The notes under the pieces were generated by a model. That model did not search any database and was not told the origin of the DNA. It saw only the letters and a list, made by a program, of their open reading frames with translations. A DNA stretch of 63,853 bases from NCBI GenBank assembly GCA_010024875.1, contig RGFZ01000012.1, positions 1 through 63,853 of the forward strand. The letters are read 5' to 3'. Each line of letters begins with the position of its first letter. The stretch's first letter is position 1. This document shows positions 1 through 63,853 of the stretch, piece after piece. A program made the position numbers and the translations under genes. The stretch is from Oxalobacteraceae bacterium. Lineage in GTDB: Bacteria; Pseudomonadota; Gammaproteobacteria; Burkholderiales; Burkholderiaceae_D.

Positions 1-55
1 ATTCCCCGATTTGCAGGGTCTCGCTCTCATTCTGAAAAGGCTGTAGCTCAGGCAT
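1..55 (-). CDS. 5' end of a small conserved hypothetical protein (cut by window edge)
   Basis: Only the first 18 codons lie in the window: ATG at 55 reading leftwards, beginning MPELQPFQNESETLQIG. A good ribosome binding site (GGGAGA) sits about 6 bases upstream of the ATG. The start resembles a short conserved betaproteobacterial protein of unknown function, but this is recollection only. It lies 32 bases downstream of the secreted nuclease gene on the same strand, so the two may be co-transcribed. Confidence 0.5.
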   Translation of the reverse strand, partial: MPELQPFQNESETLQIGE

Positions 56-87
56 GTTTTTCTCCCTTGAGTCTTTAGGTGGTTTGA

Positions 88-876
88 TCAGCGCTTGCGC
101 AGTCGAGGTTCCGGCAAGGGCATGACCTGCGTTTTCACGCTGTCCGGAACGGCGGGAAACAGATTGATCCCTGCGCGTTTTTCCAGCTCGGCCAGTGACA
201 TCACTTCATAGGTATCGCCCGCCGCATTCGGTGCCAGCCACGCAGCGCCTTCTTTTTTTGCGGGATCATAAATTGCCTTGAACACGTGGGTGGGCACGAA
301 CACCCGGCCATTGATGCGCTGAATACGCTCGCCTTCGAACAGAGGGCCGGTAATGACGAAGATTTCTCCGCGCTGATTCGCCAGATGCCGGGTTGCGCCC
401 TCGATGGCGGACCACAGGCGCTGATTGTTTTCTCTGTCCTGCGGCACGATATTGGCCAGAGAAAAGCTCTGGTGCTGAGCTTCTTCGGTCGGCATGTCGG
501 CTGCCGGGCTCATATGTCCCCGGTCATAACCGGAGCGGGCGTAGTCGGACAATTCGGCGCGCACCGTCGGTGGCAGCGCCTCTTCGGCATGGAAGGCATC
601 TTTCCGACGCACTTCCTTGGCGGCGGCAATGCTCTCACGAGTCAGTCGTTCGGCTGACCACAGGGGGGTGCGCGATACGCCGGAATGCATGACAGCAAAG
701 GCGTCGTAGCACAGCCCGGCAGTCTTCTGTTGTAGTGAGGCGCGGGTAAAGCTGGGTGCTTTGCCGTCAACGAAATGTTTTTGGCAGGCCTGGTTTTGTG
801 CGCCAGTGATGGCAGGCGCAAGCAGATTGGTCAGGCAAGCCAGCGCCAGCAGCAAGTGTTTGAAGGTTTTCATCAT
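88..876 (-). CDS. Secreted DNA/RNA non-specific endonuclease
   Basis: 262 aa protein of the DNA/RNA non-specific (NUC1/Serratia type) endonuclease family, which cuts single- and double-stranded nucleic acid using one metal ion. Residues 1-26 form a signal peptide (MMKTF, hydrophobic stretch, then ITGAQ), so it should be exported. The family signature DRGH is at 118-121, with His121 as the general base. NIVPQDRENN follows at about 142-151 and supplies the metal-binding Asn. The length is normal for a secreted single-domain member. Two Met codons begin the ORF and either could start it. Likely roles are nutrient scavenging or DNA clearance; the sequence does not show which. Confidence 0.9.
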   Translation of the reverse strand: MMKTFKHLLLALACLTNLLAPAITGAQNQACQKHFVDGKAPSFTRASLQQKTAGLCYDAFAVMHSGVSRTPLWSAERLTRESIAAAKEVRRKDAFHAEEALPPTVRAELSDYARSGYDRGHMSPAADMPTEEAQHQSFSLANIVPQDRENNQRLWSAIEGATRHLANQRGEIFVITGPLFEGERIQRINGRVFVPTHVFKAIYDPAKKEGAAWLAPNAAGDTYEVMSLAELEKRAGINLFPAVPDSVKTQVMPLPEPRLRKR

Positions 877-1119
877 CTGGGCGGGCGGTAATTCGGATCG
901 CGCGTCTGCTGATCAGGTCGTGCTCTCGCGTGCGATCAGCGGTTGGCGGTTCGAATTCCACTCAAAGGGGAAGTTCCTGTCCTTGTTTCAGCCGAACCGT
1001 CAGCGAACAATGTTCGGTTTTCGGTTTGTGTGTACTTAATTTTACTTCAGGGGAACTTTGAGCTTTCGCGGGCTTTTCTGGTCAAAAAGCCATTCAGCGA
1101 TTCAGACAAGGAGAGCAAG

Positions 1120-1740
1120 GTGGACTATCAGACCCGGAGCATGGCGTTGTCTTGGACATCCCTGATCGGCGGACTGGCGCTGGGCGCGCTGGCGATGTAT
1201 GTGACTGACCCGGCGCAGGGACGCCGCCGGCGCGCGCTGCTGCAAGACAAGATGACGAGCGCGACGCACAAGACGTCACAGCTGATGAACCAGACGCTGC
1301 GCGATACGCGTAATCGGTTGGTGGGCCTGCAAGCTGAAGCTCGGCGCATCATGACCCCGCGCCAGGACAAGCCTGTCGATGATCATGTGCTCGAAGCCCG
1401 CGTGCGGTCGCGTCTGGGCCGAGTGATACCGCATTTGCATGGCATTGAGGTGACTGCCGAGCGGGGGCTGGTGAGCCTGTCGGGCCAAGTGTCGGCGGAT
1501 CAGGAAGAGCGACTGATTGAGGCGGCGGAAGCGATTCCTGGCGTGGAGGGCGTGCGCTGCAATCTGCACTGGCACGAGAACCCGCATCGCTTAGGTCGGG
1601 GCGCGATGATCTCTGCACGCAGTTGGTTATGGATGGCGGGTACGCTGGGCGCTGGTCTGCTGACTTGGTACGGATGGAGGCGACGGCATCTGTTGGAACT
1701 GGCGGCGGTGGCACCGGAGCGCGGGAACATCCTCCATTGA
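1120..1740 (+). CDS. Membrane-anchored BON-domain protein with YtxH-like N-terminus
   Basis: About 206 aa. I chose the GTG at 1120 because AAGGAGA lies just upstream; the open frame extends further 5' but without recognisable protein. An ATG at 1141 is the alternative. Order of parts: a hydrophobic segment near residues 9-27 followed by DPAQGRRRR (YtxH-like), a helical basic stretch, a BON domain around residues 85-150 (VRSRLGRVIPHLHGIEV, then GLVSLSGQV), and a second hydrophobic segment near 172-190 ending in Arg residues. BON domains bind membranes or phospholipids, often in envelope stress proteins. No operon partner is evident. Specific function is unknown. Confidence 0.75.
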   Translation: MDYQTRSMALSWTSLIGGLALGALAMYVTDPAQGRRRRALLQDKMTSATHKTSQLMNQTLRDTRNRLVGLQAEARRIMTPRQDKPVDDHVLEARVRSRLGRVIPHLHGIEVTAERGLVSLSGQVSADQEERLIEAAEAIPGVEGVRCNLHWHENPHRLGRGAMISARSWLWMAGTLGAGLLTWYGWRRRHLLELAAVAPERGNILH

Positions 1741-1910
1741 TGCGGTCGACGGAGCAGACTGGGATCGATGCGTGTTTCCTTTTGGTCTTGCCCTGCCTCA
1801 GGTGTGGGCAAACCAAGATGAGCAACCTAAGATGAGCACCCCAAGATTGCTAACTCGCCCATTTGTTTTATCATCTTTCCCATAAATAAAACGATAACCG
1901 GGAGACCCGC

Positions 1911-3914
1911 ATGTCTGACCAGCCTCCGCTCCTGTGGCAGCCGAGTGTGGAGCGCATCGCTCGCAGTCGCGTCAATCATTACCTGCAATGGCTGGCATCC
2001 AGAGGTAAACACTTCAGCGATTATCAATCGCTCTGGCAATGGTCGACCGACGATATCGACGCATTCTGGGCATCGATCTGGGCGTATTTCGATGTGCAAT
2101 GCTCTACGACTTATCAGCGCGTGGTATCGGGCTACGAGATGCCCGGCGCGACCTGGTTTGAAGGTGCGCGACTGAATTTTGCTGAGCAGCTTTTCCGCTT
2201 CAATATCGATGCGTCAAGTGCTGGAAAAGAGGCCATCGTCGCGGAATCAGAAACCCGTGACAGAGTGACGCTGTCATGGGGCGAACTTCGCGAACAGGTC
2301 ACGGCAGTCGCTAACACGCTGCGTGCCCTCGGCGTAGGGCCGGGTGATCGTGTGGTTGCGTATTTGCCGAATACACCAGAGGCGGCGGTAGCCTTTTTTG
2401 CCTGCGCGAGCATTGGCGCGATCTGGTCATCCTGTTCACCTGATATGGGTGCATCCAGTGTGCTGGATCGTTTTAAACAAATCGATCCGAAGGTACTGAT
2501 TGCGGTCGATGGTTATCGCTATGGGGGCAAGGCATTTAACCGGATGGAAGTCGTGCAGAATATGCGCGAACAGCTACCCACACTGGAGCACACGGTGCTC
2601 TTGCCGTATCTGGATGCGAATCTCGATGTTCATGCCAGCCTGCCCGGCGCTCTCTGCTGGCAGGAGTTGTTCACGCATTTTGCGGCACAGGCACATCCAA
2701 TACGTTTCGAACAACTGCCCGCTGATCATCCGCTGTGGATACTCTATTCATCGGGCACGACGGGTATGCCCAAGCCGATTGTGCATGGGCAGGGCGGCTC
2801 GCTGCTGGAATGCCTGAAAGGAAACGCGCTGGCGCTTGATCTGGGCGAGGATGATCGGTTTCTGTGGTTCAGCACCACGGGCTGGGTGATGTGGAATGCG
2901 CAGATCAGCGGCTTGCTGGTAGGTGCAACGATCTGTATTTATGACGGCAATCCCGGTTATCCTGATTTGTCGCGGCTGTGGCGGTTTGCGCAAGACATGC
3001 GGCTGACTTTTTTTGGCGTGGGCGCGGCGTTTTATGCAAACTGCATGAAGGCAGGCATCGAACCCGCAAAGATCGCTGATCTCTCGTCATTGCGCGGCGT
3101 GGGTTCGACCGGTTCACCGTTGCCTGATGAAGCATTTCACTGGATCTATGAGCAGGTACATCCCGATATCTTGCTGGCCTCGATCAGCGGTGGCACCGAT
3201 GTGGTGGCCTCCTTTGTGGGCGCGTCGCCGCTGCTGCCGGTGTATGCGGGTGAGATCCAGTGCCGTTCATTAGGCGTGGCCGTGCACGCGTTTGATGAGC
3301 AGGGTCAATCTGTCATCGACAAGGTCGGCGAACTGGTGGTCACGAAACCTTTACCCACGATGCCGCTTTTTTTCTGGAATGATCCCGGTAATAAACGCTA
3401 TCTGGATAGCTACTTCGATCATTATCCCGGTTTATGGCGGCATGGCGATTGGATACGCATCACGCCACGCGGCGGTGCGGTGATCTATGGTCGATCCGAT
3501 GCGACGATCAACCGGCATGGCATACGTATGGGGACGTCCGAGATTTATCGCGTGGTCGAAGAAGCGCCGGAGGTGATCGACAGCATGGTGGTGGATCTCG
3601 AATACCTCGGGCGCGAATCTTACATGCCGCTGTTCGTCGTGCTGCGCGAAGGCCATCAACTCGATGACGCGCTCAAGCAGCAGTTGTGCGACAAGATACG
3701 TAATCAGCTCTCTGCGCGCCATGTGCCGAATGAGGTGTTCGCAGTGCCCGAGATACCGCGCACGCTGACGGGCAAGAAGATGGAGCTGCCGATCAAGAAG
3801 CTATTGCTGGGGACGCCTATCGAAAAAATCGCGAACCCGGATGCGATGAGCAATCCGGGATCGTTGCGATGGTATGCGGATTTTTCGGGACGGAGGAAGG
3901 CAGCTTCGGTGTAA
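1911..3914 (+). CDS. aacS: Acetoacetyl-CoA synthetase
   Basis: 667 aa, the normal length for acetoacetate-CoA ligase, an ANL-superfamily enzyme that activates acetoacetate with ATP and CoA. The AMP-binding motif YSSGTTGMPKP is at about 279-289. The C-terminal catalytic lysine lies in LTGKKMELPIKK near residue 622. The N-terminal WQPSVERIARS block is typical of this subfamily, unlike acetyl-CoA synthetase. GGGAGA precedes the ATG. With the phasin further along, it fits a host that makes and re-mobilises polyhydroxybutyrate, where acetoacetate is a degradation intermediate. It is flanked by unrelated genes and appears to be transcribed alone. Confidence 0.93.
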   Translation: MSDQPPLLWQPSVERIARSRVNHYLQWLASRGKHFSDYQSLWQWSTDDIDAFWASIWAYFDVQCSTTYQRVVSGYEMPGATWFEGARLNFAEQLFRFNIDASSAGKEAIVAESETRDRVTLSWGELREQVTAVANTLRALGVGPGDRVVAYLPNTPEAAVAFFACASIGAIWSSCSPDMGASSVLDRFKQIDPKVLIAVDGYRYGGKAFNRMEVVQNMREQLPTLEHTVLLPYLDANLDVHASLPGALCWQELFTHFAAQAHPIRFEQLPADHPLWILYSSGTTGMPKPIVHGQGGSLLECLKGNALALDLGEDDRFLWFSTTGWVMWNAQISGLLVGATICIYDGNPGYPDLSRLWRFAQDMRLTFFGVGAAFYANCMKAGIEPAKIADLSSLRGVGSTGSPLPDEAFHWIYEQVHPDILLASISGGTDVVASFVGASPLLPVYAGEIQCRSLGVAVHAFDEQGQSVIDKVGELVVTKPLPTMPLFFWNDPGNKRYLDSYFDHYPGLWRHGDWIRITPRGGAVIYGRSDATINRHGIRMGTSEIYRVVEEAPEVIDSMVVDLEYLGRESYMPLFVVLREGHQLDDALKQQLCDKIRNQLSARHVPNEVFAVPEIPRTLTGKKMELPIKKLLLGTPIEKIANPDAMSNPGSLRWYADFSGRRKAASV

Positions 3915-3953
3915 CGTGACCTGCTCAATCGTCCATACAACTCGGCAGCTCGA

Positions 3954-4778
3954 TCAGGCACCGACGATCCATCCTTCGAGCGCATCATGCGGCGGCAAGC
4001 CATAGTTGGCTGACCTGCGCTGCCACCCCCAGGCAGCCAGCACCATGCACAGCACCGCATCGAGCAGGTCTCCGCTGCCATCGTCGAGCAGTCGTCGCCT
4101 GAAGGCGCCGGTATCGATGCGTATCTGTCGGGGATGCGCGCCTTGTTCCAGTGCCTTGATGATTGCTAATCTTGCCTTGCGCCTCTCGGGTGTCTGTAAT
4201 GCCTTGCTGTCGTTCTTGTATGACTCGCGGGTGATCGAGCGCGCGATCATGCCCGGATAAGCTTCCAGTGCGATGCGATTCGGGTCACCCTGATGCATTA
4301 TCGGGATAGTCACATCGGCGTTCAGTAGCAGCGGTGCGCCAGCATGCAGCATGTAGGCCACTGGCGGATTCACCCATTTCATGGAAGATGACGATTGCGC
4401 GATCAGGTCGGCAGCGCGATGCAGGAATTTACTGCCAACGGGACGAGCGTCGCAGACAAGCTTGAAGGTCTCACGAATGGTTTCGCGTGACAGCGATGCG
4501 TAGTGCCGTATCAGTTCCGGCCAGGTGGTGGGCCAACCAAGCTGCTCTGTCAGTTCGCGCGGCAATGAGAAGGGAAAATCAAACCCACCGACCCACGGGC
4601 CGGGCTGCGCAAGCCATTCGGAAAAGCTGTCGAAATCGTGGAAGGTCTGCAGGCTCTCCAGCACGAGCACATCATCGTGTAGCCGGCCTGAGGCGAGAGT
4701 GATTGGCTTGGCTTTGCGCGGTGCGGACGTGAAGTCCACACCGTGCAGCGGAGGAGAGCTTCCCCGCTTAGCTGGCAT
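3954..4778 (-). CDS. DUF429 family protein downstream of minE
   Basis: 274 aa protein that I assign to DUF429, a family with an RNase H-like fold and no firmly established function. The N-terminus HGVDFTSAP has the early acidic residue typical of that fold, and DDGSGDLLDAVLCMVLAAW near the C-terminus has the conserved acidic DLLDA block. Its ATG overlaps the last 11 bases of minE in another frame, so it is probably translated by coupling and expressed with the Min division operon. No signal peptide or membrane segment is seen. A link to cell division is suggested only by position. Confidence 0.75.
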   Translation of the reverse strand: MPAKRGSSPPLHGVDFTSAPRKAKPITLASGRLHDDVLVLESLQTFHDFDSFSEWLAQPGPWVGGFDFPFSLPRELTEQLGWPTTWPELIRHYASLSRETIRETFKLVCDARPVGSKFLHRAADLIAQSSSSMKWVNPPVAYMLHAGAPLLLNADVTIPIMHQGDPNRIALEAYPGMIARSITRESYKNDSKALQTPERRKARLAIIKALEQGAHPRQIRIDTGAFRRRLLDDGSGDLLDAVLCMVLAAWGWQRRSANYGLPPHDALEGWIVGA

Positions 4779-5022
4779 CCGGCAGGATGACGTTCACATC
4801 CAGCACCTCAAGGTTGCCTTGCTTGTCGAGCGTGATCTTGATGTCCTCGGGATTGACGCGCACGTACTTGGAGATGACCGCGATCAGCTCCTGGTGCAGC
4901 GCCGGCATGAAATCAGGCCCGTTGTGTATGGTGCGCTCGCGGGCGATGATGATTTGCAGGCGCTCTTTGGCGGTATTGGCCGACTTGGGCTCTTTGTTGA
5001 AGAGGAACGACAGCAGGGACAT
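4768..5022 (-). CDS. minE: Cell division topological specificity factor MinE
   Basis: 84 aa, normal for MinE. It stimulates MinD ATPase at the membrane and drives pole-to-pole oscillation, keeping the MinC inhibitor off mid-cell. The start is the ATG at 5022, giving MSLLSFLFNKEPKSANTAKE. This matches the amphipathic N-terminal membrane helix and the MinD-binding region (RLQIIIARERT). The C-terminal topological domain ends in LEVLDVNVILPDAS. The longer upstream frame lies inside minD and is not real. The gene begins one base after the minD stop codon, the last core gene of minC-minD-minE. Confidence 0.96.
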   Translation of the reverse strand: MSLLSFLFNKEPKSANTAKERLQIIIARERTIHNGPDFMPALHQELIAVISKYVRVNPEDIKITLDKQGNLEVLDVNVILPDAS

Positions 5023-5023
5023 A

Positions 5024-5839
5024 TCATTTTCCTCCGAAGATCCGCGACAGAATACCGGGTTTTTCGTAGTCGACAAAGCGCAGTGGCTTGGTCTCGCCGA
5101 GGAAGCGCGCGACGACGTCCTTGTAAGCTTCGGAGACATCGCTGCCGGCGATATGGATCGCCGGATTACCCTGGTTGGACGCATGCAGCACGGATTCAGA
5201 CTCGGGGATGATGCCGAGCAGAGGTATCCGAAGTATCTCTTGCACGTCTTCGTGCGAGAGCATCTCGCCAGCTTCGACGCGCTTGGGCACGTAGCGGGTG
5301 ATCAAGAGATGCTCTTTGACGGGCTCGTCGCCGGTCTGTGCGCGCCGTGATTTGGCCTGAATGATGCCAAGGATGCGGTCGGAGTCGCGCACGGAAGAGA
5401 CCTCCGGGTTGGTGACGATGATGGCTTCGTCGGCGAAGGTGAGCGCCATGACCGCGCCGCGCTCGATGCCGGCGGGAGAATCGCAGACGATAAATTCGAA
5501 ACCCATTTCCTTGAGCTCATCAAGGATGCGCTCCACGCCTTCTTCGCTCAGCGCGTCTTTGTCGCGCGTTTGAGATGCGGGCAGAACGAAGAGGTTGTCG
5601 CAGTGTTTGTCCTTGATCAGCGCTTGTGTGAGTGTCGCTTCGCGGTTGATCACGTTGATCATGTCGTAGACCACACGGCGCTCGCAGCCCATGATCAGAT
5701 CGAGATTGCGCAGACCGACGTCAAAATCGATGACGGCGGTCTTGTGCCCACGCAGCGCGAGGCCGGAAGCGAAACTGGCACTGGAGGTGGTTTTGCCCAC
5801 ACCGCCTTTGCCCGAGGTGACGACGATAATTTTTGTCAC
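5024..5839 (-). CDS. minD: Septum site-determining ATPase MinD
   Basis: 271 aa, the standard length. This is a deviant Walker A ATPase that dimerises on the membrane with ATP and recruits MinC and MinE. KGGVGKTT at residues 11-18 is the signature P-loop, and DFDVGLRNLDLIMG follows. The C-terminus ends in SRIFGGK, an amphipathic membrane-targeting helix. The start is a GTG at 5839 with AGGAG upstream. It lies between minC (63 bases upstream) and minE (one base downstream), so the three form an operon. No missing residues were noted. Confidence 0.97.
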   Translation of the reverse strand: MTKIIVVTSGKGGVGKTTSSASFASGLALRGHKTAVIDFDVGLRNLDLIMGCERRVVYDMINVINREATLTQALIKDKHCDNLFVLPASQTRDKDALSEEGVERILDELKEMGFEFIVCDSPAGIERGAVMALTFADEAIIVTNPEVSSVRDSDRILGIIQAKSRRAQTGDEPVKEHLLITRYVPKRVEAGEMLSHEDVQEILRIPLLGIIPESESVLHASNQGNPAIHIAGSDVSEAYKDVVARFLGETKPLRFVDYEKPGILSRIFGGK

Positions 5840-5902
5840 GGAAAACTCCTTGTCTGAGTCTCGTTAATTTGAAGAATAAATAAAAGCAGCTGATTCAGAA
5901 AA

Positions 5903-6697
5903 TCATTTCATTGGCAGAGCGGTAATGTCGAGATTGTCGCTCTTGAGCCGTACTTGCGCTGGTTTGCCCGCAAGCGCCTGCGGCCAGCCCTCGTCAAAGG
6001 TTCGGTACACGCCGGCGATGGATACCAGTTCGGCTTCCATGGCGACTGAAAAAATACGCGCATTGGTATTGCCCGCCGCACCAGCCAGCGCGCGCCCGCG
6101 CAATGGTGCGTAGGCATGAATGCTGCCATCGGCGATCACTTCGGCGCCGGGATTGACGACGGCCATCAGCACGAGATCGCCGCCGCGCGCATACACGCGT
6201 TGTCCGGCTCGCACGGGTGTGTCGATGACGAGCGTTGCCGGCGAGGCCGCCGCTGAGACAGGCACGGGTGCCGGCACTGGCACCGGCGCCGGCGCTGCCA
6301 CAGGCGATGCCACCGGTTCGGGCGCTGGCTCAGGTGACGGCGGAGGCGTCAGTTCAAATTGTTTTGACTGATCCACGGTGTCGATGCTGAGTCCCTGTGC
6401 GCGAATTTCATCCTCTAGCGCAGCGGGTGCGTTGCGCACCGCGACCGGATTCAAGCGATGAGAACGAAATAACGATATCAGCGCAGGCCAGTCGATGCTG
6501 CCCGGCGCCGGCACGGGTGTGAGGGCGGAAAAATCAAGCAGCGTGAACTCGTCTTCGAAGTAATCGGGTGTGCCGCCAGTAATTTGCGAGAGCGCAGAGG
6601 ACAACTTGCCTTGGTCGGTGTCACCCAGAAGGGCTGCCACAGCGACCACCGTGGAAATCTTGATCTCCAGGGCCTTCCTGGCTTGATTCTTTGACAT
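5903..6697 (-). CDS. minC: Septum site-determining protein MinC
   Basis: 264 aa FtsZ-polymerisation inhibitor carried to the membrane by MinD. The N-terminal domain (residues 1 to about 110) begins MSKNQARKALEIKIST. A long Pro/Ala/Val-rich linker, about residues 118-155, repeats PAPVPVP-type units. The C-terminal right-handed beta-helix domain follows, with typical GQRVYARGGDLVLMAVVNPGAE. It is the first gene of the min operon. The linker is longer and more repetitive than in E. coli MinC, as is common in this group, and the repeat could vary in length between strains. Confidence 0.94.
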   Translation of the reverse strand: MSKNQARKALEIKISTVVAVAALLGDTDQGKLSSALSQITGGTPDYFEDEFTLLDFSALTPVPAPGSIDWPALISLFRSHRLNPVAVRNAPAALEDEIRAQGLSIDTVDQSKQFELTPPPSPEPAPEPVASPVAAPAPVPVPAPVPVSAAASPATLVIDTPVRAGQRVYARGGDLVLMAVVNPGAEVIADGSIHAYAPLRGRALAGAAGNTNARIFSVAMEAELVSIAGVYRTFDEGWPQALAGKPAQVRLKSDNLDITALPMK

Positions 6698-6908
6698 AGC
6701 ATCCCAGTGAGGTGGCGGCCATCCGAACGAAGCCGCGCTTGTCGGCGCGTATTATACCCTCGGCGGGTGCTTTGATCATGCTCAAAGTCTGATTCTCAGG
6801 CTGCTACAGCATCGAAGATCGTCTGCCGCTTTCGCCGGCAGCGTTCATTCTTTTTCGACTCTCGGCGATCCGCGCCGAGATTTGACCTACAGGCGTTCAA
6901 GGAGCGAC

Positions 6909-7556
6909 ATGATGCGCAGCACTCAGCAGCACAATCCCATGATAGATCTGGTCCAGTATCAACTGGAAGCATCGATGCATTTGGCCGAGGTAGTGTTTAC
7001 AGGCACAGAAAAAATCGATCGCCTGATGCTGGATGTTACGCATCAGGTGGTGGATGGGCAGCTCGCGCTTGCCCGTGCGGTGACTGATATGCGAGACCCG
7101 GCGCGCATCGAAGCGCTGCAGGAGTCGCTGGCCAGCCGCCCCGAGAAAGCCATGCATTGCCAGCGGCAGATCGTGTCGGCACTGGTGGAAATCCAGTCAG
7201 AGTTCAGTCGGTCGATCCGCGATTATCTGGAACGCTGTGGACAGAATGCGGCTCAGCAGGTCGGCGATGTGATCCACCCCGCAGAATCGGGGTCAGGTTC
7301 CGGTCATGTGTCCAGTGCGCTGATCAATTCGATGAGCCCATTCACCGGGATGCTCTCGGTGTGGCAAGAGGCATTCAGGGAGGCGGGCAAACTCGCTAAT
7401 CAGAATGTGTTGGCGGCCAGTGGCGGCCTTGAAAGCGCTGCGGAGGCCGCTCATGACATCGCAGTTCATGCTGCAGAGATGCCGGCGCCAAATGTCCGTC
7501 ATCGATCAACTTCTGTTCGCGCCAAACAGCACGGCGGTACACGGCGAAAAGGCTAA
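6909..7556 (+). CDS. Phasin family protein
   Basis: 215 aa if started at the ATG at 6909, which follows AAGGAGCGAC; the open frame begins a few codons earlier without a ribosome site. It resembles Phasin_2-type proteins that coat polyhydroxyalkanoate granules: almost entirely helical, with regions such as DLVQYQLEASMHLAEVVFTG and FREAGKLANQNVLAA, and a basic Ser/Arg/Lys tail. No signal peptide is present. A granule role fits the nearby acetoacetyl-CoA synthetase. No PHA synthase is in the window, so a purely structural assignment is the limit here. Confidence 0.8.
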   Translation: MMRSTQQHNPMIDLVQYQLEASMHLAEVVFTGTEKIDRLMLDVTHQVVDGQLALARAVTDMRDPARIEALQESLASRPEKAMHCQRQIVSALVEIQSEFSRSIRDYLERCGQNAAQQVGDVIHPAESGSGSGHVSSALINSMSPFTGMLSVWQEAFREAGKLANQNVLAASGGLESAAEAAHDIAVHAAEMPAPNVRHRSTSVRAKQHGGTRRKG

Positions 7557-7575
7557 GACGCGTACCGCGATGATC

Positions 7576-7637
7576 GGGCACGGGATCGTGCCCATTCCGC
7601 CACCCATTGATACGACGCGGGCCGATGTGTCGGCCCG
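7576..7637. terminator. Two GC-rich hairpins between convergent genes
   Basis: Two perfect hairpins lie between the phasin gene and the converging regulator gene: GGGCACG/CGTGCCC (7576-7593) and CGGGCCGA/TCGGCCCG (7618-7637). Neither is followed by a clear T-run on either strand, so they are weak terminator candidates. They may act together as a convergent-transcript barrier. Confidence 0.35.
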
Positions 7638-7667
7638 TGGCAGTAGCTCGGTTAACTTAGCTGCAGG

Positions 7668-8479
7668 TCATACGGCAGCGACCTGCAGGTCGCCGTCGTT
7701 GTCGGTGACGCCGTTCCGACTGAGCGCAGCGGCTTCCCGGGCTTTTTTGCTGGCCTGCTTGGAGCGGGCGCTGGAAGGTGGCAGGCGACGCAGGGTACGC
7801 AGGGAGTCGAGATCCTTGATGCCGATGGAGCGCTGATCGACAGTAATCAACCCGAATTCGTTGAATGCCGACAGCGTGCGGCTGACCGTCTCCAAGGTCA
7901 GCCCGAGGTAGCTGCCGATCTCATGGCGCGTCATGCGCAAATTGAAGAGCTTGCTCGAATATCCCATATCGGCGAAGCGTTCGGACAGCGACACCAGAAA
8001 GCGCGCTACGCGGGCCTCGGCTGACAATGCGCCGAGCATGCTGACCATGCCTTGCTCTCGAACGAGCTCGCGACTCATTACGCTGTACATTGCATGTTCG
8101 AGCTCTGCATGGGTACGTCCGAGCTGAATGAATTTTTTGAACGGAAGTAGTATCAGATCGCAATTTGAAAGGGCTACGGCCTCGGACGAATAGCGTTTGG
8201 TATGAATTCCATCGACGCCAAACAGATCGCCTTTCATTGGAAAACTCAATACCTGTTCGTTACCGAATTCATCGATCAGTACGGTTTTCAGGAAGCCGGA
8301 ATGAACAATGAACAGGGTATCGAAAGGCTGACCGATGGTGTGCACTCGCTGAAAAGTTCGCAAAGTTCTTTGAGGTTGGACCACAGCTTGCCTTGTCTTT
8401 GCCAGCCGACTTCGCCAGCGGCCGAGTGAATGCTGTTGCCCTGTTCTGGGCGGGTCTCGGAAATATGGGTAGATGTCAT
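7668..8479 (-). pseudogene. CRP/FNR-family regulator, internal deletion with frameshift
   Basis: Two frames together make one regulator. Frame A starts at ATG 8479 behind a strong AGGAGGTGACC site and runs MTSTHISETRPEQ to LWSNLKELCELF. It then continues with unrelated residues to a stop at 8288. Frame B carries the rest (QRVHTIGQPFDTLF onward), including the cNMP-like beta-roll and a winged helix with recognition motif LTLETVSRTLS. The switch falls near 8352-8358. By comparison with FNR, roughly 24 residues between the LC of LKELC and the GQ-type strand are missing, about 70 bases and not a multiple of three. A GTG at 8384 could start frame B alone but has no ribosome site and would lack part of the sensor. 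No FNR Cys cluster is present. The lesion may be a mutation or a sequence error. Confidence 0.7.
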
Positions 8480-8884
8480 GGTCACCTCCTGGAGTTGAGG
8501 ATTGGGACTGATGAGGGTGGCATCAGAGGGATTCTGAAACAGCACGTATTTCTTTCTTGTGCCGTGATGAATCCATGACGACACAAGAGCTTCCTTGATT
8601 GACCCGCGCGTCCAGAGGAGTGCGATCTATTTTGCGTATCGCTGTCATTGGCTGTTCTCCGGTTGCTGTGAGTTACGCTGAAAGTGGTTGCTAGTATCGC
8701 GACTCAACTGTCGAGTGGCTATCGGGTTGCTCTGAATGCGAATGTCATCCCCGCTGCAAGCGCCTAGGCTGATTCCTATTGCAAGATGGTTTGTAATCAG
8801 TGCGTGTGCTACTTTTTTTTGTGATGTCCATTGCATCTTCAGTAGTCTCCGTTCCTGTCGGTAATCGTTTTTGTACAGGGGTTT
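8480..8884. other. Intergenic region upstream of the CRP/FNR regulator
   Basis: 405 bases without a supportable gene. A 63-codon minus-strand frame at 8645-8836 has no ribosome site or recognisable content. The region must hold the promoter of the regulator gene. I see no repeat, terminator or RNA in it. Confidence 0.4.
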
Positions 8885-9529
8885 TTACTTCCTGAGCGGA
8901 AGTAGTAATTCATGAGCGACTGCGTAGCGCACTAGCTCGGCGAGCGAAGAGCTCTGCATCTTCTGCAGTATTCGTGTCTTGTGCGTGCTGACTGTCTTGA
9001 CCGACAGATGGAGCACGGTGGCGATATCGGTCACACTCTTGCCATTCACGAGCAGATTGAATACCTCGAACTCTCTGTCAGAGAGTGATTTGTGGGGTAG
9101 TTTTTCGTGAGCCGGCATGGCTTCAATCGCCAGTTGCTCGGCGACTTCCATGCTGATGTAAGGACGCCCGCTGGCTACACGCCGTATCGCATTGACGAGC
9201 TGCGTGCCTGCGCCTTCTTTTGTCATGTAACCCATCGCGCCTGCGCGGATCGTCCGGGCGGCATACTCATCTTCCTCGTGCATGGTCAGCACCAAAATAG
9301 CCAGCTTTGGGGCTTCATCCTTGATCTGCCGTATCAGCTCCATGCCGCAGCGGCCCGGCATGGACAGATCCATCACCAGCACATCGAACGGTGTCTTGCG
9401 TACCAGTTGCACTGTCTCGAAGCCATCGGTGGCTTCTGCACAGATTTCAATATCTGGCGCGTTCTGAAGAATGTGTTTCAGACCCTCGCGCATGAGGGTG
9501 TGATCATCTGCGAGCACGACTCTGATCAT
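8885..9529 (-). CDS. NarL/FixJ-type response regulator (orphan)
   Basis: 214 aa response regulator. The receiver domain (1-120) has the acidic pair DD at 8-9, phospho-acceptor Asp54 in VMDLSMPG, Thr in LTMHEE and Lys in MTKEG. The LuxR-type helix-turn-helix (about 148-205) carries LSDREFEVFNLLVNGKSVTDIA and LHLSVKTVSTHKTRIL. It should bind DNA as a phosphorylated dimer. No sensor kinase is adjacent, so its partner must be elsewhere. It is transcribed towards the CRP/FNR-type gene but 405 bases separate them. An FNR-like box lies 186 bases upstream, suggesting redox control. Confidence 0.92.
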   Translation of the reverse strand: MIRVVLADDHTLMREGLKHILQNAPDIEICAEATDGFETVQLVRKTPFDVLVMDLSMPGRCGMELIRQIKDEAPKLAILVLTMHEEDEYAARTIRAGAMGYMTKEGAGTQLVNAIRRVASGRPYISMEVAEQLAIEAMPAHEKLPHKSLSDREFEVFNLLVNGKSVTDIATVLHLSVKTVSTHKTRILQKMQSSSLAELVRYAVAHELLLPLRK

Positions 9530-9884
9530 GTGAGAGAGAACCGCAGTGTTTTGTCAAAAGAAATAAAGTGGACACCGACGCGCATGTCAGACAGCATCCA
9601 GACAGTGATTTGCAGAAATGAATCCGCAGAGGAATATCGTGTTCATGCTTTCTCCGTAGTAACAAATTGACAACACTCTGTCCTAATGTATCAGCTTTTC
9701 GCAAAGTGACCTAGATGATTTGAATCAAAAATTTGCGCGGAATCGAAGAGCTGTGCTTGGTTACTCGAATATTTTCTGCCTGGAATCTCTTTTCATTGGC
9801 CGTGGAAAAAACCTGAACCCCACGGAAGGCGGTGGGTCGCGCTACTGCTAGACTTCGGTTTTTAAAGAAACGGTTCTTCCAGGC
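9530..9884. other. Divergent intergenic region between the response regulator and DUF2721 genes
   Basis: 355 bases holding the promoters of two divergent genes. Apart from the FNR-like palindrome at 9715-9728 I see no RNA, repeat or credible gene; short minus-strand frames here have no ribosome sites. Confidence 0.4.
9715..9728. promoter_or_regulatory. FNR/ANR-like operator
   Basis: ATGATTTGAATCAA matches the FNR consensus TTGAT-N4-ATCAA at nine of ten specified bases. It lies between the divergent response regulator (start 9529) and DUF2721 (start 9885) genes. The nearby CRP/FNR-type protein has an ETVSR recognition helix compatible with such a box. Actual binding is inference. Confidence 0.5.
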
Positions 9885-10355
9885 ATGAATATCCAACCCG
9901 GTGAGATAGGGCACATCATTCAACTGTCGATTGCCCCAGTATTTTTGTTGACCGGGGTCGGCACCAACATGCTGGTGCTGACCAATCGTCTGGCGCGCAT
10001 CATTGATCGCACAAGAGCGTTGGAGGAGAAACTGGAAACAAAACCGGGAACTGGCAGGCCGCAGCTGCGGCCAGCAGTACTGGACGAACTGGACGTCTTG
10101 TTCAGCAGAGCACGCAAGATCAACCGCGCGATTTTTCTCTCGACATCCTGCGCATTGTTGATCTGTCTGGTGGTGGCGATCCTGTTCTTGGCTGATGCGA
10201 TGGATCTGAAACTCGTGACACCTATCGCCAGCCTGTTTGTGCTCGCGATGGTGTCTTTAACGGGCAGCTTTGTTTACCTGCTCAGAGAAATTCTGCAGGC
10301 AACCGATTTTCAGGACAGGCAACGGCAGCGGGTGGTGCAGGGCGAAGAGGCCTAG
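9885..10355 (+). CDS. DUF2721 membrane protein
   Basis: 156 aa inner-membrane protein of the DUF2721 family. It has an N-terminal hydrophobic segment near residues 10-30 (QLSIAPVFLLTGVGTNMLVL), a charged helical region (40-85), and two further membrane helices near 88-108 and 114-135. The conserved NRLARIIDRTRALE follows the first helix. Function is unknown for the family. It is divergent from the response regulator gene and shares the intergenic region containing an FNR-like box. Confidence 0.82.
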   Translation: MNIQPGEIGHIIQLSIAPVFLLTGVGTNMLVLTNRLARIIDRTRALEEKLETKPGTGRPQLRPAVLDELDVLFSRARKINRAIFLSTSCALLICLVVAILFLADAMDLKLVTPIASLFVLAMVSLTGSFVYLLREILQATDFQDRQRQRVVQGEEA

Positions 10356-10388
10356 GTACGGGCATTAGAACCCGGGGCGCTGCGTTGG

Positions 10389-11261
10389 TCAGATTGAGCG
10401 TAGTAACGCGCAGGTGGCGGCGAACAGCGCCTGTTCAGGATCGCCGAACGCATCACAGATGGTCAGATGATTGTAGCCGTCGAGCGGCACATCCTCCCTG
10501 TGATTGGGCCGCCAGCGTTCAATGATCAGGGCGTTCTGGCGCTTGAACTCATCGGATTCCAGACCGCCCACGCCTGTGATGAAGGGTGCAGCGTGAGATT
10601 GCGGCATCAGCGCCGGAGACAATCGTGGAATGCTGTCATCGGTCAGCTTCAGGTCGTCCGCCACAAAATCCACATGACGTATTACTTCCAGATCGGTCAG
10701 CGCAGAGAGCAGCACGCCGGCTTTCACCAAATTGCGCGGCAGATCCTCTGACCACACAGGCCACTGTGCCGCGAGCATCATCGCGGCCAGATGGCCACCC
10801 GCAGAATGGCCTGCAACCACGATACGCTCCCGATCGAATTCATATCGCGCGGCATTCCGGTATAACCAGGCCACTGCCCGCAGTTGTTGACGCGTGATCT
10901 CTTCGATGCTGGCTGCTGGGGCTAGCGTGTAATTCGTGAGTGCGACATTGAACCCCTCGCGCCGATAGCCGGGCACGATGAAGGTGAAATCCGATTTGTC
11001 CAGCGAGCGCCACCAGCCACCGTGGATGAACACCAGTAGCGGTGCATTGGCCTTATGCGCCGGATAAAAATCCAGCCGTTCGCCGGGAGAGCTGCCAAAG
11101 GGCAGATCGAGCAGGCCAGCATGCGTGCGTCGCACGAGCGCAGAGTCATCCTGCCATCGGGTGAAAATCTGCGGATGATCGGGTATGGAAGCGCGCGCAT
11201 TGTACTGCTGGCTGTAGTACTGACGTTCTTGCTCTGCCTGCGGATCGGCTTTGCGGCGCAT
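10389..11261 (-). CDS. Alpha/beta-hydrolase (esterase / kynurenine formamidase-like)
   Basis: 290 aa from the ATG at 11261, preceded by GGGGAGA; the upstream extension in the same frame looks non-coding. The oxyanion-hole motif HGGWW and the nucleophile motif GHSAGGH place it in the hormone-sensitive-lipase/carboxylesterase branch with kynurenine-formamidase-like members. A late Asp and the His of YNHLTICDAFG complete a plausible Ser-Asp-His triad. No signal peptide is seen, so it is cytoplasmic. No tryptophan-catabolic genes are nearby, so the substrate cannot be assigned. It is divergent from the cobalamin riboswitch region. Confidence 0.82.
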   Translation of the reverse strand: MRRKADPQAEQERQYYSQQYNARASIPDHPQIFTRWQDDSALVRRTHAGLLDLPFGSSPGERLDFYPAHKANAPLLVFIHGGWWRSLDKSDFTFIVPGYRREGFNVALTNYTLAPAASIEEITRQQLRAVAWLYRNAARYEFDRERIVVAGHSAGGHLAAMMLAAQWPVWSEDLPRNLVKAGVLLSALTDLEVIRHVDFVADDLKLTDDSIPRLSPALMPQSHAAPFITGVGGLESDEFKRQNALIIERWRPNHREDVPLDGYNHLTICDAFGDPEQALFAATCALLRSI

Positions 11262-11421
11262 GACATCTCCCCGGGTGATGGTTTTTACTTTGCTTTTTAT
11301 TTCAATAAGTGATCTGTGACGTGCTGCGACGTGAAGTGTAAAGCCTCTGACTGGCGGGTCAAGCAAACGCCTGATTGGTTTACGTTGACGTAAAGGTAAA
11401 TCTTGCCTACACTGGCGGCGC

Positions 11422-11630
11422 TTTGGTGCTCGCCTGTCATTCTTGACGGGCGGTTAAACGGGAAACACGGAGCGCTGGCCGGATTGACTGCCGAGCCGCC
11501 GCCAACGTGTGCTGCCCCCGCAACGGTAAGCAAGCGCATGGATCGCCATGCAATCCGCCTCACGAGCCACTGTGCATGAATGCATGGGAAGGCAAAGCGG
11601 ATCGCTTGTCAGCCCGGATACCGGCCAGAG
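11422..11630 (+). promoter_or_regulatory. Cobalamin riboswitch
   Basis: The leader contains the recognisable cobalamin riboswitch blocks in order: GGTGCTCGCC near 11426, GGTTAAACGGGAA near 11452, CTGCCCCCGCAACGGTA near 11512, GAGCCACTG near 11564, GGGAAGGC near 11587, and the B12-box-like CAGCCCGGATACCGGCC near 11610. AdoCbl binding normally shuts off expression of the downstream gene, here btuB. About 180 bases follow before the btuB ATG and would hold the expression platform. Confidence 0.93.
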
Positions 11631-11811
11631 CAGGTGGGAGTGACGAAACGGGGTGGTTTTCGTCGAGCCGTTGATCGTTCGATCGTCTGCTGCATTGATT
11701 GCGTGCAAAAGTGCGTTCGACTTCGCAGTTCGACCTTGCCTTTTCGTTGACGCATTCCTGTTTGATCTGCCTGCGGGGAAGCAGGTGGTGATCTTGAACG
11801 GTAAATAAAAA

Positions 11812-13677
11812 ATGTACTCTCCTCTTTACGACCGAGGCGCTAGACTTTCGCTGCTCGCCTCTTTGCTGATGTCTTCTTTCCCTGTGTCGGCACAATCGGA
11901 CGCCGCCACCAGCCTTCCACCTGTCGTGGTGACCGCGTCGCGGTTACCTCAATTGCAGAGCGAGACACTGCCTCACACCACGGTGATTACAGCGCAGCAG
12001 ATCAAAGACAGTCAGGCAGTGGATTTGCCTTCGCTGCTTGCTCGCGAGGCGGGCCTGCAGATCACGCAAAATGGTGGTCCTGGAGCGGCAACGGGCATGT
12101 TCCTGCGTGGCGCAGATACGCGCCAGACGTTGGTGATGATCGACGGCGTGCCAATGACCAAACAGGATGCGACCGGCAGCGTGAGCATCGAGCATCTGAT
12201 GCTCGATCAGATTGATCACATCGAGATCGTGCGCGGCAATGTCTCGAGTATCTACGGCTCTGGCGCCGTGGGCGGCGTGATCCAGATTTTCACCAAGGCG
12301 GGTAGGGGCGCTCAGGGTGCCTCTGCGACAGCGGAAGCCGGCTCGCGCGGCACGTATCGCTTGTCGGCGTCGACACGCGGCTCAGCGGAGGGTCTCAGCT
12401 ACGGTCTGGCGGTGTCGGATTACGTCACCGACGGCTTTTCGGCGCTGAACACCCGCCAGATTCCGACAGCGAACCCGGACAAGGATGGCTACCGCAATCA
12501 GACGATCAACGGCTCGTTAGCCAAGACCTGGCGCGATGGCCAGGAGTTTGGGCTGCGCTTGAGTCATACGGTAGGTAACGCAGACTATGACGTCTCCGGC
12601 GGCAAAACCACAAAGCATGAGACACGCACCGAGGTGAATACCATTACCTTGTTCAGCCATAATCGCATCACAGAGGATTGGACATCACGACTGTCTTACT
12701 CTCAGTTTGGCGATGACAGTCTTAATCGTGTCACGGCAGCGTCTGCGAGTCGCGAGCGCTACCAGACCCGGACTCAGACAGCCGAATGGAGCAATGAAAT
12801 CACGCTGTCGTCATCGTGGCGTGCGACAGCGGGTGCGAATCGCCAGTGGCAAAACTTCATCAGCGAACCCGCAGGGGCGCGTAGCGAGTACGAACGTGCG
12901 GCCTATAGCGTGTTTGGTGGATTGCAGGGGAATATCGATCGTCATCAATTCCAGTTGAATGCTCGTCATGACGAAACAGGCAACTTGTCTGCGGACTCTG
13001 GTTATGCAGGTTATGGTTATCAGCTAGATGATCGTCTGAAGCTGATCGCCAGCGTATCCAATGCGTTCAGCGCGCCACCGCTGGGCTATCTGTATGGTGC
13101 CTATGGCAATCCTGCGCTGAAACCCGAATATTCGCGCTCTGTCGAGGCGGGTATTCAGTACGCTGAGGGCCCGTCGATTGTTCGAGCAACGGTTTTTCAA
13201 ACGCGCACCACCGATCAGTTTCAGTGGGTGACTACCGATTTTTTGACCTTTGATGGTGAGCTGAGAAATGTAAAGAAGACGCGTAATCAGGGTGTCGAGT
13301 TGAGCGCCGTACAGCATCTGTCTGATTGGGAGTTGCGTGCCAGTCTGACATTGCAGGAACCGGTTGATCTTGCGACAGATGAGCGGCTGATCCGCCGTCC
13401 TCGTGTGCTCGGATCGTTCGGTGCGGTGAATACTTTTGACAAATGGCGTGTTGGCGGTGACCTGTCATACACGGGCAGCCGCTATGACTATGACCTCGCT
13501 GGCACGACCACGTCCGCAGCTTACTGGCTGGCGAACCTCACAGCACGCTACCAGATCGACAAAAATCTGTCTGTCTTGGGTCGTATTCAGAATCTGTTCG
13601 ATGAGAGCTACCAGACGGCTTGGGGCTACAACCAGCCACCTCGCGGTGTGTTTGTCGGCCTGAGCTGGCGTCAATAA
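11812..13677 (+). CDS. btuB: TonB-dependent vitamin B12 receptor BtuB
   Basis: 621 aa outer-membrane receptor. It has a signal peptide (1-29, ending PVSAQS), then a plug domain with VVVTASRLPQLQSETLP, RGADTRQTLVMIDGVP and NVSSIYGSGAVGGVIQIFTK. The 22-strand barrel follows and ends with the usual terminal aromatic-rich strand (GVFVGLSWRQ). Length and plug motifs match BtuB rather than siderophore receptors, and the upstream cobalamin riboswitch agrees. It imports cobalamin with TonB energy. The next gene starts 12 bases after its stop, forming btuB-btuC-btuD. Confidence 0.94.
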   Translation: MYSPLYDRGARLSLLASLLMSSFPVSAQSDAATSLPPVVVTASRLPQLQSETLPHTTVITAQQIKDSQAVDLPSLLAREAGLQITQNGGPGAATGMFLRGADTRQTLVMIDGVPMTKQDATGSVSIEHLMLDQIDHIEIVRGNVSSIYGSGAVGGVIQIFTKAGRGAQGASATAEAGSRGTYRLSASTRGSAEGLSYGLAVSDYVTDGFSALNTRQIPTANPDKDGYRNQTINGSLAKTWRDGQEFGLRLSHTVGNADYDVSGGKTTKHETRTEVNTITLFSHNRITEDWTSRLSYSQFGDDSLNRVTAASASRERYQTRTQTAEWSNEITLSSSWRATAGANRQWQNFISEPAGARSEYERAAYSVFGGLQGNIDRHQFQLNARHDETGNLSADSGYAGYGYQLDDRLKLIASVSNAFSAPPLGYLYGAYGNPALKPEYSRSVEAGIQYAEGPSIVRATVFQTRTTDQFQWVTTDFLTFDGELRNVKKTRNQGVELSAVQHLSDWELRASLTLQEPVDLATDERLIRRPRVLGSFGAVNTFDKWRVGGDLSYTGSRYDYDLAGTTTSAAYWLANLTARYQIDKNLSVLGRIQNLFDESYQTAWGYNQPPRGVFVGLSWRQ

Positions 13678-13689
13678 AAAGACTCGTCG

Positions 13690-14673
13690 ATGAGCGTCAC
13701 TCCCCGCCAATTATTGCGAGAGCTGCTGTTGCTAACGATGGTGGCGGCGGGGGTCATGCTGCTGGCCGGGCTGTGCGGCGGTAATGGCTGCTTCATTCCC
13801 TCTTCATCAGCCGATGTGTTCTGGCAGCTGCGCGTGCCGCGTGCACTGTCAGCTTTTGCGGTCGGCGGATCGCTGGCGCTGTCTGGCGCGCTGATGCAGC
13901 TATTGCTGCGTAATCCGCTGGCCGATCCCTACGTGTTAGGCGTGTCTGGTGGTGCAGCAGCGGGCGCGCTGGCGGCTGGCTGGCTGGTCCCGGCTTCGCT
14001 TGCGCTGTATGGTTTGCACATCGGCGCACTGGCCGGTTCGTTGGGGGCCATCGGACTGCTGTTCGGTCTGGCGCATCCTGCTCTCACCGGTGCTTCGTCG
14101 GTCTCTGTGAATATCTACACGGGTGTGCGCTTGATTCTTACAGGCGTGATGATCTCGGCGGGCTTTGGTGCGCTGATCAGTCTGCTGCTGTCGCTGTCCG
14201 ACGATACTGGACTGCGCGGCGCGATGTTCTGGCTGATGGGCGATCTGGATACGACGGAACTGATGTGGCCCGTGTGGCTGGTGCTGTTGTTATCGCTCGC
14301 CTGGTCTTTTCGCCATGCGAGTGCACTCAATGTGCTGTCCCATGGGGATCTCACCGCGTATCTGCTGGGGCTGCCGGTAAAGCGCTTGCGCATGGCAGCC
14401 CTGCTGGTGGCATCGGTGACGGCAGCTGCTGCAGTCTCGGTGGCGGGTGCCATTGGGTTTGTCGGGCTGGTGGTGCCGCATGCGCTACGTCTGCTGCTGG
14501 GTAATGATCAGCGGCGCTTGCTGCCTGCATCCGTGCTAGCCGGCGGCGCAGCGCTTTGTCTGGCAGATCTCGCTGCGCGCAGCGTGATGGCGCCTGTGCA
14601 GTTGCCAGTGGGTGTGATCACTGCCATGGTGGGTGTACCGGTGTTCCTGATCTTGCTGGCACGGAGTCGATGA
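13690..14673 (+). CDS. btuC: Cobalamin ABC transporter permease (FecCD family)
   Basis: 327 aa inner-membrane permease of the FecCD/BtuC family with about ten hydrophobic segments. Family motifs include RNPLADPYVLGVSGGAAAGA and GFVGLVVPHALRLLLGNDQR, the latter contacting the ATPase. It lies 12 bases after btuB and overlaps the ATPase gene by four bases (ATGA). Siderophore permeases look alike, but the riboswitch-led btuB context supports cobalamin. Confidence 0.9.
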   Translation: MSVTPRQLLRELLLLTMVAAGVMLLAGLCGGNGCFIPSSSADVFWQLRVPRALSAFAVGGSLALSGALMQLLLRNPLADPYVLGVSGGAAAGALAAGWLVPASLALYGLHIGALAGSLGAIGLLFGLAHPALTGASSVSVNIYTGVRLILTGVMISAGFGALISLLLSLSDDTGLRGAMFWLMGDLDTTELMWPVWLVLLLSLAWSFRHASALNVLSHGDLTAYLLGLPVKRLRMAALLVASVTAAAAVSVAGAIGFVGLVVPHALRLLLGNDQRRLLPASVLAGGAALCLADLAARSVMAPVQLPVGVITAMVGVPVFLILLARSR

Positions 14674-15413
14674 TGCTATCCACGCGTCAGCTATCGGTCG
14701 CTGCAGGTCATCGCGCACTCGTTGATAAGCTGGACTGGCAAGTCCGCAAAGGTGAGCTGTGGTGCGTGCTAGGCCGCAATGGATCGGGCAAGACCACCTT
14801 GCTGCATACGCTGGCCGGTGTGCTCAGTCCCGCTGCGGGCGAGGTGCGACTTCAGAATGTGCTGGTGACGGCAATCGAGCCGGCGGCGCTGGCTCGTCTG
14901 CGTGGACTGATGCCGCAAGTACAGTCCGATGCGTTTCAGGATTCGGTGTTCAATGCGGTGGCGATCGCGCGCGTGCCGCATCGGCTGGGTGCGAGTTGGG
15001 ACACATCAGAGGATATCGACGCGGTCGGGGGAGCGCTCGCGCGAGTGGGCTTGCGAAATCGCATGGCAGACGATGTGACGCATCTGTCAGGCGGCGAGCG
15101 TCAACGCGTCGCGCTGGCGGCGCTGATGGTGCAGTCGCCGGACCTGATGCTACTGGATGAACCAGTCGCGCATCAAGATGTAGGGCATCAGCTGGAGGTG
15201 ATGCGACTGCTGCGTGAGCTGTCTGAAACTCATGCGGTCGTGGTCAGCTGTCACGATATCAACCTGGCGGTGCGCTTCGCCACGCATGTGCTGCTGCTGG
15301 GCGATCAGGTGCACTGGCAGGGGAGTGTTGAACAGGTGCTGGACGAGGACAGGTTGTCTCGGGCTTTTGCTTGTCAGTTCAGCCGCGACGGGCTGTTCTG
15401 GGTCGCGCATTGA
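14670..15413 (+). CDS. btuD: Cobalamin ABC transporter ATP-binding protein
   Basis: 247 aa ATPase starting at the ATG at 14670, which overlaps the btuC stop; a second ATG follows immediately. Walker A GRNGSGKTT, ABC signature LSGGERQR, Walker B LMLLDEP and the H-loop VVSCHD are all present. It powers import through the BtuC homologue. The longer open frame upstream lies within btuC and is not real. The substrate-binding subunit is not in this operon but is found about 500 bases on, on the opposite strand. Confidence 0.9.
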   Translation: MMLSTRQLSVAAGHRALVDKLDWQVRKGELWCVLGRNGSGKTTLLHTLAGVLSPAAGEVRLQNVLVTAIEPAALARLRGLMPQVQSDAFQDSVFNAVAIARVPHRLGASWDTSEDIDAVGGALARVGLRNRMADDVTHLSGGERQRVALAALMVQSPDLMLLDEPVAHQDVGHQLEVMRLLRELSETHAVVVSCHDINLAVRFATHVLLLGDQVHWQGSVEQVLDEDRLSRAFACQFSRDGLFWVAH

Positions 15414-15453
15414 GTCATTCTTTTTGCAACGACATCAAGCGATCTGCCGGGCC

Positions 15454-15864
15454 TTATTTGGGCCATAACACCATTTGTGTACAGCGGAACAAGGCGATCG
15501 TCTTGCCTCCCGCGGTCACAGTAGCATCCCACACTTGCGTATTCTTGCCTCGATGTACGGGCGTCGCCCGACATTCGACGCGGCCCTCGCGCGCGGTGCC
15601 GAGATGATTGCTCTTGAGCTCAATGGTTGTGAAACTGCTCGCGCCCTCGGGTAGATTCATCATGCAGCCGTAGCCGCAGGCAGAATCAGCCAGCATGATG
15701 ATCGAGGCTGCATGCAGATAGCCGTTGGGCGCCAGATGGTGTGGCTGAACATCGAAGGCCGCACTCAATCCCTCTTTATCTGCCGAGATAATCTCGAAGC
15801 CCAGCAGGTCAGACAAGGTACCCTCATGCCGTTTGGTGAACGGGGCGGTAGGTGGCAGGTTCAT
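15454..15864 (-). CDS. PaaI-family hotdog thioesterase
   Basis: 136 aa from the ATG at 15864; an upstream TTG would add 14 residues but has no ribosome site. It has a hotdog fold of the PaaI/phenylacetate thioesterase type, with HLAPNGYLHAASIIMLADSACGYG forming the central helix and the Asn/His active-site region. The chain FTTIELKSNHLGTAREG continues the family pattern. It should hydrolyse an acyl-CoA thioester; the acyl group is not predictable. It lies between the convergent btuD and btuF genes and is transcribed with btuF's strand. Confidence 0.82.
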   Translation of the reverse strand: MNLPPTAPFTKRHEGTLSDLLGFEIISADKEGLSAAFDVQPHHLAPNGYLHAASIIMLADSACGYGCMMNLPEGASSFTTIELKSNHLGTAREGRVECRATPVHRGKNTQVWDATVTAGGKTIALFRCTQMVLWPK

Positions 15865-15937
15865 GAGTTTGTTTGGTGTGCGTAGCAAAGCTTTATTCTT
15901 GCACAATAGGTGGTGCGCAGCGGTTTAACGACCCCGC

Positions 15938-16842
15938 TCAATGCGCATACAGCCGCTTGCGCGCTGTCTCGATGCGCTCACAAAGCTGGGTAGTACCCTC
16001 GAGGATGCGCGGGCCGGCGCGGTTCATCAGTGTGCCATTCACGCTGAGAATGTTGTCATGCTTGACCGAGGTCATCTGCGACAAGCTGCGCCAGCGATCG
16101 GCCCCTGGGCTGCGCTCGTCGGTCAGCAGAATGGCATCCGGATCGGCTGCGACGACGGCCTCTGTGCTGACGGTGGGTGCGAGCTGTGGAATATCGGCAA
16201 AGATGTTTATCGCGCCACACAGTTTCAGCGCATCGCTCACCATGTGTTTTCCATTCAGCGTCATCAGTGGTGATGACCAAATCTGGTAGAACACAGTGAT
16301 TTTTTTGCGTCCTTTGTACTGCTCGCGCAGTTCATGCCACTGCTTTCTGAAGGACGCTGCAGCGACTTTGCCTTCGGGGCTGCCTGCCAGCATGCCGAAG
16401 CGTTCCAGTGAGCGTGCGATATCGTCAAGGTTGCGCGGCTCGCTCTCGAAGACTGTCAGGCCCAGCTTGCGCAGGCGGGCGACCTGACGTGCGCTACTGC
16501 CGCTTTTCCAGGCAATGACCAGATCGGGTTTGAGATCAATGATGCGCTCCAGATCGAGGCGTGCGCCGTCAGCGACGATGGGCAGTTTTTCGGCGGCAGG
16601 CGGGTAGTCGCTCCACGCAGACACGCCGACGATTGCCGCACCTGCGCCGGCGGCATACAGTAACTCGGTGATGTTCGGTGCAAGACTGATGATGCGCGAT
16701 GCGGGCACAGAGAGCGAGATACGGTGGCCGCCGTCGTCAACGACGTCAATGATCGACGCTGCCATTGCGAGGGAAGCATTGCAGAGGAGGAAGGCGAGCA
16801 GGACTGCGACCTGCATGGCAGCTTTGCCTGGCCGGACTGGCA

Positions 16843-16843
<1 letters not shown>
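15938..16843 (-). CDS. btuF: Periplasmic cobalamin-binding protein BtuF-like
   Basis: 301 aa from the ATG at 16843, whose first base is the last base of the panC stop (TGATG), implying translational coupling. The signal peptide covers residues 1-28 (LLAFLLCNASLAMAA). The mature protein begins IIDVVDDGGHRISL and has LAPNITELLYAAGAG and IVGVSAWSDYP, standard for class III binding proteins of cobalamin or haem. The nearby btuBCD operon makes cobalamin the likely ligand. Because it sits on the opposite strand behind panC, it is not under the riboswitch. Confidence 0.88.
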
Positions 16844-17796
<953 letters not shown>

Positions 17797-17821
17797 TCAT
17801 ATCGCTGCAAGGAGCTGCGCC

Positions 17822-18652
17822 TTAGCTGGGCGAGTAGGCGAGCCGCACATAGATGGGCGCGAAGGCTTCTGCCTGAGTGATCTCGATCAGGGTTTCCTTG
17901 GCCAGTTCCAGCAGGGCGAGGAAGTTCACGACCACCACGGGCACCCCGCGGGAGGGGTCGAACAGTTCGTGGAACTCGACGAACTTTGCCGACTGCAGTC
18001 GGCGCAGGATGGTCGTCATGTGCTCGCGCACTGACAGTTCTTCACGGGTGATCGTATGCCTTGCGGTCAGCTTGGCTCGGCGAACGATATCGTTCCATGC
18101 GGTTTGCAGATCGAGCACGTTCACATCCGGGAAACGAGTGATCACGGTCTGATCAACATGGATCTGTGTACGCACGAAATCTCGACCCAGCTGCGGCAGC
18201 GTGTCGAGCTGAAAAGCCGCCAGCTTGATTTGTTCGTATTCCAGCAGGCGCCGCACCAGTTCGGCGCGCGGATCGGACGGTTCCTCGATGCCCTCGACTT
18301 TTTTCGTCGGCAGCAGCATGCGTGACTTGATCTCGATCAGCATCGCGGCCATCAACAGGTAGTCTGCTGCCAGCTCGAGATTGCGTTGACGAATCTGCTC
18401 AATGTAGTCGAGATATTGATGCGTGACCTGAGCCATCGGAATATCAAGAATATTGAAGTTCTGCTTGCGGATCAGATACAGCAGCAGATCGAGTGGACCT
18501 TCGAAAGCTTCGAGAAATATCTCCAGCGCATCCGGCGGAATGTAGAGGTCATTCGGCAGCTTGAACAGCGGCTCGCCGTACAGCTTGGCAAAGGCCATGC
18601 CGTCGACGACTTCGGGGGTGCTGTCAACGACAGTTTCGGCGCTGGTGTTCAC
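17822..18652 (-). CDS. scpA: Segregation and condensation protein A
   Basis: 276 aa kleisin of the SMC-ScpAB condensin. The N-terminal SMC-binding region contains FEGPLDLLLYLIRKQNFNILDIPM (about 50-73), the family hallmark. The C-terminal winged helix carries FLALLELAKETLIEITQAE. The apparent start is GTG at 18652; Met19 (MAFAKLYGEPL) is an alternative. It lies upstream of panC by 140 bases on the same strand and could be co-transcribed. No scpB is present nearby. Confidence 0.93.
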   Translation of the reverse strand: MNTSAETVVDSTPEVVDGMAFAKLYGEPLFKLPNDLYIPPDALEIFLEAFEGPLDLLLYLIRKQNFNILDIPMAQVTHQYLDYIEQIRQRNLELAADYLLMAAMLIEIKSRMLLPTKKVEGIEEPSDPRAELVRRLLEYEQIKLAAFQLDTLPQLGRDFVRTQIHVDQTVITRFPDVNVLDLQTAWNDIVRRAKLTARHTITREELSVREHMTTILRRLQSAKFVEFHELFDPSRGVPVVVVNFLALLELAKETLIEITQAEAFAPIYVRLAYSPS

Positions 18653-18711
18653 GGTGTTCAGTATCCGCTGGGTAGGTGATCGGGCCTGGTGGCTCGTTGG
18701 GGGGTGACCGC

Positions 18712-18918
18712 TTAATGGCTCTGATACACGTAGGCCTGCTGCATGACGCGTGATTCACGGGCGCGACGCATGCTGTCTAAATCTTGAGGTTCTTTGTCCC
18801 ATAGCCGCGAGCGGCCCGCGAGCTGGCCTTCTTCGATACGGGGGTTCTTTGCCTTCATATCGCTAAGGAACTGGGTAAATTCTGATACATAGCCGCTTTT
18901 TTTCTTGAACAGGTTCAT
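18712..18918 (-). CDS. DUF3460 family small protein
   Basis: 68 aa, matching the size and pattern of betaproteobacterial DUF3460 proteins of unknown function: YVSEFTQFLSDMKAKNP, then a basic RSRLWDKEPQDLD block. It is soluble and charged with no signal peptide. It lies 59 bases upstream of scpA on the same strand and between metG and scpA, an arrangement I recall as common in this group. Confidence 0.75.
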   Translation of the reverse strand: MNLFKKKSGYVSEFTQFLSDMKAKNPRIEEGQLAGRSRLWDKEPQDLDSMRRARESRVMQQAYVYQSH

Positions 18919-19007
18919 GGATTTCGCTGCAAGATTGAAAACAAAGGAGATCGGGTTCGCTATTTTACCCCGCGCGAGGCGGGGATTCGTTGCGCCGCAA
19001 GGGCTTT

Positions 19008-21074
19008 TTAGCGGATGCGCATGCCCGGTTCTGCGCCTGGCCAGGGCTCTAGAACGTACAGTCCGGGATGGGCTTTTTCATCGGCCGCTGACGCTGCCAG
19101 CACCATGCCCTCGGAGACGCCGAACTTCATCTTTCGTGGCGCGAGGTTGGCCACCAGCACGGTCAGCTTGCCCTTCAGATCTTCCGGCTGGTAAGCGGAC
19201 TTGATGCCCGAGAAGACATTGCGCATGCGACCTTCGCCAACATCCAGCGTCAGGCGCAGCAGTTTGTCCGAACCTTCAACGACCTCGCAATCAACAATCT
19301 TCGCAATGCGTAGGTCGACTTTCGCAAAATCGTCGATCTTGATCTCGTCGGCCAGTGGCTCGATCTGGGTGGCAGACGGCACGGGCGCTTCGGCAGCAGG
19401 TTCAAAGAGTTTGTCCAGCATCGCAGGCTCCACACGCGTCATCAGGTGCGCATAAGGGTTGACAGCATGCTGGTGTGGCATCGCGATGTTCACGTCCGTC
19501 CATGACATCGGTGTGAGGTTCAGCAGCTGTTCCACCTGAGTCGCCAGAGCAGGCAGCACCGGCTTCAGATAGATGGAAAGAATACGGAAAGCTTCCAACA
19601 ACCGGCTGCAGACTTCCTGTAGCCGAGGGTTGTTGGCGGGGTCTTTTGCGAGTTCCCAGGGTTTGTTCGCATCGACATAGGCGTTCACGGCATCGGCTTG
19701 TTCCATCACCACCCGCAACGCCTTGCCGTACTCACGCGCCTCGTACAGTTCGGCGACGTCGGTGCCGGCAGCCCGCAATGCAGAGAGAAAGGCATCAGGC
19801 TCAGTCGCCCAGTCCATCGCTAGTTTGCCGTCAAATTTTTTGGCGATAAAACCTGCCGCGCGGCTGGCAATGTTGATGTATTTGCCGACCAGATCGCTGT
19901 TGACCCGTGCAATAAAATCTTCAGGATTGAAGTCCACATCCTCGACGCGCGCGTTCAGCTTGGCAGCGATGTAGTAGCGTAGCCACTCGGGATTCATGCC
20001 GATATCAAGGTAACGCAGCGGAGAAATACCCGTGCCGCGCGACTTGGACATTTTTTCGCCGCTGACCGTGATGAAGCCGTGCACGAACACATTGTTTGGC
20101 ACTTTCAGGCCAGCAAAGTGCAGCATGGCGGGCCAGAACAGCGTATGAAAGTAGGTGATGTCCTTGCCGATGAAGTGGTACTGCTCGGTCGAGGGATCCG
20201 CCATGAAGGCATCAAAATCTCGCCCGGTTTTGTTGAAATAGTTTTTCAGCGAGGCTAGATAACCAATCGGCGCATCCAGCCACACGTAAAAATACTTGCC
20301 CGGTGCATCAGGAATCTCGATGCCGAAATAGGGTGCATCACGGCTGATGTCCCAGTCGCCAAGACCGGAATCGCTCTCCAGCCATTCCCGTGCCTTGTTC
20401 GCCACTTCGGGCTGCAGCCGCGACGGATCGAGTGCCCAGTCGCGCAGGAATTGACCGCACTTGGGATCGGACAACTGGAAGAAGTAGTGCTCGGAGGATT
20501 TCATCACTGGCGCGGCCCCAGTGAGTGTCGAGTAAGGGTTCTTCAACTCGGTCGGCGCATAGACCGCGCTGCAGACTTCGCAGGAATCACCATACTGATC
20601 TTTTGCGCCACATTTCGGACATTCGCCCTTGATGTACCTGTCAGGCAGGAACATGTTCTTGAGGGGATCATAAAACTGCTCGATCGTGCGCGTAGTAATC
20701 AGTTTTGCCTGATCGCGCAGACGACGATAGATATCCTGAGACAGCTGATGGTTTTCTTCGCCATCGGTCGAGTGCCAGTTGTCAAATCCGATGTGAAAAC
20801 CGTCAAGATACTGCTTGCGGCCAGCGGCAATCTGAGCAACAAATTCCTGCGGCGTGACGCCTGCCTTCTCGGCAGCGATCATGATAGGTGCACCGTGCGC
20901 ATCGTCGGCACACACAAAATGCACCTCATGACCACGCATGCGCATGAAACGCACCCAGATATCTGCCTGGATGTATTCCATGATGTGGCCGATGTGGAAC
21001 GCACCGTTCGCGTACGGCAGGGCCGTGGTGACGAACAGCTTGCGGGGGCTTGCGCTGGAGGGGGCGGCGCTCAT
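19008..21074 (-). CDS. metG: Methionyl-tRNA synthetase
   Basis: 688-689 aa, a dimeric class I synthetase. I chose the ATG at 21074 ([20 protein letters not shown]); eight more residues are possible upstream. The HIGH motif is in [15 protein letters not shown]. The zinc knuckle is [17 protein letters not shown]. The KMSKS motif is [10 protein letters not shown] linker follows, then the C-terminal tRNA-binding (EMAP/Trbp111) domain from about residue 585 ([14 protein letters not shown]). It is complete and intact. It is divergent from gltX, whose start is 113 bases away. Confidence 0.97.
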
Positions 21075-21187
21075 GAGTGTTTTGGCTTGGTAAAACAAAA
21101 GCGGGATTTTATCAGTGCGGCCTTGCCCACGTGCCAGCCGCTAAAATAGTGGTTTTTCATGCTCGCCAGGGCTCTCTCTCCAATCTC

Positions 21188-22579
21188 ATGACTGTACGCA
21201 CCCGTTTTGCACCCAGCCCCACCGGATACCTTCACCTGGGCGGCGCCCGCACGGCGCTCTTTGCCTGGGCGTATGCGCGCCGCTTTGGCGGCACCTTCAT
21301 ACTGCGCATTGAGGATACGGATCTGGAGCGATCCACGCCCGAAGCGGTGCAAGCCATTCTGGACGGCATGCAGTGGCTGGGTCTGAGCCACGACGAGGGA
21401 CCGTTCTATCAGATGAAGCGCATGGATCGCTATCGCGAAGTCATTGCGCACATGCTGGTGGAGGGCACCGCTTACCACTGCTATTGCTCGCCGGAAGAGG
21501 TCGAGGCAATGCGCGAGCGCCAGCGCGCTGCGGGCGAGAAGCCCCGCTATGACGGTACCTGGCGCCCGGAATCGGGCAAGATCCTGCCGCCCGTTCCTGA
21601 GGGAAGAAAGCCCGTGGTACGGTTTAAGAACCCACTGGATGGCGAGGTCAGCTGGGAGGATGCAGTCAAAGGACGCATCACCATCTCTAACCGCGAGCTG
21701 GATGATCTGGTGATCGCGCGCCCGGATGGCACACCGACCTACAATTTTTGCGTGGTAGTCGACGATTGGGACATGCAAATCACGCATGTGATTCGAGGTG
21801 ACGATCATGTGAACAACACGCCGCGACAGATCAATATTCTGAAGGCGCTGGGTGGGCAGCTTCCGATCTACGGTCATGTACCGATGATCCTCGGCGCCGA
21901 TGGAGACAAGCTCTCCAAGCGTCATGGCGCGGTCAGCGTGATGGAGTATCCGGCCCAGGGCTACTTGCCAGAGGCGATGCTGAATTATCTGGCGAGACTG
22001 GGTTGGAGTCACGGCGACGATGAGATCTTCTCGATGGAACAATTCTGTGGCTGGTTCGATCTGGATCATCTGACCAAGTCGCCAGCGCAGTTCAATCCCG
22101 AGAAGCTGGCATGGCTCAATAATCACTACATCAAGCAAGCCGACAATCAGCGTTTAGCTGAGTTATCCATGCCAGAACTCGAACGTGATGGCGCGATGTT
22201 TGAAGGCGCCCCGCCACTGGTCGACGTCATTGCGCTGCTGAAGGACCGAGCGAACACCGTCAACGAATTGGCTGATGCTGCGATGCTGTTTTATCGCGAG
22301 CCCAAGCCCGATCCCACATTGCTCGCACAGCACCTGACTGATGCCGCGCGCGCGGCACTTGCGCAGTTTGCGGAAGCGGCGGTATCGATAGATTGGAGCA
22401 AGGAGTCGATCGCGGCGCTGATGAAGCAGGTGCTCGCCGACCATCAGATGAAAATGCCGCAGCTGGCCATGCCGCTGCGTCTCGCAGTGACCGGACAGCT
22501 GCAGACGCCGTCGGTCGACGCTGTGCTGGCGCTGTTTGGTCGCAAGGCCGTGCTCGAGCGGATACGACGATATCTTTAA
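21188..22579 (+). CDS. gltX: Glutamyl-tRNA synthetase
   Basis: 463 aa class I synthetase charging tRNA-Glu. The ATG at 21188 gives [20 protein letters not shown], with the HIGH-like signature; the 37 residues before it are not conserved. The KMSKS-type loop is [14 protein letters not shown]. The length is normal. Its cognate tRNA-Glu gene lies about 100 bases downstream, with the remains of a tRNA-Ala in between. Confidence 0.96.
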
Positions 22580-22584
22580 AAAAA

Positions 22585-22624
22585 ATGCAAGAGGTCAGCG
22601 GTTCGATCCCGCTTACCTCCACCA
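22585..22624 (+). pseudogene. 3' remnant of tRNA-Ala(GGC)
   Basis: ATGCAAGAGGTC followed by AGCGGTTCGATCCCGCT and TACCTCCACCA is the 3' half of a tRNA: the 3' strand of the anticodon stem, variable loop, complete T-arm, acceptor strand and CCA. It fits tRNA-Ala with anticodon GGC. The acceptor 5' strand, D-arm and anticodon (about 36 bases) are absent, and the gltX stop lies only six bases upstream. It cannot fold as a tRNA. Confidence 0.8.
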
Positions 22625-22684
22625 CCTGGCTGACACCGAGTGCAGCTGCGGTAATCAATAGGTCGGTAGTAAGGACAGATCATC

Positions 22685-22760
22685 GTCCCCATCGTCTAGA
22701 GGCCTAGGACATCACCCTTTCACGGTGAGTACCGGGGTTCGAATCCCCGTGGGGACGCCA
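22685..22760 (+). tRNA. tRNA-Glu (anticodon TTC)
   Basis: 76 bases with encoded CCA. The acceptor GTCCCCA pairs with TGGGGAC, the D-arm region is TCGTCTAGAGGCCTAGGAC, the anticodon stem/loop is CACCCTTTCACGGTG with TTC at 22719-22721, and the T-arm is CCGGGGTTCGAATCCCCG. All stems are intact. It follows gltX and is ended by a strong terminator. Confidence 0.97.
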
Positions 22761-22769
22761 AATAAAAAA

Positions 22770-22798
22770 GGCCGGCATCGACAGATGCCGGCCTTTTT
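22770..22798 (+). terminator. Rho-independent terminator of tRNA-Glu
   Basis: Perfect 10-bp stem GGCCGGCATC/GATGCCGGCC with a GACA loop and five Ts, ten bases after the tRNA. Confidence 0.92.
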
Positions 22799-22944
22799 GC
22801 TTTTCATTCGCCCCTGGCTGGAATGAAGCACCGATCACCAATCGCATTGTCACAAGCCCTGTCTCTCACACGAAGCGACTTCTACTTTGCGAACACAATT
22901 CGAGAGACTTTTGCGATGTCGGTGAGTGATGGGTCGACCGCTGC

Positions 22945-23490
22945 TCAGTATTGTTTTGGTACGAGTGAAAAGATATGCGCAGCTATCGGTTTGTCATGAA
23001 TGCGCAGGCGATTACGCGCCACACATTCGTGCAGGGCGCCGGACTTTACTGCTACACCCTCACTGGCCACATTGCCAACAGCGACTACGATTTCGACACG
23101 ATGCAACCCAAGTTCGTGGAATGCATGGGCAGAGAGTGCTTGAACACATCGGGATGCGACGCCCTGCCGCTGCCGTGATTGGCGTACCCAGTAACCGAGG
23201 TTACAAAGCTTGTGTTGCTGCCTGATTTCAGTGAGGCCTGCACCCCCAAGAAATTGCCCAGAGTTTTCGCAAAAAACACCGAACTCGAATGCGGTGCCTT
23301 TATGTCGTTCGGTGCGGCAGGCAGCAAACCAATCGAGAGCATGTCTGGCCGTGTAATCACTTGAACACCATGGCATCCACTCGCTCACTGATTCGACAGA
23401 TTCAAGAACCGCAGAGGTGAAATTCTCCGCGTCTGAGTCAGAAAATGGTCTGAGAATCGGGCCAGAAAAGGAAATTGCTGGCAATTCCAT
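22945..23490 (-). CDS. GNAT acetyltransferase (RimJ/RimL-like)
   Basis: 181 aa from the ATG at 23490 (MELPAISFSGPILRPFS). It has the layout of GNAT enzymes that acetylate protein N-termini or small amines: ILRPFSDSDAENF at the start, ESVSEWMPW, GYWVRQSRQRQGVASRCVQA as the acetyl-CoA loop, LGLHRVEIVVAVGNVAS, and a RimJ-like tail. An open frame continues upstream without a stop into vapB-like sequence, but the 73 residues between are antisense to a phd remnant and do not look like protein. It is probably a separate gene whose original promoter may have been disturbed. Confidence 0.75.
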   Translation of the reverse strand: MELPAISFSGPILRPFSDSDAENFTSAVLESVESVSEWMPWCSSDYTARHALDWFAACRTERHKGTAFEFGVFCENSGQFLGGAGLTEIRQQHKLCNLGYWVRQSRQRQGVASRCVQALSAHAFHELGLHRVEIVVAVGNVASEGVAVKSGALHECVARNRLRIHDKPIAAHIFSLVPKQY

Positions 23491-23510
23491 GAGATGTACC
23501 AAAGGTTTGA

Positions 23511-23714
23511 GTGCGCCACGGTGAAACCATCGGTTACTACATCCCAACCCGAGACAAAACTGGCGCGGATGATCTGAAAGCCCTTCGGGCGGCCGCCGAA
23601 AAGCTGGATAGGCTGCTGCAGGCGTCTGGAGTCGAGCCGGACGAGATCGTTGAAGAGTATCAAGGAAATCAATCCACCACGCGCTTAAAACTAGGCTGGC
23701 TTGCTGGCGATTGA
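23511..23714 (+). pseudogene. Phd/YefM-type antitoxin, C-terminal remnant
   Basis: The frame begins with a GTG codon and reads VRHGETIGYYIPTRDKTG followed by DDLKALRAAAEKLDRLL and EPDEIVEEYQ. I recognise this as the C-terminal half of a prevent-host-death-type antitoxin: ETIGYYIPTR is the end of the DNA-binding/dimer domain and the acidic helix binds toxin. The N-terminal half is missing, there is no ribosome site, and the last residues run into vapB antisense. No toxin gene follows. Confidence 0.6.
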
Positions 23715-23871
23715 TGAAGACGCTGTCCCAAGTGTTTTCCACGGGCGCGATGATTCGCTCATTGCCGATTGCCCTGACGCTCACTCGCTTTACTCCTTCT
23801 GGCAGACGGACTTCTGCCGGTAGCCTGACGGCTTGGGTACGGTTGTTGATGAAAACGGTAGAAATCGCCAT
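23710..23871 (-). pseudogene. vapB: VapB-type antitoxin, N-terminal remnant
   Basis: The ATG at 23871 reads MAISTVFINNRTQAVRLPAE, then VRLPEGVKRVSVRAIGNERI and APVENTWDSVF. This is a typical VapB AbrB-like (SpoVT/AbrB swapped-hairpin) DNA-binding domain. After about residue 54 the family's toxin-binding tail is replaced by sequence antisense to a phd remnant, and the frame stays open into a GNAT gene. No vapC toxin is present. Confidence 0.7.
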
Positions 23872-24041
23872 CTGCCGGCTCTCCTTAGAAAGCGTATATG
23901 GCAGGGTATATCCCGATTCCCGCCCATGTTAAAAGCTCTTTCTTTTGCTTAAATAAAAAATTTCTTTTATGAATCAATGGTTTATAGAAAGTAGGCGCTT
24001 GATTGATAGGGTACCTAAGCGTACCCAAATTAGGGTGTGTG

Positions 24042-24180
24042 ATGAACTCTTAGGAAGTTGGAATCCGTGAATTCCTTAGTCAGCTGACGCATTACCTGCT
24101 GGAAGTCGGTCAGCCCCTCATCATGACCCGGCGCGGCGAGACCATCGTTTTTTTGTGGGCCTCTGAAGTGAATCCTGGGA
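24042..24180 (+). pseudogene. Phd/YefM-type antitoxin, N-terminal remnant with in-frame stop
   Basis: ATG AAC TCT TAG then continues in the same frame as EVGIREFLSQLTHYLLEVGQ and PLIMTRRGETIVF. This is the N-terminal half of the same antitoxin family whose C-terminal half lies at 23511. Codon 4 is a stop and the family pattern is lost after RRGETI, so it cannot make a working antitoxin. Confidence 0.55.
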
Positions 24181-24365
24181 GCAGGTCACCACGCCCCGGA
24201 AGCTAAATAACGCCAACGCATGATCGAGGTTGTTCGCAGAAAGCCTGCGCGCTCGTACATTCCGAGGAGGTATGATTTGGATTCACCCGGCGCATGGTAT
24301 CGAAAGACCCATGAGTAGTCCTCATTAGTCCCGTCTATTCGGGCACCATCGATTACGCATTTCCC

Positions 24366-24989
24366 ATGAAACTCTACATCGCAACCCCCAGCCCCTTCGC
24401 CCGAAAAGCCCGCGTCGCGCTGCTGGAAAAACAAGTTCCGCACGACGTCGTGATCGACAATCCATGGCAGCCAGGAAGTCAAATCAAAGAGCTCAACCCT
24501 CTGGCGAAAATACCAACACTGGTGCTAGATGATGGCCGGATCCTGCATGATTCCAAAGTCATCTTCGAGTATCTGGAGCTTGAGACACCCGGACATCTGC
24601 CAGAAAACAAGCACGACAAGATCATCCATCGGCTTACCGAAGTTGTGGCAGATGGTATTTGCGATGCGGTGGTGATGACCTTTTTAGAAAACCAGCGACC
24701 CGAGGTGTCTCGCAGTCAATTTTGGCTTAGTCGACAAGCAGACAAAATTCGCGCAGGGGTACACGAGCTGGAGCAGCAACTGCTGCCCTCGGGTAGCTTT
24801 ACGGTATTGGAGTTCGGACTCGCCGAGATCGCAACCGGTTGCATGCTGGGCTATCTCGATCTCCGCTACCCCAGCTACGACTGGCGCTCGGATGCGCCGC
24901 ATTTGCTGAAGCTCTACGAGCGACTGATGCAACGCGCCTCGTTCCAGCAGACCATTCCTGCAGCTCAGGACGTGCCGGTGAATCAGTAA
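24366..24989 (+). CDS. Glutathione S-transferase family protein
   Basis: 207 aa soluble protein. The N-terminal thioredoxin-like domain begins MKLYIATPSPFARKARVALL, with Ser/Pro in the position used to activate glutathione. NPLAKIPTLVLDDGRILHDSKVI contains the cis-Pro and the glutathione gamma-glutamyl-binding Asp-Ser pair. The helical C-terminal domain has LEFGLAEIATGCMLGYLDLRY. It likely conjugates or reduces electrophiles; the substrate is unknown. It lies just beyond the antitoxin scrapyard and seems intact. Confidence 0.88.
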   Translation: MKLYIATPSPFARKARVALLEKQVPHDVVIDNPWQPGSQIKELNPLAKIPTLVLDDGRILHDSKVIFEYLELETPGHLPENKHDKIIHRLTEVVADGICDAVVMTFLENQRPEVSRSQFWLSRQADKIRAGVHELEQQLLPSGSFTVLEFGLAEIATGCMLGYLDLRYPSYDWRSDAPHLLKLYERLMQRASFQQTIPAAQDVPVNQ

Positions 24990-25046
24990 TCTGCAGACCT
25001 TGACCACGCTGCGGACATGCGAGTTCGCTGCCGTCCAGCCTGGTGG

Positions 25047-25523
25047 CTACTTGATCTGAATCGGCGTAGGCGGTATTGGCTCAAAATTATTCGGCCGTAC
25101 CTTTGCGCATTTGCCCTTGAACAGAGGGTGACCTTTGCGCGTCTTTTTCTCCAGCGCGGTAATCAGAATTTCGCTGCTGGGCCGATTGTAGTAGAAATCG
25201 ATGATGTCGATGTAATCGTCCATCATCATCTGTTTATACGGAATCGAAGCTTTGACCGCGTAGTCGGTGACGGATGCCTTGAACTGCAGCCGTCCCACCA
25301 GTGGCAGGTCGAAGCGGGTGATGCCAGTCTCATCATCTGCATCAATGGTCATCATGTCAAAGTCGGTCGGATCCGGGTTTTCCGGTCGCCAGCTGCTGTA
25401 GAGCGGCGCCCAGCCTCGGCACAAGAAGCGCAGCTGCGCTGCCTGCGCATCCAAGGCGCTCAACGCAGCGAAGAGCACGAGTATCAGACGCAGCATTGTT
25501 CGTCGCATAACCGGAATTCTCAT
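25047..25523 (-). CDS. Exported hypothetical protein
   Basis: 158 aa with a signal peptide (MLRLILVLFAALSALDAQA, residues 10-28) from the ATG at 25523; Met6 is an alternative start. The mature part has two Cys residues (LRFLCRGW and KGKCAKV), which could form a disulphide, and aromatic/acidic repeats such as DDYIDIIDFYYNRP. I do not recognise the family. It stands alone between a glutathione transferase gene and a methyltransferase gene. Confidence 0.65.
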   Translation of the reverse strand: MRIPVMRRTMLRLILVLFAALSALDAQAAQLRFLCRGWAPLYSSWRPENPDPTDFDMMTIDADDETGITRFDLPLVGRLQFKASVTDYAVKASIPYKQMMMDDYIDIIDFYYNRPSSEILITALEKKTRKGHPLFKGKCAKVRPNNFEPIPPTPIQIK

Positions 25524-25718
25524 GGTTTTCCCGAGGAAGATGTCGCGAATTATAGGACCAGTTCGTCGTTTGGATGAGTCATGGCGCAGAAGCGCTGATT
25601 GAATAAATCCAGTAACTTTCGCCGCCAGCTCGCTCAGGCCAAGCCATCGACTTTACTGGAGCTCTTGTCGCACCGCTGCACGGACTCGCCATAGAACGTG
25701 GAATGATTCAGCGTCTGC

Positions 25719-26459
25719 CTATCTGCCAACCAGCATTGCCAGTGGCCAGCGTACACTGCGCTTGAATGACGCATCGCCCCAGCAGGGCGCGAGCCGTGCG
25801 ACCACCTCGTTTACCGCATCCCTGCCTGTGTTCTCAGCGTGGCGCGCAGAGGCCGACCAGCTGCGCAGATAGCCTGCCAGATGCGGCAGCGTCCAGTCGG
25901 CTTGCATCTCTAGCGTGGGTGGCTCGATTCGCTGAAAAGGGAAAGGCAGTTCGCGATAGCCGGTCTCTACATGATGACGCTCAGCGGGCCAGTAGGGGCC
26001 GATCACGCGGTGATAAAAATCCTCAAGCACAGCGTTCACCTCGTCGCCATCGACCGCCATCACGCCATAGCTCCACGCTGCAACGATGCCGCCAGGTTTC
26101 AGTACGCGTCGGACTTCAGCGTAGAAACGATCCAGATCGAACCAGTGCAGCGCCTGCGCAACCGTCACGATATCAGCAGAATGATCCGGCAGTCCGCTGG
26201 ACTCGGCCAGCGCAGCCCGGTATTCAATGCGTGGATGTGGGATGGCCTGCACCAGCTGCTCTGCGCTCATGTCCGTGGCCAGCACCTGCTCGAAATGCGT
26301 TGTGAGTGCAATCGATGCCTGCCCGGAGCCAGCGCCACAGTCCCAGGCCAGTGTGTGATCAGCGCATTGGGATGCCAGCCACACGAACAATGCCGCTGGG
26401 TAGATTGGTCGGTGGCTGGCGTAATGATTCGCGACCCGGCCGAAATGATCGGTCGCCAT
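25719..26459 (-). CDS. Class I SAM-dependent methyltransferase
   Basis: 246 aa. SAM-binding motif I is LAWDCGAGSGQASIAL (about 38-53), motif II DMSAEQLVQA, and motif IV ADIVTVAQALHWFDLDRF. This pattern is shared with small-molecule and trans-aconitate-type methyltransferases. It starts 4 bases after the quinone-reductase stop codon, so the two are co-transcribed. The substrate is unknown. Confidence 0.85.
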   Translation of the reverse strand: MATDHFGRVANHYASHRPIYPAALFVWLASQCADHTLAWDCGAGSGQASIALTTHFEQVLATDMSAEQLVQAIPHPRIEYRAALAESSGLPDHSADIVTVAQALHWFDLDRFYAEVRRVLKPGGIVAAWSYGVMAVDGDEVNAVLEDFYHRVIGPYWPAERHHVETGYRELPFPFQRIEPPTLEMQADWTLPHLAGYLRSWSASARHAENTGRDAVNEVVARLAPCWGDASFKRSVRWPLAMLVGR

Positions 26460-26463
26460 CGAT

Positions 26464-27441
26464 TTACAGACGAATCAGTACCTTGGCATTCGCGCCGCGC
26501 TCGACCTGCTGGTGTGCGGCGGCAATGTCGTCGAGCGAGTAGATCGCGGTGGGCGGATGCGCCAGCGTCGGGTCGGCGAGTATGGCTTGCACGCTGTCGA
26601 TCACTTGTCGCATCTCAGCAGGGGGCAGCTTGTAGACGATGAAGCAGTAGACGCTGACAAAGCCAAGGATCATCGGGCCAAAGGGCATGCTGAATTGCGG
26701 CTGGTTCGACCCATAGACGACCGCCTTGCCCTGGAAGCGAAGCAGTTGCCCGTACAGAGGCGCATGGCTTGCTGCGTCGAGGTCAATGATGGCGTCGGCG
26801 CCTTGATGCTGCGTGAGCGCCTGTACACGTTCGACCACATTCTCGGTTTTGTAGTTGATGGCATCCGAAGCGCCCAGCTGGCTCGCCAGTGCTGCTTTGT
26901 CGTCATTGCTGACGATGGCGATCACGCGCGCGCCGGCCCGTAAGGCGAGCTGCGTCACGTAAAAACCCACACTGCCCGCAGCGCCCGGCACCAGCACGGT
27001 TTTGCCCAATAGTGATCCACAGGCCTGAACCGCATGCATGGCTGTCATCAGCGGTATGCCGATGGAGGCGCCGACTTCAAACGATACGGAATCAGGCAAG
27101 GGAACGCACTGCGGCGAGGGCAGGGTGATGAATTCAGCGGCTGTGCCATACGGGCGTTCCCACTGGCCGTTGTAGGTCCATACGCGCTGGCCGATGCGCG
27201 ACTTGTCGACACCTTCACCCACGGCATCGATCACACCTGCGCCGTCGCTGTGCGGCGTCACCTCCGGAAAGCCGCTCGCTCGCGCGGCCAAGCCGGAGCG
27301 CGATTTGACATCGGACGGATTGACGCCGCTGAAGGCCAGCTTGACGCGTACTTCTCCCGCCGACACCTTGGGCTCGGGCCTGTCGATGATTCTGAGCACC
27401 TCGGCCGCTGGACCGCGGCTGGTGTAGATCGCTGTTCGCAT
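26464..27441 (-). CDS. NADPH:quinone oxidoreductase-like medium-chain reductase
   Basis: 325 aa medium-chain dehydrogenase/reductase of the zinc-independent quinone reductase (QOR) branch. The N-terminal GroES-like domain has VNPSDVKSRSG and PHSDGAGVIDAVGEGV. The nucleotide-binding fold has VLVPGAAGSVGFYVTQLAL. Structural zinc Cys residues are absent, as expected. It reduces quinones or enals with NADPH. It is divergent from the aminotransferase gene and is followed directly by the methyltransferase gene. Confidence 0.88.
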   Translation of the reverse strand: MRTAIYTSRGPAAEVLRIIDRPEPKVSAGEVRVKLAFSGVNPSDVKSRSGLAARASGFPEVTPHSDGAGVIDAVGEGVDKSRIGQRVWTYNGQWERPYGTAAEFITLPSPQCVPLPDSVSFEVGASIGIPLMTAMHAVQACGSLLGKTVLVPGAAGSVGFYVTQLALRAGARVIAIVSNDDKAALASQLGASDAINYKTENVVERVQALTQHQGADAIIDLDAASHAPLYGQLLRFQGKAVVYGSNQPQFSMPFGPMILGFVSVYCFIVYKLPPAEMRQVIDSVQAILADPTLAHPPTAIYSLDDIAAAHQQVERGANAKVLIRL

Positions 27442-27620
27442 CGCTGATCTCCTTGGCTATGAATGAATATTTTGTATTTTGCGCAACATTATCGGCATGA
27501 TTTCGGGCAGAGCGGCGCATTCTAAAGCAGTAGCTAATAGCAAAGCAGTAAAAAAACTGCTTATATGCTAGGCAACAAGGCGACACAGGCTGCCTCTGTT
27601 AAACTTGACGATCTGCTCAG

Positions 27621-27658
27621 GGCGACTTCGCCCGGCCATCCGGGCGAAGTCGCCTTTT
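27621..27658 (+). terminator. Perfect 15-bp hairpin with T-run in a leader region
   Basis: GGCGACTTCGCCCGG pairs perfectly with CCGGGCGAAGTCGCC around a CCAT loop, then TTTT. It ends about 20 bases before the aminotransferase ATG and would terminate rightward transcription. As the gene to its left is divergent, it could act as an attenuator in the aminotransferase leader. Confidence 0.6.
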
Positions 27659-27678
27659 CTCATTTTTCAGGATTTGCC

Positions 27679-28824
27679 ATGCCAGGTTTGCTGCCCAACG
27701 TCGATCCCGACGGACTGCTTGAATTCTCGGTGGTCTACACCGATCGCTCCTTGAATCACATGTCCAAAGCTTTTATGGGCGTGATCAATGACATCTCTGG
27801 CATCCTCAAAGAGGTTTACAACGCAAGATCGGCCATTGTCGTTCCAGGCAGCGGCACCTATGGAATGGAAGCGGTCGCACGCCAGTTTGCTACAAACAAC
27901 AAGTGCCTAGTCATCCGCAACGGCTGGTTCAGCTATCGCTGGACCCAGATTTTCGAGATGGGCCACATCTCGAATCAGCTCCACGTGATTCAGGGCCGCC
28001 AGCCGGCAGAAGGTTTCGAGGGCGCCTATGCACCCCCCCCAGTCGAGGAAGTCACCGCGTGGATCCGCGAGAATAAGCCTGCGGTCGTGTTCGCGCCGCA
28101 TGTCGAGACCTCGGCCGGCATGATCCTGCCGAATGATTATCTGCGGGCGATCGGCGAAGCAGTGCAAGCGGTGGATGGCTTGTTCGTCCTCGATTGCATC
28201 GCCTCCGGCGCGATGTGGGTTGACATGGTGGCGTCCAAGGTAGATGTCATCGTCAGTGCACCGCAAAAAGGCTGGAGCAGCTCACCGTGCTGCGCACTGA
28301 TCGCAATGAGCGAGCGCGCTCGTCAGAAGATCGAGTCGACGACGAGCACCAGCTACTCCTGCGATCTGAAAAAATGGCTGCAGGTCGTCGAGACCTATGA
28401 AAAAGGATCCCATATCTACCACACCACGATGCCAACAGATTCGCTGCGTGTGCTGCGCGATACCATGAAAGAGACACGAGCCATCGGTTTTGCGCAATTG
28501 AAAAAAGCGCAGGAAGATCTCGGCGCGAGAGTGCGGAAGCTTCTCGAATCGAAAGGTTTCAAGAGCGTCGCAGCGCCGGGTTATCAGGCGCCTTGCGTGG
28601 TGGTCAGCTACACCACCGACCCCGAGATTCAGAATGGCAAAAAATTCATGGAAGTGGGTCTGCAGACGGCAGCCGGCGTACCCTTGCAAGTCGGCGAGCG
28701 CAGCGATTTCCGCACTTTCCGGCTTGGTCTGTTTGGTCTGGAAAAGCTCACGCATGTCGACCGCGCAATCGAGCACTTGTCCGAGGCTTTGGACAAGATC
28801 ACTGAGCCAGCGATGGCGAAGTAA
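27679..28824 (+). CDS. Alanine-glyoxylate/serine aminotransferase family enzyme
   Basis: 381 aa from the ATG at 27679 (MPGLLPNVDPDGLLEFSVVY), preceded by CAGGA; the frame is open further upstream but through a hairpin. This is a fold-type I class V PLP enzyme. The PLP lysine lies in VSAPQKGWSSSP, with the Asp of FVLDCIASG holding the pyridine nitrogen. VPGSGTYGMEA binds the phosphate. Family members transfer amino groups from Ser or Ala to glyoxylate or related acceptors. There are no pathway genes beside it, so the substrate is open. A strong terminator follows. Confidence 0.85.
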   Translation: MPGLLPNVDPDGLLEFSVVYTDRSLNHMSKAFMGVINDISGILKEVYNARSAIVVPGSGTYGMEAVARQFATNNKCLVIRNGWFSYRWTQIFEMGHISNQLHVIQGRQPAEGFEGAYAPPPVEEVTAWIRENKPAVVFAPHVETSAGMILPNDYLRAIGEAVQAVDGLFVLDCIASGAMWVDMVASKVDVIVSAPQKGWSSSPCCALIAMSERARQKIESTTSTSYSCDLKKWLQVVETYEKGSHIYHTTMPTDSLRVLRDTMKETRAIGFAQLKKAQEDLGARVRKLLESKGFKSVAAPGYQAPCVVVSYTTDPEIQNGKKFMEVGLQTAAGVPLQVGERSDFRTFRLGLFGLEKLTHVDRAIEHLSEALDKITEPAMAK

Positions 28825-28844
28825 GCCATCTCACGGAACGCAAA

Positions 28845-28879
28845 GGCCGCCGTGGTGTGATCACGGCGGCCTTTTTTTT
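28845..28879 (+). terminator. Rho-independent terminator after the aminotransferase gene
   Basis: Stem GGCCGCCGTG/CACGGCGGCC with a 7-base loop and eight Ts, about 20 bases after the stop codon. It may also serve the converging yhhQ gene. Confidence 0.92.
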
Positions 28880-28902
28880 GCAGGAGTGATATCAGACCGG
28901 TA

Positions 28903-29616
28903 TTAGACCTTCACACGGAAGGGATTGAAATCCGTTCCGATATCTAGATAGTCTTCTTCTTCCTTGCGCTTGAGCCAGCCGACGACCTGGTAGGTGACCG
29001 GAGTCATGACCACTTCCCAGCCAGTCTTGAGGAAATACTGAGCGATAGCGACAGAGATCACTTGTTCGGTCGGCCAGATCGCATAAAAAGCCATCATGTA
29101 GAACAGCGATGAATCGATCGCCTCGCCCACCGCGGTCGAGCCGATGGTACGCATCCACAGGAAGCGCCCGCCCGACCAGATCTTCATCTTTGCCATCACG
29201 TAGGCATTGGCGAGACTGCCGGCCCAGAATGCGGTGATTGATGCGACAATAATCCGCCAGGTATTACCGAACACCGTCTCGAGCCCTCGCTGATAGCTGA
29301 CCATGTACTCATTGCTGGCCGGGGTCAGCGACACGACCACGAGCGACATAATGGCGGCGAACACCAGTGCCGCAAAACCCGCCCACACCGCGCGGCGATC
29401 ATGCGCGTAACCGTAGACTTCGGTGAGTATGTCACCGAACAGGTAAGAGATCGGGAAGAAGAGTATGCCCGCGCCGTAGGTTACTTCGCCCAGCACCGGC
29501 AGTGTTATCACGGCTGCCTTGCCCGCGCCGATCACATTAGAGCAAAGCAGTACGGTGACGAATGCCGCCAGCAGCAGATCATAGTATCGGTAGCGTCGGG
29601 CGGGCTGGCTGGACAT
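28903..29616 (-). CDS. yhhQ: Queuosine precursor transporter (YhhQ/VUT family)
   Basis: 237 aa integral membrane protein with about six hydrophobic segments. Family motifs are FFPISYLFGDILTEVYGY and FLWMRTIGSTAVGEAIDSSLF. E. coli YhhQ imports preQ0/preQ1 for queuosine synthesis, and this role is transferred by family. No preQ1 riboswitch is apparent upstream. A secreted hypothetical gene lies 20 bases upstream on the same strand. Confidence 0.88.
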   Translation of the reverse strand: MSSQPARRYRYYDLLLAAFVTVLLCSNVIGAGKAAVITLPVLGEVTYGAGILFFPISYLFGDILTEVYGYAHDRRAVWAGFAALVFAAIMSLVVVSLTPASNEYMVSYQRGLETVFGNTWRIIVASITAFWAGSLANAYVMAKMKIWSGGRFLWMRTIGSTAVGEAIDSSLFYMMAFYAIWPTEQVISVAIAQYFLKTGWEVVMTPVTYQVVGWLKRKEEEDYLDIGTDFNPFRVKV

Positions 29617-29636
29617 GGATGAGTTGACCGGGATGC

Positions 29637-30137
29637 TTAATCTTTGGGTTTAAGTGTGCAGCGTCCACGCTCTGAGAAAAGCCTGGGCTTGTAGTAGCCG
29701 AAGGATTTCGGATCGGCGAGTTTGATATCTTCTTGGGTCAGATACCGACCTTTATTGGTCACATATTCATTCGCCAGAAGAAAATTACCGCTATCCAGCT
29801 CGATCTTGTAGAAATACTGCTCAATGAAACGACTATCGGTACGCGTCAGGTCTTCGTGCGCAATGATCTTGTTCTCTTCCCATTTGTCGACCGCGACTGG
29901 CACCGGCTTGTCCTTGCCTGAGTCACGGCGCGAGACTTGCTGAGTGCGCTCATCAATCACAAAAATGAAGTTGCACAGGTTCGGATATTCGCGACAGACA
30001 AAGTCATTGCCTCGTAATTTGGGAATGGTGCACTGATACGCTGCAGCCTCCGCAGGGAGGGTGCAGAGAGGGCCCAGCAATAGGGCCAGCAACAGGGCCA
30101 GTGATGGCGAGGAGGAGCGGGGCTGTATGGCGGTCAT
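29637..30137 (-). CDS. Exported hypothetical protein
   Basis: 166 aa with a signal peptide (residues 12-33, LALLLALLLGPLCTLPAEAAA). The mature part has four Cys (YQCTIPK, FVCREYPNLC, GRCTLK) that could form two disulphides, and a lysine-rich acidic body. I do not recognise a family. It is 20 bases upstream of yhhQ on the same strand, but a functional tie is not evident. Confidence 0.65.
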   Translation of the reverse strand: MTAIQPRSSSPSLALLLALLLGPLCTLPAEAAAYQCTIPKLRGNDFVCREYPNLCNFIFVIDERTQQVSRRDSGKDKPVPVAVDKWEENKIIAHEDLTRTDSRFIEQYFYKIELDSGNFLLANEYVTNKGRYLTQEDIKLADPKSFGYYKPRLFSERGRCTLKPKD

Positions 30138-30226
30138 TTCGTTGGCCTATCAGTCGTCGCGTTCAGTTAGTGGGATGGATTATAAAGTACCTGTCAGCTT
30201 AGCTGCAGGTTTAGGTGTGTTCAGGT

Positions 30227-31684
30227 TCAGCTGGCCGGCAGCTCGACCTCGAAGTGCGTGCCTTCACCTTCACGACTCTGAAAGCGGATGTCGCCACGGT
30301 GCGCATTGATCACGGTGCGCGACAGCCACAAACCGACTCCCATGCCCTGTGCCTTGTTGGTCTTGAACAGTTCAAATACCGAGGGCTTCAAATCTTCTGG
30401 TATGCCGACGCCATTGTCCGTGACATGCAGCATCAACCGCCCGTCGACATTCTCAGTGCGTACGCCAATGGTTTTCTGGTCGATTTGAATGAGCATGAGC
30501 GCATCCAGCGCATTGTTCAGCAGATTGAGTATGACTTGCTGAAGCTGGGTGGAATCCCCTTGCAGGCTGAGCTCGCTCTCCAATCTGGAATGAATGGTCA
30601 CGTTTTCATGGAGTGCACGAGGTTCCACCAGGGCCAGCGTATCTCTCACTAGCTCGTCGAGGTAGATCAGCCCATGATCCTTGTTCGAATGCTCGAACAT
30701 GTTGCGCAGCTTGGTGATGATATTGGCCGCACGCCGATTGTCCATGATGACCGAGTCCAGGAATTTGCGCGCACCTTGCACATCAACCTCGGGGTCGTTC
30801 AGCTTGCGCTCGACCAGCTGCGCATTGAGACGAATCGCGCACAAGGGTTGGTTCAATTCGTGTGCCAGGCTCGCGACCAGGGCACCCATGCCGGCGGTCT
30901 TGTTCGACAGGGTCAGCTGTCGAATGATTTCCTCGCGCTCGGTCAGCAGCAGCTGCAGCTCTTCGCGGTGACGCGTCAGCAGGCTGGCCTGAGCTTCAGC
31001 GGCAGCCAGATTGCGTTCTGTTTCCAGGTTCTTTTGCTCGCGCAGATCGAGAAAGATTCGCAGGAAACCGATATTCACCAGAGTGATCGCGATGAACTGA
31101 CCGGCGATCATGACATATTGATCAATGCCCGGCGCATAAATGCCATCCGCGCCCAGACCCGCAGCCACAAGAATCGCCTTGAACCCGAGCGAACTGCAAA
31201 ATGCCAATCCGCCAATCATCAGCAGGCGTGGGCCGAGTGTCTGCAGGCGCGGATGGATGAGTGAGCCTGCCAGAAAATAATCAAAACAAACGATGGCGTA
31301 AAACCCGAAGAACATCACCGACAACGGACCGTCGGGCGTGCCCGCCTCATAGGCAAAGGCAAGCCAGAGGTAATAGCCCAGTGCGGCGACGGTGTGAGCT
31401 ACGACTGCCGGGCGCACAGATTCAGGCAAGAAGAGCCTCAGCGCAATGCAGCGCCCCATGTTACCGGCCAACATGAGCAGCTGACCGACGTACAAAAAAA
31501 GGAATTCACCGAACAGATCGCGCATCGACAGAAAGACGATGGACACGCCGCTTAGCAAGCCAGAGGAGCACCACAGCCACACCTGAAGGTTGCGCTGCTC
31601 GGACAGCGCGAACCAGATCACGCCATGCACAACCAGATAGGCTATGCAGATCATGAAGATCGTGGTCTGTATGTGTATCGGCAT
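30227..31684 (-). CDS. Membrane-bound sensor histidine kinase
   Basis: 485 aa. The N-terminal half (1-212) has about seven membrane helices and no periplasmic domain, suggesting a signal sensed within the membrane. A coiled-coil signalling helix (215-258) follows, then a DHp domain with His275 in SLAHELNQPLCAIR. The ATPase domain has VILNLLNNALDAL (N-box), TDNGVGIP (G1) and GMGVGLWLSRTV (G2). No response regulator is adjacent. A bactofilin gene ends 26 bases upstream on the same strand, so the two probably share a transcript. Confidence 0.9.
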   Translation of the reverse strand: MPIHIQTTIFMICIAYLVVHGVIWFALSEQRNLQVWLWCSSGLLSGVSIVFLSMRDLFGEFLFLYVGQLLMLAGNMGRCIALRLFLPESVRPAVVAHTVAALGYYLWLAFAYEAGTPDGPLSVMFFGFYAIVCFDYFLAGSLIHPRLQTLGPRLLMIGGLAFCSSLGFKAILVAAGLGADGIYAPGIDQYVMIAGQFIAITLVNIGFLRIFLDLREQKNLETERNLAAAEAQASLLTRHREELQLLLTEREEIIRQLTLSNKTAGMGALVASLAHELNQPLCAIRLNAQLVERKLNDPEVDVQGARKFLDSVIMDNRRAANIITKLRNMFEHSNKDHGLIYLDELVRDTLALVEPRALHENVTIHSRLESELSLQGDSTQLQQVILNLLNNALDALMLIQIDQKTIGVRTENVDGRLMLHVTDNGVGIPEDLKPSVFELFKTNKAQGMGVGLWLSRTVINAHRGDIRFQSREGEGTHFEVELPAS

Positions 31685-31710
31685 CTGAACAGTCCGAGAG
31701 CCTGGCTCGG

Positions 31711-32130
31711 TTAGTTCTGGTCGGTGTTAGTCGTTGCAGACGAAGCAGCGATTGGCATCTCGGGTTGGGGAGGATCCATCGCGATCAACTGCCCATGCAC
31801 ACTCGCGCCCGGCTCGACAGTGATGGACCGGTGGCTGATGTTGCCTCGCACCTCGGAACCGTTGGTCAGCTCGACATTGCCGCTGGCGAAAATATTCCCA
31901 ACGACCTTGCCGCCAACGCTGACGTGCTGGGCGCGGATATCACCACGAATTTCAGCGGTCGGACCGATGATCAGCCATCGGTCCTCGCCATCCGATTGTT
32001 CGATATTCCCATCCAGGCGGCCGTCGATGCGAATGCTTTCATCGACCTGCAGCGTTCCCGTCAGACGGGTATCTGACCCCAGAACCGAGCCGACTCGCTG
32101 AAGGGCCTTGCGGCGCGACGATGATTTCAT
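31711..32130 (-). CDS. Bactofilin (polymer-forming cytoskeletal protein)
   Basis: 139 aa bactofilin (DUF583). Gly/Asp/Asn-rich beta-helix rungs such as LTGTLQVDESIRIDGRLDGNI and VGGKVVGNIFASGNVEL span about residues 23-112, flanked by a basic N-terminus and a disordered Pro/Ser/Thr C-terminus. Bactofilins polymerise without nucleotide and scaffold envelope enzymes. It sits directly upstream of the membrane histidine kinase. A second bactofilin occurs at 35919. Confidence 0.9.
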   Translation of the reverse strand: MKSSSRRKALQRVGSVLGSDTRLTGTLQVDESIRIDGRLDGNIEQSDGEDRWLIIGPTAEIRGDIRAQHVSVGGKVVGNIFASGNVELTNGSEVRGNISHRSITVEPGASVHGQLIAMDPPQPEMPIAASSATTNTDQN

Positions 32131-32228
32131 TTTTTGAATTAGTCTAGAGCGGGCGGCAAACCCGCACCCTAACAGCCGACATCAGTGATGGCAACTGCAC
32201 CGCAGGGCAGCGCCGAAGGATGCCGCGG

Positions 32229-32501
32229 CTAGAACCCCTCCAGAGCCGGCATTGGCTGCGCCGCACTGCGATATTCGTCATCACGGGCTGCAGGGTCGGC
32301 AGGGCCGGACGGCTGTGCGGACGAGTGCGCGAAGCCAAAGTCGTCAAGCCCTGCGCCCGGGGGTGAACCGGGAGTGGCCCCGCTCGTGGATTGTCCGACC
32401 GGCTGGGGTTCCAAGCTGACCCCTGGCGTGGCAGGGTCGGCAGCCGTTGCGGCGCGGCAAAGTGCAAACATCATCAGTAGGAGGAGCGACTTCTTTTTCA
32501 T
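32229..32501 (-). CDS. Small exported Pro/Gly/Ala-rich hypothetical protein
   Basis: 90 aa beginning MKKKSLLLLMMFALCRAATA, a convincing signal peptide. The mature part is low-complexity (PGSPPGAGLDD, AQPSGPADPAA) and likely disordered. No domain is recognisable. It precedes the bactofilin gene on the same strand by about 100 bases. The signal peptide is the main argument that it is real. Confidence 0.5.
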   Translation of the reverse strand: MKKKSLLLLMMFALCRAATAADPATPGVSLEPQPVGQSTSGATPGSPPGAGLDDFGFAHSSAQPSGPADPAARDDEYRSAAQPMPALEGF

Positions 32502-32628
32502 GCTGTGAGGGCGTTGGCGTTGACAGAAAAGGGTGGCAGGAGATGATACCGGCGTTTGACTATCGTCAGCAGTTCAGATAGCGACATGCTAGCATCCAGC
32601 GACGATTTTTTTGATCATCGAGCCCCCT

Positions 32629-33276
32629 ATGAATCCGATCAAGATTGATTTTGTGTCAGATATCGCCTGTCCGTGGTGTGCGGTTGGCTTGGCCTCACTG
32701 GAGCAGGCAATCGATCGGGTGAGAGACCTGGTCACTGTGGAGCTGCATTTTCAGCCTTTCGAGCTGAATCCGCAGATGGGGCCCGAAGGTGAGGATGTGA
32801 CCGATCATCTGATGCGCAAGTACCAGATCTCGGCGGAGCAGGTCGCACAGAACCAGGCACGCATTGCTGCACGCGGCGCGGAACTCGGCTTTGCCTTCAA
32901 TGATCGCAAACGCATCGTGAACACCTTCGATGCGCATCGCTTGCTGCACTGGGCTGAGACCGAGGATCAGGCCGGGGGCCAGCACAGGCTGAAGCGCGCA
33001 TTACTGGAGGCTTATTTCACGCGCGGTGAAAATCCCTCTGATCATTCGGTACTGCTGGAGGTGGTGCAGCGAGCCGGGCTCGATCGAGCGCGGGCTGCCG
33101 AGGTGCTGACGAGTGAGGAGTTCACTAGCGAGGTGCGGGAGCGCGAACAGCTATATCTGTCACAGGGCATCCATTCCGTGCCGTCCGTGATAATCAACGA
33201 CCGCTATCTGGTGCAGGGCGGTCAACCGGTAGAGATGTTCGAGCAGGCGTTGCGCGAAGTGGCCGAGCAGTCATGA
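32629..33276 (+). CDS. DsbA-family (FrnE-like) oxidoreductase
   Basis: 215 aa from the ATG at 32629 (MNPIKIDFVSDIACPWCAVG); a TTG six codons upstream is less likely. It is a cytoplasmic DsbA-like thioredoxin fold with active site CPWC and an inserted helical domain, of the FrnE/2-hydroxychromene isomerase-like group. The cis-Pro loop is HSVPSVIINDRYLVQGG. No signal peptide is present, so it is not a classical periplasmic oxidase. It is preceded by a divergent secreted protein gene. Confidence 0.88.
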   Translation: MNPIKIDFVSDIACPWCAVGLASLEQAIDRVRDLVTVELHFQPFELNPQMGPEGEDVTDHLMRKYQISAEQVAQNQARIAARGAELGFAFNDRKRIVNTFDAHRLLHWAETEDQAGGQHRLKRALLEAYFTRGENPSDHSVLLEVVQRAGLDRARAAEVLTSEEFTSEVREREQLYLSQGIHSVPSVIINDRYLVQGGQPVEMFEQALREVAEQS

Positions 33277-33293
33277 TGGCGCGCGCCCGGCGA

Positions 33294-33770
33294 CTATTTG
33301 CATGCGCCTTTGCCGCCCCAGTTGCCGGTCGTGATCTCGCCATTCAGACTGACTGCCTTGTACCAGCCACTTTCTCGGGCATTAGCGAATTTGCCGGTGC
33401 CACCCTTGCGCGTATACGTGCCGATACGGGCGGTGCGCCCCTGCGAAAACGTATAGGTCAGCACATCGCCTGCGGTATCCTCGACTGCGCAGAGCCCCTC
33501 AGCCTCGACACTGCCGTCGGCGTAGACCACCGCGCCGCCGGTGCACTGACCGCTCAGCTGGTTGTACTTCGAGCCATCAGGGGCATACAACTGGGTGGAT
33601 GATCGAAAATGAATGAAGGTGGTCTTGTTGCCCATGTCAATGCGCTGCTCGCCGGTGTCCACGCTGGTGTACTCGCCGCAAAGATCTGCGTCTTTGGCAA
33701 TCGCAGGCGGTGCTGCCATCAGGCAGAGTGTCAGGGAGCAGAGCGTCAGGGTCAGCAGCTGGTTTTTCAT
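33294..33770 (-). CDS. Exported hypothetical protein
   Basis: 158 aa with a clear signal peptide (LLTLTLCSLTLCLMAAPPAIA, residues 4-24). The mature protein has four Cys residues and beta-rich Gly/Thr repeats (GRTARIGTYTRKGGTGKFANA, read as two short blocks), suggesting a small beta-barrel or lipocalin-like fold. I do not recognise the family. It converges on the FrnE-like gene with an 18-base gap. Confidence 0.65.
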   Translation of the reverse strand: MKNQLLTLTLCSLTLCLMAAPPAIAKDADLCGEYTSVDTGEQRIDMGNKTTFIHFRSSTQLYAPDGSKYNQLSGQCTGGAVVYADGSVEAEGLCAVEDTAGDVLTYTFSQGRTARIGTYTRKGGTGKFANARESGWYKAVSLNGEITTGNWGGKGACK

Positions 33771-33895
33771 GGGGGCCTCGTTCGTTGGTCTTGTGCGCGG
33801 TCTTTATGCGTTGTTTGTAAGGTCACGACGAGCACAGTGTGCCATGTTCCCGGGAAACACGGGAAAAACTGTCTCAGTCCGCTGATTCTTTCTGT

Positions 33896-35041
33896 ATGAG
33901 TACGATCCGATCAGCAGATATTTTTTGTAAGGTCATCGATAATTTTGGTGATGCTGGCGTGTGCTGGCGGCTGGCACGAGCGCTGACGCGAAATCACCTG
34001 TCTGTACGTCTGTGGATAGATGATCTTGCTTGCCTGCGCCGACTCCGACCTGCGATAGACACCGCGCGACGGGCGCAGCCTCTGGATGGCTTCACCGTGA
34101 TGCTCTGGGATGAAGCCGCTTCCGAAGCCTACGCGCCTGCAGATATGGTCATTGAAGCGTTTGCATGCAGGATGCCTGAGCCCATGCTGGAGGCACTGGC
34201 GCGGGCCGAACCATGTCGGGCATGGATCAACCTCGAGTATTTATCTGCTGAGCCCTGGGCGAAAGGCAGTCATGCGCTGCCTTCGCCGCACCCCCGGCTG
34301 CCACTCACACAGCATTTCTACTTCCCGGGTTTTGAGCCGGGGCTGGGTGGCTTGATACGCGAGCCGGACTTGGGTTCAGCACGCGCGGCATTTGATGCGC
34401 AGGCAAGAGCCGGTTTTCTGGCACGTATTGGCGCCCATCCGACGGACAGCCCGTTAGATGACTTGCTGGTGTCCATGTTCTGCTACCCGCATGCGCCGTT
34501 GGACTCGTTGCTGAGTGCGATGCAGTCCGGGCCCCGCGTCACTTGTCTTGTGCCAGAGGGTGTCGCTGGGGATCTCATCGCGCGCAGGCTCAACAGACCC
34601 GCAATTCCCGGCGCGCGTTCCACACGTGGCAATCTCACGCTGGTCGTGGTGCCTTTTCTTGAACCCGATGACTACGACAGGTTGTTGTGGAGTTGTGACC
34701 TGAACTTCGTCCGTGGCGAGGACAGTCTGGTCCGGGCGCACTGGGCAGAGCGCCCGTTCATCTGGCAGTTGTACCCGCAAGCGGAGGGTGCGCAGCAGCC
34801 CAAGCTGGAAGCTTTTCTCGATACATCCCATGCTGGTATGGCGACAGGACTGGCTGCGCGCGTGCGCTCCTTCGCGCAGTGGTGGAATGCCGATTCGGCT
34901 GCAATGGAGTTACCCGACTGGTCAGCACTATGCGCAAACTTGCCTGAATGGGAATCTCATGCGTGTCGTTGGGCAGCGAGCGTAGCCTCTGCGGGCGAAC
35001 TATCTCAGTCGGTGATCGAGTTCGCGAGCAAAATCAGGTAA
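33896..35041 (+). CDS. earP: EF-P arginine rhamnosyltransferase EarP
   Basis: 381 aa inverting glycosyltransferase that adds rhamnose from dTDP-beta-L-rhamnose to Arg32 of elongation factor P. I chose the ATG at 33896 because MSTIRSADIFCKVIDNFGDAG is the conserved EarP start, with Asp15 and Asp19 matching the catalytic Asp pair. The nucleotide-sugar site is in LNFVRGEDSLVRAHWAERPFI. The efp gene follows 117 bases downstream. Its target arginine is present in that efp, so the pair is coherent. Confidence 0.95.
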   Translation: MSTIRSADIFCKVIDNFGDAGVCWRLARALTRNHLSVRLWIDDLACLRRLRPAIDTARRAQPLDGFTVMLWDEAASEAYAPADMVIEAFACRMPEPMLEALARAEPCRAWINLEYLSAEPWAKGSHALPSPHPRLPLTQHFYFPGFEPGLGGLIREPDLGSARAAFDAQARAGFLARIGAHPTDSPLDDLLVSMFCYPHAPLDSLLSAMQSGPRVTCLVPEGVAGDLIARRLNRPAIPGARSTRGNLTLVVVPFLEPDDYDRLLWSCDLNFVRGEDSLVRAHWAERPFIWQLYPQAEGAQQPKLEAFLDTSHAGMATGLAARVRSFAQWWNADSAAMELPDWSALCANLPEWESHACRWAASVASAGELSQSVIEFASKIR

Positions 35042-35158
35042 AATCCGTCGGTTTTTCCGAGGCGAGTGTTGACAAAACTAGCGGCCGTCATGAGTCATGC
35101 GCGCTAGCCATCGCAAGTGCCAGGGGAGACGTCATCCTCAGGACTATTCTCAATCATT

Positions 35159-35713
35159 ATGAAAACTGCACAAGAAATCCGAGTCGGCAATGTCGTGATG
35201 GTCTCCGGCCAGCCGATGGTAGTCACCAGAACCGAATTCTCCAAATCGGGCCGCAACGCTTCCGTGGTCAAGATGAAAATGAAGAACTTGCTGACCGAGG
35301 GCGCGCAGGAAGCCGTCTACAAGTCGGATGAGAAATTCGACGTGGTCGTCCTTGACCGCAAGGAAGCCACCTACTCGTACTTTGCCGATCCGTTGTACGT
35401 GTTCATGGACGCCGACTACAACCAGTATGAGGTTGAGTCCGAGAACATGGGCGACGCGATTCACTACCTCGAAGATGGCATGGCATGTGAGGTGGTGTTC
35501 TACGACGAAAAGGCCATTTCTGTCGAACTGCCGACCACCGTCGTTCGCGAGATCACCTACACCGAACCGGCGGTTAAAGGTGATACCTCGGGCAAGGTAC
35601 TCAAGCCGGCGAAAATCGCGACCGGTTTCGAAGTATCCGTGCCGCTGTTTGTCGATCAGGGCGACAAGATTGAGATCGACACCCGTACCGGCGAGTACAA
35701 GCGTCGCGTCTGA
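35159..35713 (+). CDS. efp: Elongation factor P
   Basis: 184 aa translation factor that relieves ribosome stalling at polyproline. The ATG at 35159 gives [15 protein letters not shown]; the upstream extension is spurious. The loop SKSGRNASV places Arg at position 32, the residue modified by EarP, rather than the lysine modified by EpmA. Three beta-barrel domains are complete, with the C-terminal signature [19 protein letters not shown] terminator follows. Confidence 0.97.
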
Positions 35714-35735
35714 TTTAGCATCCTGCAGACGAACA

Positions 35736-35762
35736 AACCGCAGCCCGTGCTGCGGTTTTTTT
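35736..35762 (+). terminator. Rho-independent terminator of efp
   Basis: Stem AACCGCAGC/GCTGCGGTT with a CCGT loop and a T-run, about 22 bases after the stop codon. Confidence 0.92.
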
Positions 35763-35918
35763 ATGGCTGTACGCCATGCCGGTCATCAGCAGTGGCTTGG
35801 TGATGATAAATTTTCTTGCGATGCTCCTGATCGAGGGGAACTTTGGCTCAGAGCAATGGCCGAAGGAGGCAGTGCGCGGTACTTGGTGCTGCGCTTTAAC
35901 GCCGATTCAGGAGATGTC

Positions 35919-36491
35919 ATGCTCAAGTCAGAAAAATTTTTCATTAAGCGCGATACCACTGTCCACAGCGGGACCATGCAGCCAGCCGTGGACAAGTCGC
36001 CATCCGCAGCGGTCGTCACCGTGCCGGCGACTGTCAGTGGTCCTCGTGTCTTACCGGTGTCCATCGCATCAGCACCACTGGTATCAAACGGTACAGCAGC
36101 AAATACAGCAGCGAATTCATCGACAAATTCAGCCACTAACAGCAAATTAATCGTAGGCTCCAATATCAAGCTCAGAGGCGTAGAAATTACCGATTGCGAT
36201 ACGCTGGTTGTTGAAGGGCGCGTTGAGGCGACCATCTGCTCTCGGGTCATCCAGATTTCGGATCGAGGCATTTTCGTCGGCAACGCCGAGTTAGATGTGG
36301 CAGAAATCCGTGGCGAATTCGATGGCGATCTCACCGTCAGGCAAAAGCTGGTGGTACATGCAACGGGTCGCGTCAGCGGCAAAGTTCGGTATGGGAAGCT
36401 GGTGATCGAAGAGGGCGGGCAGCTGACCGGTGACGTTCAACTATCCGTGGCTGGCGCTAAAGGCTTGACCGTAGCGGTAGACAACGGTTGA
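35919..36491 (+). CDS. Bactofilin family protein (second copy)
   Basis: 190 aa from the ATG at 35919, with CAGGAG about six bases upstream. An open frame runs in from efp but is not coding there. The N-terminal 80 residues are low-complexity, with an Asn/Ser/Thr/Ala stretch near 62-80. The beta-helix domain follows from about residue 83 with GSNIKLRGVEITDCDTLVVEG and GEFDGDLTVRQKLVVHATG. It differs from the other bactofilin by its longer N-terminal tail. It is apparently transcribed alone. Confidence 0.85.
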   Translation: MLKSEKFFIKRDTTVHSGTMQPAVDKSPSAAVVTVPATVSGPRVLPVSIASAPLVSNGTAANTAANSSTNSATNSKLIVGSNIKLRGVEITDCDTLVVEGRVEATICSRVIQISDRGIFVGNAELDVAEIRGEFDGDLTVRQKLVVHATGRVSGKVRYGKLVIEEGGQLTGDVQLSVAGAKGLTVAVDNG

Positions 36492-36544
36492 CTGCAAGCC
36501 GCTTGCAAGGATATGCGCCATGCACTCGAGGACGTCCGATACCT

Positions 36545-37006
36545 TCACCCTGCGTTTATCAACACCGAACGCTGTGCGTTGAAATTCTTTGAGCGAAATT
36601 TGCAGACAAAAAGCAGCCGGGCCTCGCCAGCCGAACCCGGCTTCACTCGATGGAATTTCAGTTTCGTGACCGGCTGCTCGGGCTCCTGATGCACGGGCTT
36701 GCCCTCCGGCTCGGTGGATACGAAGTAGGTGTTCGCGGTGTAGGCGATCTTCCCAGTGTCGCAGTCAAAATAATTCACGTACGTCGATGACTGGTAGGGC
36801 GTCTTGTCCGGTCCATATTGAGGCGCCGACCATGAGGTGCGCAGGAAGGCACGCAGGTATTCTTCCTCGCGAACGATGCTGGTCATGTCCACATACCAGC
36901 TGGTGATCTTGTCCTTGTCCTCGGTTTCAGAAATCAGTTTCCATTCCGTTGCGTTCGCTGTTGCGGAAATGAGCGCGATGCTCAGAGCGGTCAGTAGGTT
37001 GTTCAT
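36545..37006 (-). CDS. Surface-adhesin-E-like exported protein
   Basis: 153 aa with a signal peptide (residues 1-19, LLTALSIALISATANA) and GGAGGCACG before the ATG. The fold pattern WKLISETEDKDKITSWYVDMTSI followed by a Cys-containing YFDCDTGKIAY and a second Cys near the C-terminus resembles the small surface-adhesin protein E family. That name is historical and does not prove adhesion. No operon partner. Confidence 0.6.
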   Translation of the reverse strand: MNNLLTALSIALISATANATEWKLISETEDKDKITSWYVDMTSIVREEEYLRAFLRTSWSAPQYGPDKTPYQSSTYVNYFDCDTGKIAYTANTYFVSTEPEGKPVHQEPEQPVTKLKFHRVKPGSAGEARLLFVCKFRSKNFNAQRSVLINAG

Positions 37007-37087
37007 CGTGCCTCCGGATCAGCAGTGTCCCATTTGGAAATCCTACCGGAAACCGCATTAGTTTGCCGGCCGGGGTGCAACGTCAAT

Positions 37088-37894
37088 TCATTGACCATCG
37101 TAACCCAGCCGCCGCGACACATCGTGCGCACACGCCATCACTCGGCGCGCGATCTCTCCATTCCAGCTGACATCGAAACTGCCTGAAGGGCCGATCGCGG
37201 TAATGCCCAGTCGTATGGCACCGGTATGTTCAAACACGGGCGCGCAGATAGCATTGATGCCGGGAATGGGTTCGCCCTGTACCCGTGCCATGCCGCGCTT
37301 GCGCACATCTGACAATATGTCGTCCAGCGCGCTGGCCTTTTGACGAGGCGCGCCGAAGGCGCTGGCGATGCCATTGCGCTTTTCGTGATCGATCATGCGC
37401 TCGACCTGGCGGGGCGGCAGGAAGGCAGCAAATACTCTGCCGGTCGCGGTCGATTGTATCGACATGACCGTGCCGGTGCGCATGTTCACGTGAATGGGAT
37501 AACTGGACTCGGCGATGTAGATGATGGTCGGACCCTGATTGCCCAGTACCGACAAGCCTACCGTCTGATCGATCTCTGCGGCCAGCTGAGTGATCATGGG
37601 TATCGCGATACGCACCGGATCAAGCAGGTGCAGACTGATCAACCCGAGTTGCAGCGCAAACGGGCCCAGCTCGTAGCGACCCGTCAGCGGATCTTGTTCG
37701 ATCAGGCCGAAATTCCCGAAGCTCACCAAGTAAGGATGTGCCTTCGCCGAGGGCATGCCAGCCTTGCGGGCCAAGTCGCCCAGGCTCATCGGGCCGCCTT
37801 CCTCGACCAGCGCGGTCAGCAAGCGACCGCCGATCTCTATCGACTGTATGCCGCGGCGGCTCTTTTCTGAGGGAGATTGCGCTGTTTTGGTCAT
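37088..37894 (-). CDS. IclR-family transcriptional regulator of the adjacent catabolic cluster
   Basis: 268 aa. The N-terminal winged helix (about 15-80) has SIEIGGRLLTALVEEGGPMSLGDLARKAG. The C-terminal effector domain has GTVMSIQSTATGRVFAAFLP and GINAICAPVFEHTGAIRLGITAIG. IclR proteins bind small aromatic or aliphatic acids and usually control the divergent operon. Here that operon starts 115 bases away and encodes a hydrolase, hydroxylase, FAH and TRAP transporter. An inverted repeat at 37948-37983 is a candidate operator. Confidence 0.9.
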   Translation of the reverse strand: MTKTAQSPSEKSRRGIQSIEIGGRLLTALVEEGGPMSLGDLARKAGMPSAKAHPYLVSFGNFGLIEQDPLTGRYELGPFALQLGLISLHLLDPVRIAIPMITQLAAEIDQTVGLSVLGNQGPTIIYIAESSYPIHVNMRTGTVMSIQSTATGRVFAAFLPPRQVERMIDHEKRNGIASAFGAPRQKASALDDILSDVRKRGMARVQGEPIPGINAICAPVFEHTGAIRLGITAIGPSGSFDVSWNGEIARRVMACAHDVSRRLGYDGQ

Positions 37895-37947
37895 GCTGTC
37901 GATGTGCTAAGGCGTGTTCGGTTCCCGATGGGTGCTCATCCAACGTC

Positions 37948-37983
37948 GTTCGTCAATAACAAACGAGTTGACTAAAGACGAAC
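37948..37983. promoter_or_regulatory. Inverted repeat between the IclR gene and the catabolic operon
   Basis: GTTCGTC and GACGAAC form 7-bp arms separated by 22 bases. A TTGACT at 37968 could be the -35 of the rightward promoter. Position suggests a binding site for the IclR regulator; this is inference. Confidence 0.35.
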
Positions 37984-38008
37984 TGCATCTTACCCTTAAA
38001 GGCAAACA

Positions 38009-39019
38009 ATGAACAGCGACCCGCAACCCGGTGAGCTGCCTGATCCGGAGACCACCATGAGCGCCAAGCCCTTCGCCTCGCAAGCCGACCTCGAAGAAAA
38101 AAAGACCAGTTTCATCAAGCTGTCTGACAACGCGTATGCGTACACCGCCGAGGGCGATCCGAATTCCGGCGTGATCATCGGTGACGATTCGGTGATGGTG
38201 ATCGACACCACGGCCACCCCAGTGATGGCGCAGGCGCTGATCAAACACATCCGCGATATCACCGACTTGCCGATCAAATACGTGACGCTGACGCACTACC
38301 ATGCAGTTCGTGTGTTGGGTGCGTCGGCCTATGTCAAGGAGGGTGCGCAGCAGGTGATTGCCTCGCGTGGGACCTACGAACTGATCGTCGAACGTGGCGA
38401 ACAGGATATGCAATCTGAGATCGACCGCTTTCCCCGTCTGTTTGCTGGTGTGGAGTCGGTGCCCGGGTTGACTTGGCCGACGCTGGTGTTCGAGCGCGAG
38501 ATGACGCTATTCATGGGCAAGCTCGAGGTCAAGATCATGCATGTCGGCATGGGACATACCAAGGGCGACACCATTGTCTGGATACCTTCGCAAAAAGTAC
38601 TTTTCTCTGGCGATCTGGTCGAGTACGAGGCGGCTGCCTACACTGGCGATGCGCAACTTGAGGAATGGCCGCAGACGTTGGAGGTGCTGCGCTCCATGGG
38701 CGCGCAAAAGCTGGTACCCGGACGCGGGCCGGCGCTGGTGAATCCCGAGCAGGTCAACCAGGGACTGGATTACACCAAAGATTTCGTGACCACCTTGCTT
38801 TCCAGTGCCAGAGAGGCGGTGCAGGCGGGTTATGACCTGAAGGGCGCCATGGCTCACGTGCGTCGTCACATGGATGGCAAGTTCGGACATGTGTTCATCT
38901 ATGAGCACTGCCTGCCGTTCGATGTCACCCGCGCGGTGGACGAGGCCAAAGGCATCAAGCATCCGCGCATCTGGACCGCAGAGCGTGACAAGGAAATGTG
39001 GCATGCGCTGCAGAGCTGA
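38009..39019 (+). CDS. MBL-fold hydrolase with altered metal motif
   Basis: 336 aa metallo-beta-lactamase-fold protein. The first metal motif, normally HxHxDH, reads THYHAVRVLGA: the first two His are kept but the Asp and third His are replaced by Val and Arg. The later ligands appear kept: GMGHTKGDT and FSGDLVE. It may therefore bind one metal or use an unusual site. ATG at 38009 has AAAGG upstream; Met17 is an alternative. It is the first gene of the operon and lies 36 bases before the flavin hydroxylase. The substrate is unknown but is probably an ester, lactone or thioester in the pathway. Confidence 0.82.
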   Translation: MNSDPQPGELPDPETTMSAKPFASQADLEEKKTSFIKLSDNAYAYTAEGDPNSGVIIGDDSVMVIDTTATPVMAQALIKHIRDITDLPIKYVTLTHYHAVRVLGASAYVKEGAQQVIASRGTYELIVERGEQDMQSEIDRFPRLFAGVESVPGLTWPTLVFEREMTLFMGKLEVKIMHVGMGHTKGDTIVWIPSQKVLFSGDLVEYEAAAYTGDAQLEEWPQTLEVLRSMGAQKLVPGRGPALVNPEQVNQGLDYTKDFVTTLLSSAREAVQAGYDLKGAMAHVRRHMDGKFGHVFIYEHCLPFDVTRAVDEAKGIKHPRIWTAERDKEMWHALQS

Positions 39020-39055
39020 GCTGGCCGAGCCAGACACAACGCCTGAAAGCGCAAC

Positions 39056-40726
39056 ATGCATCAAACCTACACCTACAACAAGTTTGCCTATCAAGCGCCA
39101 CCCGAGCTCAAGGGTGGCCCGGTCCATCGCCATCCGTTGGTCGTCGTGGGTGCCGGCCCGGTGGGGCTGGCAGCCGCGATCGACGCGCGCCAGCAGGGTA
39201 TTCCCGTGTTGCTGCTCGATGAGGATGACACGGTATCGGTCGGTTCGCGCGGCCTGTGCTATGCGAAACGCACGCTGGAAATTCTCGATCGTCTGGGATG
39301 CGGCGATGCCGTTGCCAGCAAGGGTGTGGGATGGGATGTGGGGCGCACCTTCTTCCGCAACCAGGAAGTGTTCAACTTTAATCTGAGGCCGCAGCCGGGT
39401 TACAAGCGTCCCGGCATGGTTAATCTGCAGCAGTATTATCTGGAAGAATATCTGGTGAAGCGCGCTGAGGAAGCGGGCGTAAAACTGCGATGGAAAAACA
39501 AAGTAATTAATGTGCAGCCGCAGGGTGATCATGTGCGCCTGCAGGTAGAGACGCCCGAGGGCAGTTACGCGGTGGAGGCAGATTGGTTGATTGTCTGTGA
39601 TGGTGCGCGCAGCCCTATCCGAACCATGCTGGGGCTGGACATCGAGGGCAAGGTCTTCATGGATCGTTTCCTGATCGCCGACGTGATCATGAAGGCAGAT
39701 TTTCCTGCCGAGCGCTGGTTCTGGTTCGATCCGCCGTTTCATCCCAATCAGTCCGTTCTGCTGCACAGAGAAGCGGATGACGTCTACCGGATCGATTTTC
39801 AGCTGGGCTGGGATGCGGATCCTGAAGAAGAGAGAAAGCCTGAGAGGGTCATTTCGCGAATACGCGCGATGCTGGGCGATGAGCGCGAGTTCACGCTCGA
39901 ATGGGTGAGCGTGTATACCTTTCAGTGTCGTCGCATGAATGACTTTCGTCACGGACGCTGCCTGTTCGCCGGCGACGCGGCGCATCAGGTCTCGCCCTTT
40001 GGTGCGCGCGGCGCAAATTCCGGCGTGCAGGATGCGGATAACCTGATCTGGAAGCTCAAGCTGGTTATGGAGGGGTATGCGCCGCAGCGACTGCTGGATA
40101 CGTATACCGAGGAGCGTGTGTTCGCCGCAGATGAGAACATCATGAATTCGACGCGCTCAACAGACTTCATCGCGCCCAAGGGACGCATCAGCACAATCTT
40201 CCGTAATGCAGTACTGGAGCTATCCGGTGAGTTGCCATTTGCGCGCACGCTGGTCAACTCAGGTCGCTTGTCCGTACCGAGCTTTCTGATAACCACTTTG
40301 CTGAATACGCCGGACAGCGAGCCTTTCGATGGTGACATGCTGCCGGGCGCACCGATGGACGATGCGCCCGTCGACGCCAACGGCAAGCCGGGCTGGCTGA
40401 TCGATCATGTGGGAGGTAAGTTTCAGCTACTGTATTTTTGTGATGATCCATCGACTATTTCCGCTGCCATGCAGCAGCAGCTTCGAAGACTGACCGCAGC
40501 CACCATACCGGTGCATACCATCGTCATTGCGCGCAAAGCAGGACAGTGTTCACTCGATTGCGTCACTGACAGCCAAGGGCTGGCGTTCCAGCGTTATGAT
40601 GCCCGGCCCGGTACGGCCTATCTGATCCGTCCAGATCAGCATGTGACTGCCCGCTGGCGCGAGACGGAGGTGTCGCGCATCGTCGCGGCTGTAGCGCGTG
40701 CCACTGCCAATTTTGCCGAGGACTGA
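39056..40726 (+). CDS. FAD-dependent aromatic hydroxylase (MhpA/PHBH-like)
   Basis: 556 aa class A flavoprotein monooxygenase. The FAD motifs are all present: GAGPVGL (33-39), the DG motif IVCDGARSPIR, and the GD motif LFAGDAAHQVSPFGARGANSG. A C-terminal thioredoxin-like domain is present, as in MhpA (3-(3-hydroxyphenyl)propionate hydroxylase) and MhbM-type enzymes. Such enzymes use NAD(P)H and O2 to hydroxylate phenolic acids ortho or para to an existing hydroxyl. It is 4 bases from the DUF2783 gene. The exact substrate cannot be read from sequence. Confidence 0.88.
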   Translation: MHQTYTYNKFAYQAPPELKGGPVHRHPLVVVGAGPVGLAAAIDARQQGIPVLLLDEDDTVSVGSRGLCYAKRTLEILDRLGCGDAVASKGVGWDVGRTFFRNQEVFNFNLRPQPGYKRPGMVNLQQYYLEEYLVKRAEEAGVKLRWKNKVINVQPQGDHVRLQVETPEGSYAVEADWLIVCDGARSPIRTMLGLDIEGKVFMDRFLIADVIMKADFPAERWFWFDPPFHPNQSVLLHREADDVYRIDFQLGWDADPEEERKPERVISRIRAMLGDEREFTLEWVSVYTFQCRRMNDFRHGRCLFAGDAAHQVSPFGARGANSGVQDADNLIWKLKLVMEGYAPQRLLDTYTEERVFAADENIMNSTRSTDFIAPKGRISTIFRNAVLELSGELPFARTLVNSGRLSVPSFLITTLLNTPDSEPFDGDMLPGAPMDDAPVDANGKPGWLIDHVGGKFQLLYFCDDPSTISAAMQQQLRRLTAATIPVHTIVIARKAGQCSLDCVTDSQGLAFQRYDARPGTAYLIRPDQHVTARWRETEVSRIVAAVARATANFAED

Positions 40727-40730
40727 CATT

Positions 40731-40964
40731 ATGTCACTAATACTTGAGCCTAATTTTCGTGAAGCGGGCAAGCGATACTTTCGCGATTATTCACCCGGCG
40801 ATGATTTTTACCAGCACCTGATCGATCTGCACCAGGGCCTGAGCGAGGAGCAGAGTGCTCAGGTGAATGCAAAACTGATACTGATACTCTCCAACCATAT
40901 CGGTGATCTGCATGTGCTGCGCGAGGCAATGTCGCTGGCCCGCAGTGGCATCGCTGAATCCTGA
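40731..40964 (+). CDS. DUF2783 small protein
   Basis: 77 aa, starting at ATG 40731 four bases after the hydroxylase stop. The sequence DFYQHLIDLHQGLSEEQSAQ and LILILSNHIGDLHVLREAM fits DUF2783. It is helical with no signal peptide and no known function. Its tight placement behind the hydroxylase suggests an accessory subunit or chaperone; this is inference from context. Confidence 0.85.
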   Translation: MSLILEPNFREAGKRYFRDYSPGDDFYQHLIDLHQGLSEEQSAQVNAKLILILSNHIGDLHVLREAMSLARSGIAES

Positions 40965-40979
40965 ACCATCGGAGGACTT

Positions 40980-41531
40980 ATGTTGATCGAGCGAATCCAT
41001 CATGTCGCCTATCGCTGCAAAGATGCGAAAGAAACCGTCGACTGGTACACCCGGCACCTGGACATGACATTCATCCTCGCGATCGCCGAGAATGAGGTGC
41101 CGTCGACCAAGGCTCCCGATCCCTACATGCATGTATTTCTTGATGCGGGCAATGGCAATGTGCTGGCGTTTTTCGAGCTGCCGACCCAGCCTGAGATGGA
41201 CCGTGATCGCAATACCCCGGCCTGGGTGCAGCATTTGGCGATGAGGGTCGATTCGATGGAGACCTTGCTGGCCGCGAAAGCGAAGCTTCAGGCGGCGGGT
41301 ATCGATGTGATCGGCCCCACGGATCACACGATTTTCAAGAGTATTTATTTTTTCGATCCGAACGGTCACCGGTTGGAGCTGGCGTACGACTGCGGCACGC
41401 CGGAGATGTATCAGCAGCTTGACGAGGTGAAGTGGGACATGCTCAACGAATGGAGCAAGACAAAGAAAGCGCCGATGCATGCGCGATGGATGCATGATGG
41501 CAGCATGTCTTCTCAAGAGGACAGCTCGTGA
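40980..41531 (+). CDS. VOC-family protein (glyoxalase / extradiol dioxygenase-like)
   Basis: 183 aa. The start has GGAGGA at a good distance. Likely metal ligands of the vicinal oxygen chelate fold are His in ERIHHVAYRC, His in WVQHLAMRV and Glu in GHRLELAY, the set used by Fe(II) extradiol dioxygenases and related isomerases. A single-module length with a C-terminal tail (about 140-183) is seen. In this cluster it could cleave or isomerise the hydroxylated ring product. The FAH gene overlaps its stop codon. Confidence 0.85.
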   Translation: MLIERIHHVAYRCKDAKETVDWYTRHLDMTFILAIAENEVPSTKAPDPYMHVFLDAGNGNVLAFFELPTQPEMDRDRNTPAWVQHLAMRVDSMETLLAAKAKLQAAGIDVIGPTDHTIFKSIYFFDPNGHRLELAYDCGTPEMYQQLDEVKWDMLNEWSKTKKAPMHARWMHDGSMSSQEDSS

Positions 41532-42826
41532 GCAAACTGACGCCCAATGATCCCTCGCTAAGGAGCTGGGTCGATACGGCCAACCTTGCCGGCAGCGATT
41601 TCCCGATACAGAACCTGCCTTTCGGTATATTCAGCACACCCCAGTTGCGTACACCGCGCGCCGGGGTGGCGATTGGCGATCAGGTGCTGGATCTGTCTGT
41701 GCTGGAGTCAGTCGGACTGCTCACACCGGCCGCGCACAGGGTGTTCGATCAGACGACCCTGAATGATTTCATCGCGCTCGGGAAAAACACATGGCAGCGC
41801 GTGCGCGAGCAGGTCAGCCTGCTGCTTCGTGCTGATGAGGCACATCTGCGCGACAATGCATCGCTGCGTGCGCGCGCGCTCATTCCCTTGCAGCAGGTAA
41901 CGATGCACTTGCCGGTTAAGGTCGGTGGATATACGGATTTTTATTCTTCCAAAGAGCACGCTACCAATGTTGGTTCGATGTTTCGCGACCCGGCCAATGC
42001 CTTGCTGCCGAACTGGCTGCATCTTCCAGTGGGCTACAACGGCCGCGCCAGTTCAGTCGTCGTTAGTGGCACGGATATCCGACGTCCTGTGGGGCAGGTT
42101 AAGCCACCGACTGCCGATGTGCCCTCGTTTGCCCGCTGTACGAAGTTGGATTTCGAGCTCGAGACGGCATTCATCGTAGGTGCTGACACCGCATTGGGTG
42201 AACCGGTTTCGGTGGATCGCGCAGAATCGCTGATCTTCGGCATGGTGCTGTTGAACGACTGGAGCGCGCGCGATATTCAGCAATGGGAGTATGTACCACT
42301 GGGTCCATTCAACGCAAAAAGCTTCGCGACTTCAATCTCGCCCTGGATCGTCACGATGGGAGCACTTGAGCCCTTCCGCGTTCCAGGCCCGGTTCAGGAT
42401 CCGCCACCACTACCTTATCTGGCCCAGTCAGGTGCGCGGAGTTTCAATATCTCATTGTCGGTGGATTTGCAGCCGCAGGAGGCGCGCGAGGCCACCACGA
42501 TCTGTCGCACCAATTATCGCGCGATGTATTGGAGCATGGCGCAGCAGCTCGCGCATCACACGGTCTCCGGATGTAACGTTAGTGTGGGTGATCTGATGGC
42601 ATCGGGTACGATCAGCGGCAGTACCCCGGATTCCTGCGGTAGCCTGCTCGAGCTCGCATGGAATGGCCAGCGCCCGCTAACACTTGCTGATGGTAAGACT
42701 CAGCGCAGCTTTCTGGAGGATGGCGATCTAGTCACTATGCGCGGCTGGTGTCAGGGGGATACGTATCGCATCGGCTTTGGTGCTGTGCAAGGTCGCGTGC
42801 TGGCGGCAAATCATCAGCGCTTCTGA
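41528..42826 (+). CDS. Fumarylacetoacetase (FAH) family hydrolase
   Basis: 432 aa, the length of true fumarylacetoacetases rather than the short FAHD1-type. The GTG start overlaps the VOC stop (GTGA). YTDFYSSKEHATNVGSMFR gives the catalytic Asp and His and metal-binding Glu region; DFELETAFIVG and LLNDWSARDIQQWEY complete the divalent-metal site. FAH cleaves a carbon-carbon bond in 1,3-diketo acids, releasing fumarate and acetoacetate in the homogentisate route. Neither homogentisate dioxygenase nor a maleylacetoacetate isomerase is in the cluster. Confidence 0.9.
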   Translation: MSKLTPNDPSLRSWVDTANLAGSDFPIQNLPFGIFSTPQLRTPRAGVAIGDQVLDLSVLESVGLLTPAAHRVFDQTTLNDFIALGKNTWQRVREQVSLLLRADEAHLRDNASLRARALIPLQQVTMHLPVKVGGYTDFYSSKEHATNVGSMFRDPANALLPNWLHLPVGYNGRASSVVVSGTDIRRPVGQVKPPTADVPSFARCTKLDFELETAFIVGADTALGEPVSVDRAESLIFGMVLLNDWSARDIQQWEYVPLGPFNAKSFATSISPWIVTMGALEPFRVPGPVQDPPPLPYLAQSGARSFNISLSVDLQPQEAREATTICRTNYRAMYWSMAQQLAHHTVSGCNVSVGDLMASGTISGSTPDSCGSLLELAWNGQRPLTLADGKTQRSFLEDGDLVTMRGWCQGDTYRIGFGAVQGRVLAANHQRF

Positions 42827-42971
42827 AATTCCACACTGATTCTTCTCAGAAGTTATCATTGCGGTCGTTGAACGCCACGCAACATGCAGTTTGCGCTCGG
42901 TCGTTTGTTAATGTTGTTGATGGCATTCATACAAGTAAGCAGACGGGAAAACCCGCGCCTATGGAGGAGAC

Positions 42972-43514
42972 ATGCAGGAACCGGATCTGCTGGACACCGA
43001 GTCCAGCACGCGCTACGGCCCCTGGGGCCACAAGCTTCATCAGTTGACGCGCCTGTTTGCGATAGCAGGCGGTCTCGGCTTTGTCTGTCTGGTCGTGATG
43101 TCTCTGGTCTCGATTGTCGGTCGCAAGATCGCCTCCATGCCAGTCCCGGGGGATATCGAAGTGATGCAGATGGGTACCGCGATCGCATCGGCTGCGATGC
43201 TTGCCTATTGCGAGATGGAGCGCCATCACCTGCGCGTTGATTTTTTTACGGCGAACGTGTCGGCTAGTCTGCGCGAACGGCTGGATTCGCTGTCGCACTG
43301 GCTACTGGCCGCAGTAGCCGCGCTGGTGGCATGGCGTACAGGAGCGTCGGCATTGTCGCTGAAAGAGGCAGGCGAGACATCAATGATCCTCGCATGGCCC
43401 GTTTGGATGGTGGTTGCTGCGCTGGTACCTAGCTTTGCACTGCTGGCACTGGCGGGCGTGTACAACGCGGTACAGCACTGGCAGCTCGCCTCTGCAGAGG
43501 GAGAATCAGCATGA
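42972..43514 (+). CDS. TRAP transporter small permease (DctQ-like)
   Basis: 180 aa with four membrane segments, the DctQ topology. RKIASMPVPGDIEVMQMGTAIA is the conserved loop after the second helix. GGAGGAGAC precedes the ATG. It overlaps the large permease gene by four bases (ATGA). It pairs with DctM and the binding protein to import an organic acid using the sodium gradient. Confidence 0.92.
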   Translation: MQEPDLLDTESSTRYGPWGHKLHQLTRLFAIAGGLGFVCLVVMSLVSIVGRKIASMPVPGDIEVMQMGTAIASAAMLAYCEMERHHLRVDFFTANVSASLRERLDSLSHWLLAAVAALVAWRTGASALSLKEAGETSMILAWPVWMVVAALVPSFALLALAGVYNAVQHWQLASAEGESA

Positions 43515-44839
43515 GTGGCATGACCATTGGCATGATCATGTTTGCGTTTTTGCTGCTGATGCTGGCATTGCGCGTGCATATCGGCATCGGTATGTTCATC
43601 ATCGGCGGCGCAGGCTTTCTGGTGATGAATGACTACGCATTCGCACCGTTGCTCAATGCAGTGAAGAACCTTGCGTATTCCCGCTTTTCCAATTACGACC
43701 TTGCGGTGATACCACTGTTCATGCTGATGGGACAGTTCGCGACCAATGGTGGTTTGTCGCGTGCATTGTTCACGTGCGTGAATAATTTCGTTGGCCATTT
43801 TCGTGGCGGTGTGGCGATGGCAGCGGTGGGCGCCTGTGCTGCTTTCGGCGCTATCTGCGGATCTTCTCTCGCCACAGCGGCAACGATGGGTCAGGTGGCC
43901 TTGCCCGAGCTTCGTCGCTATAACTACGCGGGCTCGCTCGCCACGGGCGCACTAGCGGCTGGCGGTACGCTGGGCATCATGATTCCGCCCTCAGTGCCGC
44001 TGGTGATTTATGCGGTACTGACACAAGAATCGATCGGCAAACTCTTCATGGCTGCGATCGTGCCCGGTGTGATTGCGATGCTTGGTTACATGATCGTGAT
44101 ACGCATCGTGGTTGCCTTGAAGCCCGAGGCCGGTCCGGCCGGCGAGCGCGTTCCTCTGAGTGTCGCGCTGCGATCGCTGCTAGGCGTGATACCGATCTTG
44201 CTGGTGTTCGTGGTGGTCATCGTCGGTATTTATGGCGGCTGGGCCAACCCGACCGAGGCAGCGTCCATTGGTGTATTTGCCTGCGGCCTGCTGGCCATCA
44301 TTGGCGGTATGCGTATGGAGGGTATCGTCAAGAGCATCACGGGCACCGCGCAGGCAACAGCCATGATTTTTCTGGTACTGCTGGGTGCAGACATGCTTAA
44401 CGCCGGACTGGCGATCACCCAGATGCCGACCGAGCTGGCAAGCTGGGTGCAGGGGAGTGGCTTGCCGCCGTTGTCTGTGATTTTTGCGATCCTGCTGATC
44501 TATATTCTGCTTGGCTGCGTCATGGATTCGCTGGCGATGATTCTGCTGACGATTCCCATCTTCTATCCCATCGTGATGGGGCTGGATTTCTGGGGCATGA
44601 CGACTACGGATAAATCCATCTGGTTCGGTATCCTGGCATTGATGGTGGTCGAGATCGGTCTCGTTCATCCGCCCGTGGGTATGAATATCTACATCATCAA
44701 TCGTCTGGCCAAAGATGTCCCGGTGATGGAGACCTTCAAGGGCGTGCTGCCTTTCTTGGCATCGGATCTGGTACGCATCATCGCTTTGGTATTTTTCCCG
44801 GTGCTGTCACTGTATTTGGTACACACTTTTGGTGGCTGA
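43511..44839 (+). CDS. TRAP transporter large permease (DctM-like)
   Basis: 442 aa with about twelve membrane segments. Family blocks include GGVAMAAVGACAAFGAICGSS and GALAAGGTLGIMIPPSVPLVIYA, characteristic of DctM elevator-type transport domains. The gene overlaps dctQ by four bases and almost abuts the binding-protein gene, giving a DctQ-DctM-DctP order. Intact. Confidence 0.94.
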   Translation: MSGMTIGMIMFAFLLLMLALRVHIGIGMFIIGGAGFLVMNDYAFAPLLNAVKNLAYSRFSNYDLAVIPLFMLMGQFATNGGLSRALFTCVNNFVGHFRGGVAMAAVGACAAFGAICGSSLATAATMGQVALPELRRYNYAGSLATGALAAGGTLGIMIPPSVPLVIYAVLTQESIGKLFMAAIVPGVIAMLGYMIVIRIVVALKPEAGPAGERVPLSVALRSLLGVIPILLVFVVVIVGIYGGWANPTEAASIGVFACGLLAIIGGMRMEGIVKSITGTAQATAMIFLVLLGADMLNAGLAITQMPTELASWVQGSGLPPLSVIFAILLIYILLGCVMDSLAMILLTIPIFYPIVMGLDFWGMTTTDKSIWFGILALMVVEIGLVHPPVGMNIYIINRLAKDVPVMETFKGVLPFLASDLVRIIALVFFPVLSLYLVHTFGG

Positions 44840-44855
44840 CGGGGGAGGGATGAGT

Positions 44856-45881
44856 ATGCGCATGAAAATTACTCTGGCAATGCTGGCACTGGGCGGTTCT
44901 GCTATTTTCGCTTCCGGTGGAGTGCTCGGCCAGACGGTCACCTTGAAGGTGCATCACTTTTTGCCGCCCGGATCGACGGCGCACAAGAATTTCATCGTCC
45001 CCTGGTGCGAAAAGATCGCCAAGGATTCAGGAGGCAAGCTGAAGTGTCAAATTTATCCGGCGATGCAGCTCGGCGGTTCTCCGCCACAGCTTTACGATCA
45101 GGTCAAAGATGGTGTGGTCGATCTGGTCTGGACCGTGCCAAGTTTTCAGGCAGGGCGCTTTCCAGTCATCGAGGCCTTCGAGCTGCCATTCATGGTGCGT
45201 GACACCGAGCGCGCCAGCCGCGGGCTTTGGTATTACGCCATGAAGAATGCCGTTGCAGAGTTCAAGGGCGTTAAGCCCATTCTGTTGCATGTGCATGATG
45301 GTTCACTCGTACACACGGCGAAAAAACAAGTGAGGACGCTCGAAGATTTCAAAGGTTTGAAGCTGCGCGTGCCGACTCGTCAGGGGTCGAAAACCCTGGT
45401 AGCGCTCGGCGCGATGCCGGTGTCCATGCCGTTGTCTCAGACAGCGGAGGCGATTTCCAAAGGGGTTATTGACGGCGTGCTGCTGCCATGGGAAGTGATT
45501 CCCTCTGTGAAGTTTGATGAAGTGACCAAGTTTCATACGGAGTCCGAGGCGGGTGAGGCGCAGATGTCGAATAGCGTATTCCTTTTTGGCATGAATCAAG
45601 AAAAATACGATGCACTACCTGCCGAGCTGAAAAAAGTTATCGATGCCAACAGCGGTCCAGAGCCGTCTGCCTGGGTCGGCAAAGTATTCGTTGACGATGC
45701 CCTTCCGGGAAAAAAATCCGCAGAAATCAGAAAAAATATTTTTTATACATTACCGACGCTGGAATTACGCCGGTGGGAAAAGGCGACGGCCGGCGTCAGC
45801 GACGAGTGGGTCAGGGAGATGTCAGCAAAAGGTCTTGATGGAAAACGATTACTGGAGGAAGCGAAAGCAGCGTGCAAATGA
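44856..45881 (+). CDS. TRAP transporter substrate-binding protein (DctP family)
   Basis: 341 aa with a signal peptide (LAMLALGGSAIFASGGVLGQ). Three ATGs are close together; I chose 44856 because GGAGG lies seven bases upstream, and 44850 would be too close. Domain features are KLKCQIYPAMQLGGSPPQLYDQV, then the conserved arginine in GLKLRVPTRQGSKTL that binds the carboxylate of the ligand. The ligand is therefore probably an organic acid, consistent with the catabolic genes upstream. A terminator follows. Confidence 0.92.
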   Translation: MRMKITLAMLALGGSAIFASGGVLGQTVTLKVHHFLPPGSTAHKNFIVPWCEKIAKDSGGKLKCQIYPAMQLGGSPPQLYDQVKDGVVDLVWTVPSFQAGRFPVIEAFELPFMVRDTERASRGLWYYAMKNAVAEFKGVKPILLHVHDGSLVHTAKKQVRTLEDFKGLKLRVPTRQGSKTLVALGAMPVSMPLSQTAEAISKGVIDGVLLPWEVIPSVKFDEVTKFHTESEAGEAQMSNSVFLFGMNQEKYDALPAELKKVIDANSGPEPSAWVGKVFVDDALPGKKSAEIRKNIFYTLPTLELRRWEKATAGVSDEWVREMSAKGLDGKRLLEEAKAACK

Positions 45882-46311
45882 TTTTAAAAATACTTTGAAA
45901 ACATTTCGGAAAAGGTAAATCATGCGAATGGCATGACAACTCGACAAACCGTGCGAGGTAAACAAGCATCCTTCTGGGTGCTTTTTTTATGGCGTAAAAG
46001 TTCTTGCTTGAAGGTGTTGCCGGAGAGTTTTCCCGAACTCCAAGAACTGTAAAGACTGTTAATATTAATTTTTGAATAATTATTCGCAAGTCATTGAATA
46101 TTAAACAAAAAATGTATTTCTCCCACAGTAATGCTTATTCGATCGGCAAGCTTGTCGTAAAAAAATGCATGTTTGGTGACCTATTTTTGATCAAAAGCTT
46201 GAAAATGTTGCAGCGATGACATATAAATTAGCATTCGAGTAATTGCTCGTGGGCAATGGCGCCAAATAGTAAGCCTTTGCCGCTCAACCAAATTCCGAGG
46301 GGAGAGACACC
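45882..46311. other. AT-rich intergenic region
   Basis: Beyond the terminator, about 45990-46250 is markedly AT-rich compared with its surroundings and has no credible gene. It must contain the promoter of the following helix-turn-helix gene. AT-rich DNA like this often marks silencing by nucleoid proteins or imported DNA; nothing more is seen. Confidence 0.4.
45964..45988 (+). terminator. Rho-independent terminator of the TRAP operon
   Basis: Stem AAGCATCC/GGGTGCTT with a TTCT loop and further Ts, about 80 bases after the dctP stop. Confidence 0.85.
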
Positions 46312-46614
46312 ATGGACAAACATCCTCTGGTATCGCAGGATGGCTACGATCCCAATCGTTTGCTTGATGCGTTAATCCAGAAGCTGAACCTGAAAAACGA
46401 CGCAGCGCTATCGCGCGCGCTTGAAGTGCGTCCGCCGGTGATCAGCAAAATCCGTCATCGCACATTGCCCGTCGGTGCATCTCTGCTGATCCGCATGCAT
46501 GAGGTCACCGATCTGAGCATCCGTGAGCTGCGGGAACTCATGGGTGATCGCCGCAAGCGCATGCGTATCAGCGAAGTCGACGGCAAACCAAAGAAAACCG
46601 AAGAAGACCAATAA
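46312..46614 (+). CDS. Small helix-turn-helix DNA-binding protein
   Basis: 100 aa with GAGGGGAGA before the ATG. Residues 14-82 look like an XRE/Cro-type helix-turn-helix: NRLLDALIQKLNLKNDAALSRALE followed by VRPPVISKIRHRTLPV as recognition helix and LRELM at the end. The C-terminal 18 residues are highly charged. No known partner is adjacent. It could regulate itself or distant genes; target unknown. Confidence 0.7.
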   Translation: MDKHPLVSQDGYDPNRLLDALIQKLNLKNDAALSRALEVRPPVISKIRHRTLPVGASLLIRMHEVTDLSIRELRELMGDRRKRMRISEVDGKPKKTEEDQ

Positions 46615-46628
46615 AGCTTCTGCGGGTA

Positions 46629-47087
46629 TCAGCCCCGCAGGTTTGCGCCGACGACGGTTGCCGCCAGCATGAGTACCACGGCAACCGTCAGTCTTCCGCG
46701 CAGCTCAATCAGCCATTCCGGCATGCCATAACGGGTAAACATCCGTTTGTCTACCCAGAATGCAGCGACAAAGCCTGCCATCAGAATAGCAAAACCGAAG
46801 CCTCCAAATAAGGTCGCGCTCCAGGCGATCAGCGACGGTGTTACGCCCCACACCAGGGCTTTTTTCGTGTCCAGCAGCGACAGAGAGCCGCAAAGCATCG
46901 TGGCTCCCCAGTGAACGCCACCCAAAAAAGAAAGTATGACGATGCCGTAGGCTAGTTGTCCGCGCACGAAATCATTCACCCAACTATCATCGGCGAGCCA
47001 GACGCCCAACATCAGTACGAAAAAGGGAATCAGACCGGCGAAGCCCAGTGCGTGAGATAAGCGCTTGTTCAGGAAATGATTATTCAT
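46629..47087 (-). CDS. DUF3429 membrane protein
   Basis: 152 aa with about five hydrophobic segments. HALGFAGLIPFFVLMLGVWLA and SFLGGVHWGATM match DUF3429, a family of small inner-membrane proteins of unknown function. It converges with the helix-turn-helix gene. Intact. Confidence 0.8.
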   Translation of the reverse strand: MNNHFLNKRLSHALGFAGLIPFFVLMLGVWLADDSWVNDFVRGQLAYGIVILSFLGGVHWGATMLCGSLSLLDTKKALVWGVTPSLIAWSATLFGGFGFAILMAGFVAAFWVDKRMFTRYGMPEWLIELRGRLTVAVVLMLAATVVGANLRG

Positions 47088-47279
47088 AAAAATTTCTTAC
47101 GCGCGCCATTTTACGAAAGAAACTCTCAAGGTGGGCAGCCGAGAGAAATTAGGCGCTGGTTGATGTTGGGCATAGTTTTTTGACATGCTGCGCCGCATGA
47201 TGACTTCCCTCGGGTTCCGGCGCACAATCCGATCCGCAGTGTTAAATAATCTATCGCCGGAAGAGCGAGAGGAGACAGA

Positions 47280-47316
47280 AACCCGCCATGTGCGAGCATG
47301 GCGGGTTTGCTTTTTT
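47280..47316 (+). terminator. Orphan Rho-independent terminator
   Basis: Stem AACCCGCCATG/CATGGCGGGTT with a TGCGAG loop, then TGC and a run of seven Ts. No gene precedes it on this strand, implying an unannotated short transcript or a barrier. Confidence 0.85.
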
Positions 47317-47319
47317 TGG

Positions 47320-47506
47320 GCAATCAACGCAGCCATTTATCGAAAAATAATGTCTCTGAAGAAATCATGCGAGACTCATATATCAGGCATCACCAATCAA
47401 AAGCAGACAATCGATAGCCTGACGGATAAAGTCCGAGGTGTCTCCTCCAGCCTTCCTGTAAGGATGGATTAACCCGACAGGACTTGCGTCCGTCGGGTTT
47501 TTTTTG
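47320..47506 (+). ncRNA. Candidate small RNA between two terminators
   Basis: The stretch ends in a strong terminator (47471) and follows another (47280). It has a small hairpin TCCT/AGGA near 47452 and a CU-rich single-stranded TCTCCTCC near 47438 that could pair with ribosome binding sites. No ORF of note. No promoter is certain. A guess, offered because an isolated terminator implies a transcript. Confidence 0.3.
47471..47506 (+). terminator. Rho-independent terminator
   Basis: AACCCGAC pairs with GTCGGGTT, with inner GGAC/GTCC around TTGC, followed by a run of Ts. Confidence 0.9.
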
Positions 47507-47732
47507 TCTTTGTGCATCGCTTGCCATGAGCTGGGTCAAGTGAAGATAGTCGATAACAATCAATAACTTGGAGCACGTTTCGGCAGCTTGTCCACAAAGC
47601 TATCCACGGAATCTGTGAACAAGCGGATCATCTGCTTCTGCATTGCTCCGCTCGCGCGCATGGTGTAGTTTAATTGTCATGCACTGAAATGACTGTCACC
47701 CTGCATGGCGGTTAACTTGATCGGAGGAGACC

Positions 47733-48194
47733 ATGTACCGGAAGATCCTGGTTGCGTACAACGGCACGGCCGAAAGCAGAGTGGCGCTGGAGGAGTGTCT
47801 GCGGCTTACGCCGTCACCTGATGCGGAGGTCCACCTGCTCGTGGTCGTCAGCCCACCTCCTTACTTGCTGGTCGGCGAGTTCGCTGCGGCCGCCGTGCTC
47901 AGCGTGGAAGAGGGGCTGGCGGCAGAAAAAGAAAAAATGCAGAAAGAGCTAGAGATCGGCGCGCAGCGCCTGATCGAAGGCGGACTAAACGTCACTTCCC
48001 ATCTTGAAGTCGGCGAGCCCGTCAGCGTGATCGAAGAGCTCGCACGCGAGCTTCACGTCGAGCTGGTGATCGTCGGGCACTCGCGGCAAAAACCACTGGC
48101 CTTGCGCTGGTGGCGCGGCAGTACAGACATGCTGTTGGTTGAAAAGCTCCGCTGCAGTTTGCTTGTTGCCTCCGGGCCGCAGCCATCGGCATGA
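47733..48194 (+). CDS. Universal stress protein (UspA family)
   Basis: 153 aa single-domain UspA-fold protein, with GGAGGAG before the ATG. It begins MYRKILVAYNGTAESRVALEE, which is typical. The ATP-binding loop appears as VIVGHSRQKPLALRWWRGSTDMLL near 118-141, a variant of G-2x-G-9x-G(S/T), so nucleotide binding is uncertain. Such proteins help survival under stress. It converges with the acyltransferase gene. Confidence 0.88.
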   Translation: MYRKILVAYNGTAESRVALEECLRLTPSPDAEVHLLVVVSPPPYLLVGEFAAAAVLSVEEGLAAEKEKMQKELEIGAQRLIEGGLNVTSHLEVGEPVSVIEELARELHVELVIVGHSRQKPLALRWWRGSTDMLLVEKLRCSLLVASGPQPSA

Positions 48195-48200
48195 CATCGG

Positions 48201-49439
48201 TCAGCTCCTGCTAGCAGTGTGCGAGACAGCGTGGGTCTCGCGCTCCACGACGATGGCTGCCGACCGAGAGGCATGACGACGTCGATACTTTCGTAGCGCG
48301 CCGATCGCCCTGGCAATCCAGCCCATGGGCGCGGAGACAAGCTGATCTTCCAGCCAGTAACGCAGATGAAATACCGAGGCCCGGCCCGCGTGTCGTGCAA
48401 GGCCAGTCAGATCTGTTAGCACCGCTCGTCTGCTCCGGTAAACCGTTACATGATGCAAAGGCTGTCGCTCGGCCAGTGTTGCCCGCTTGGCCGCCCAGTT
48501 GCCACCCATCAGATGAAATCGCTTGGCGCCTGCCTTGATCGCTTGCAGGATCATCAGGTGGCGGCACAGGTTGCCAAGTCCGAGATGATCAAATGCAGGG
48601 TCATGCGCATTCACTAGAGAAAAAACATCGCCCCCAAAGCGACAAGCCAGCGTTCCCGCGCACAGTTGCGTGCCATTGACAATCACACCGGCCTCCCCAT
48701 GTGACCGTATTAGCTTGATCAGTTCAAGCGTGGCATTCTCGTCGAGTGCAGAATCGCGCCCTTGAGCGGCCATGCGCGCATGATTCATGGCGACGATATG
48801 GTGAACCAGATTGTCGTCTAGCGCCGCGCCCGAGACAATCTGATGAGAAAAATTCGTCAGTTCTCTACGCGCCCGCGACAAAGTTTTTTTCATCGATTTT
48901 CGTGTTGCCTTGCCCAGCCTACCCAGATAGGTGTCGGCCGAATCAGGTAGATAGAGCACGATATCCTCGGTACACGGCCAGCTCAGGCAGGGTCTTGCTT
49001 GGCGCGGCAAGGTGCTCTCGAGTGGTATTGCCGTAAGTGGAGCGATCGCGTGAAAGTCAACTTGCATCACATCCGGCATGCTCTCAAACACATGAGCGCA
49101 GAACGTATCAATAGATGCCCGGTCGAGATGCAGGCCTTCATTCAGCACACAGGCCGAGCGACCTGCCCGGCGGAACATTAGCACGATGGTGCTGTATGCA
49201 GAGTTACCAGTAGCTGCTTGGCGGACGTAGGTGTAGATGCCTTGGGTGGCTTGATGTTCGAGCGCGTGTAATGCTGGCAGTACTCCATACAGACTTCCAT
49301 AGCACTTGCCCAGCCATTCGGGCACGAAGTCGGGTATTTGATTCTGGTAGAGCACTTCCCGATGACCACCGGTTAGTACTCCGCCGTGGTCATTAGTAAT
49401 GAATGCCATCGGTTGATTGTCGAGCGTGTTGAACATCAT
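48201..49439 (-). CDS. GNAT-type acyltransferase (CelD/BcsL or FemAB-like)
   Basis: 412 aa. The central-to-C-terminal part (about 150-340) fits the GNAT_6 (CelD/BcsL-like) domain: YLGRLGKATRKSMKKTLSRARRE, then GEAGVIVNGTQLCAGTLACRFGGDVFSLVNAHDPAF. Related proteins add acyl or aminoacyl groups during polysaccharide or peptidoglycan synthesis. The C-terminus is very basic. No polysaccharide genes are next to it. Double ATG at the start; either possible. Likely cytoplasmic. Confidence 0.75.
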   Translation of the reverse strand: MMFNTLDNQPMAFITNDHGGVLTGGHREVLYQNQIPDFVPEWLGKCYGSLYGVLPALHALEHQATQGIYTYVRQAATGNSAYSTIVLMFRRAGRSACVLNEGLHLDRASIDTFCAHVFESMPDVMQVDFHAIAPLTAIPLESTLPRQARPCLSWPCTEDIVLYLPDSADTYLGRLGKATRKSMKKTLSRARRELTNFSHQIVSGAALDDNLVHHIVAMNHARMAAQGRDSALDENATLELIKLIRSHGEAGVIVNGTQLCAGTLACRFGGDVFSLVNAHDPAFDHLGLGNLCRHLMILQAIKAGAKRFHLMGGNWAAKRATLAERQPLHHVTVYRSRRAVLTDLTGLARHAGRASVFHLRYWLEDQLVSAPMGWIARAIGALRKYRRRHASRSAAIVVERETHAVSHTASRS

Positions 49440-49689
49440 GTGCCAGTTGGATTGCCCGGTGGCCCAAAGTTCTTCAGGAGCGGGCTAGCCTGTGCGGCAG
49501 TCAAAGTCTGGAAAATCGCGGTCTCAGCAAGGGAACTCAGCGATTTTCCTGCGCTGAAAATTCCTGATGCGAGCCGCAACTAAGCGAGGCTGTGCACTCA
49601 GCGAGGTGCTGTTGTTTTGGCAAAACTCCGATGGCATTAGACTTGGGTATTCAAACTCGCTAGACTGCTGGGTTTTTTCCTGACAAATC

Positions 49690-51363
49690 ATGGCCGACAA
49701 GAACGATTTTCCGCTGAATGAAGAAGCGACTAGCGAGGATGTGCCCCCCTCGGGTTCGGTATCGCGTGAGCAGATCGCACGTGAGGTCGGGCGCCGTCGT
49801 ACTTTCGGCATCATTTCTCACCCGGACGCTGGCAAGACCACGCTCACGGAAAAGCTGCTGTTGTTCTCTGGCGCGATTCAGCTGGCCGGCACGGTCAAGG
49901 CACGCAAGAGTGGCCGTCATGCGACCTCGGACTGGATGGAGATTGAAAAGCAGCGCGGTATCTCGGTCGCCAGCTCGGTGATGCAGTTCGAGTATCGCAA
50001 TCATGTGGTGAACTTGCTGGACACACCGGGACACCAGGATTTTTCAGAGGATACCTACCGGGTGCTAACGGCAGTTGATTCGGCGCTGATGGTGATCGAT
50101 GCTGCCAAAGGTGTCGAGGCGCAGACGATCAAGCTGCTGAATGTGTGCCGGATGCGCAATACGCCCATCATCACCTTCATGAACAAGATGGATCGCGAGA
50201 CGCGCGATCCACTGGAGCTGCTCGATGAGGTCGAATCCGTGCTCAACATCCAGTGCGCTCCGGTGACTTGGCCGATTGGCATGGGCAAGACTTTCCGCGG
50301 CGTGTATCACTTGCTACGTGACGAGATCATGTTGTTCACTCCGGGCGGCGAGCGTGCAGATCAGGAGTTCGAGATCATTCAGGGCATTGACAACCCTCGG
50401 CTGTCAGAGATGTTCCCGATGGAGATAGAGCAGCTGAAGATGGAAGTTGAGCTGGTGCACGGCGCCTCGCATCCTTTCGATTTGAAGGCCTTCCTATCGG
50501 GTACGCAGACGCCGGTGTTCTTTGGTTCTGCGATCAACAATTTTGGCGTTCGCGAGATATTGAACGCGCTGCTCGACTGGGCGCAGCCACCCCGCGAGCG
50601 CGATGCCACCCTACGTATGGTGCAGCCAGATGAGCAGTCATTCTCCGGTTTTGTGTTCAAGATCCAGGCCAACATGGACCCGGCGCACCGCGATCGCATC
50701 GCGTTTTTGCGTGTGTGCTCAGGACGTTTCGAACGTGGCATGAAGATCAAGCACCTTCGGCTGAACCGTGACATCAAAGTCTCCTCTGTGGTGACCTTCA
50801 TGGCATCCAGTCGCGAGCAGGTCGAAGAAGCCTATGCAGGCGACATCATTGGTCTGCCGAACCACGGCAATATGCAGATCGGTGACAGTTTTTCCGAAGG
50901 TGAGCCGCTGCAGTTCACGGGAATTCCGTATTTTGCGCCTGATTTTTTTCGTGCCGTGCGCATTCGTAACCCGCTGAAGATCAAGCAACTGCACAAAGGC
51001 TTGCAGCAGCTAGGCGAGGAGGGTGCTGTGCAGGTATTTAAGCCTGTCAATGGCGGCGATCTGATACTGGGTGCCGTGGGCGTACTGCAGTTTGAGGTGG
51101 TGGCCAGCCGACTGATGAATGAGTATGGTGTCGATGCGGTATTTGAAGGTACCAGTATCAGCAGCGCGCGCTGGATATCCTGTGAGGACAAACGCATGCT
51201 CGCAGATTTCGAAAAATCATCTGCAGGTGCAAGCCTTGCGCATGATGCGGCGGGCAATCTCGCCTACCTTGCCAGCTCGGGCGTGAACCTGAAGCTGACA
51301 CAAGAACGCTGGCCGGGCGTGACCTTCCACTCAACACGCGAGCATGCCGTAAAAATCAGTTGA
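49690..51363 (+). CDS. prfC: Peptide chain release factor 3
   Basis: 557 aa translational GTPase that recycles RF1/RF2. G1 is [16 protein letters not shown]2 lies in [13 protein letters not shown]3 is DTPGHQDF and G4 is NKMD. The RF3 C-terminal domain follows. There is an N-terminal extension of about 30 residues before the conserved start, acidic and probably disordered. A strong terminator follows. Confidence 0.96.
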
Positions 51364-51381
51364 CCGCACCCTGTCTGAATG

Positions 51382-51416
51382 AAAGACCGGCGAAGTCTCA
51401 TCTTGCCGGTCTTTTT
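51382..51416 (+). terminator. Rho-independent terminator of prfC
   Basis: AAAGACCGGC pairs with GCCGGTCTTT around a 13-base loop; T-run overlaps the stem end. About 20 bases after the stop codon. Confidence 0.9.
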
Positions 51417-51612
51417 TGTTTGTGTACGGTCAATCAGTCAGACGCGTTGAGTCTCTATACTCATCTCGTCTGCGCTGCCAGACCGACATTCCCCAGATCA
51501 TCTGATTCATTATTGATTCACCGCTAGCCTTGCTGGACGGTAATCAATCAGGCAATCTTTTCTCCAGGATACGGTCTGTATCGCATCAAGAACGAATTTT
51601 CACGGAGGGCGG

Positions 51613-52143
51613 ATGTTAACAGCTACCTATTCCATCGTTGCTCTTGAGCTGGAGCATAAAAAAGCACGCTGGACATTGTCTTCGTTACAGCAGTATGTAC
51701 TTCATAGCATCCGCCACCTCAAGGCTGCGGATGGTATTGATGTCGAACAACTGTTTTATCGCTTGTCGCAATTCGAGCAGTATTGTCAGCGGCGGCGGAT
51801 CGCACGATTCCTGATTCCCATGCTGCGAAAGATCACGCGCGAGGCAGATACCCTGCTGGATGAAATAGACCGACTCAGCGCTGCAGGCATCGCGCTGATG
51901 ACGTCATTACAGACTCGATTTTCGCAGGCCTTCGCCCATGGGACGCTGGCGATCGAGGAATTTTGCCAGTCGCTCGAGGCATGCTGTGTGAATTTCTGCC
52001 AGCGCTTGAGCCACGAAGAGGAACTGGTGCGCATTGCGGAGCGAGTGATGCCTAGCGAGGCGTGGTTCGGCTTTGCGGCCAGCGCACTGTCACAGCAGAC
52101 GCCTAGAATTTCATCGAAGCAATTGATTGATGATGAGGTGTAA
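51613..52143 (+). CDS. Hypothetical helical protein (hemerythrin-like fold possible)
   Basis: 176 aa, with CGGAGGGCGG before the ATG. It is all helical with Leu/Arg/Glu heptads. The pattern SLQQYVLHSIRHLKAADGIDVE and LFYRLSQFEQYCQRR recalls hemerythrin-like proteins, but the usual HxxE metal ligands are not evident, so I do not assign iron binding. No signal peptide. It is followed by the TAXI protein gene. Confidence 0.55.
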   Translation: MLTATYSIVALELEHKKARWTLSSLQQYVLHSIRHLKAADGIDVEQLFYRLSQFEQYCQRRRIARFLIPMLRKITREADTLLDEIDRLSAAGIALMTSLQTRFSQAFAHGTLAIEEFCQSLEACCVNFCQRLSHEEELVRIAERVMPSEAWFGFAASALSQQTPRISSKQLIDDEV

Positions 52144-52256
52144 TCGCTTGAGTTTATTTCTCTTGAGGTAACTTCTATCAAGACTTCACGCCCGATGGCT
52201 TGCGCCGGCTGGGAATGTTTGGCATGGTTCTGGAAAAGCATCCTTTTTCCGGATTC

Positions 52257-53645
52257 ATGCCAAAATTTTTACGTTTTACAACGCTTTCCCTCCGCGATCT
52301 GCTTGTCACTTTCGGCCCGCCCCTGCTGCTGATTGTCCTGGTCGGGGTGCTCGCTTACAAGATTATCGATCCCGCACCGCCCAAGCTAGTGACCTTGTCA
52401 ACCGGACAGGAGAACAGCGCTTACGAACAACTCGCTAAACGCTACGCAGCGGTTTTGGCCAGAGAGGGCGTACAGGTCAGGCTGCAACCCTCCGACGGTT
52501 CGCTCGAGAACCTGCAGCGACTGAAAGACCCTGATTCCGGGATTGATCTTGCCTTCGTGCAGAGCGGATCCACGGTACTCGCTGATGCGGAGCGCGATGG
52601 ACTTGTCTCTCTCGGCAGCCTGTTTGTCGAACCGGTATGGCTGTTCTACCGGCAAGGCGTGAAGCTCAATCATTTGCGCGATATTCGCGGGTTGAAGATC
52701 AATGTGGGTCCGCCAGGGACAGGTGTGCCGCAGCTTTTTAGAAAACTGTTGTCAGCGAATGGCGTGCCCGCACATCGCGTCACATTGACCGACATGGATA
52801 ATACGCCTGCCACGGTTGCGCTATTGGCAGGAAAGATTGATGGCATGGTGTTTAGCTCGTCTGCCGAAGGCTTGATCATCCAGATGCTGTTGCAGACACC
52901 AGGTATCCGCTTGTTCAATTTTTCGCAGGCAGATGCCTATGCGCGGCGTTTCTCGTTTTTGTCCGCCGTGCGTATGCCGCGCGGCATCGTCGATCTGGGA
53001 CGCGAGATTCCTTCGCATGATTTTCAACTGATCGCACCGACGGCTACCTTAGTCGCCCGAGAAGACTTGCACCCAGCGCTGGTCGATCTGTTCGTCGAGG
53101 CGGCAGCAGAGATTCATGGCGGCCCGGGCTGGTTCCAGCGGCGAGGCGATTTTCCGACTGCAAACTTTACGGAGATACCGGTCGCCTCGTCAGCAGAGAA
53201 GTTTTACAAAAATGGCCCCTCGCTGCTGCACCGTCATATGCCTTTCTGGCTGGCGAATTTTTTCGACCGAATGTGGCTGGTGATTGTTGCGCTGGGCGCA
53301 TTGCTGGTGCCGCTCTCGCGGGTGGTGCCGCCACTCTATGTGTGGAAGGTCCGGTCGCGCATCTATCGCTGGTATGGCCAGCTACGCAGTGTCGAGCATG
53401 CAGTGGAAGAGGCGAATGTGGCAGATCGCGCTGCTGCCTGCGCAGTTCAGCTACATCGCTTGGCAGATATCGAGCAGCGCGTGAATCAGCTAACCATACC
53501 CTTGTCATTCGCTGAGGAGCTTTATGAGCTGCGCAGCCATATCAATTTCGTGCGCAAGCGCATTCAGTGGCTGCAGCAGACCTCGGAGCAGACCTCCCGG
53601 GAGCACACCCAGGATCAGGCACCGACCCAGGGCAATCCGACGTGA
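52257..53645 (+). CDS. TAXI-family solute-binding protein with membrane anchors
   Basis: 462 aa from the ATG at 52257 (MPKFLRFTTLSLRDLL); several upstream ATGs in frame would add up to 19 residues. One N-terminal membrane helix (about 18-36) is followed by a TAXI domain (about 45-325) with TGQENSAYEQLAKRYAAVL and LKINVGPPGTGVPQLFRKLL. A second membrane helix (about 340-360) and a cytoplasmic coiled tail follow. The binding domain is thus tethered to the membrane at both ends. No TRAP permease is near, so it may sense rather than import. Confidence 0.8.
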   Translation: MPKFLRFTTLSLRDLLVTFGPPLLLIVLVGVLAYKIIDPAPPKLVTLSTGQENSAYEQLAKRYAAVLAREGVQVRLQPSDGSLENLQRLKDPDSGIDLAFVQSGSTVLADAERDGLVSLGSLFVEPVWLFYRQGVKLNHLRDIRGLKINVGPPGTGVPQLFRKLLSANGVPAHRVTLTDMDNTPATVALLAGKIDGMVFSSSAEGLIIQMLLQTPGIRLFNFSQADAYARRFSFLSAVRMPRGIVDLGREIPSHDFQLIAPTATLVAREDLHPALVDLFVEAAAEIHGGPGWFQRRGDFPTANFTEIPVASSAEKFYKNGPSLLHRHMPFWLANFFDRMWLVIVALGALLVPLSRVVPPLYVWKVRSRIYRWYGQLRSVEHAVEEANVADRAAACAVQLHRLADIEQRVNQLTIPLSFAEELYELRSHINFVRKRIQWLQQTSEQTSREHTQDQAPTQGNPT

Positions 53646-54079
53646 CACCAGCCGCCGATACTCTTGCGGTGACCGTCCTCATCGCGATCACCCTCGAATC
53701 CTTCAAGGATGTCATAGCAGTTGACAAAGCCGTTTTCCGTCGCGAGCTTGGCCGCGTAACGTGAACGCACGCCAGAGCGGCACAGAAACAGCAATAGGTC
53801 GTCCTGCCCAGCGCACTGGCCCAGTTGCTCGATAAAAGCCGGGTTGATCGCGCCCCCGGGGTAGAGTGACCATTGCACAGCCAGATGCTGCGACTCTGCG
53901 ATGCTGACGCGCCCGACCCAGTCACGCTCGGCGGCGGTACGGACATCGATTAGCTTCACTTGCGGATCAGCATAGAGAAGCGCCCACGCGTCTTGTGGTG
54001 TGACGGCACCCGCGTACGGGAGCGATTGCTCGGCGCAGCGCTGACGCGCGCGGGACAGGATGTCGTTGGGGTTAGTCAT
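53615..54079 (-). CDS. Rhodanese-domain protein
   Basis: 154 aa from the ATG at 54079 (MTNPNDILSRARQRCAE). A single rhodanese domain with active-site loop CRSGVRSRYAA, the Cys carrying a persulphide, and VKLIDVRTAAERDWVGRV at the start. No signal peptide. Its 3' end overlaps the TAXI gene's 3' end by 31 bases (convergent). Sulphur transfer partner unknown. Confidence 0.88.
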   Translation of the reverse strand: MTNPNDILSRARQRCAEQSLPYAGAVTPQDAWALLYADPQVKLIDVRTAAERDWVGRVSIAESQHLAVQWSLYPGGAINPAFIEQLGQCAGQDDLLLFLCRSGVRSRYAAKLATENGFVNCYDILEGFEGDRDEDGHRKSIGGWCHVGLPWVGA

Positions 54080-54546
54080 GGCTCGCGAGAAAGCTGGATA
54101 GGCTGGGGCGTCGATGGTGATCCTTACACGACCGATTATAGATTGCATTTATCGCATGTCGGGACCGCCCGGCGCCGGCGCCCGATCGCGCGCACTGCGA
54201 CCGAGCGCTCTTCCAGTGTCCGCACCAGGAAGGTGCGAATTCTTGCTTGCCGCCATTTTTTGGTGCGCGGAAGGATTGGTCGCCGGTGCAAAGGGCGCTC
54301 AACGCCAAAGTCAAGTCGATCGCAACATCCCGGAAAAAGCACCATTCTCCCTCGAAATGCAAGGACAGCCGAGCCCGGTTATGAATGGCTATTTTGGATT
54401 ATTGATGGCATGGAACCTGCTATCATCGCGGGCTAAGTCACGGTCGCAAGATCAGCCCTACCGCAGCCAGCTGCTCCGCTGTTTTGTTTGTCGGCCCGCA
54501 CTTTGTACCCCAATTCTTTATTTGGCAATATTTTTAGGAGATTCGC
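54080..54546. other. Intergenic region upstream of glnA
   Basis: 467 bases without a credible gene on either strand; short open frames here have no ribosome site. It holds the glnA sigma-54 promoter. Putative NtrC sites further up are not clear enough to call. Confidence 0.5.
54406..54423 (+). promoter_or_regulatory. Sigma-54 promoter of glnA
   Basis: TGGCATG-GAAC-CTGCTAT matches the -24/-12 consensus TGGCACG-N4-TTGCW, with the invariant GG and GC at the correct spacing. It is about 125 bases upstream of the glnA ATG. NtrC, encoded downstream, is the expected activator. Confidence 0.7.
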
Positions 54547-55962
54547 ATGGCAAGGACGGCCGCAGATGTATTGAAAATGGTGAAGGAAAACGAAGTCAAG
54601 TTTGTCGACTTCCGTTTCACTGACACGCGTGGCAAGGAGCAGCACGTCAGCGTTCCCGTGTCCCATTTCGATATGGACAAGTTCGAGTCGGGTCATGCGT
54701 TCGATGGGTCTTCGATTGCCGGCTGGAAGGGTATCGAAGCCTCCGACATGCTGCTGATGCCCGACCCGAATACGGCCAATCTCGACCCGTTCATGGAAGA
54801 GACCACGATGTTCATGCAGTGCGACGTGATCGAGCCGGGCGACGGCAAAGGTTATGACCGCGATCCTCGCTCCATTGCCAAGCGTGCCGAGGCCTATTTG
54901 AAGTCCTCTGGCATTGGTGACACCGCTTATTTTGGTCCTGAGCCCGAGTTCTTCATCTTTGACAGCGTACGCTGGAACGTTGATATGTCCGGCTGCTTCG
55001 TGAAGATCGATTCCGAAGAAGCCTCCTGGAGCACCGGTGCCAAGATCGAGGGCGGCAACGCTGGCCATCGTCCGGCAGTCAAGGGCGGCTATTTCCCGGT
55101 TCCTCCGGTCGACAGCTTCCAGGACATGCGTTCCGAGATGTGCCTGATCCTAGAGGCGCTGGGCATTCCGGTTGAAGTTCATCACCACGAAGTCGCTGGC
55201 GCTGGCCAGAACGAAATCGGTACCAAGTTCTCGACGCTTGTTGAGCGTGCCGACTGGACCCAGACGCTGAAATATGTGGTCATGAACGTGGCCCACACCT
55301 ACGGCAAAACAGCGACCTTCATGCCCAAGCCCATCGTTGGCGACAACGGCTCCGGCATGCACGTGCACCAGTCCGTCTGGAAAGATGGCAAGAACCTGTT
55401 TGCCGGCGACGGCTATGCCGGTTTGTCCGAGTTTGCGCTGTACTACATTGGCGGCATCATCAAGCATGCGCGCGCGCTGAATGCGATTACCAACCCCGGC
55501 ACCAACTCATACAAGCGTCTGGTGCCTGGCTTCGAAGCACCGGTCAAGTTGGCTTACTCGGCCCGTAACCGTTCGGCCTCGATCCGTATTCCTCACGTCG
55601 CGAACCCGAAAGCACGTCGTATCGAGACGCGCTTTCCGGATCCTTCGGCCAATCCGTATCTGTGCTTCGCAGCCCTGCTGATGGCGGGCCTGGACGGCGT
55701 CCAGAACAAGATTCATCCCGGCGAAGCAGCATCGAAAGATCTCTACCATCTGCCGCCAGAAGAAGACGCAAAGATTCCGACCGTCTGCTCGTCGCTTGAC
55801 CAGGCACTCGAGTACCTGGACAAGGACCGCGAGTTCCTGACCCGCGGCGGCGTGTTCAGTGACACCATGATCGACGCCTACATCGACCTCAAGATGCAGG
55901 AAGTTACGCGTTTCCGCATGACCACTCACCCAGTCGAGTTCGACATGTACTACTCGCTGTAA
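54547..55962 (+). CDS. glnA: Glutamine synthetase, type I
   Basis: 471 aa dodecameric GS, making glutamine from glutamate and ammonia. TAGGAG precedes the ATG. Motifs are [17 protein letters not shown], the ATP-binding [16 protein letters not shown], and [11 protein letters not shown] with the active-site Arg. The adenylylation tyrosine lies in DLYHLPPEE, so activity should be tuned by GlnE. It heads a nitrogen-control block with ntrB and ntrC. A terminator follows. Confidence 0.98.
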
Positions 55963-55988
55963 TCGGAATACGACAATTGCGGCACAAG

Positions 55989-56013
55989 GGGCAGCGTAAG
56001 CTGCCCTTTTTTT
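55989..56013 (+). terminator. Rho-independent terminator of glnA
   Basis: Stem GGGCAGC/GCTGCCC with a GTAA loop and seven Ts, about 27 bases after the stop. Confidence 0.93.
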
Positions 56014-56117
56014 GATTACCGATGTTGTTTATTTGGCAAATAAGATGCGTGGGATTCTGGTATAAAAAAGTGGTCCCGACCATGTCCTCCCTGCTGAATT
56101 CTGATGAGGCAACAACA

Positions 56118-56600
56118 ATGAAGCTTCTCCCGCGCACCTTGCGATTACCGCTGATCATCGCCGCTGTTTTGGCCGCCCAGGCCTCAGCGCAAGGCGTCTA
56201 TCTGTGCACCTTGCCCAATGGCATGCGTGAATATCGCAACACTGGAGACACGCGAGGATGCCGCAAGCTCGACCTCGAAGCCATCTCCACGATTCCGTCG
56301 CTTCCCTCCCAGCCACCGCAGGCCAAGGCATCGGTCGATCCTTCTTTCCCTCGCATCGAGAGCCAGATTCAGAAGCGGCGCGACCAGGACAGGATGCAAA
56401 TCTTGCTGGAAGAGATCCGCACTGAAGAGAGCAAGCTCTCTGAACTCAGGCGCGAGTTTCAGAATGGCGAGCCCGAACGCTTAGGCAGCGAACGCAACTA
56501 TGCAAAATATCAGGAGCGCGTCGCGATGATGAAAGAAGAGATGATGCGCACCGAGAAAAACATCGAGGCGCTGCGCCGCGAGATCAGTCAATTAAAATAG
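56118..56600 (+). CDS. Exported DUF4124-like protein with coiled coil
   Basis: 160 aa from the ATG at 56118 (MKLLPRTLRLPLIIAAVLAA); the frame is open upstream without coding character. Signal peptide to about residue 25 (ASAQ). The mature N-terminus VYLCTLPNGMREYRNTGDTRGC resembles DUF4124, with two Cys. The rest, from about residue 90, is a charged coiled coil (LLEEIRTEESKLSELRREF). It lies between glnA and ntrB, as in several relatives as I recall. Function unknown. Confidence 0.7.
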   Translation: MKLLPRTLRLPLIIAAVLAAQASAQGVYLCTLPNGMREYRNTGDTRGCRKLDLEAISTIPSLPSQPPQAKASVDPSFPRIESQIQKRRDQDRMQILLEEIRTEESKLSELRREFQNGEPERLGSERNYAKYQERVAMMKEEMMRTEKNIEALRREISQLK

Positions 56601-56679
56601 ACGTTTCGTCGGCTTGCATCCGCTGGTTTATCCCGGGCCGCGCAGCGGCCCTTTGTGTTTCTGAAGCCTCAGGATCATC

Positions 56680-57649
56680 GTGGACATACTCTCGACCTCG
56701 CTTGGCGGGCTGGATCTGCTGGCCTCCGCTGTCCTCGTGCTGGACCGTCAGGCTCGTATCACCTACGCCAACGCTGCCGCTGAGAGCCTGCTGGAGAGCT
56801 CATTCAAGGTGCTGAACCAGCAGCGCCTGCCCGACCTGTTCATCAATGGCAAGAAGCTCACCTCGATACTCGATCAGGCGCGCCAGCATCAGTTTGATCA
56901 GAAGCGCGAGGATTTGCTGCTCGAGCGGCTGGGCAAATCTCCGCTGCAGGTGAATGTGATCGTCACCGTGCTGGACGATCCGAATAATCCCGTGCTGCTC
57001 GAGCTGCGCGAGAATGTACAGCAGCTCAAGCTGGATCGCGAAGAGCGCTTGCTGGACCAGACACAGGCGACCAAGGAGCTGATCCGCAACCTTGCGCATC
57101 ATTAAGGAGTCCGACCGCCTGCAGACCCTCGTCGACCGGCTGCTCGCACCGCACCGGCGTCCGCAGATTGTTGGCGATGTGAATATCCACGAAGTCTTCG
57201 AGCGCGTGCGCAGCCTGATCATGGCCGAGTTCCCACAGGGCCTGACCATTCGCCGCGACTATGATTTGTCGCTGCCCGAGTTCCGTGGCGACAAAGAGCA
57301 GCTGATACAAGCGGTGCTGAACATTGCACACAATGCTGCGCAGGCGCTCGCGTCTCGAATGGTGGCGGGCGATGCCGAATTGATATTCCGTAGCCGTATC
57401 GCCCGTTCAATCACGCTCGCCAAGGTACGTTATCGGCTGGCACTAGACTTGCATATCATAGACAACGGCCCGGGCATCCCGGCTGAGCTGAAGGACAGAA
57501 TCTTCTACCCGCTGGTGTCCGGCAGGGATGGGGGAAGCGGATTGGGTTTGACACTGGCCCAGACCTTCATTCAGCAGCACAGCGGCGTCATCGAATGTGA
57601 CAGCCGCCCCGGTTGCACGGACTTTCGTATCCTGATTGGCTTGCCCTGA
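56680..57649 (+). pseudogene. ntrB: Nitrogen sensor kinase NtrB, H-box deleted with frameshift
   Basis: Frame 1 starts at a GTG at 56680 and encodes the PAS-type sensor domain, ending TKELIRNLAHH then TAA at 57103. Frame 2 resumes at ATT 57101 with IIKESDRLQTLVDRLLAP and a complete ATPase domain (NIAHNAAQAL, IDNGPGIP, GGSGLGLTLAQT). In intact NtrB about 31 residues (EIKNPLGG to the second DHp helix) separate LAH and II(K/E). Here they are missing and the frame is shifted, a loss of about 92 bases. The His itself (57097-57099) remains but lacks its helix. Kinase activity should be lost. ntrC follows 100 bases later and is intact. Confidence 0.85.
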
Positions 57650-57751
57650 TCCAGTGCACATGGTTCGCGCCGGTTCAGTGCAGACTAAACGGGCGCGAGC
57701 GGGGCACCATGATGGTGCCTGTAATGAACAGCAGTACCCTGGGCAATTTAC

Positions 57752-59272
<1,521 letters not shown>

Positions 59273-59274
59273 TC

Positions 59275-59487
59275 TCAGCCGCGCACAATCCGCAGAGGCG
59301 GATGCTTGACGAGCTCGGCTGGCTTGTTGGTCTCGCGTCTTTTCTCGCTGGGCGGAGTCCAGCCGTGGCGTCGCCACAGCGACTGCACATCCGATCCCGG
59401 CAGCCATTGATGTTCGCCATCGCGCTTACCTGCAGCGGGTAACACGAACGCTTCTTCGAATTTTTGCTGAAACTGTTTCTCTTCCAT
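59275..59487 (-). CDS. Small hypothetical protein
   Basis: 70 aa from the ATG at 59487 with GGGAG eight bases upstream; a longer frame to 59550 has no ribosome site. It reads MEEKQFQQKFEEAF, then a central GSDVQSLWRRHGWTPPSE. No signal peptide. I recall similar small proteins in related genomes but no function. It converges on ntrC with a 2-base gap and lies downstream of the broken prpR. Confidence 0.5.
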   Translation of the reverse strand: MEEKQFQQKFEEAFVLPAAGKRDGEHQWLPGSDVQSLWRRHGWTPPSEKRRETNKPAELVKHPPLRIVRG

Positions 59488-59570
59488 CTCAGTCACTCCC
59501 ACGCCGGGTATAGACAGACTTTTACGCAGAGAGAATCGTCTCAACACCAAAAATCTTTAGGGCAGGGGAC

Positions 59571-61132
59571 TCACGGATCCGATTTCAGTTTCCGCCACAG
59601 CGTCGTTCGACTGATGCCCAGATAAGCTGCGGCTTCCGCGCGGTTACCCTTGAACCTGCGCAGTACGGCGTGCACATCGACTGATCCGGCGGGAGTGGGT
59701 CCGGTGGTCGCGCTCACAGAGGCACGCGATAACTCCGGGGCTAGCTGAGAGAGCAGTACAGGCGTCAGTGCCTGCAGCGGCTCTACGGCAAGAAACAGTG
59801 CCACCCGCTGCATGAGATTGCGCAGCTCGCGCACATTGCCGGGCCAGTGCCATGTTTCCAGCAGCGGGCCGCAAGTCTGCAGCTCCGCATGAAGGTTCGC
59901 GCCGGGTCGCGCGCCCAGCTCGGCCAGCGAATTTTTTAACCACCATTCTGCCAGCGGCACAATATCCCCAGTGCGCTCACGTAGCGGCGCAATGCTCATC
60001 CGAAGCACACCCAGTCGGTAGAAAAGATCGGCACGAAACTCGCCCTGCGCGACACGCTCTTCAAGACGGCAATGGGTCGCGCTGATGATGCGCACATCGA
60101 TGGGTATGGGCCGGGTGCCGCCGACACGAACGACCTCTTTTTCTTCGAGCACGCGCAGCAGCCGAGTCTGCAAGGGCAGCGGCATCTCGCCGATCTCGTC
60201 TAGCCGAACAGCTCGGATTCCAGCAGCGACTCTGCGATCGCGCCGCAGTTGATCGCCACAAAGGGATGCGCGCCGCCGCCCTTGCGCTGACTTTCGGCGT
60301 GGATTGCCTGCGCGACCAGCTCCTTGCCTGTACCCGTTTCGCCTTCGATCAGCACCGGGGCCGGGGACTTCGCGTACAGCATGATCGTTTGCCGCAAAGA
60401 TTGCATGTGGTCAGAATCACCGCGCAGTTCACCGATGCCATGTTTCGCGCGCAGCTTATCCGGTACCGGATAATGTCTGCCGCGCGGCGTTTCCAGCTGG
60501 GTCGCACGTGTGAGATCGAGCGCGTCTTCGAATGCCTGCCGTATTGATGCAGCAGAGTAGACGAATACCCCGGCCATTCCGGCTTCTTCAGCAAGGTCGG
60601 TAATCAGACCAGCGCCGACAATCGCCTTGATGCCTGAGGCCTTCATCTCGTTGACCTGCGCGCGCGCATCTTCCACCGTCACATAGGTGCGTTGCATGAT
60701 CGTCAGCCCGAAGGTCTGCTGGAACTCTTCCAGCTCGCGCAGCGGCTCCTGATAGTTGATCAGTCCAATCTCTGGCGTGATCTTGCGTGCGCGCGCCAGC
60801 GCCTGCATCACATCGAACCCACTCGCTTTGGCGGTGATGACGGGAATCGATAGCCTGCTCTTCAGATAGGCCGCATTTGAGCCAGCAGATATCACCGCAT
60901 CGCAGCGCTCGTTCTGAAGTTTTTCACGGATATGGGCAACCGCTTCCTCGAAACCCAGCGGTATCAGCTCGATGCTTGCTCGATCGTCGAACTCGACCGT
61001 GATGTCTCGGAACAGGTCGAACAGGCGCGACATCGAGACCGTCCAGAACACGGGTTGGGTCTGATTATCGCGAGCATGGAAGGGTGGGCGGACCATCGCG
61101 GGATATTTCAATGTTTCATCATAATGAAACAT
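59571..61132 (-). pseudogene. prpR: Propionate regulator PrpR, GAFTGA region deleted with frameshift
   Basis: Two frames. The first (start 61132 or, more likely, Met13 at 61096) encodes the PrpR_N sensor domain and the AAA+ domain up to LLESELFG, then TAG at 60200. The second resumes with [20 protein letters not shown] and runs to a Fis-type helix-turn-helix (GNRAEAAAYLGISRTTLWRKL). Intact PrpR has about 27 residues between, including the GAFTG(A/S) loop that contacts sigma-54. They are missing, about 82 bases lost, and the frame is shifted. It should be non-functional as an activator. Its target promoter and operator are intact next door. Confidence 0.88.
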
Positions 61133-61137
61133 TGAAA
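61106..61137. promoter_or_regulatory. Palindromic operator between prpR and prpB
   Basis: TTTCAATGTTTCAT and ATGAAACATTGAAA form a perfect 14-bp inverted repeat around CATA. A further half-site ATGAAACAT lies at 61144-61152. It overlaps the upstream prpR start codon and is about 120 bases from the prpB -24/-12 promoter, an enhancer-like position for PrpR. Binding is inferred. Confidence 0.65.
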
Positions 61138-61256
61138 CACAAAATGAAACATCTGCGCAACAAGACTTTTGCCTGAATTTTTAGCAAGGTCGGCAAGCCT
61201 CTGTTTCCACGCAGGTTTTGCGGGCCCGCCTGTGGACTACCTTGTTCGCCATGAGA

Positions 61257-61273
61257 TGGCATGCCGATTGCAC
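61257..61273 (+). promoter_or_regulatory. Sigma-54 promoter of prpB
   Basis: TGGCATG-CCGA-TTGCAC fits the sigma-54 consensus TGGCACG-N4-TTGCW with correct GG/GC spacing, about 50 bases upstream of the prpB ATG. Confidence 0.8.
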
Positions 61274-61319
61274 ACTGGTGCAGGACAATTTATCGATTTG
61301 TTCATTCCATAGGATTCCC

Positions 61320-62210
61320 ATGACCAAGCTCACACCCGGCGCCAAATTCAGGCAGGCGATGAAGGAAGAATCGCCACTGCAAGTCATCGGCGCGATCAAT
61401 GCCAATCACGCGCTGCTGGCCAAACGCGCGGGCTTTCGCGCGATCTATCTGTCGGGCGGCGGCGTGGCCGCTGGTTCGCTCGGCCTGCCCGATCTTGGCA
61501 TCTCCAACCTCGATGATGTATTGACCGATGTTCGCCGCATCACCGATGTCTGCGATCTGCCGCTGCTAGTCGATGTCGATACCGGTTTTGGTTCGTCCGC
61601 ATTTAATGTCGCTCGCACTGTGAAATCAATGATCAAATTCGGTGCCGCCGCACTCCATATCGAAGATCAGGTGGGCGCAAAGCGTTGCGGCCATCGTCCC
61701 AACAAAGAAATCGTTTCCAAGCAGGAGATGGTGGACCGCGTGAAAGCTGCCGTCGATGCGCGCACGGATGACCAGTTTGTCATCATGGCGCGCACCGATG
61801 CGCTGGCCGTCGAGGGATTGGACGCCGCCATTGAGCGTGCTGTCGCTTGCGTGGAAGCAGGTGCAGACATGATCTTCCCCGAAGCGATCACCGAGCTGGC
61901 AATGTACAAACAATTCGCCGCAGCCGTGAAAGTGCCGGTTCTGGCCAACATCACCGAATTTGGCGCAACGCCGCTGTTTACGGTGGAAGAATTGCGCGGC
62001 GCAGACGTCGGCCTCGTGCTCTATCCGCTGTCGGCCTTTCGTGCAATGAACAAGGCGGCAGAAAATGTTTACCTTGCGGTTCGTCGCGATGGCACGCAAA
62101 AGCATGTCGTCGATACCATGCAGACCCGCATGGAGCTGTATGACCGTATTGGCTATCACGATTTCGAGCAAAAGCTCGACGCGCTTTTCGCACAGCAAAA
62201 AACCAAGTAA
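61320..62210 (+). CDS. prpB: 2-methylisocitrate lyase
   Basis: 296 aa enzyme that splits 2-methylisocitrate into pyruvate and succinate, the last step of the methylcitrate cycle. The ATG at 61320 gives [17 protein letters not shown]; the upstream frame is not coding. The catalytic motif is [11 protein letters not shown] and metal ligands are in [10 protein letters not shown]. It lies 17 bases before prpC. Expression should depend on sigma-54 and PrpR, which is broken here. Confidence 0.96.
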
Positions 62211-62227
62211 CCCCCGGAGAAATCATC

Positions 62228-63382
62228 ATGAGCGAGCAACAGGCCTCTGGCTTCAAACCCAAAAAATCCGTCGCACTGTCCGGCGTCACCGCTGGCAATA
62301 CCGCGCTGTGCACAGTCGGCAAGACCGGTAACGATTTGCACTACCGCGGCTATGACATTCTTGATGTCGCCGACACCTGCGAATTCGAAGAGATCGCTCA
62401 CCTGCTGGTGCATGGCAAGTTGCCTACCACCGCTGAGCTGGTCGCATATAAGCAAAAGCTCAAGGCATTACGTGGTTTGCCCGCGAATGTGAAGGCCGTG
62501 CTCGAATGGCTACCCGCATCATCACATCCTATGGACGTGATGCGCTCGGGTGTTTCCGCGCTGGGTTGCGTACTGCCCGAAAAAGCTGATCACAATGTCC
62601 CCGGCGCGCGCGATATCGCCGACCGCCTGATGGCCTCCCTAGGCTCCATGCTGCTGTACTGGTATCACTACAGCCATAATGGCAAGCGTATCGAAGTCGA
62701 GACCGATGACGATTCCATCGGCGGCCACTTCCTGCACTTGCTGCATGGTCATGAGCCCTCCGATCTGTGGGTCAAGGCGATGCATATCTCGCTGATCCTG
62801 TACGCTGAGCATGAGTTCAATGCCTCCACCTTCGCTGGTCGCGTGATCGCGGGTACGGGTTCGGATATGTTCTCTGCGATCACCGGTGCCATCGGCGCGC
62901 TGCGTGGCCCCAAGCATGGCGGGGCAAATGAAGTGGCCTTCGAAATTCAGAAGCGCTATGACAATCCGGATGAGGCCGAGGCCGATATCCGTCGCCGCGT
63001 CGAGAACAAGGAAGTCATTATCGGCTTTGGTCACCCGGTGTATACCATCTCCGATCCGCGCAACAAGGTCATCAAGGAAGTCGCGCGCAATTTGTCCAAG
63101 CAAGCCGGTTCGACAAAAATGTTCGATATTGCCGAGCGCCTGGAAAGCGTGATGTGGGATGTGAAGAAAATGTTCCCGAACCTCGACTGGTTCTCGGCTG
63201 TCTCGTATCACATGATGGGCGTACCAACCGCGATGTTCACACCGCTGTTCGTCATCTCGCGTACCTCTGGCTGGTCGGCGCACATCATCGAGCAGCGTAT
63301 CGATAACAAGATCATCCGTCCGAGCGCGAATTACGTTGGGCCGGAGAATCTGAAGTTTGTGCCGATTTCAAAGCGGAAGTAA
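62228..63382 (+). CDS. prpC: 2-methylcitrate synthase
   Basis: 384 aa citrate-synthase-family enzyme condensing propionyl-CoA with oxaloacetate. Its length and GGANEVAFE, with [12 protein letters not shown] near the end, fit PrpC rather than the longer GltA. Catalytic His residues are in [11 protein letters not shown] and in the GPKHGGANE loop. GGAGAAATC precedes the ATG. It lies between prpB and acnD, which are in the same operon. A REP-like repeat follows. Confidence 0.95.
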
Positions 63383-63402
63383 TTCGTTGAATTGCGAAAA
63401 GT

Positions 63403-63487
63403 CACTGGGTCCCGGTTTTCGCCGGGATGACAGTGTTGAAGTCGTTAGCCTGTAATTCGTCACCCCGGCGCAGGCCGGGGTCCAGTG
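63403..63487. repeat. REP-like paired inverted repeat between prpC and acnD
   Basis: CACTGGGTCCCGG-TTTTC-GCCGGGATGAC (63403-63431) is mirrored by GTCACCCCGGC-GCA-GGCCGGGGTCCAGTG (63459-63487). Each is itself a small hairpin and together they make a larger imperfect inverted repeat. This style (CACTGG/TCATCCCGGC) is common as interspersed repeats in proteobacterial genomes. Confidence 0.75.
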
Positions 63488-63548
63488 TCTTCCATCGCCC
63501 GGCGCTACTTGTCTGAAAACCTCTGACAGAATCCCACCTCACCCAATC

Positions 63549-63853
63549 ATGAACACCGCCCACCGTAAATCTCTCCCAGGAACCCAGCTCGATTATTTCG
63601 ACGCCAAAGCTGCCGTCGACGCCATCCAGCCCGGCGCCTACGACAAACTGCCCTACACCTCGCGCGTGCTCGCTGAGAACCTCGTACGTCGCTGCGATCC
63701 CTCCACACTGACCGAGTCGCTGAAGCAGCTGATTGAGCGCCGTCGTGACATGGATTTCCCCTGGTTCCCCGCGCGCGTTGTGTGCCACGATATTCTCGGG
63801 CAGACTGCGCTGGTCGATCTTGCCGGTCTGCGCGATGCGATCGCCGATCAGGG
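63549..63853 (+). CDS. acnD: 2-methylcitrate dehydratase AcnD, 5' part (cut by window edge)
   Basis: The ATG at 63549 opens a frame to the window end, 101 complete codons. It reads MNTAHRKSLPGTQLDYFDAK, then PGAYDKLPYTSRVLAENLVRR and ARVVCHDILGQTALVDLAGL. These are the N-terminal signatures of the Fe-S dehydratase AcnD, which works with PrpF in the methylcitrate cycle instead of PrpD. It follows prpC by 166 bases. The rest of the gene, with the cluster cysteines, is outside the window. Confidence 0.92.
   Translation, partial: MNTAHRKSLPGTQLDYFDAKAAVDAIQPGAYDKLPYTSRVLAENLVRRCDPSTLTESLKQLIERRRDMDFPWFPARVVCHDILGQTALVDLAGLRDAIADQ

Follow-up and report, generated by a model that had tools for sequence, protein, structure and literature searches.

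A probable IclR-controlled operon for hydroxyphenylacetate catabolism via homogentisate, with a VOC protein predicted to act in place of HmgA

Introduction

A 63,853-nucleotide stretch of DNA from an Oxalobacteraceae bacterium (GCA_010024875.1, contig RGFZ01000012.1), called the window below, carries catabolic and transport genes beside an IclR-family regulator, raising the question of which aromatic compound is degraded and which enzyme opens its ring. An earlier note, made from the sequence alone, had seen in it an undescribed catabolic-import module whose substrate could not be named. Our analysis favors, with a probability of about 0.83, an IclR-controlled operon for hydroxyphenylacetate catabolism via homogentisate, in which a VOC protein acts as the dioxygenase in place of HmgA.

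Results

All genes that the earlier note named are present at positions 37088-45881 in the order it described, but eight genes, not seven, follow the divergent IclR gene. The features are as follows:

37088-37894, minus strand: IclR-family regulator (PF01614 and PF09339), divergent from the operon
37949-37982: likely IclR operator, the palindrome TTCGTCAATAACAAA at 37949-37963 and a second, weaker palindrome at 37968-37982
38009-39019, plus strand: MBL-fold protein (PF00753), subfamily with an altered metal motif
39056-40726, plus strand: FAD-dependent ring hydroxylase, MhaA-type large component, predicted to convert hydroxyphenylacetate to homogentisate (PF01494; NF006002, 831 bits; FMO tree)
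40731-40964, plus strand: DUF2783 protein, 77 aa (PF10932, 93 bits)
40980-41531, plus strand: predicted VOC-type homogentisate 1,2-dioxygenase, non-orthologous counterpart of HmgA (9u42 orthology, active-site residues, context)
41528-42826, plus strand: fumarylacetoacetase, FahA/HmgB (TIGR01266, 599.1 bits; cut-off, 375.3)
42972-43514, plus strand: TRAP small permease DctQ (PF04290)
43511-44839, plus strand: TRAP large permease DctM (PF06808; TIGR00786 over cut-off)
44850-45881, plus strand: TRAP solute-binding protein DctP, aromatic-acid (TarP-like) type (ATG start; TTG at 44829 is a possible alternative)
45964-45983, plus strand: terminator-like hairpin and T run 3' of DctP, closing the operon (hairpin scan)

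The tight gene order reported earlier holds inside each half of the operon, with gaps of 36 bases (MBL-hydroxylase), 4 bases (hydroxylase-DUF2783) and 15 bases (DUF2783-VOC) and a GTGA overlap (VOC/FAH) in the first, and an ATGA overlap (DctQ/DctM) and a gap of 10 bases (DctM-DctP) in the second, but not between FAH and DctQ, which lie 145 bases apart; no sign of a leader RNA was found in that gap (z of -0.10). Terminator-like sites were no commoner in the scan than in shuffles (10 versus 9.3 expected), so the evidence for the one at 45964-45983 is weak. The order IclR-MBL-hydroxylase-DUF2783-VOC-FAH was seen again in other genomes (e.g., loci L002, L010, L024, L045, and L092), indicating that this arrangement is not due to chance.

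The IclR gene is divergent in several relatives too, and the two palindromes at 37949-37982 are likely to be its operator. The weaker one overlaps TTGACT, a -35-like box, and the stronger has one match in the window at up to one mismatch, versus 0.03 expected. A similar TTGACT-N17-TAnnnT layout was recognized by eye in the intergenic sequences of at least four of seven relatives; the exact 15-mer was found in only 4 of 159 loci.

By its TIGR01266 score and its match to 5ti1 (620 bits), the FAH protein, already proposed as a C-C hydrolase, is a true fumarylacetoacetase, the only TIGR01266 FAH of the genome, and the ring that is opened should therefore be that of homogentisate. The operon contains no maleylacetoacetate isomerase gene; a single MaiA match in the genome exceeds the cut-off, and it falls inside an apparent salicylate/gentisate cluster. 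A gentisate route was rejected: this cluster is on another contig (C25), separate from the operon, and brings an FAH-family hydrolase and a MaiA-type isomerase of its own; its gentisate dioxygenase was recognized by eye from the sequence, no model being used. The statement that no classical ring-cleavage dioxygenase is present thus stands for HmgA, with no match to PF04209 in the whole genome (96.7% complete, window included), and is to be read alongside this gentisate-type cluster elsewhere. HPPD had no match in the genome either.

Which protein, then, opens the ring? Both phmmer and Foldseek placed the VOC protein next to 9u42, deposited in 2025 under the title Homogentisate 1,2-Dioxygenase from Acinetobacter, with a phmmer score of 250 bits over residues 3 to 176 and 62% identity. 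The dioxygenase identity of 9U42 is that of its deposition title, no paper on it having been found, and a literature search for a VOC-type homogentisate dioxygenase showed none, passages of PMC12718150 included. His85, His116, Tyr123, and Glu133 of the VOC protein align with His214, His246, Tyr255, and Glu265 of the catechol dioxygenase C23O (1mpy; positions counted by hand), and His8, His85, Glu133, His116, and Tyr123 are invariant in 17 aligned sequences, that of the window included. In these alignments, the positions that type I extradiol dioxygenases use for catalysis, namely, a 2-His-1-Glu metal site plus His and Tyr, are preserved in the VOC protein. The predicted structure of the VOC protein was only fair (pLDDT of 72.4; TM of 0.41 and rmsd of 16.4 against 9u42), so the link to 9u42 rests on sequence; among the PDB neighbors listed for the model, 9u42 was absent and methylmalonyl-CoA epimerases headed the list.

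Gene context points the same way. VOC orthologues are found in the arrangements fahA-maiA-VOC-IclR//hppD in Acinetobacter baumannii, hppD-VOC-fahA in Ideonella, and hydroxylase//fahA-maiA-VOC-CoA transferase-thiolase in another Acinetobacter locus. Across 200 genomes of the order (Burkholderiales), a homogentisate pathway gene (HPPD, MaiA, fumarylacetoacetase, or the hydroxylase) lies within 6 kb at 21 of 27 VOC loci; no recognized neighbor of this kind was found within 6 kb at the other 6, nor at 10 of the 80 best named loci. Orthology to 9U42, the residues of the active site, and the gene context together speak for the VOC protein as the enzyme predicted to cleave homogentisate. It is extremely unlikely that the VOC protein serves instead as a glyoxalase in an accessory role, or as the maleylacetoacetate isomerase that the operon lacks, with the ring cleaved by an enzyme encoded elsewhere: many loci have both MaiA and VOC, the genome has no HmgA match, the extradiol His and Tyr are invariant, and 9u42 was deposited as a dioxygenase.

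Very unlikely, too, is an undescribed pathway whose substrate has no relation to homogentisate, in which the VOC protein would be a new ring-cleavage enzyme. The absence of HmgA from the genome would fit such a pathway, as would the fact that neither NCBIfam nor Pfam gives the VOC and DUF2783 proteins a specific function, but the fumarylacetoacetase, the title of 9u42, VOC orthologues beside HPPD or MaiA, and HmgA in the same slot of sister operons all argue for homogentisate. A ring-cleavage substrate left without a name was accordingly rejected on the identity of FAH and on 9u42.

Of 36 DUF2783 loci, 11 have VOC in the ring-cleavage slot, 7 have HmgA (two of them copies in one genome), 6 have an HmgA-like cupin, 3 have a member of a second VOC subfamily, and 9 have none of these; the HmgA-like count is a lower bound, since PF04209 scores these cupins at 21 to 29 bits or misses them and they were added by hand at the loci examined (G013, G065, G092, and G192). 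The slot is thus shared by a divergent HmgA-like cupin, classical HmgA, or VOC, a non-orthologous replacement. Genome-wide, with HmgA counted at 190 bits or more and ten matches of 21 to 29 bits set apart, 7 genomes have both VOC and HmgA, 20 have VOC only, and 22 have HmgA only. An anticorrelation was not found over the 200 genomes; the 7 with both are more than the 3.9 expected, so that the deviation is in the positive direction (Fisher P = 0.08). VOC and HmgA are therefore not mutually exclusive genome-wide, though each depends on having the pathway. In 16 of 51 HPPD genomes, VOC alone of the three kinds was detected; one VOC match among the 16 (G175) has an internal stop, and the HmgA-like kind had no search model of its own.

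The hydroxylase (556 aa, FAD_binding_3) is followed by the DUF2783 protein, the only one of the genome, and then by the homogentisate genes VOC and FAH. In passages of PMC3053370 and PMC10983741, strain LB400 is described as having mhaA followed by mhaB (566 and 60 aa), with hmgA next. By this described size and order, the hydroxylase and the DUF2783 protein match MhaA and the coupling protein MhaB of 3-hydroxyphenylacetate 6-hydroxylase, in keeping with the ring hydroxylation proposed earlier. This likeness suggests that DUF2783 has a role, and the earlier claim of no known role was too strong: size, position, and co-occurrence with the hydroxylase (at 35 of 36 DUF2783 loci) make it probably an MhaB-type coupling component.

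Structures were predicted for both the VOC protein and DctP; the structures nearest to DctP are largely aromatic-acid binders, those ranked 2 to 10 by their titles, with 5im2 at rank 1 and an open form at rank 11. This makes an aromatic acid the likely TRAP cargo. The earlier reading of a catabolic-import operon is supported.

3-Hydroxyphenylacetate would be the likeliest substrate, with 4-hydroxyphenylacetate next. The pathway could be the same with a hydroxylase that is a 4-hydroxyphenylacetate 1-hydroxylase (side-chain migration) rather than a 3-hydroxyphenylacetate 6-hydroxylase, a possibility that we consider real but the less probable one. Hydroxylation of 4-hydroxyphenylacetate at carbon 1 in Pseudomonas acidovorans and Azoarcus evansii is cited in the passages of PMC3053370, and TarP_Rhp with bound 4-hydroxyphenylacetate is among the nearer structures to DctP. 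The FMO tree also shows two distant hydroxylase clades (37% identity), each with a DUF2783(-like) protein and VOC, which may differ in substrate given that distance. Against it, the functionally described two-component relative, that of P. putida U, is said in PMC10983741 not to accept 4-hydroxyphenylacetate.

Canonical metallo-beta-lactamase fold hydrolases carry an HxHxDH motif and a later His. The MBL protein, whose closest solved structure is 8d2z (579 bits), has HYHAVR, GHTKGD, GD, PGRG, and HCxPFD at its predicted metal site; HYHAVR and PGRG take the place of the canonical elements in the protein of the window and in the orthologue alignment alike, and the altered motif is conserved in 55 aligned orthologues. 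MBL is a near-constant companion of the hydroxylase/DUF2783 system, being present in 33 of 34 DUF2783 genomes (34 of 200 in all), in eight of the 33 outside the examined DUF2783 stretch, and it persists where another ring-cleavage enzyme fills the slot.

The idea that MBL does no more than substitute for MaiA was dropped on counts over 72 loci having a ring-cleavage enzyme and a hydroxylase with no HPPD nearby (duplicates L091, L106, and L133 left out; loci of a genome present in two collections could still be duplicated): 7 have both MBL and MaiA, 37 have MBL alone, 4 have MaiA alone, and 24 have neither, of which 21 have a long FAH and 3 no FAH. In the MBL/MaiA table, a short FAH is found at 30 of 36 MaiA-bearing loci. 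At three further loci, MBL lies with VOC while hydroxylase and HPPD are both absent within 6.5 kb, a hint that MBL acts on the homogentisate side. Our best guess is that MBL hydrolyzes the substrate or product in the form of a lactone, ester, or thioester. More tentatively, MBL might serve the MhaAB-type route in an unrecognized and nearly obligatory way, as a catalytic step or for protection, its metal site having been rebuilt; it would free hydroxyphenylacetate from an ester or thioester or rescue a lactone formed as a shunt product by the hydroxylase or from homogentisate.

Discussion

In the favored reading, the TRAP transporter would import an aromatic acid, which the flavin hydroxylase and its DUF2783 coupling partner would hydroxylate to homogentisate. 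The VOC protein, a single-domain enzyme of the Fe(II) extradiol type named earlier as the ring-opening candidate, would convert this to maleylacetoacetate, replacing the cupin HmgA; an enzyme encoded outside the operon would carry out the cis-trans isomerization, and fumarylacetoacetase would then yield fumarate and acetoacetate. Homogentisate can be named as the central intermediate because of the identity of FAH, the orthology of VOC to 9u42, and the likeness to MhaA and MhaB, and the substrate narrows to a hydroxyphenylacetate. That the module is undescribed is likewise not supported, as FAH, VOC, and hydroxylase plus DUF2783 match known homogentisate/MhaAB systems. The operon is a variant of a known pathway; what remains new is the MBL step and how often VOC stands in for HmgA.

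Some genomes seemingly without a homogentisate dioxygenase carry a predicted one named "VOC family protein." If the VOC activity holds, what looks like a gap in the catabolism of tyrosine and hydroxyphenylacetate is closed, DUF2783 gains a testable coupling-protein role, and the MBL partner is isolated as a clean question. One operon slot filled by unrelated enzymes is also a case of non-orthologous replacement.

Several known systems resemble parts of this operon. DctP matches the TarP/aromatic-acid binders 5im2, 5i7i, 7nr2, and 7nqg over the whole length of the fold, at 28 to 47% identity. 9U42 is an orthologous single-domain VOC protein sharing the catalytic positions in the alignment, but the A. 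baumannii orthologue lies beside HPPD (tyrosine route), whereas that of the window lies beside a hydroxyphenylacetate-type hydroxylase. VOC would catalyze the same reaction as HmgA, which fills the same slot in sister operons; the fold of HmgA is unrelated and it has no match in this genome. A Sphaerotilus sulfidivorans plasmid locus has IclR, MBL, hydroxylase, DUF2783, VOC, and FahA in identical order, but in place of a TRAP system it has a binding protein of the TctC type, encoded between DUF2783 and VOC. The mhaAB-hmgABC cluster of P. xenovorans LB400, together with the mhaAB genes of P. putida U, is described in passages of PMC3053370 and PMC10983741 as having a two-component flavin hydroxylase, a large FAD protein with a partner of about 60 aa, directly upstream of homogentisate genes. 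In contrast to these, the window has VOC for HmgA, no HmgC (isomerase) gene, and a DUF2783 protein of 77 aa, and it adds an MBL gene and a TRAP transporter.

The operon reads as a homogentisate pathway

Judged from its sequence, the operon is predicted to process hydroxyphenylacetate (HPA) via homogentisate (HGA), with a VOC-type homogentisate dioxygenase opening the ring, where the earlier note had held that the substrate could not be named. All the genes that this note listed are present, but eight rather than seven of them stand behind the divergent IclR gene.

36545-37006, Adhesin_E (PF16747) protein just past the IclR gene, with no apparent relation to the operon
37949-37963, 15-base palindrome between the IclR and MBL genes
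to 37982, second palindrome, overlapping a promoter-like TTGACT box in the same intergenic region
38009-45881, + strand, operon: MBL, flavin hydroxylase, DUF2783, VOC, FAH and three TRAP components
38009-39019, + strand, MBL (metallo-beta-lactamase-fold protein)
40980-41531, + strand, VOC (small, putative ring-opening protein)

The GTGA overlap joins VOC and FAH and the ATGA overlap DctQ and DctM; FAH and DctQ are 145 bases apart. The first palindrome was found where 0.03 were expected, and the pair (37949-37982) resembles paired IclR operators, which the two palindromes likely are. By eye, a similar TTGACT-N17-TAnnnT layout was seen in the intergenic sequences of at least four of seven relatives; the exact 15-mer occurred in only 4 of 159 loci.

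The FAH protein scored 599 bits against TIGR01266 (cut-off, 375.3) and 620 bits against the solved fumarylacetoacetase 5ti1. Since the substrate of this enzyme derives from HGA, ring opening should fall to a homogentisate dioxygenase. Neither the cupin homogentisate dioxygenase HmgA nor HPPD had any match in the operon's own genome (a 3.02-Mb assembly, 96.7% complete). Among named relatives, a Burkholderiaceae metagenome assembly (locus L024, the same contig as locus L091 of genome G141) stands closest. A culturable relative, Azohydromonas caseinilytica (L010), shares the operon's gene order. In view of the missing HPPD match, HGA would come from the operon's hydroxylase and not from tyrosine via HPPD.

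The operon holds no maleylacetoacetate isomerase gene, and only one sequence in the genome passed the MaiA cut-off (290 bits); it lies inside a cluster reading as salicylate/gentisate. This MaiA may serve both pathways, or the cis form may itself be a substrate of the fumarylacetoacetase. The second aromatic cluster (contig C25, 17000-34000) also encodes a Rieske oxygenase, a ferredoxin reductase, an FAH-family hydrolase, a cupin reading as gentisate dioxygenase and an aromatic-acid MFS transporter.

The VOC protein as probable ring-cleavage enzyme

The closest solved protein to VOC, at 62% identity, is 9u42, released on 2025-07-23 under the title "Crystal Structure of Homogentisate 1,2-Dioxygenase from Acinetobacter in Complex with Zn ion"; literature searches found no publication behind it. 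VOC residues His85, His116, Tyr123 and Glu133 align, by hand-counted positions, with His214, His246, Tyr255 and Glu265 of catechol 2,3-dioxygenase 1mpy, which we take to be the catalytic residues of that enzyme. These four residues and His8 are invariant in an alignment of the VOC protein with 16 others of 46 to 87% identity to it. The AlphaFold model is of fair quality (pLDDT, 72.4); because epimerases, extradiol dioxygenases and HPPD all figure among the solved proteins listed for it, the fold by itself does not settle the matter.

Among the best 80 VOC loci listed from a collection of genome contigs, a gene of the HGA pathway lay within 6 kb at 70 and was lacking at 10. Of 200 genomes sampled from the same order, 27 carried an orthologue of VOC scoring at least 290 bits, counting one whose VOC has an internal stop (G175), and such a neighbour stood at 21 of the 27 loci and was absent at 6. 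The gene order is fahA-maiA-VOC-IclR plus hppD in Acinetobacter baumannii, and hppD-VOC-fahA with overlapping gene ends in Ideonella. Acinetobacter NCu2D-2 carries a hydroxylase with a small DUF2783-like protein (14.8 bits, below the cut-off), IclR and next the series fahA-maiA-VOC-CoA transferase-thiolase; a gene for an amine oxidase is close by.

Different ring-cleavage enzymes in one slot

We counted 36 strong DUF2783 matches in the 200 genomes, two of them copies within one genome, after exclusion of five matches below 30 bits. The association of DUF2783 with the hydroxylase, which the earlier note had proposed to check, was borne out at 35 of the 36 loci. The ring-cleavage position at these loci was occupied by VOC (11), HmgA (7), an HmgA-like cupin (6) or a second VOC subfamily (3), with nothing recognised at 9. 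The same choice appeared at HPPD loci, where VOC or the HmgA-like cupin adjoined HPPD and MaiA was mostly there too. On the hydroxylase tree, a quick tree with open forks that excludes the rows lacking a dioxygenase and a single locus that has both, the dioxygenase type switched at least six times, the minimum for four states being three.

The HmgA-like cupin, a divergent protein of about 380 aa adjoining HPPD or hydroxylase-DUF2783, represents a third version of the slot enzyme (L115, L116, L126, L127, L131, L135-L137 and L143-L145). These cupins scored 21 to 29 bits against PF04209 or were missed, and that of L115 scored 60 bits against PF20510.

With the HmgA-like cupin detected without a dedicated model, 47 of 51 HPPD genomes had at least one of the three dioxygenase kinds, and 16 had VOC alone. 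Each of the four with none (G049, G093, G133 and G137) has the second VOC subfamily (165 to 176 bits against the VOC orthologue profile), which may be a further version of homogentisate dioxygenase. All four are HPPD/DUF2783/MBL genomes; an example of this subfamily is L117:11550-12182 (- strand), and by eye the H/H/E and H/Y positions of VOC are also present in the G049 protein.

Mutual exclusion of VOC and HmgA was not seen in the 200 genomes: both occurred in seven, not fewer than by chance, which speaks against a simple swap. At a single locus of Azohydromonas aeria (L009), one strand encodes HmgA, FAH and MBL and the opposite strand the hydroxylase, DUF2783 and VOC, possibly an intermediate of HmgA/VOC replacement.

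The MBL partner

MBL and DUF2783 each occurred in 34 of the 200 genomes, 33 of them common to both (Fisher p, 2e-35, kinship ignored). The two shared a stretch at 26 of the 36 DUF2783 loci; of the nine genomes that hold the other ten loci, eight carry MBL elsewhere. Three loci had MBL with VOC and without the hydroxylase, and the Acinetobacter-like hydroxylase loci in the tree bore no MBL label. In an alignment of 55 MBL proteins, in which some genomes are represented twice, HYHAVR replaced the usual HxHxDH in 54, with one undetermined, and PGRG and HCxPFD were present in all 55. The subfamily has a solved, functionally unnamed member (8d2z), and a literature search by that PDB code did not find this partner. 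MBL as a replacement for MaiA was considered and rejected; our guess is a lactone, ester or thioester hydrolase.

Comparison with known systems

The hydroxylases form two clades, the window and Acinetobacter proteins being 37% identical, and HPA isomer specificity may therefore differ between them. DUF2783 as detected by Pfam marks the window's clade and not the Acinetobacter-like one. Literature searches turned up no role for a protein named DUF2783, and they did not show the combination of VOC-type dioxygenase, hydroxylase-DUF2783 and MBL.

As published, the 3-HPA 6-hydroxylase of Pseudomonas putida U consists of the flavoprotein MhaA (566 aa) and the coupling protein MhaB (60 aa), and in LB400 the mhaA and mhaB genes adjoin hmgA1B1C1 (PMC3053370). 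PMC10983741 lists the locus tags as MhaA, MhaB, HmgA1, HmgB1, HmgC1 and describes the P. putida enzyme as not accepting 4-HPA. Likened by published description and not by sequence, the 556-aa hydroxylase and the 77-aa DUF2783 protein of the window fit the MhaAB pattern. The module, which had been proposed as undescribed, appears instead to be a variant of a known pathway, its pieces known separately.
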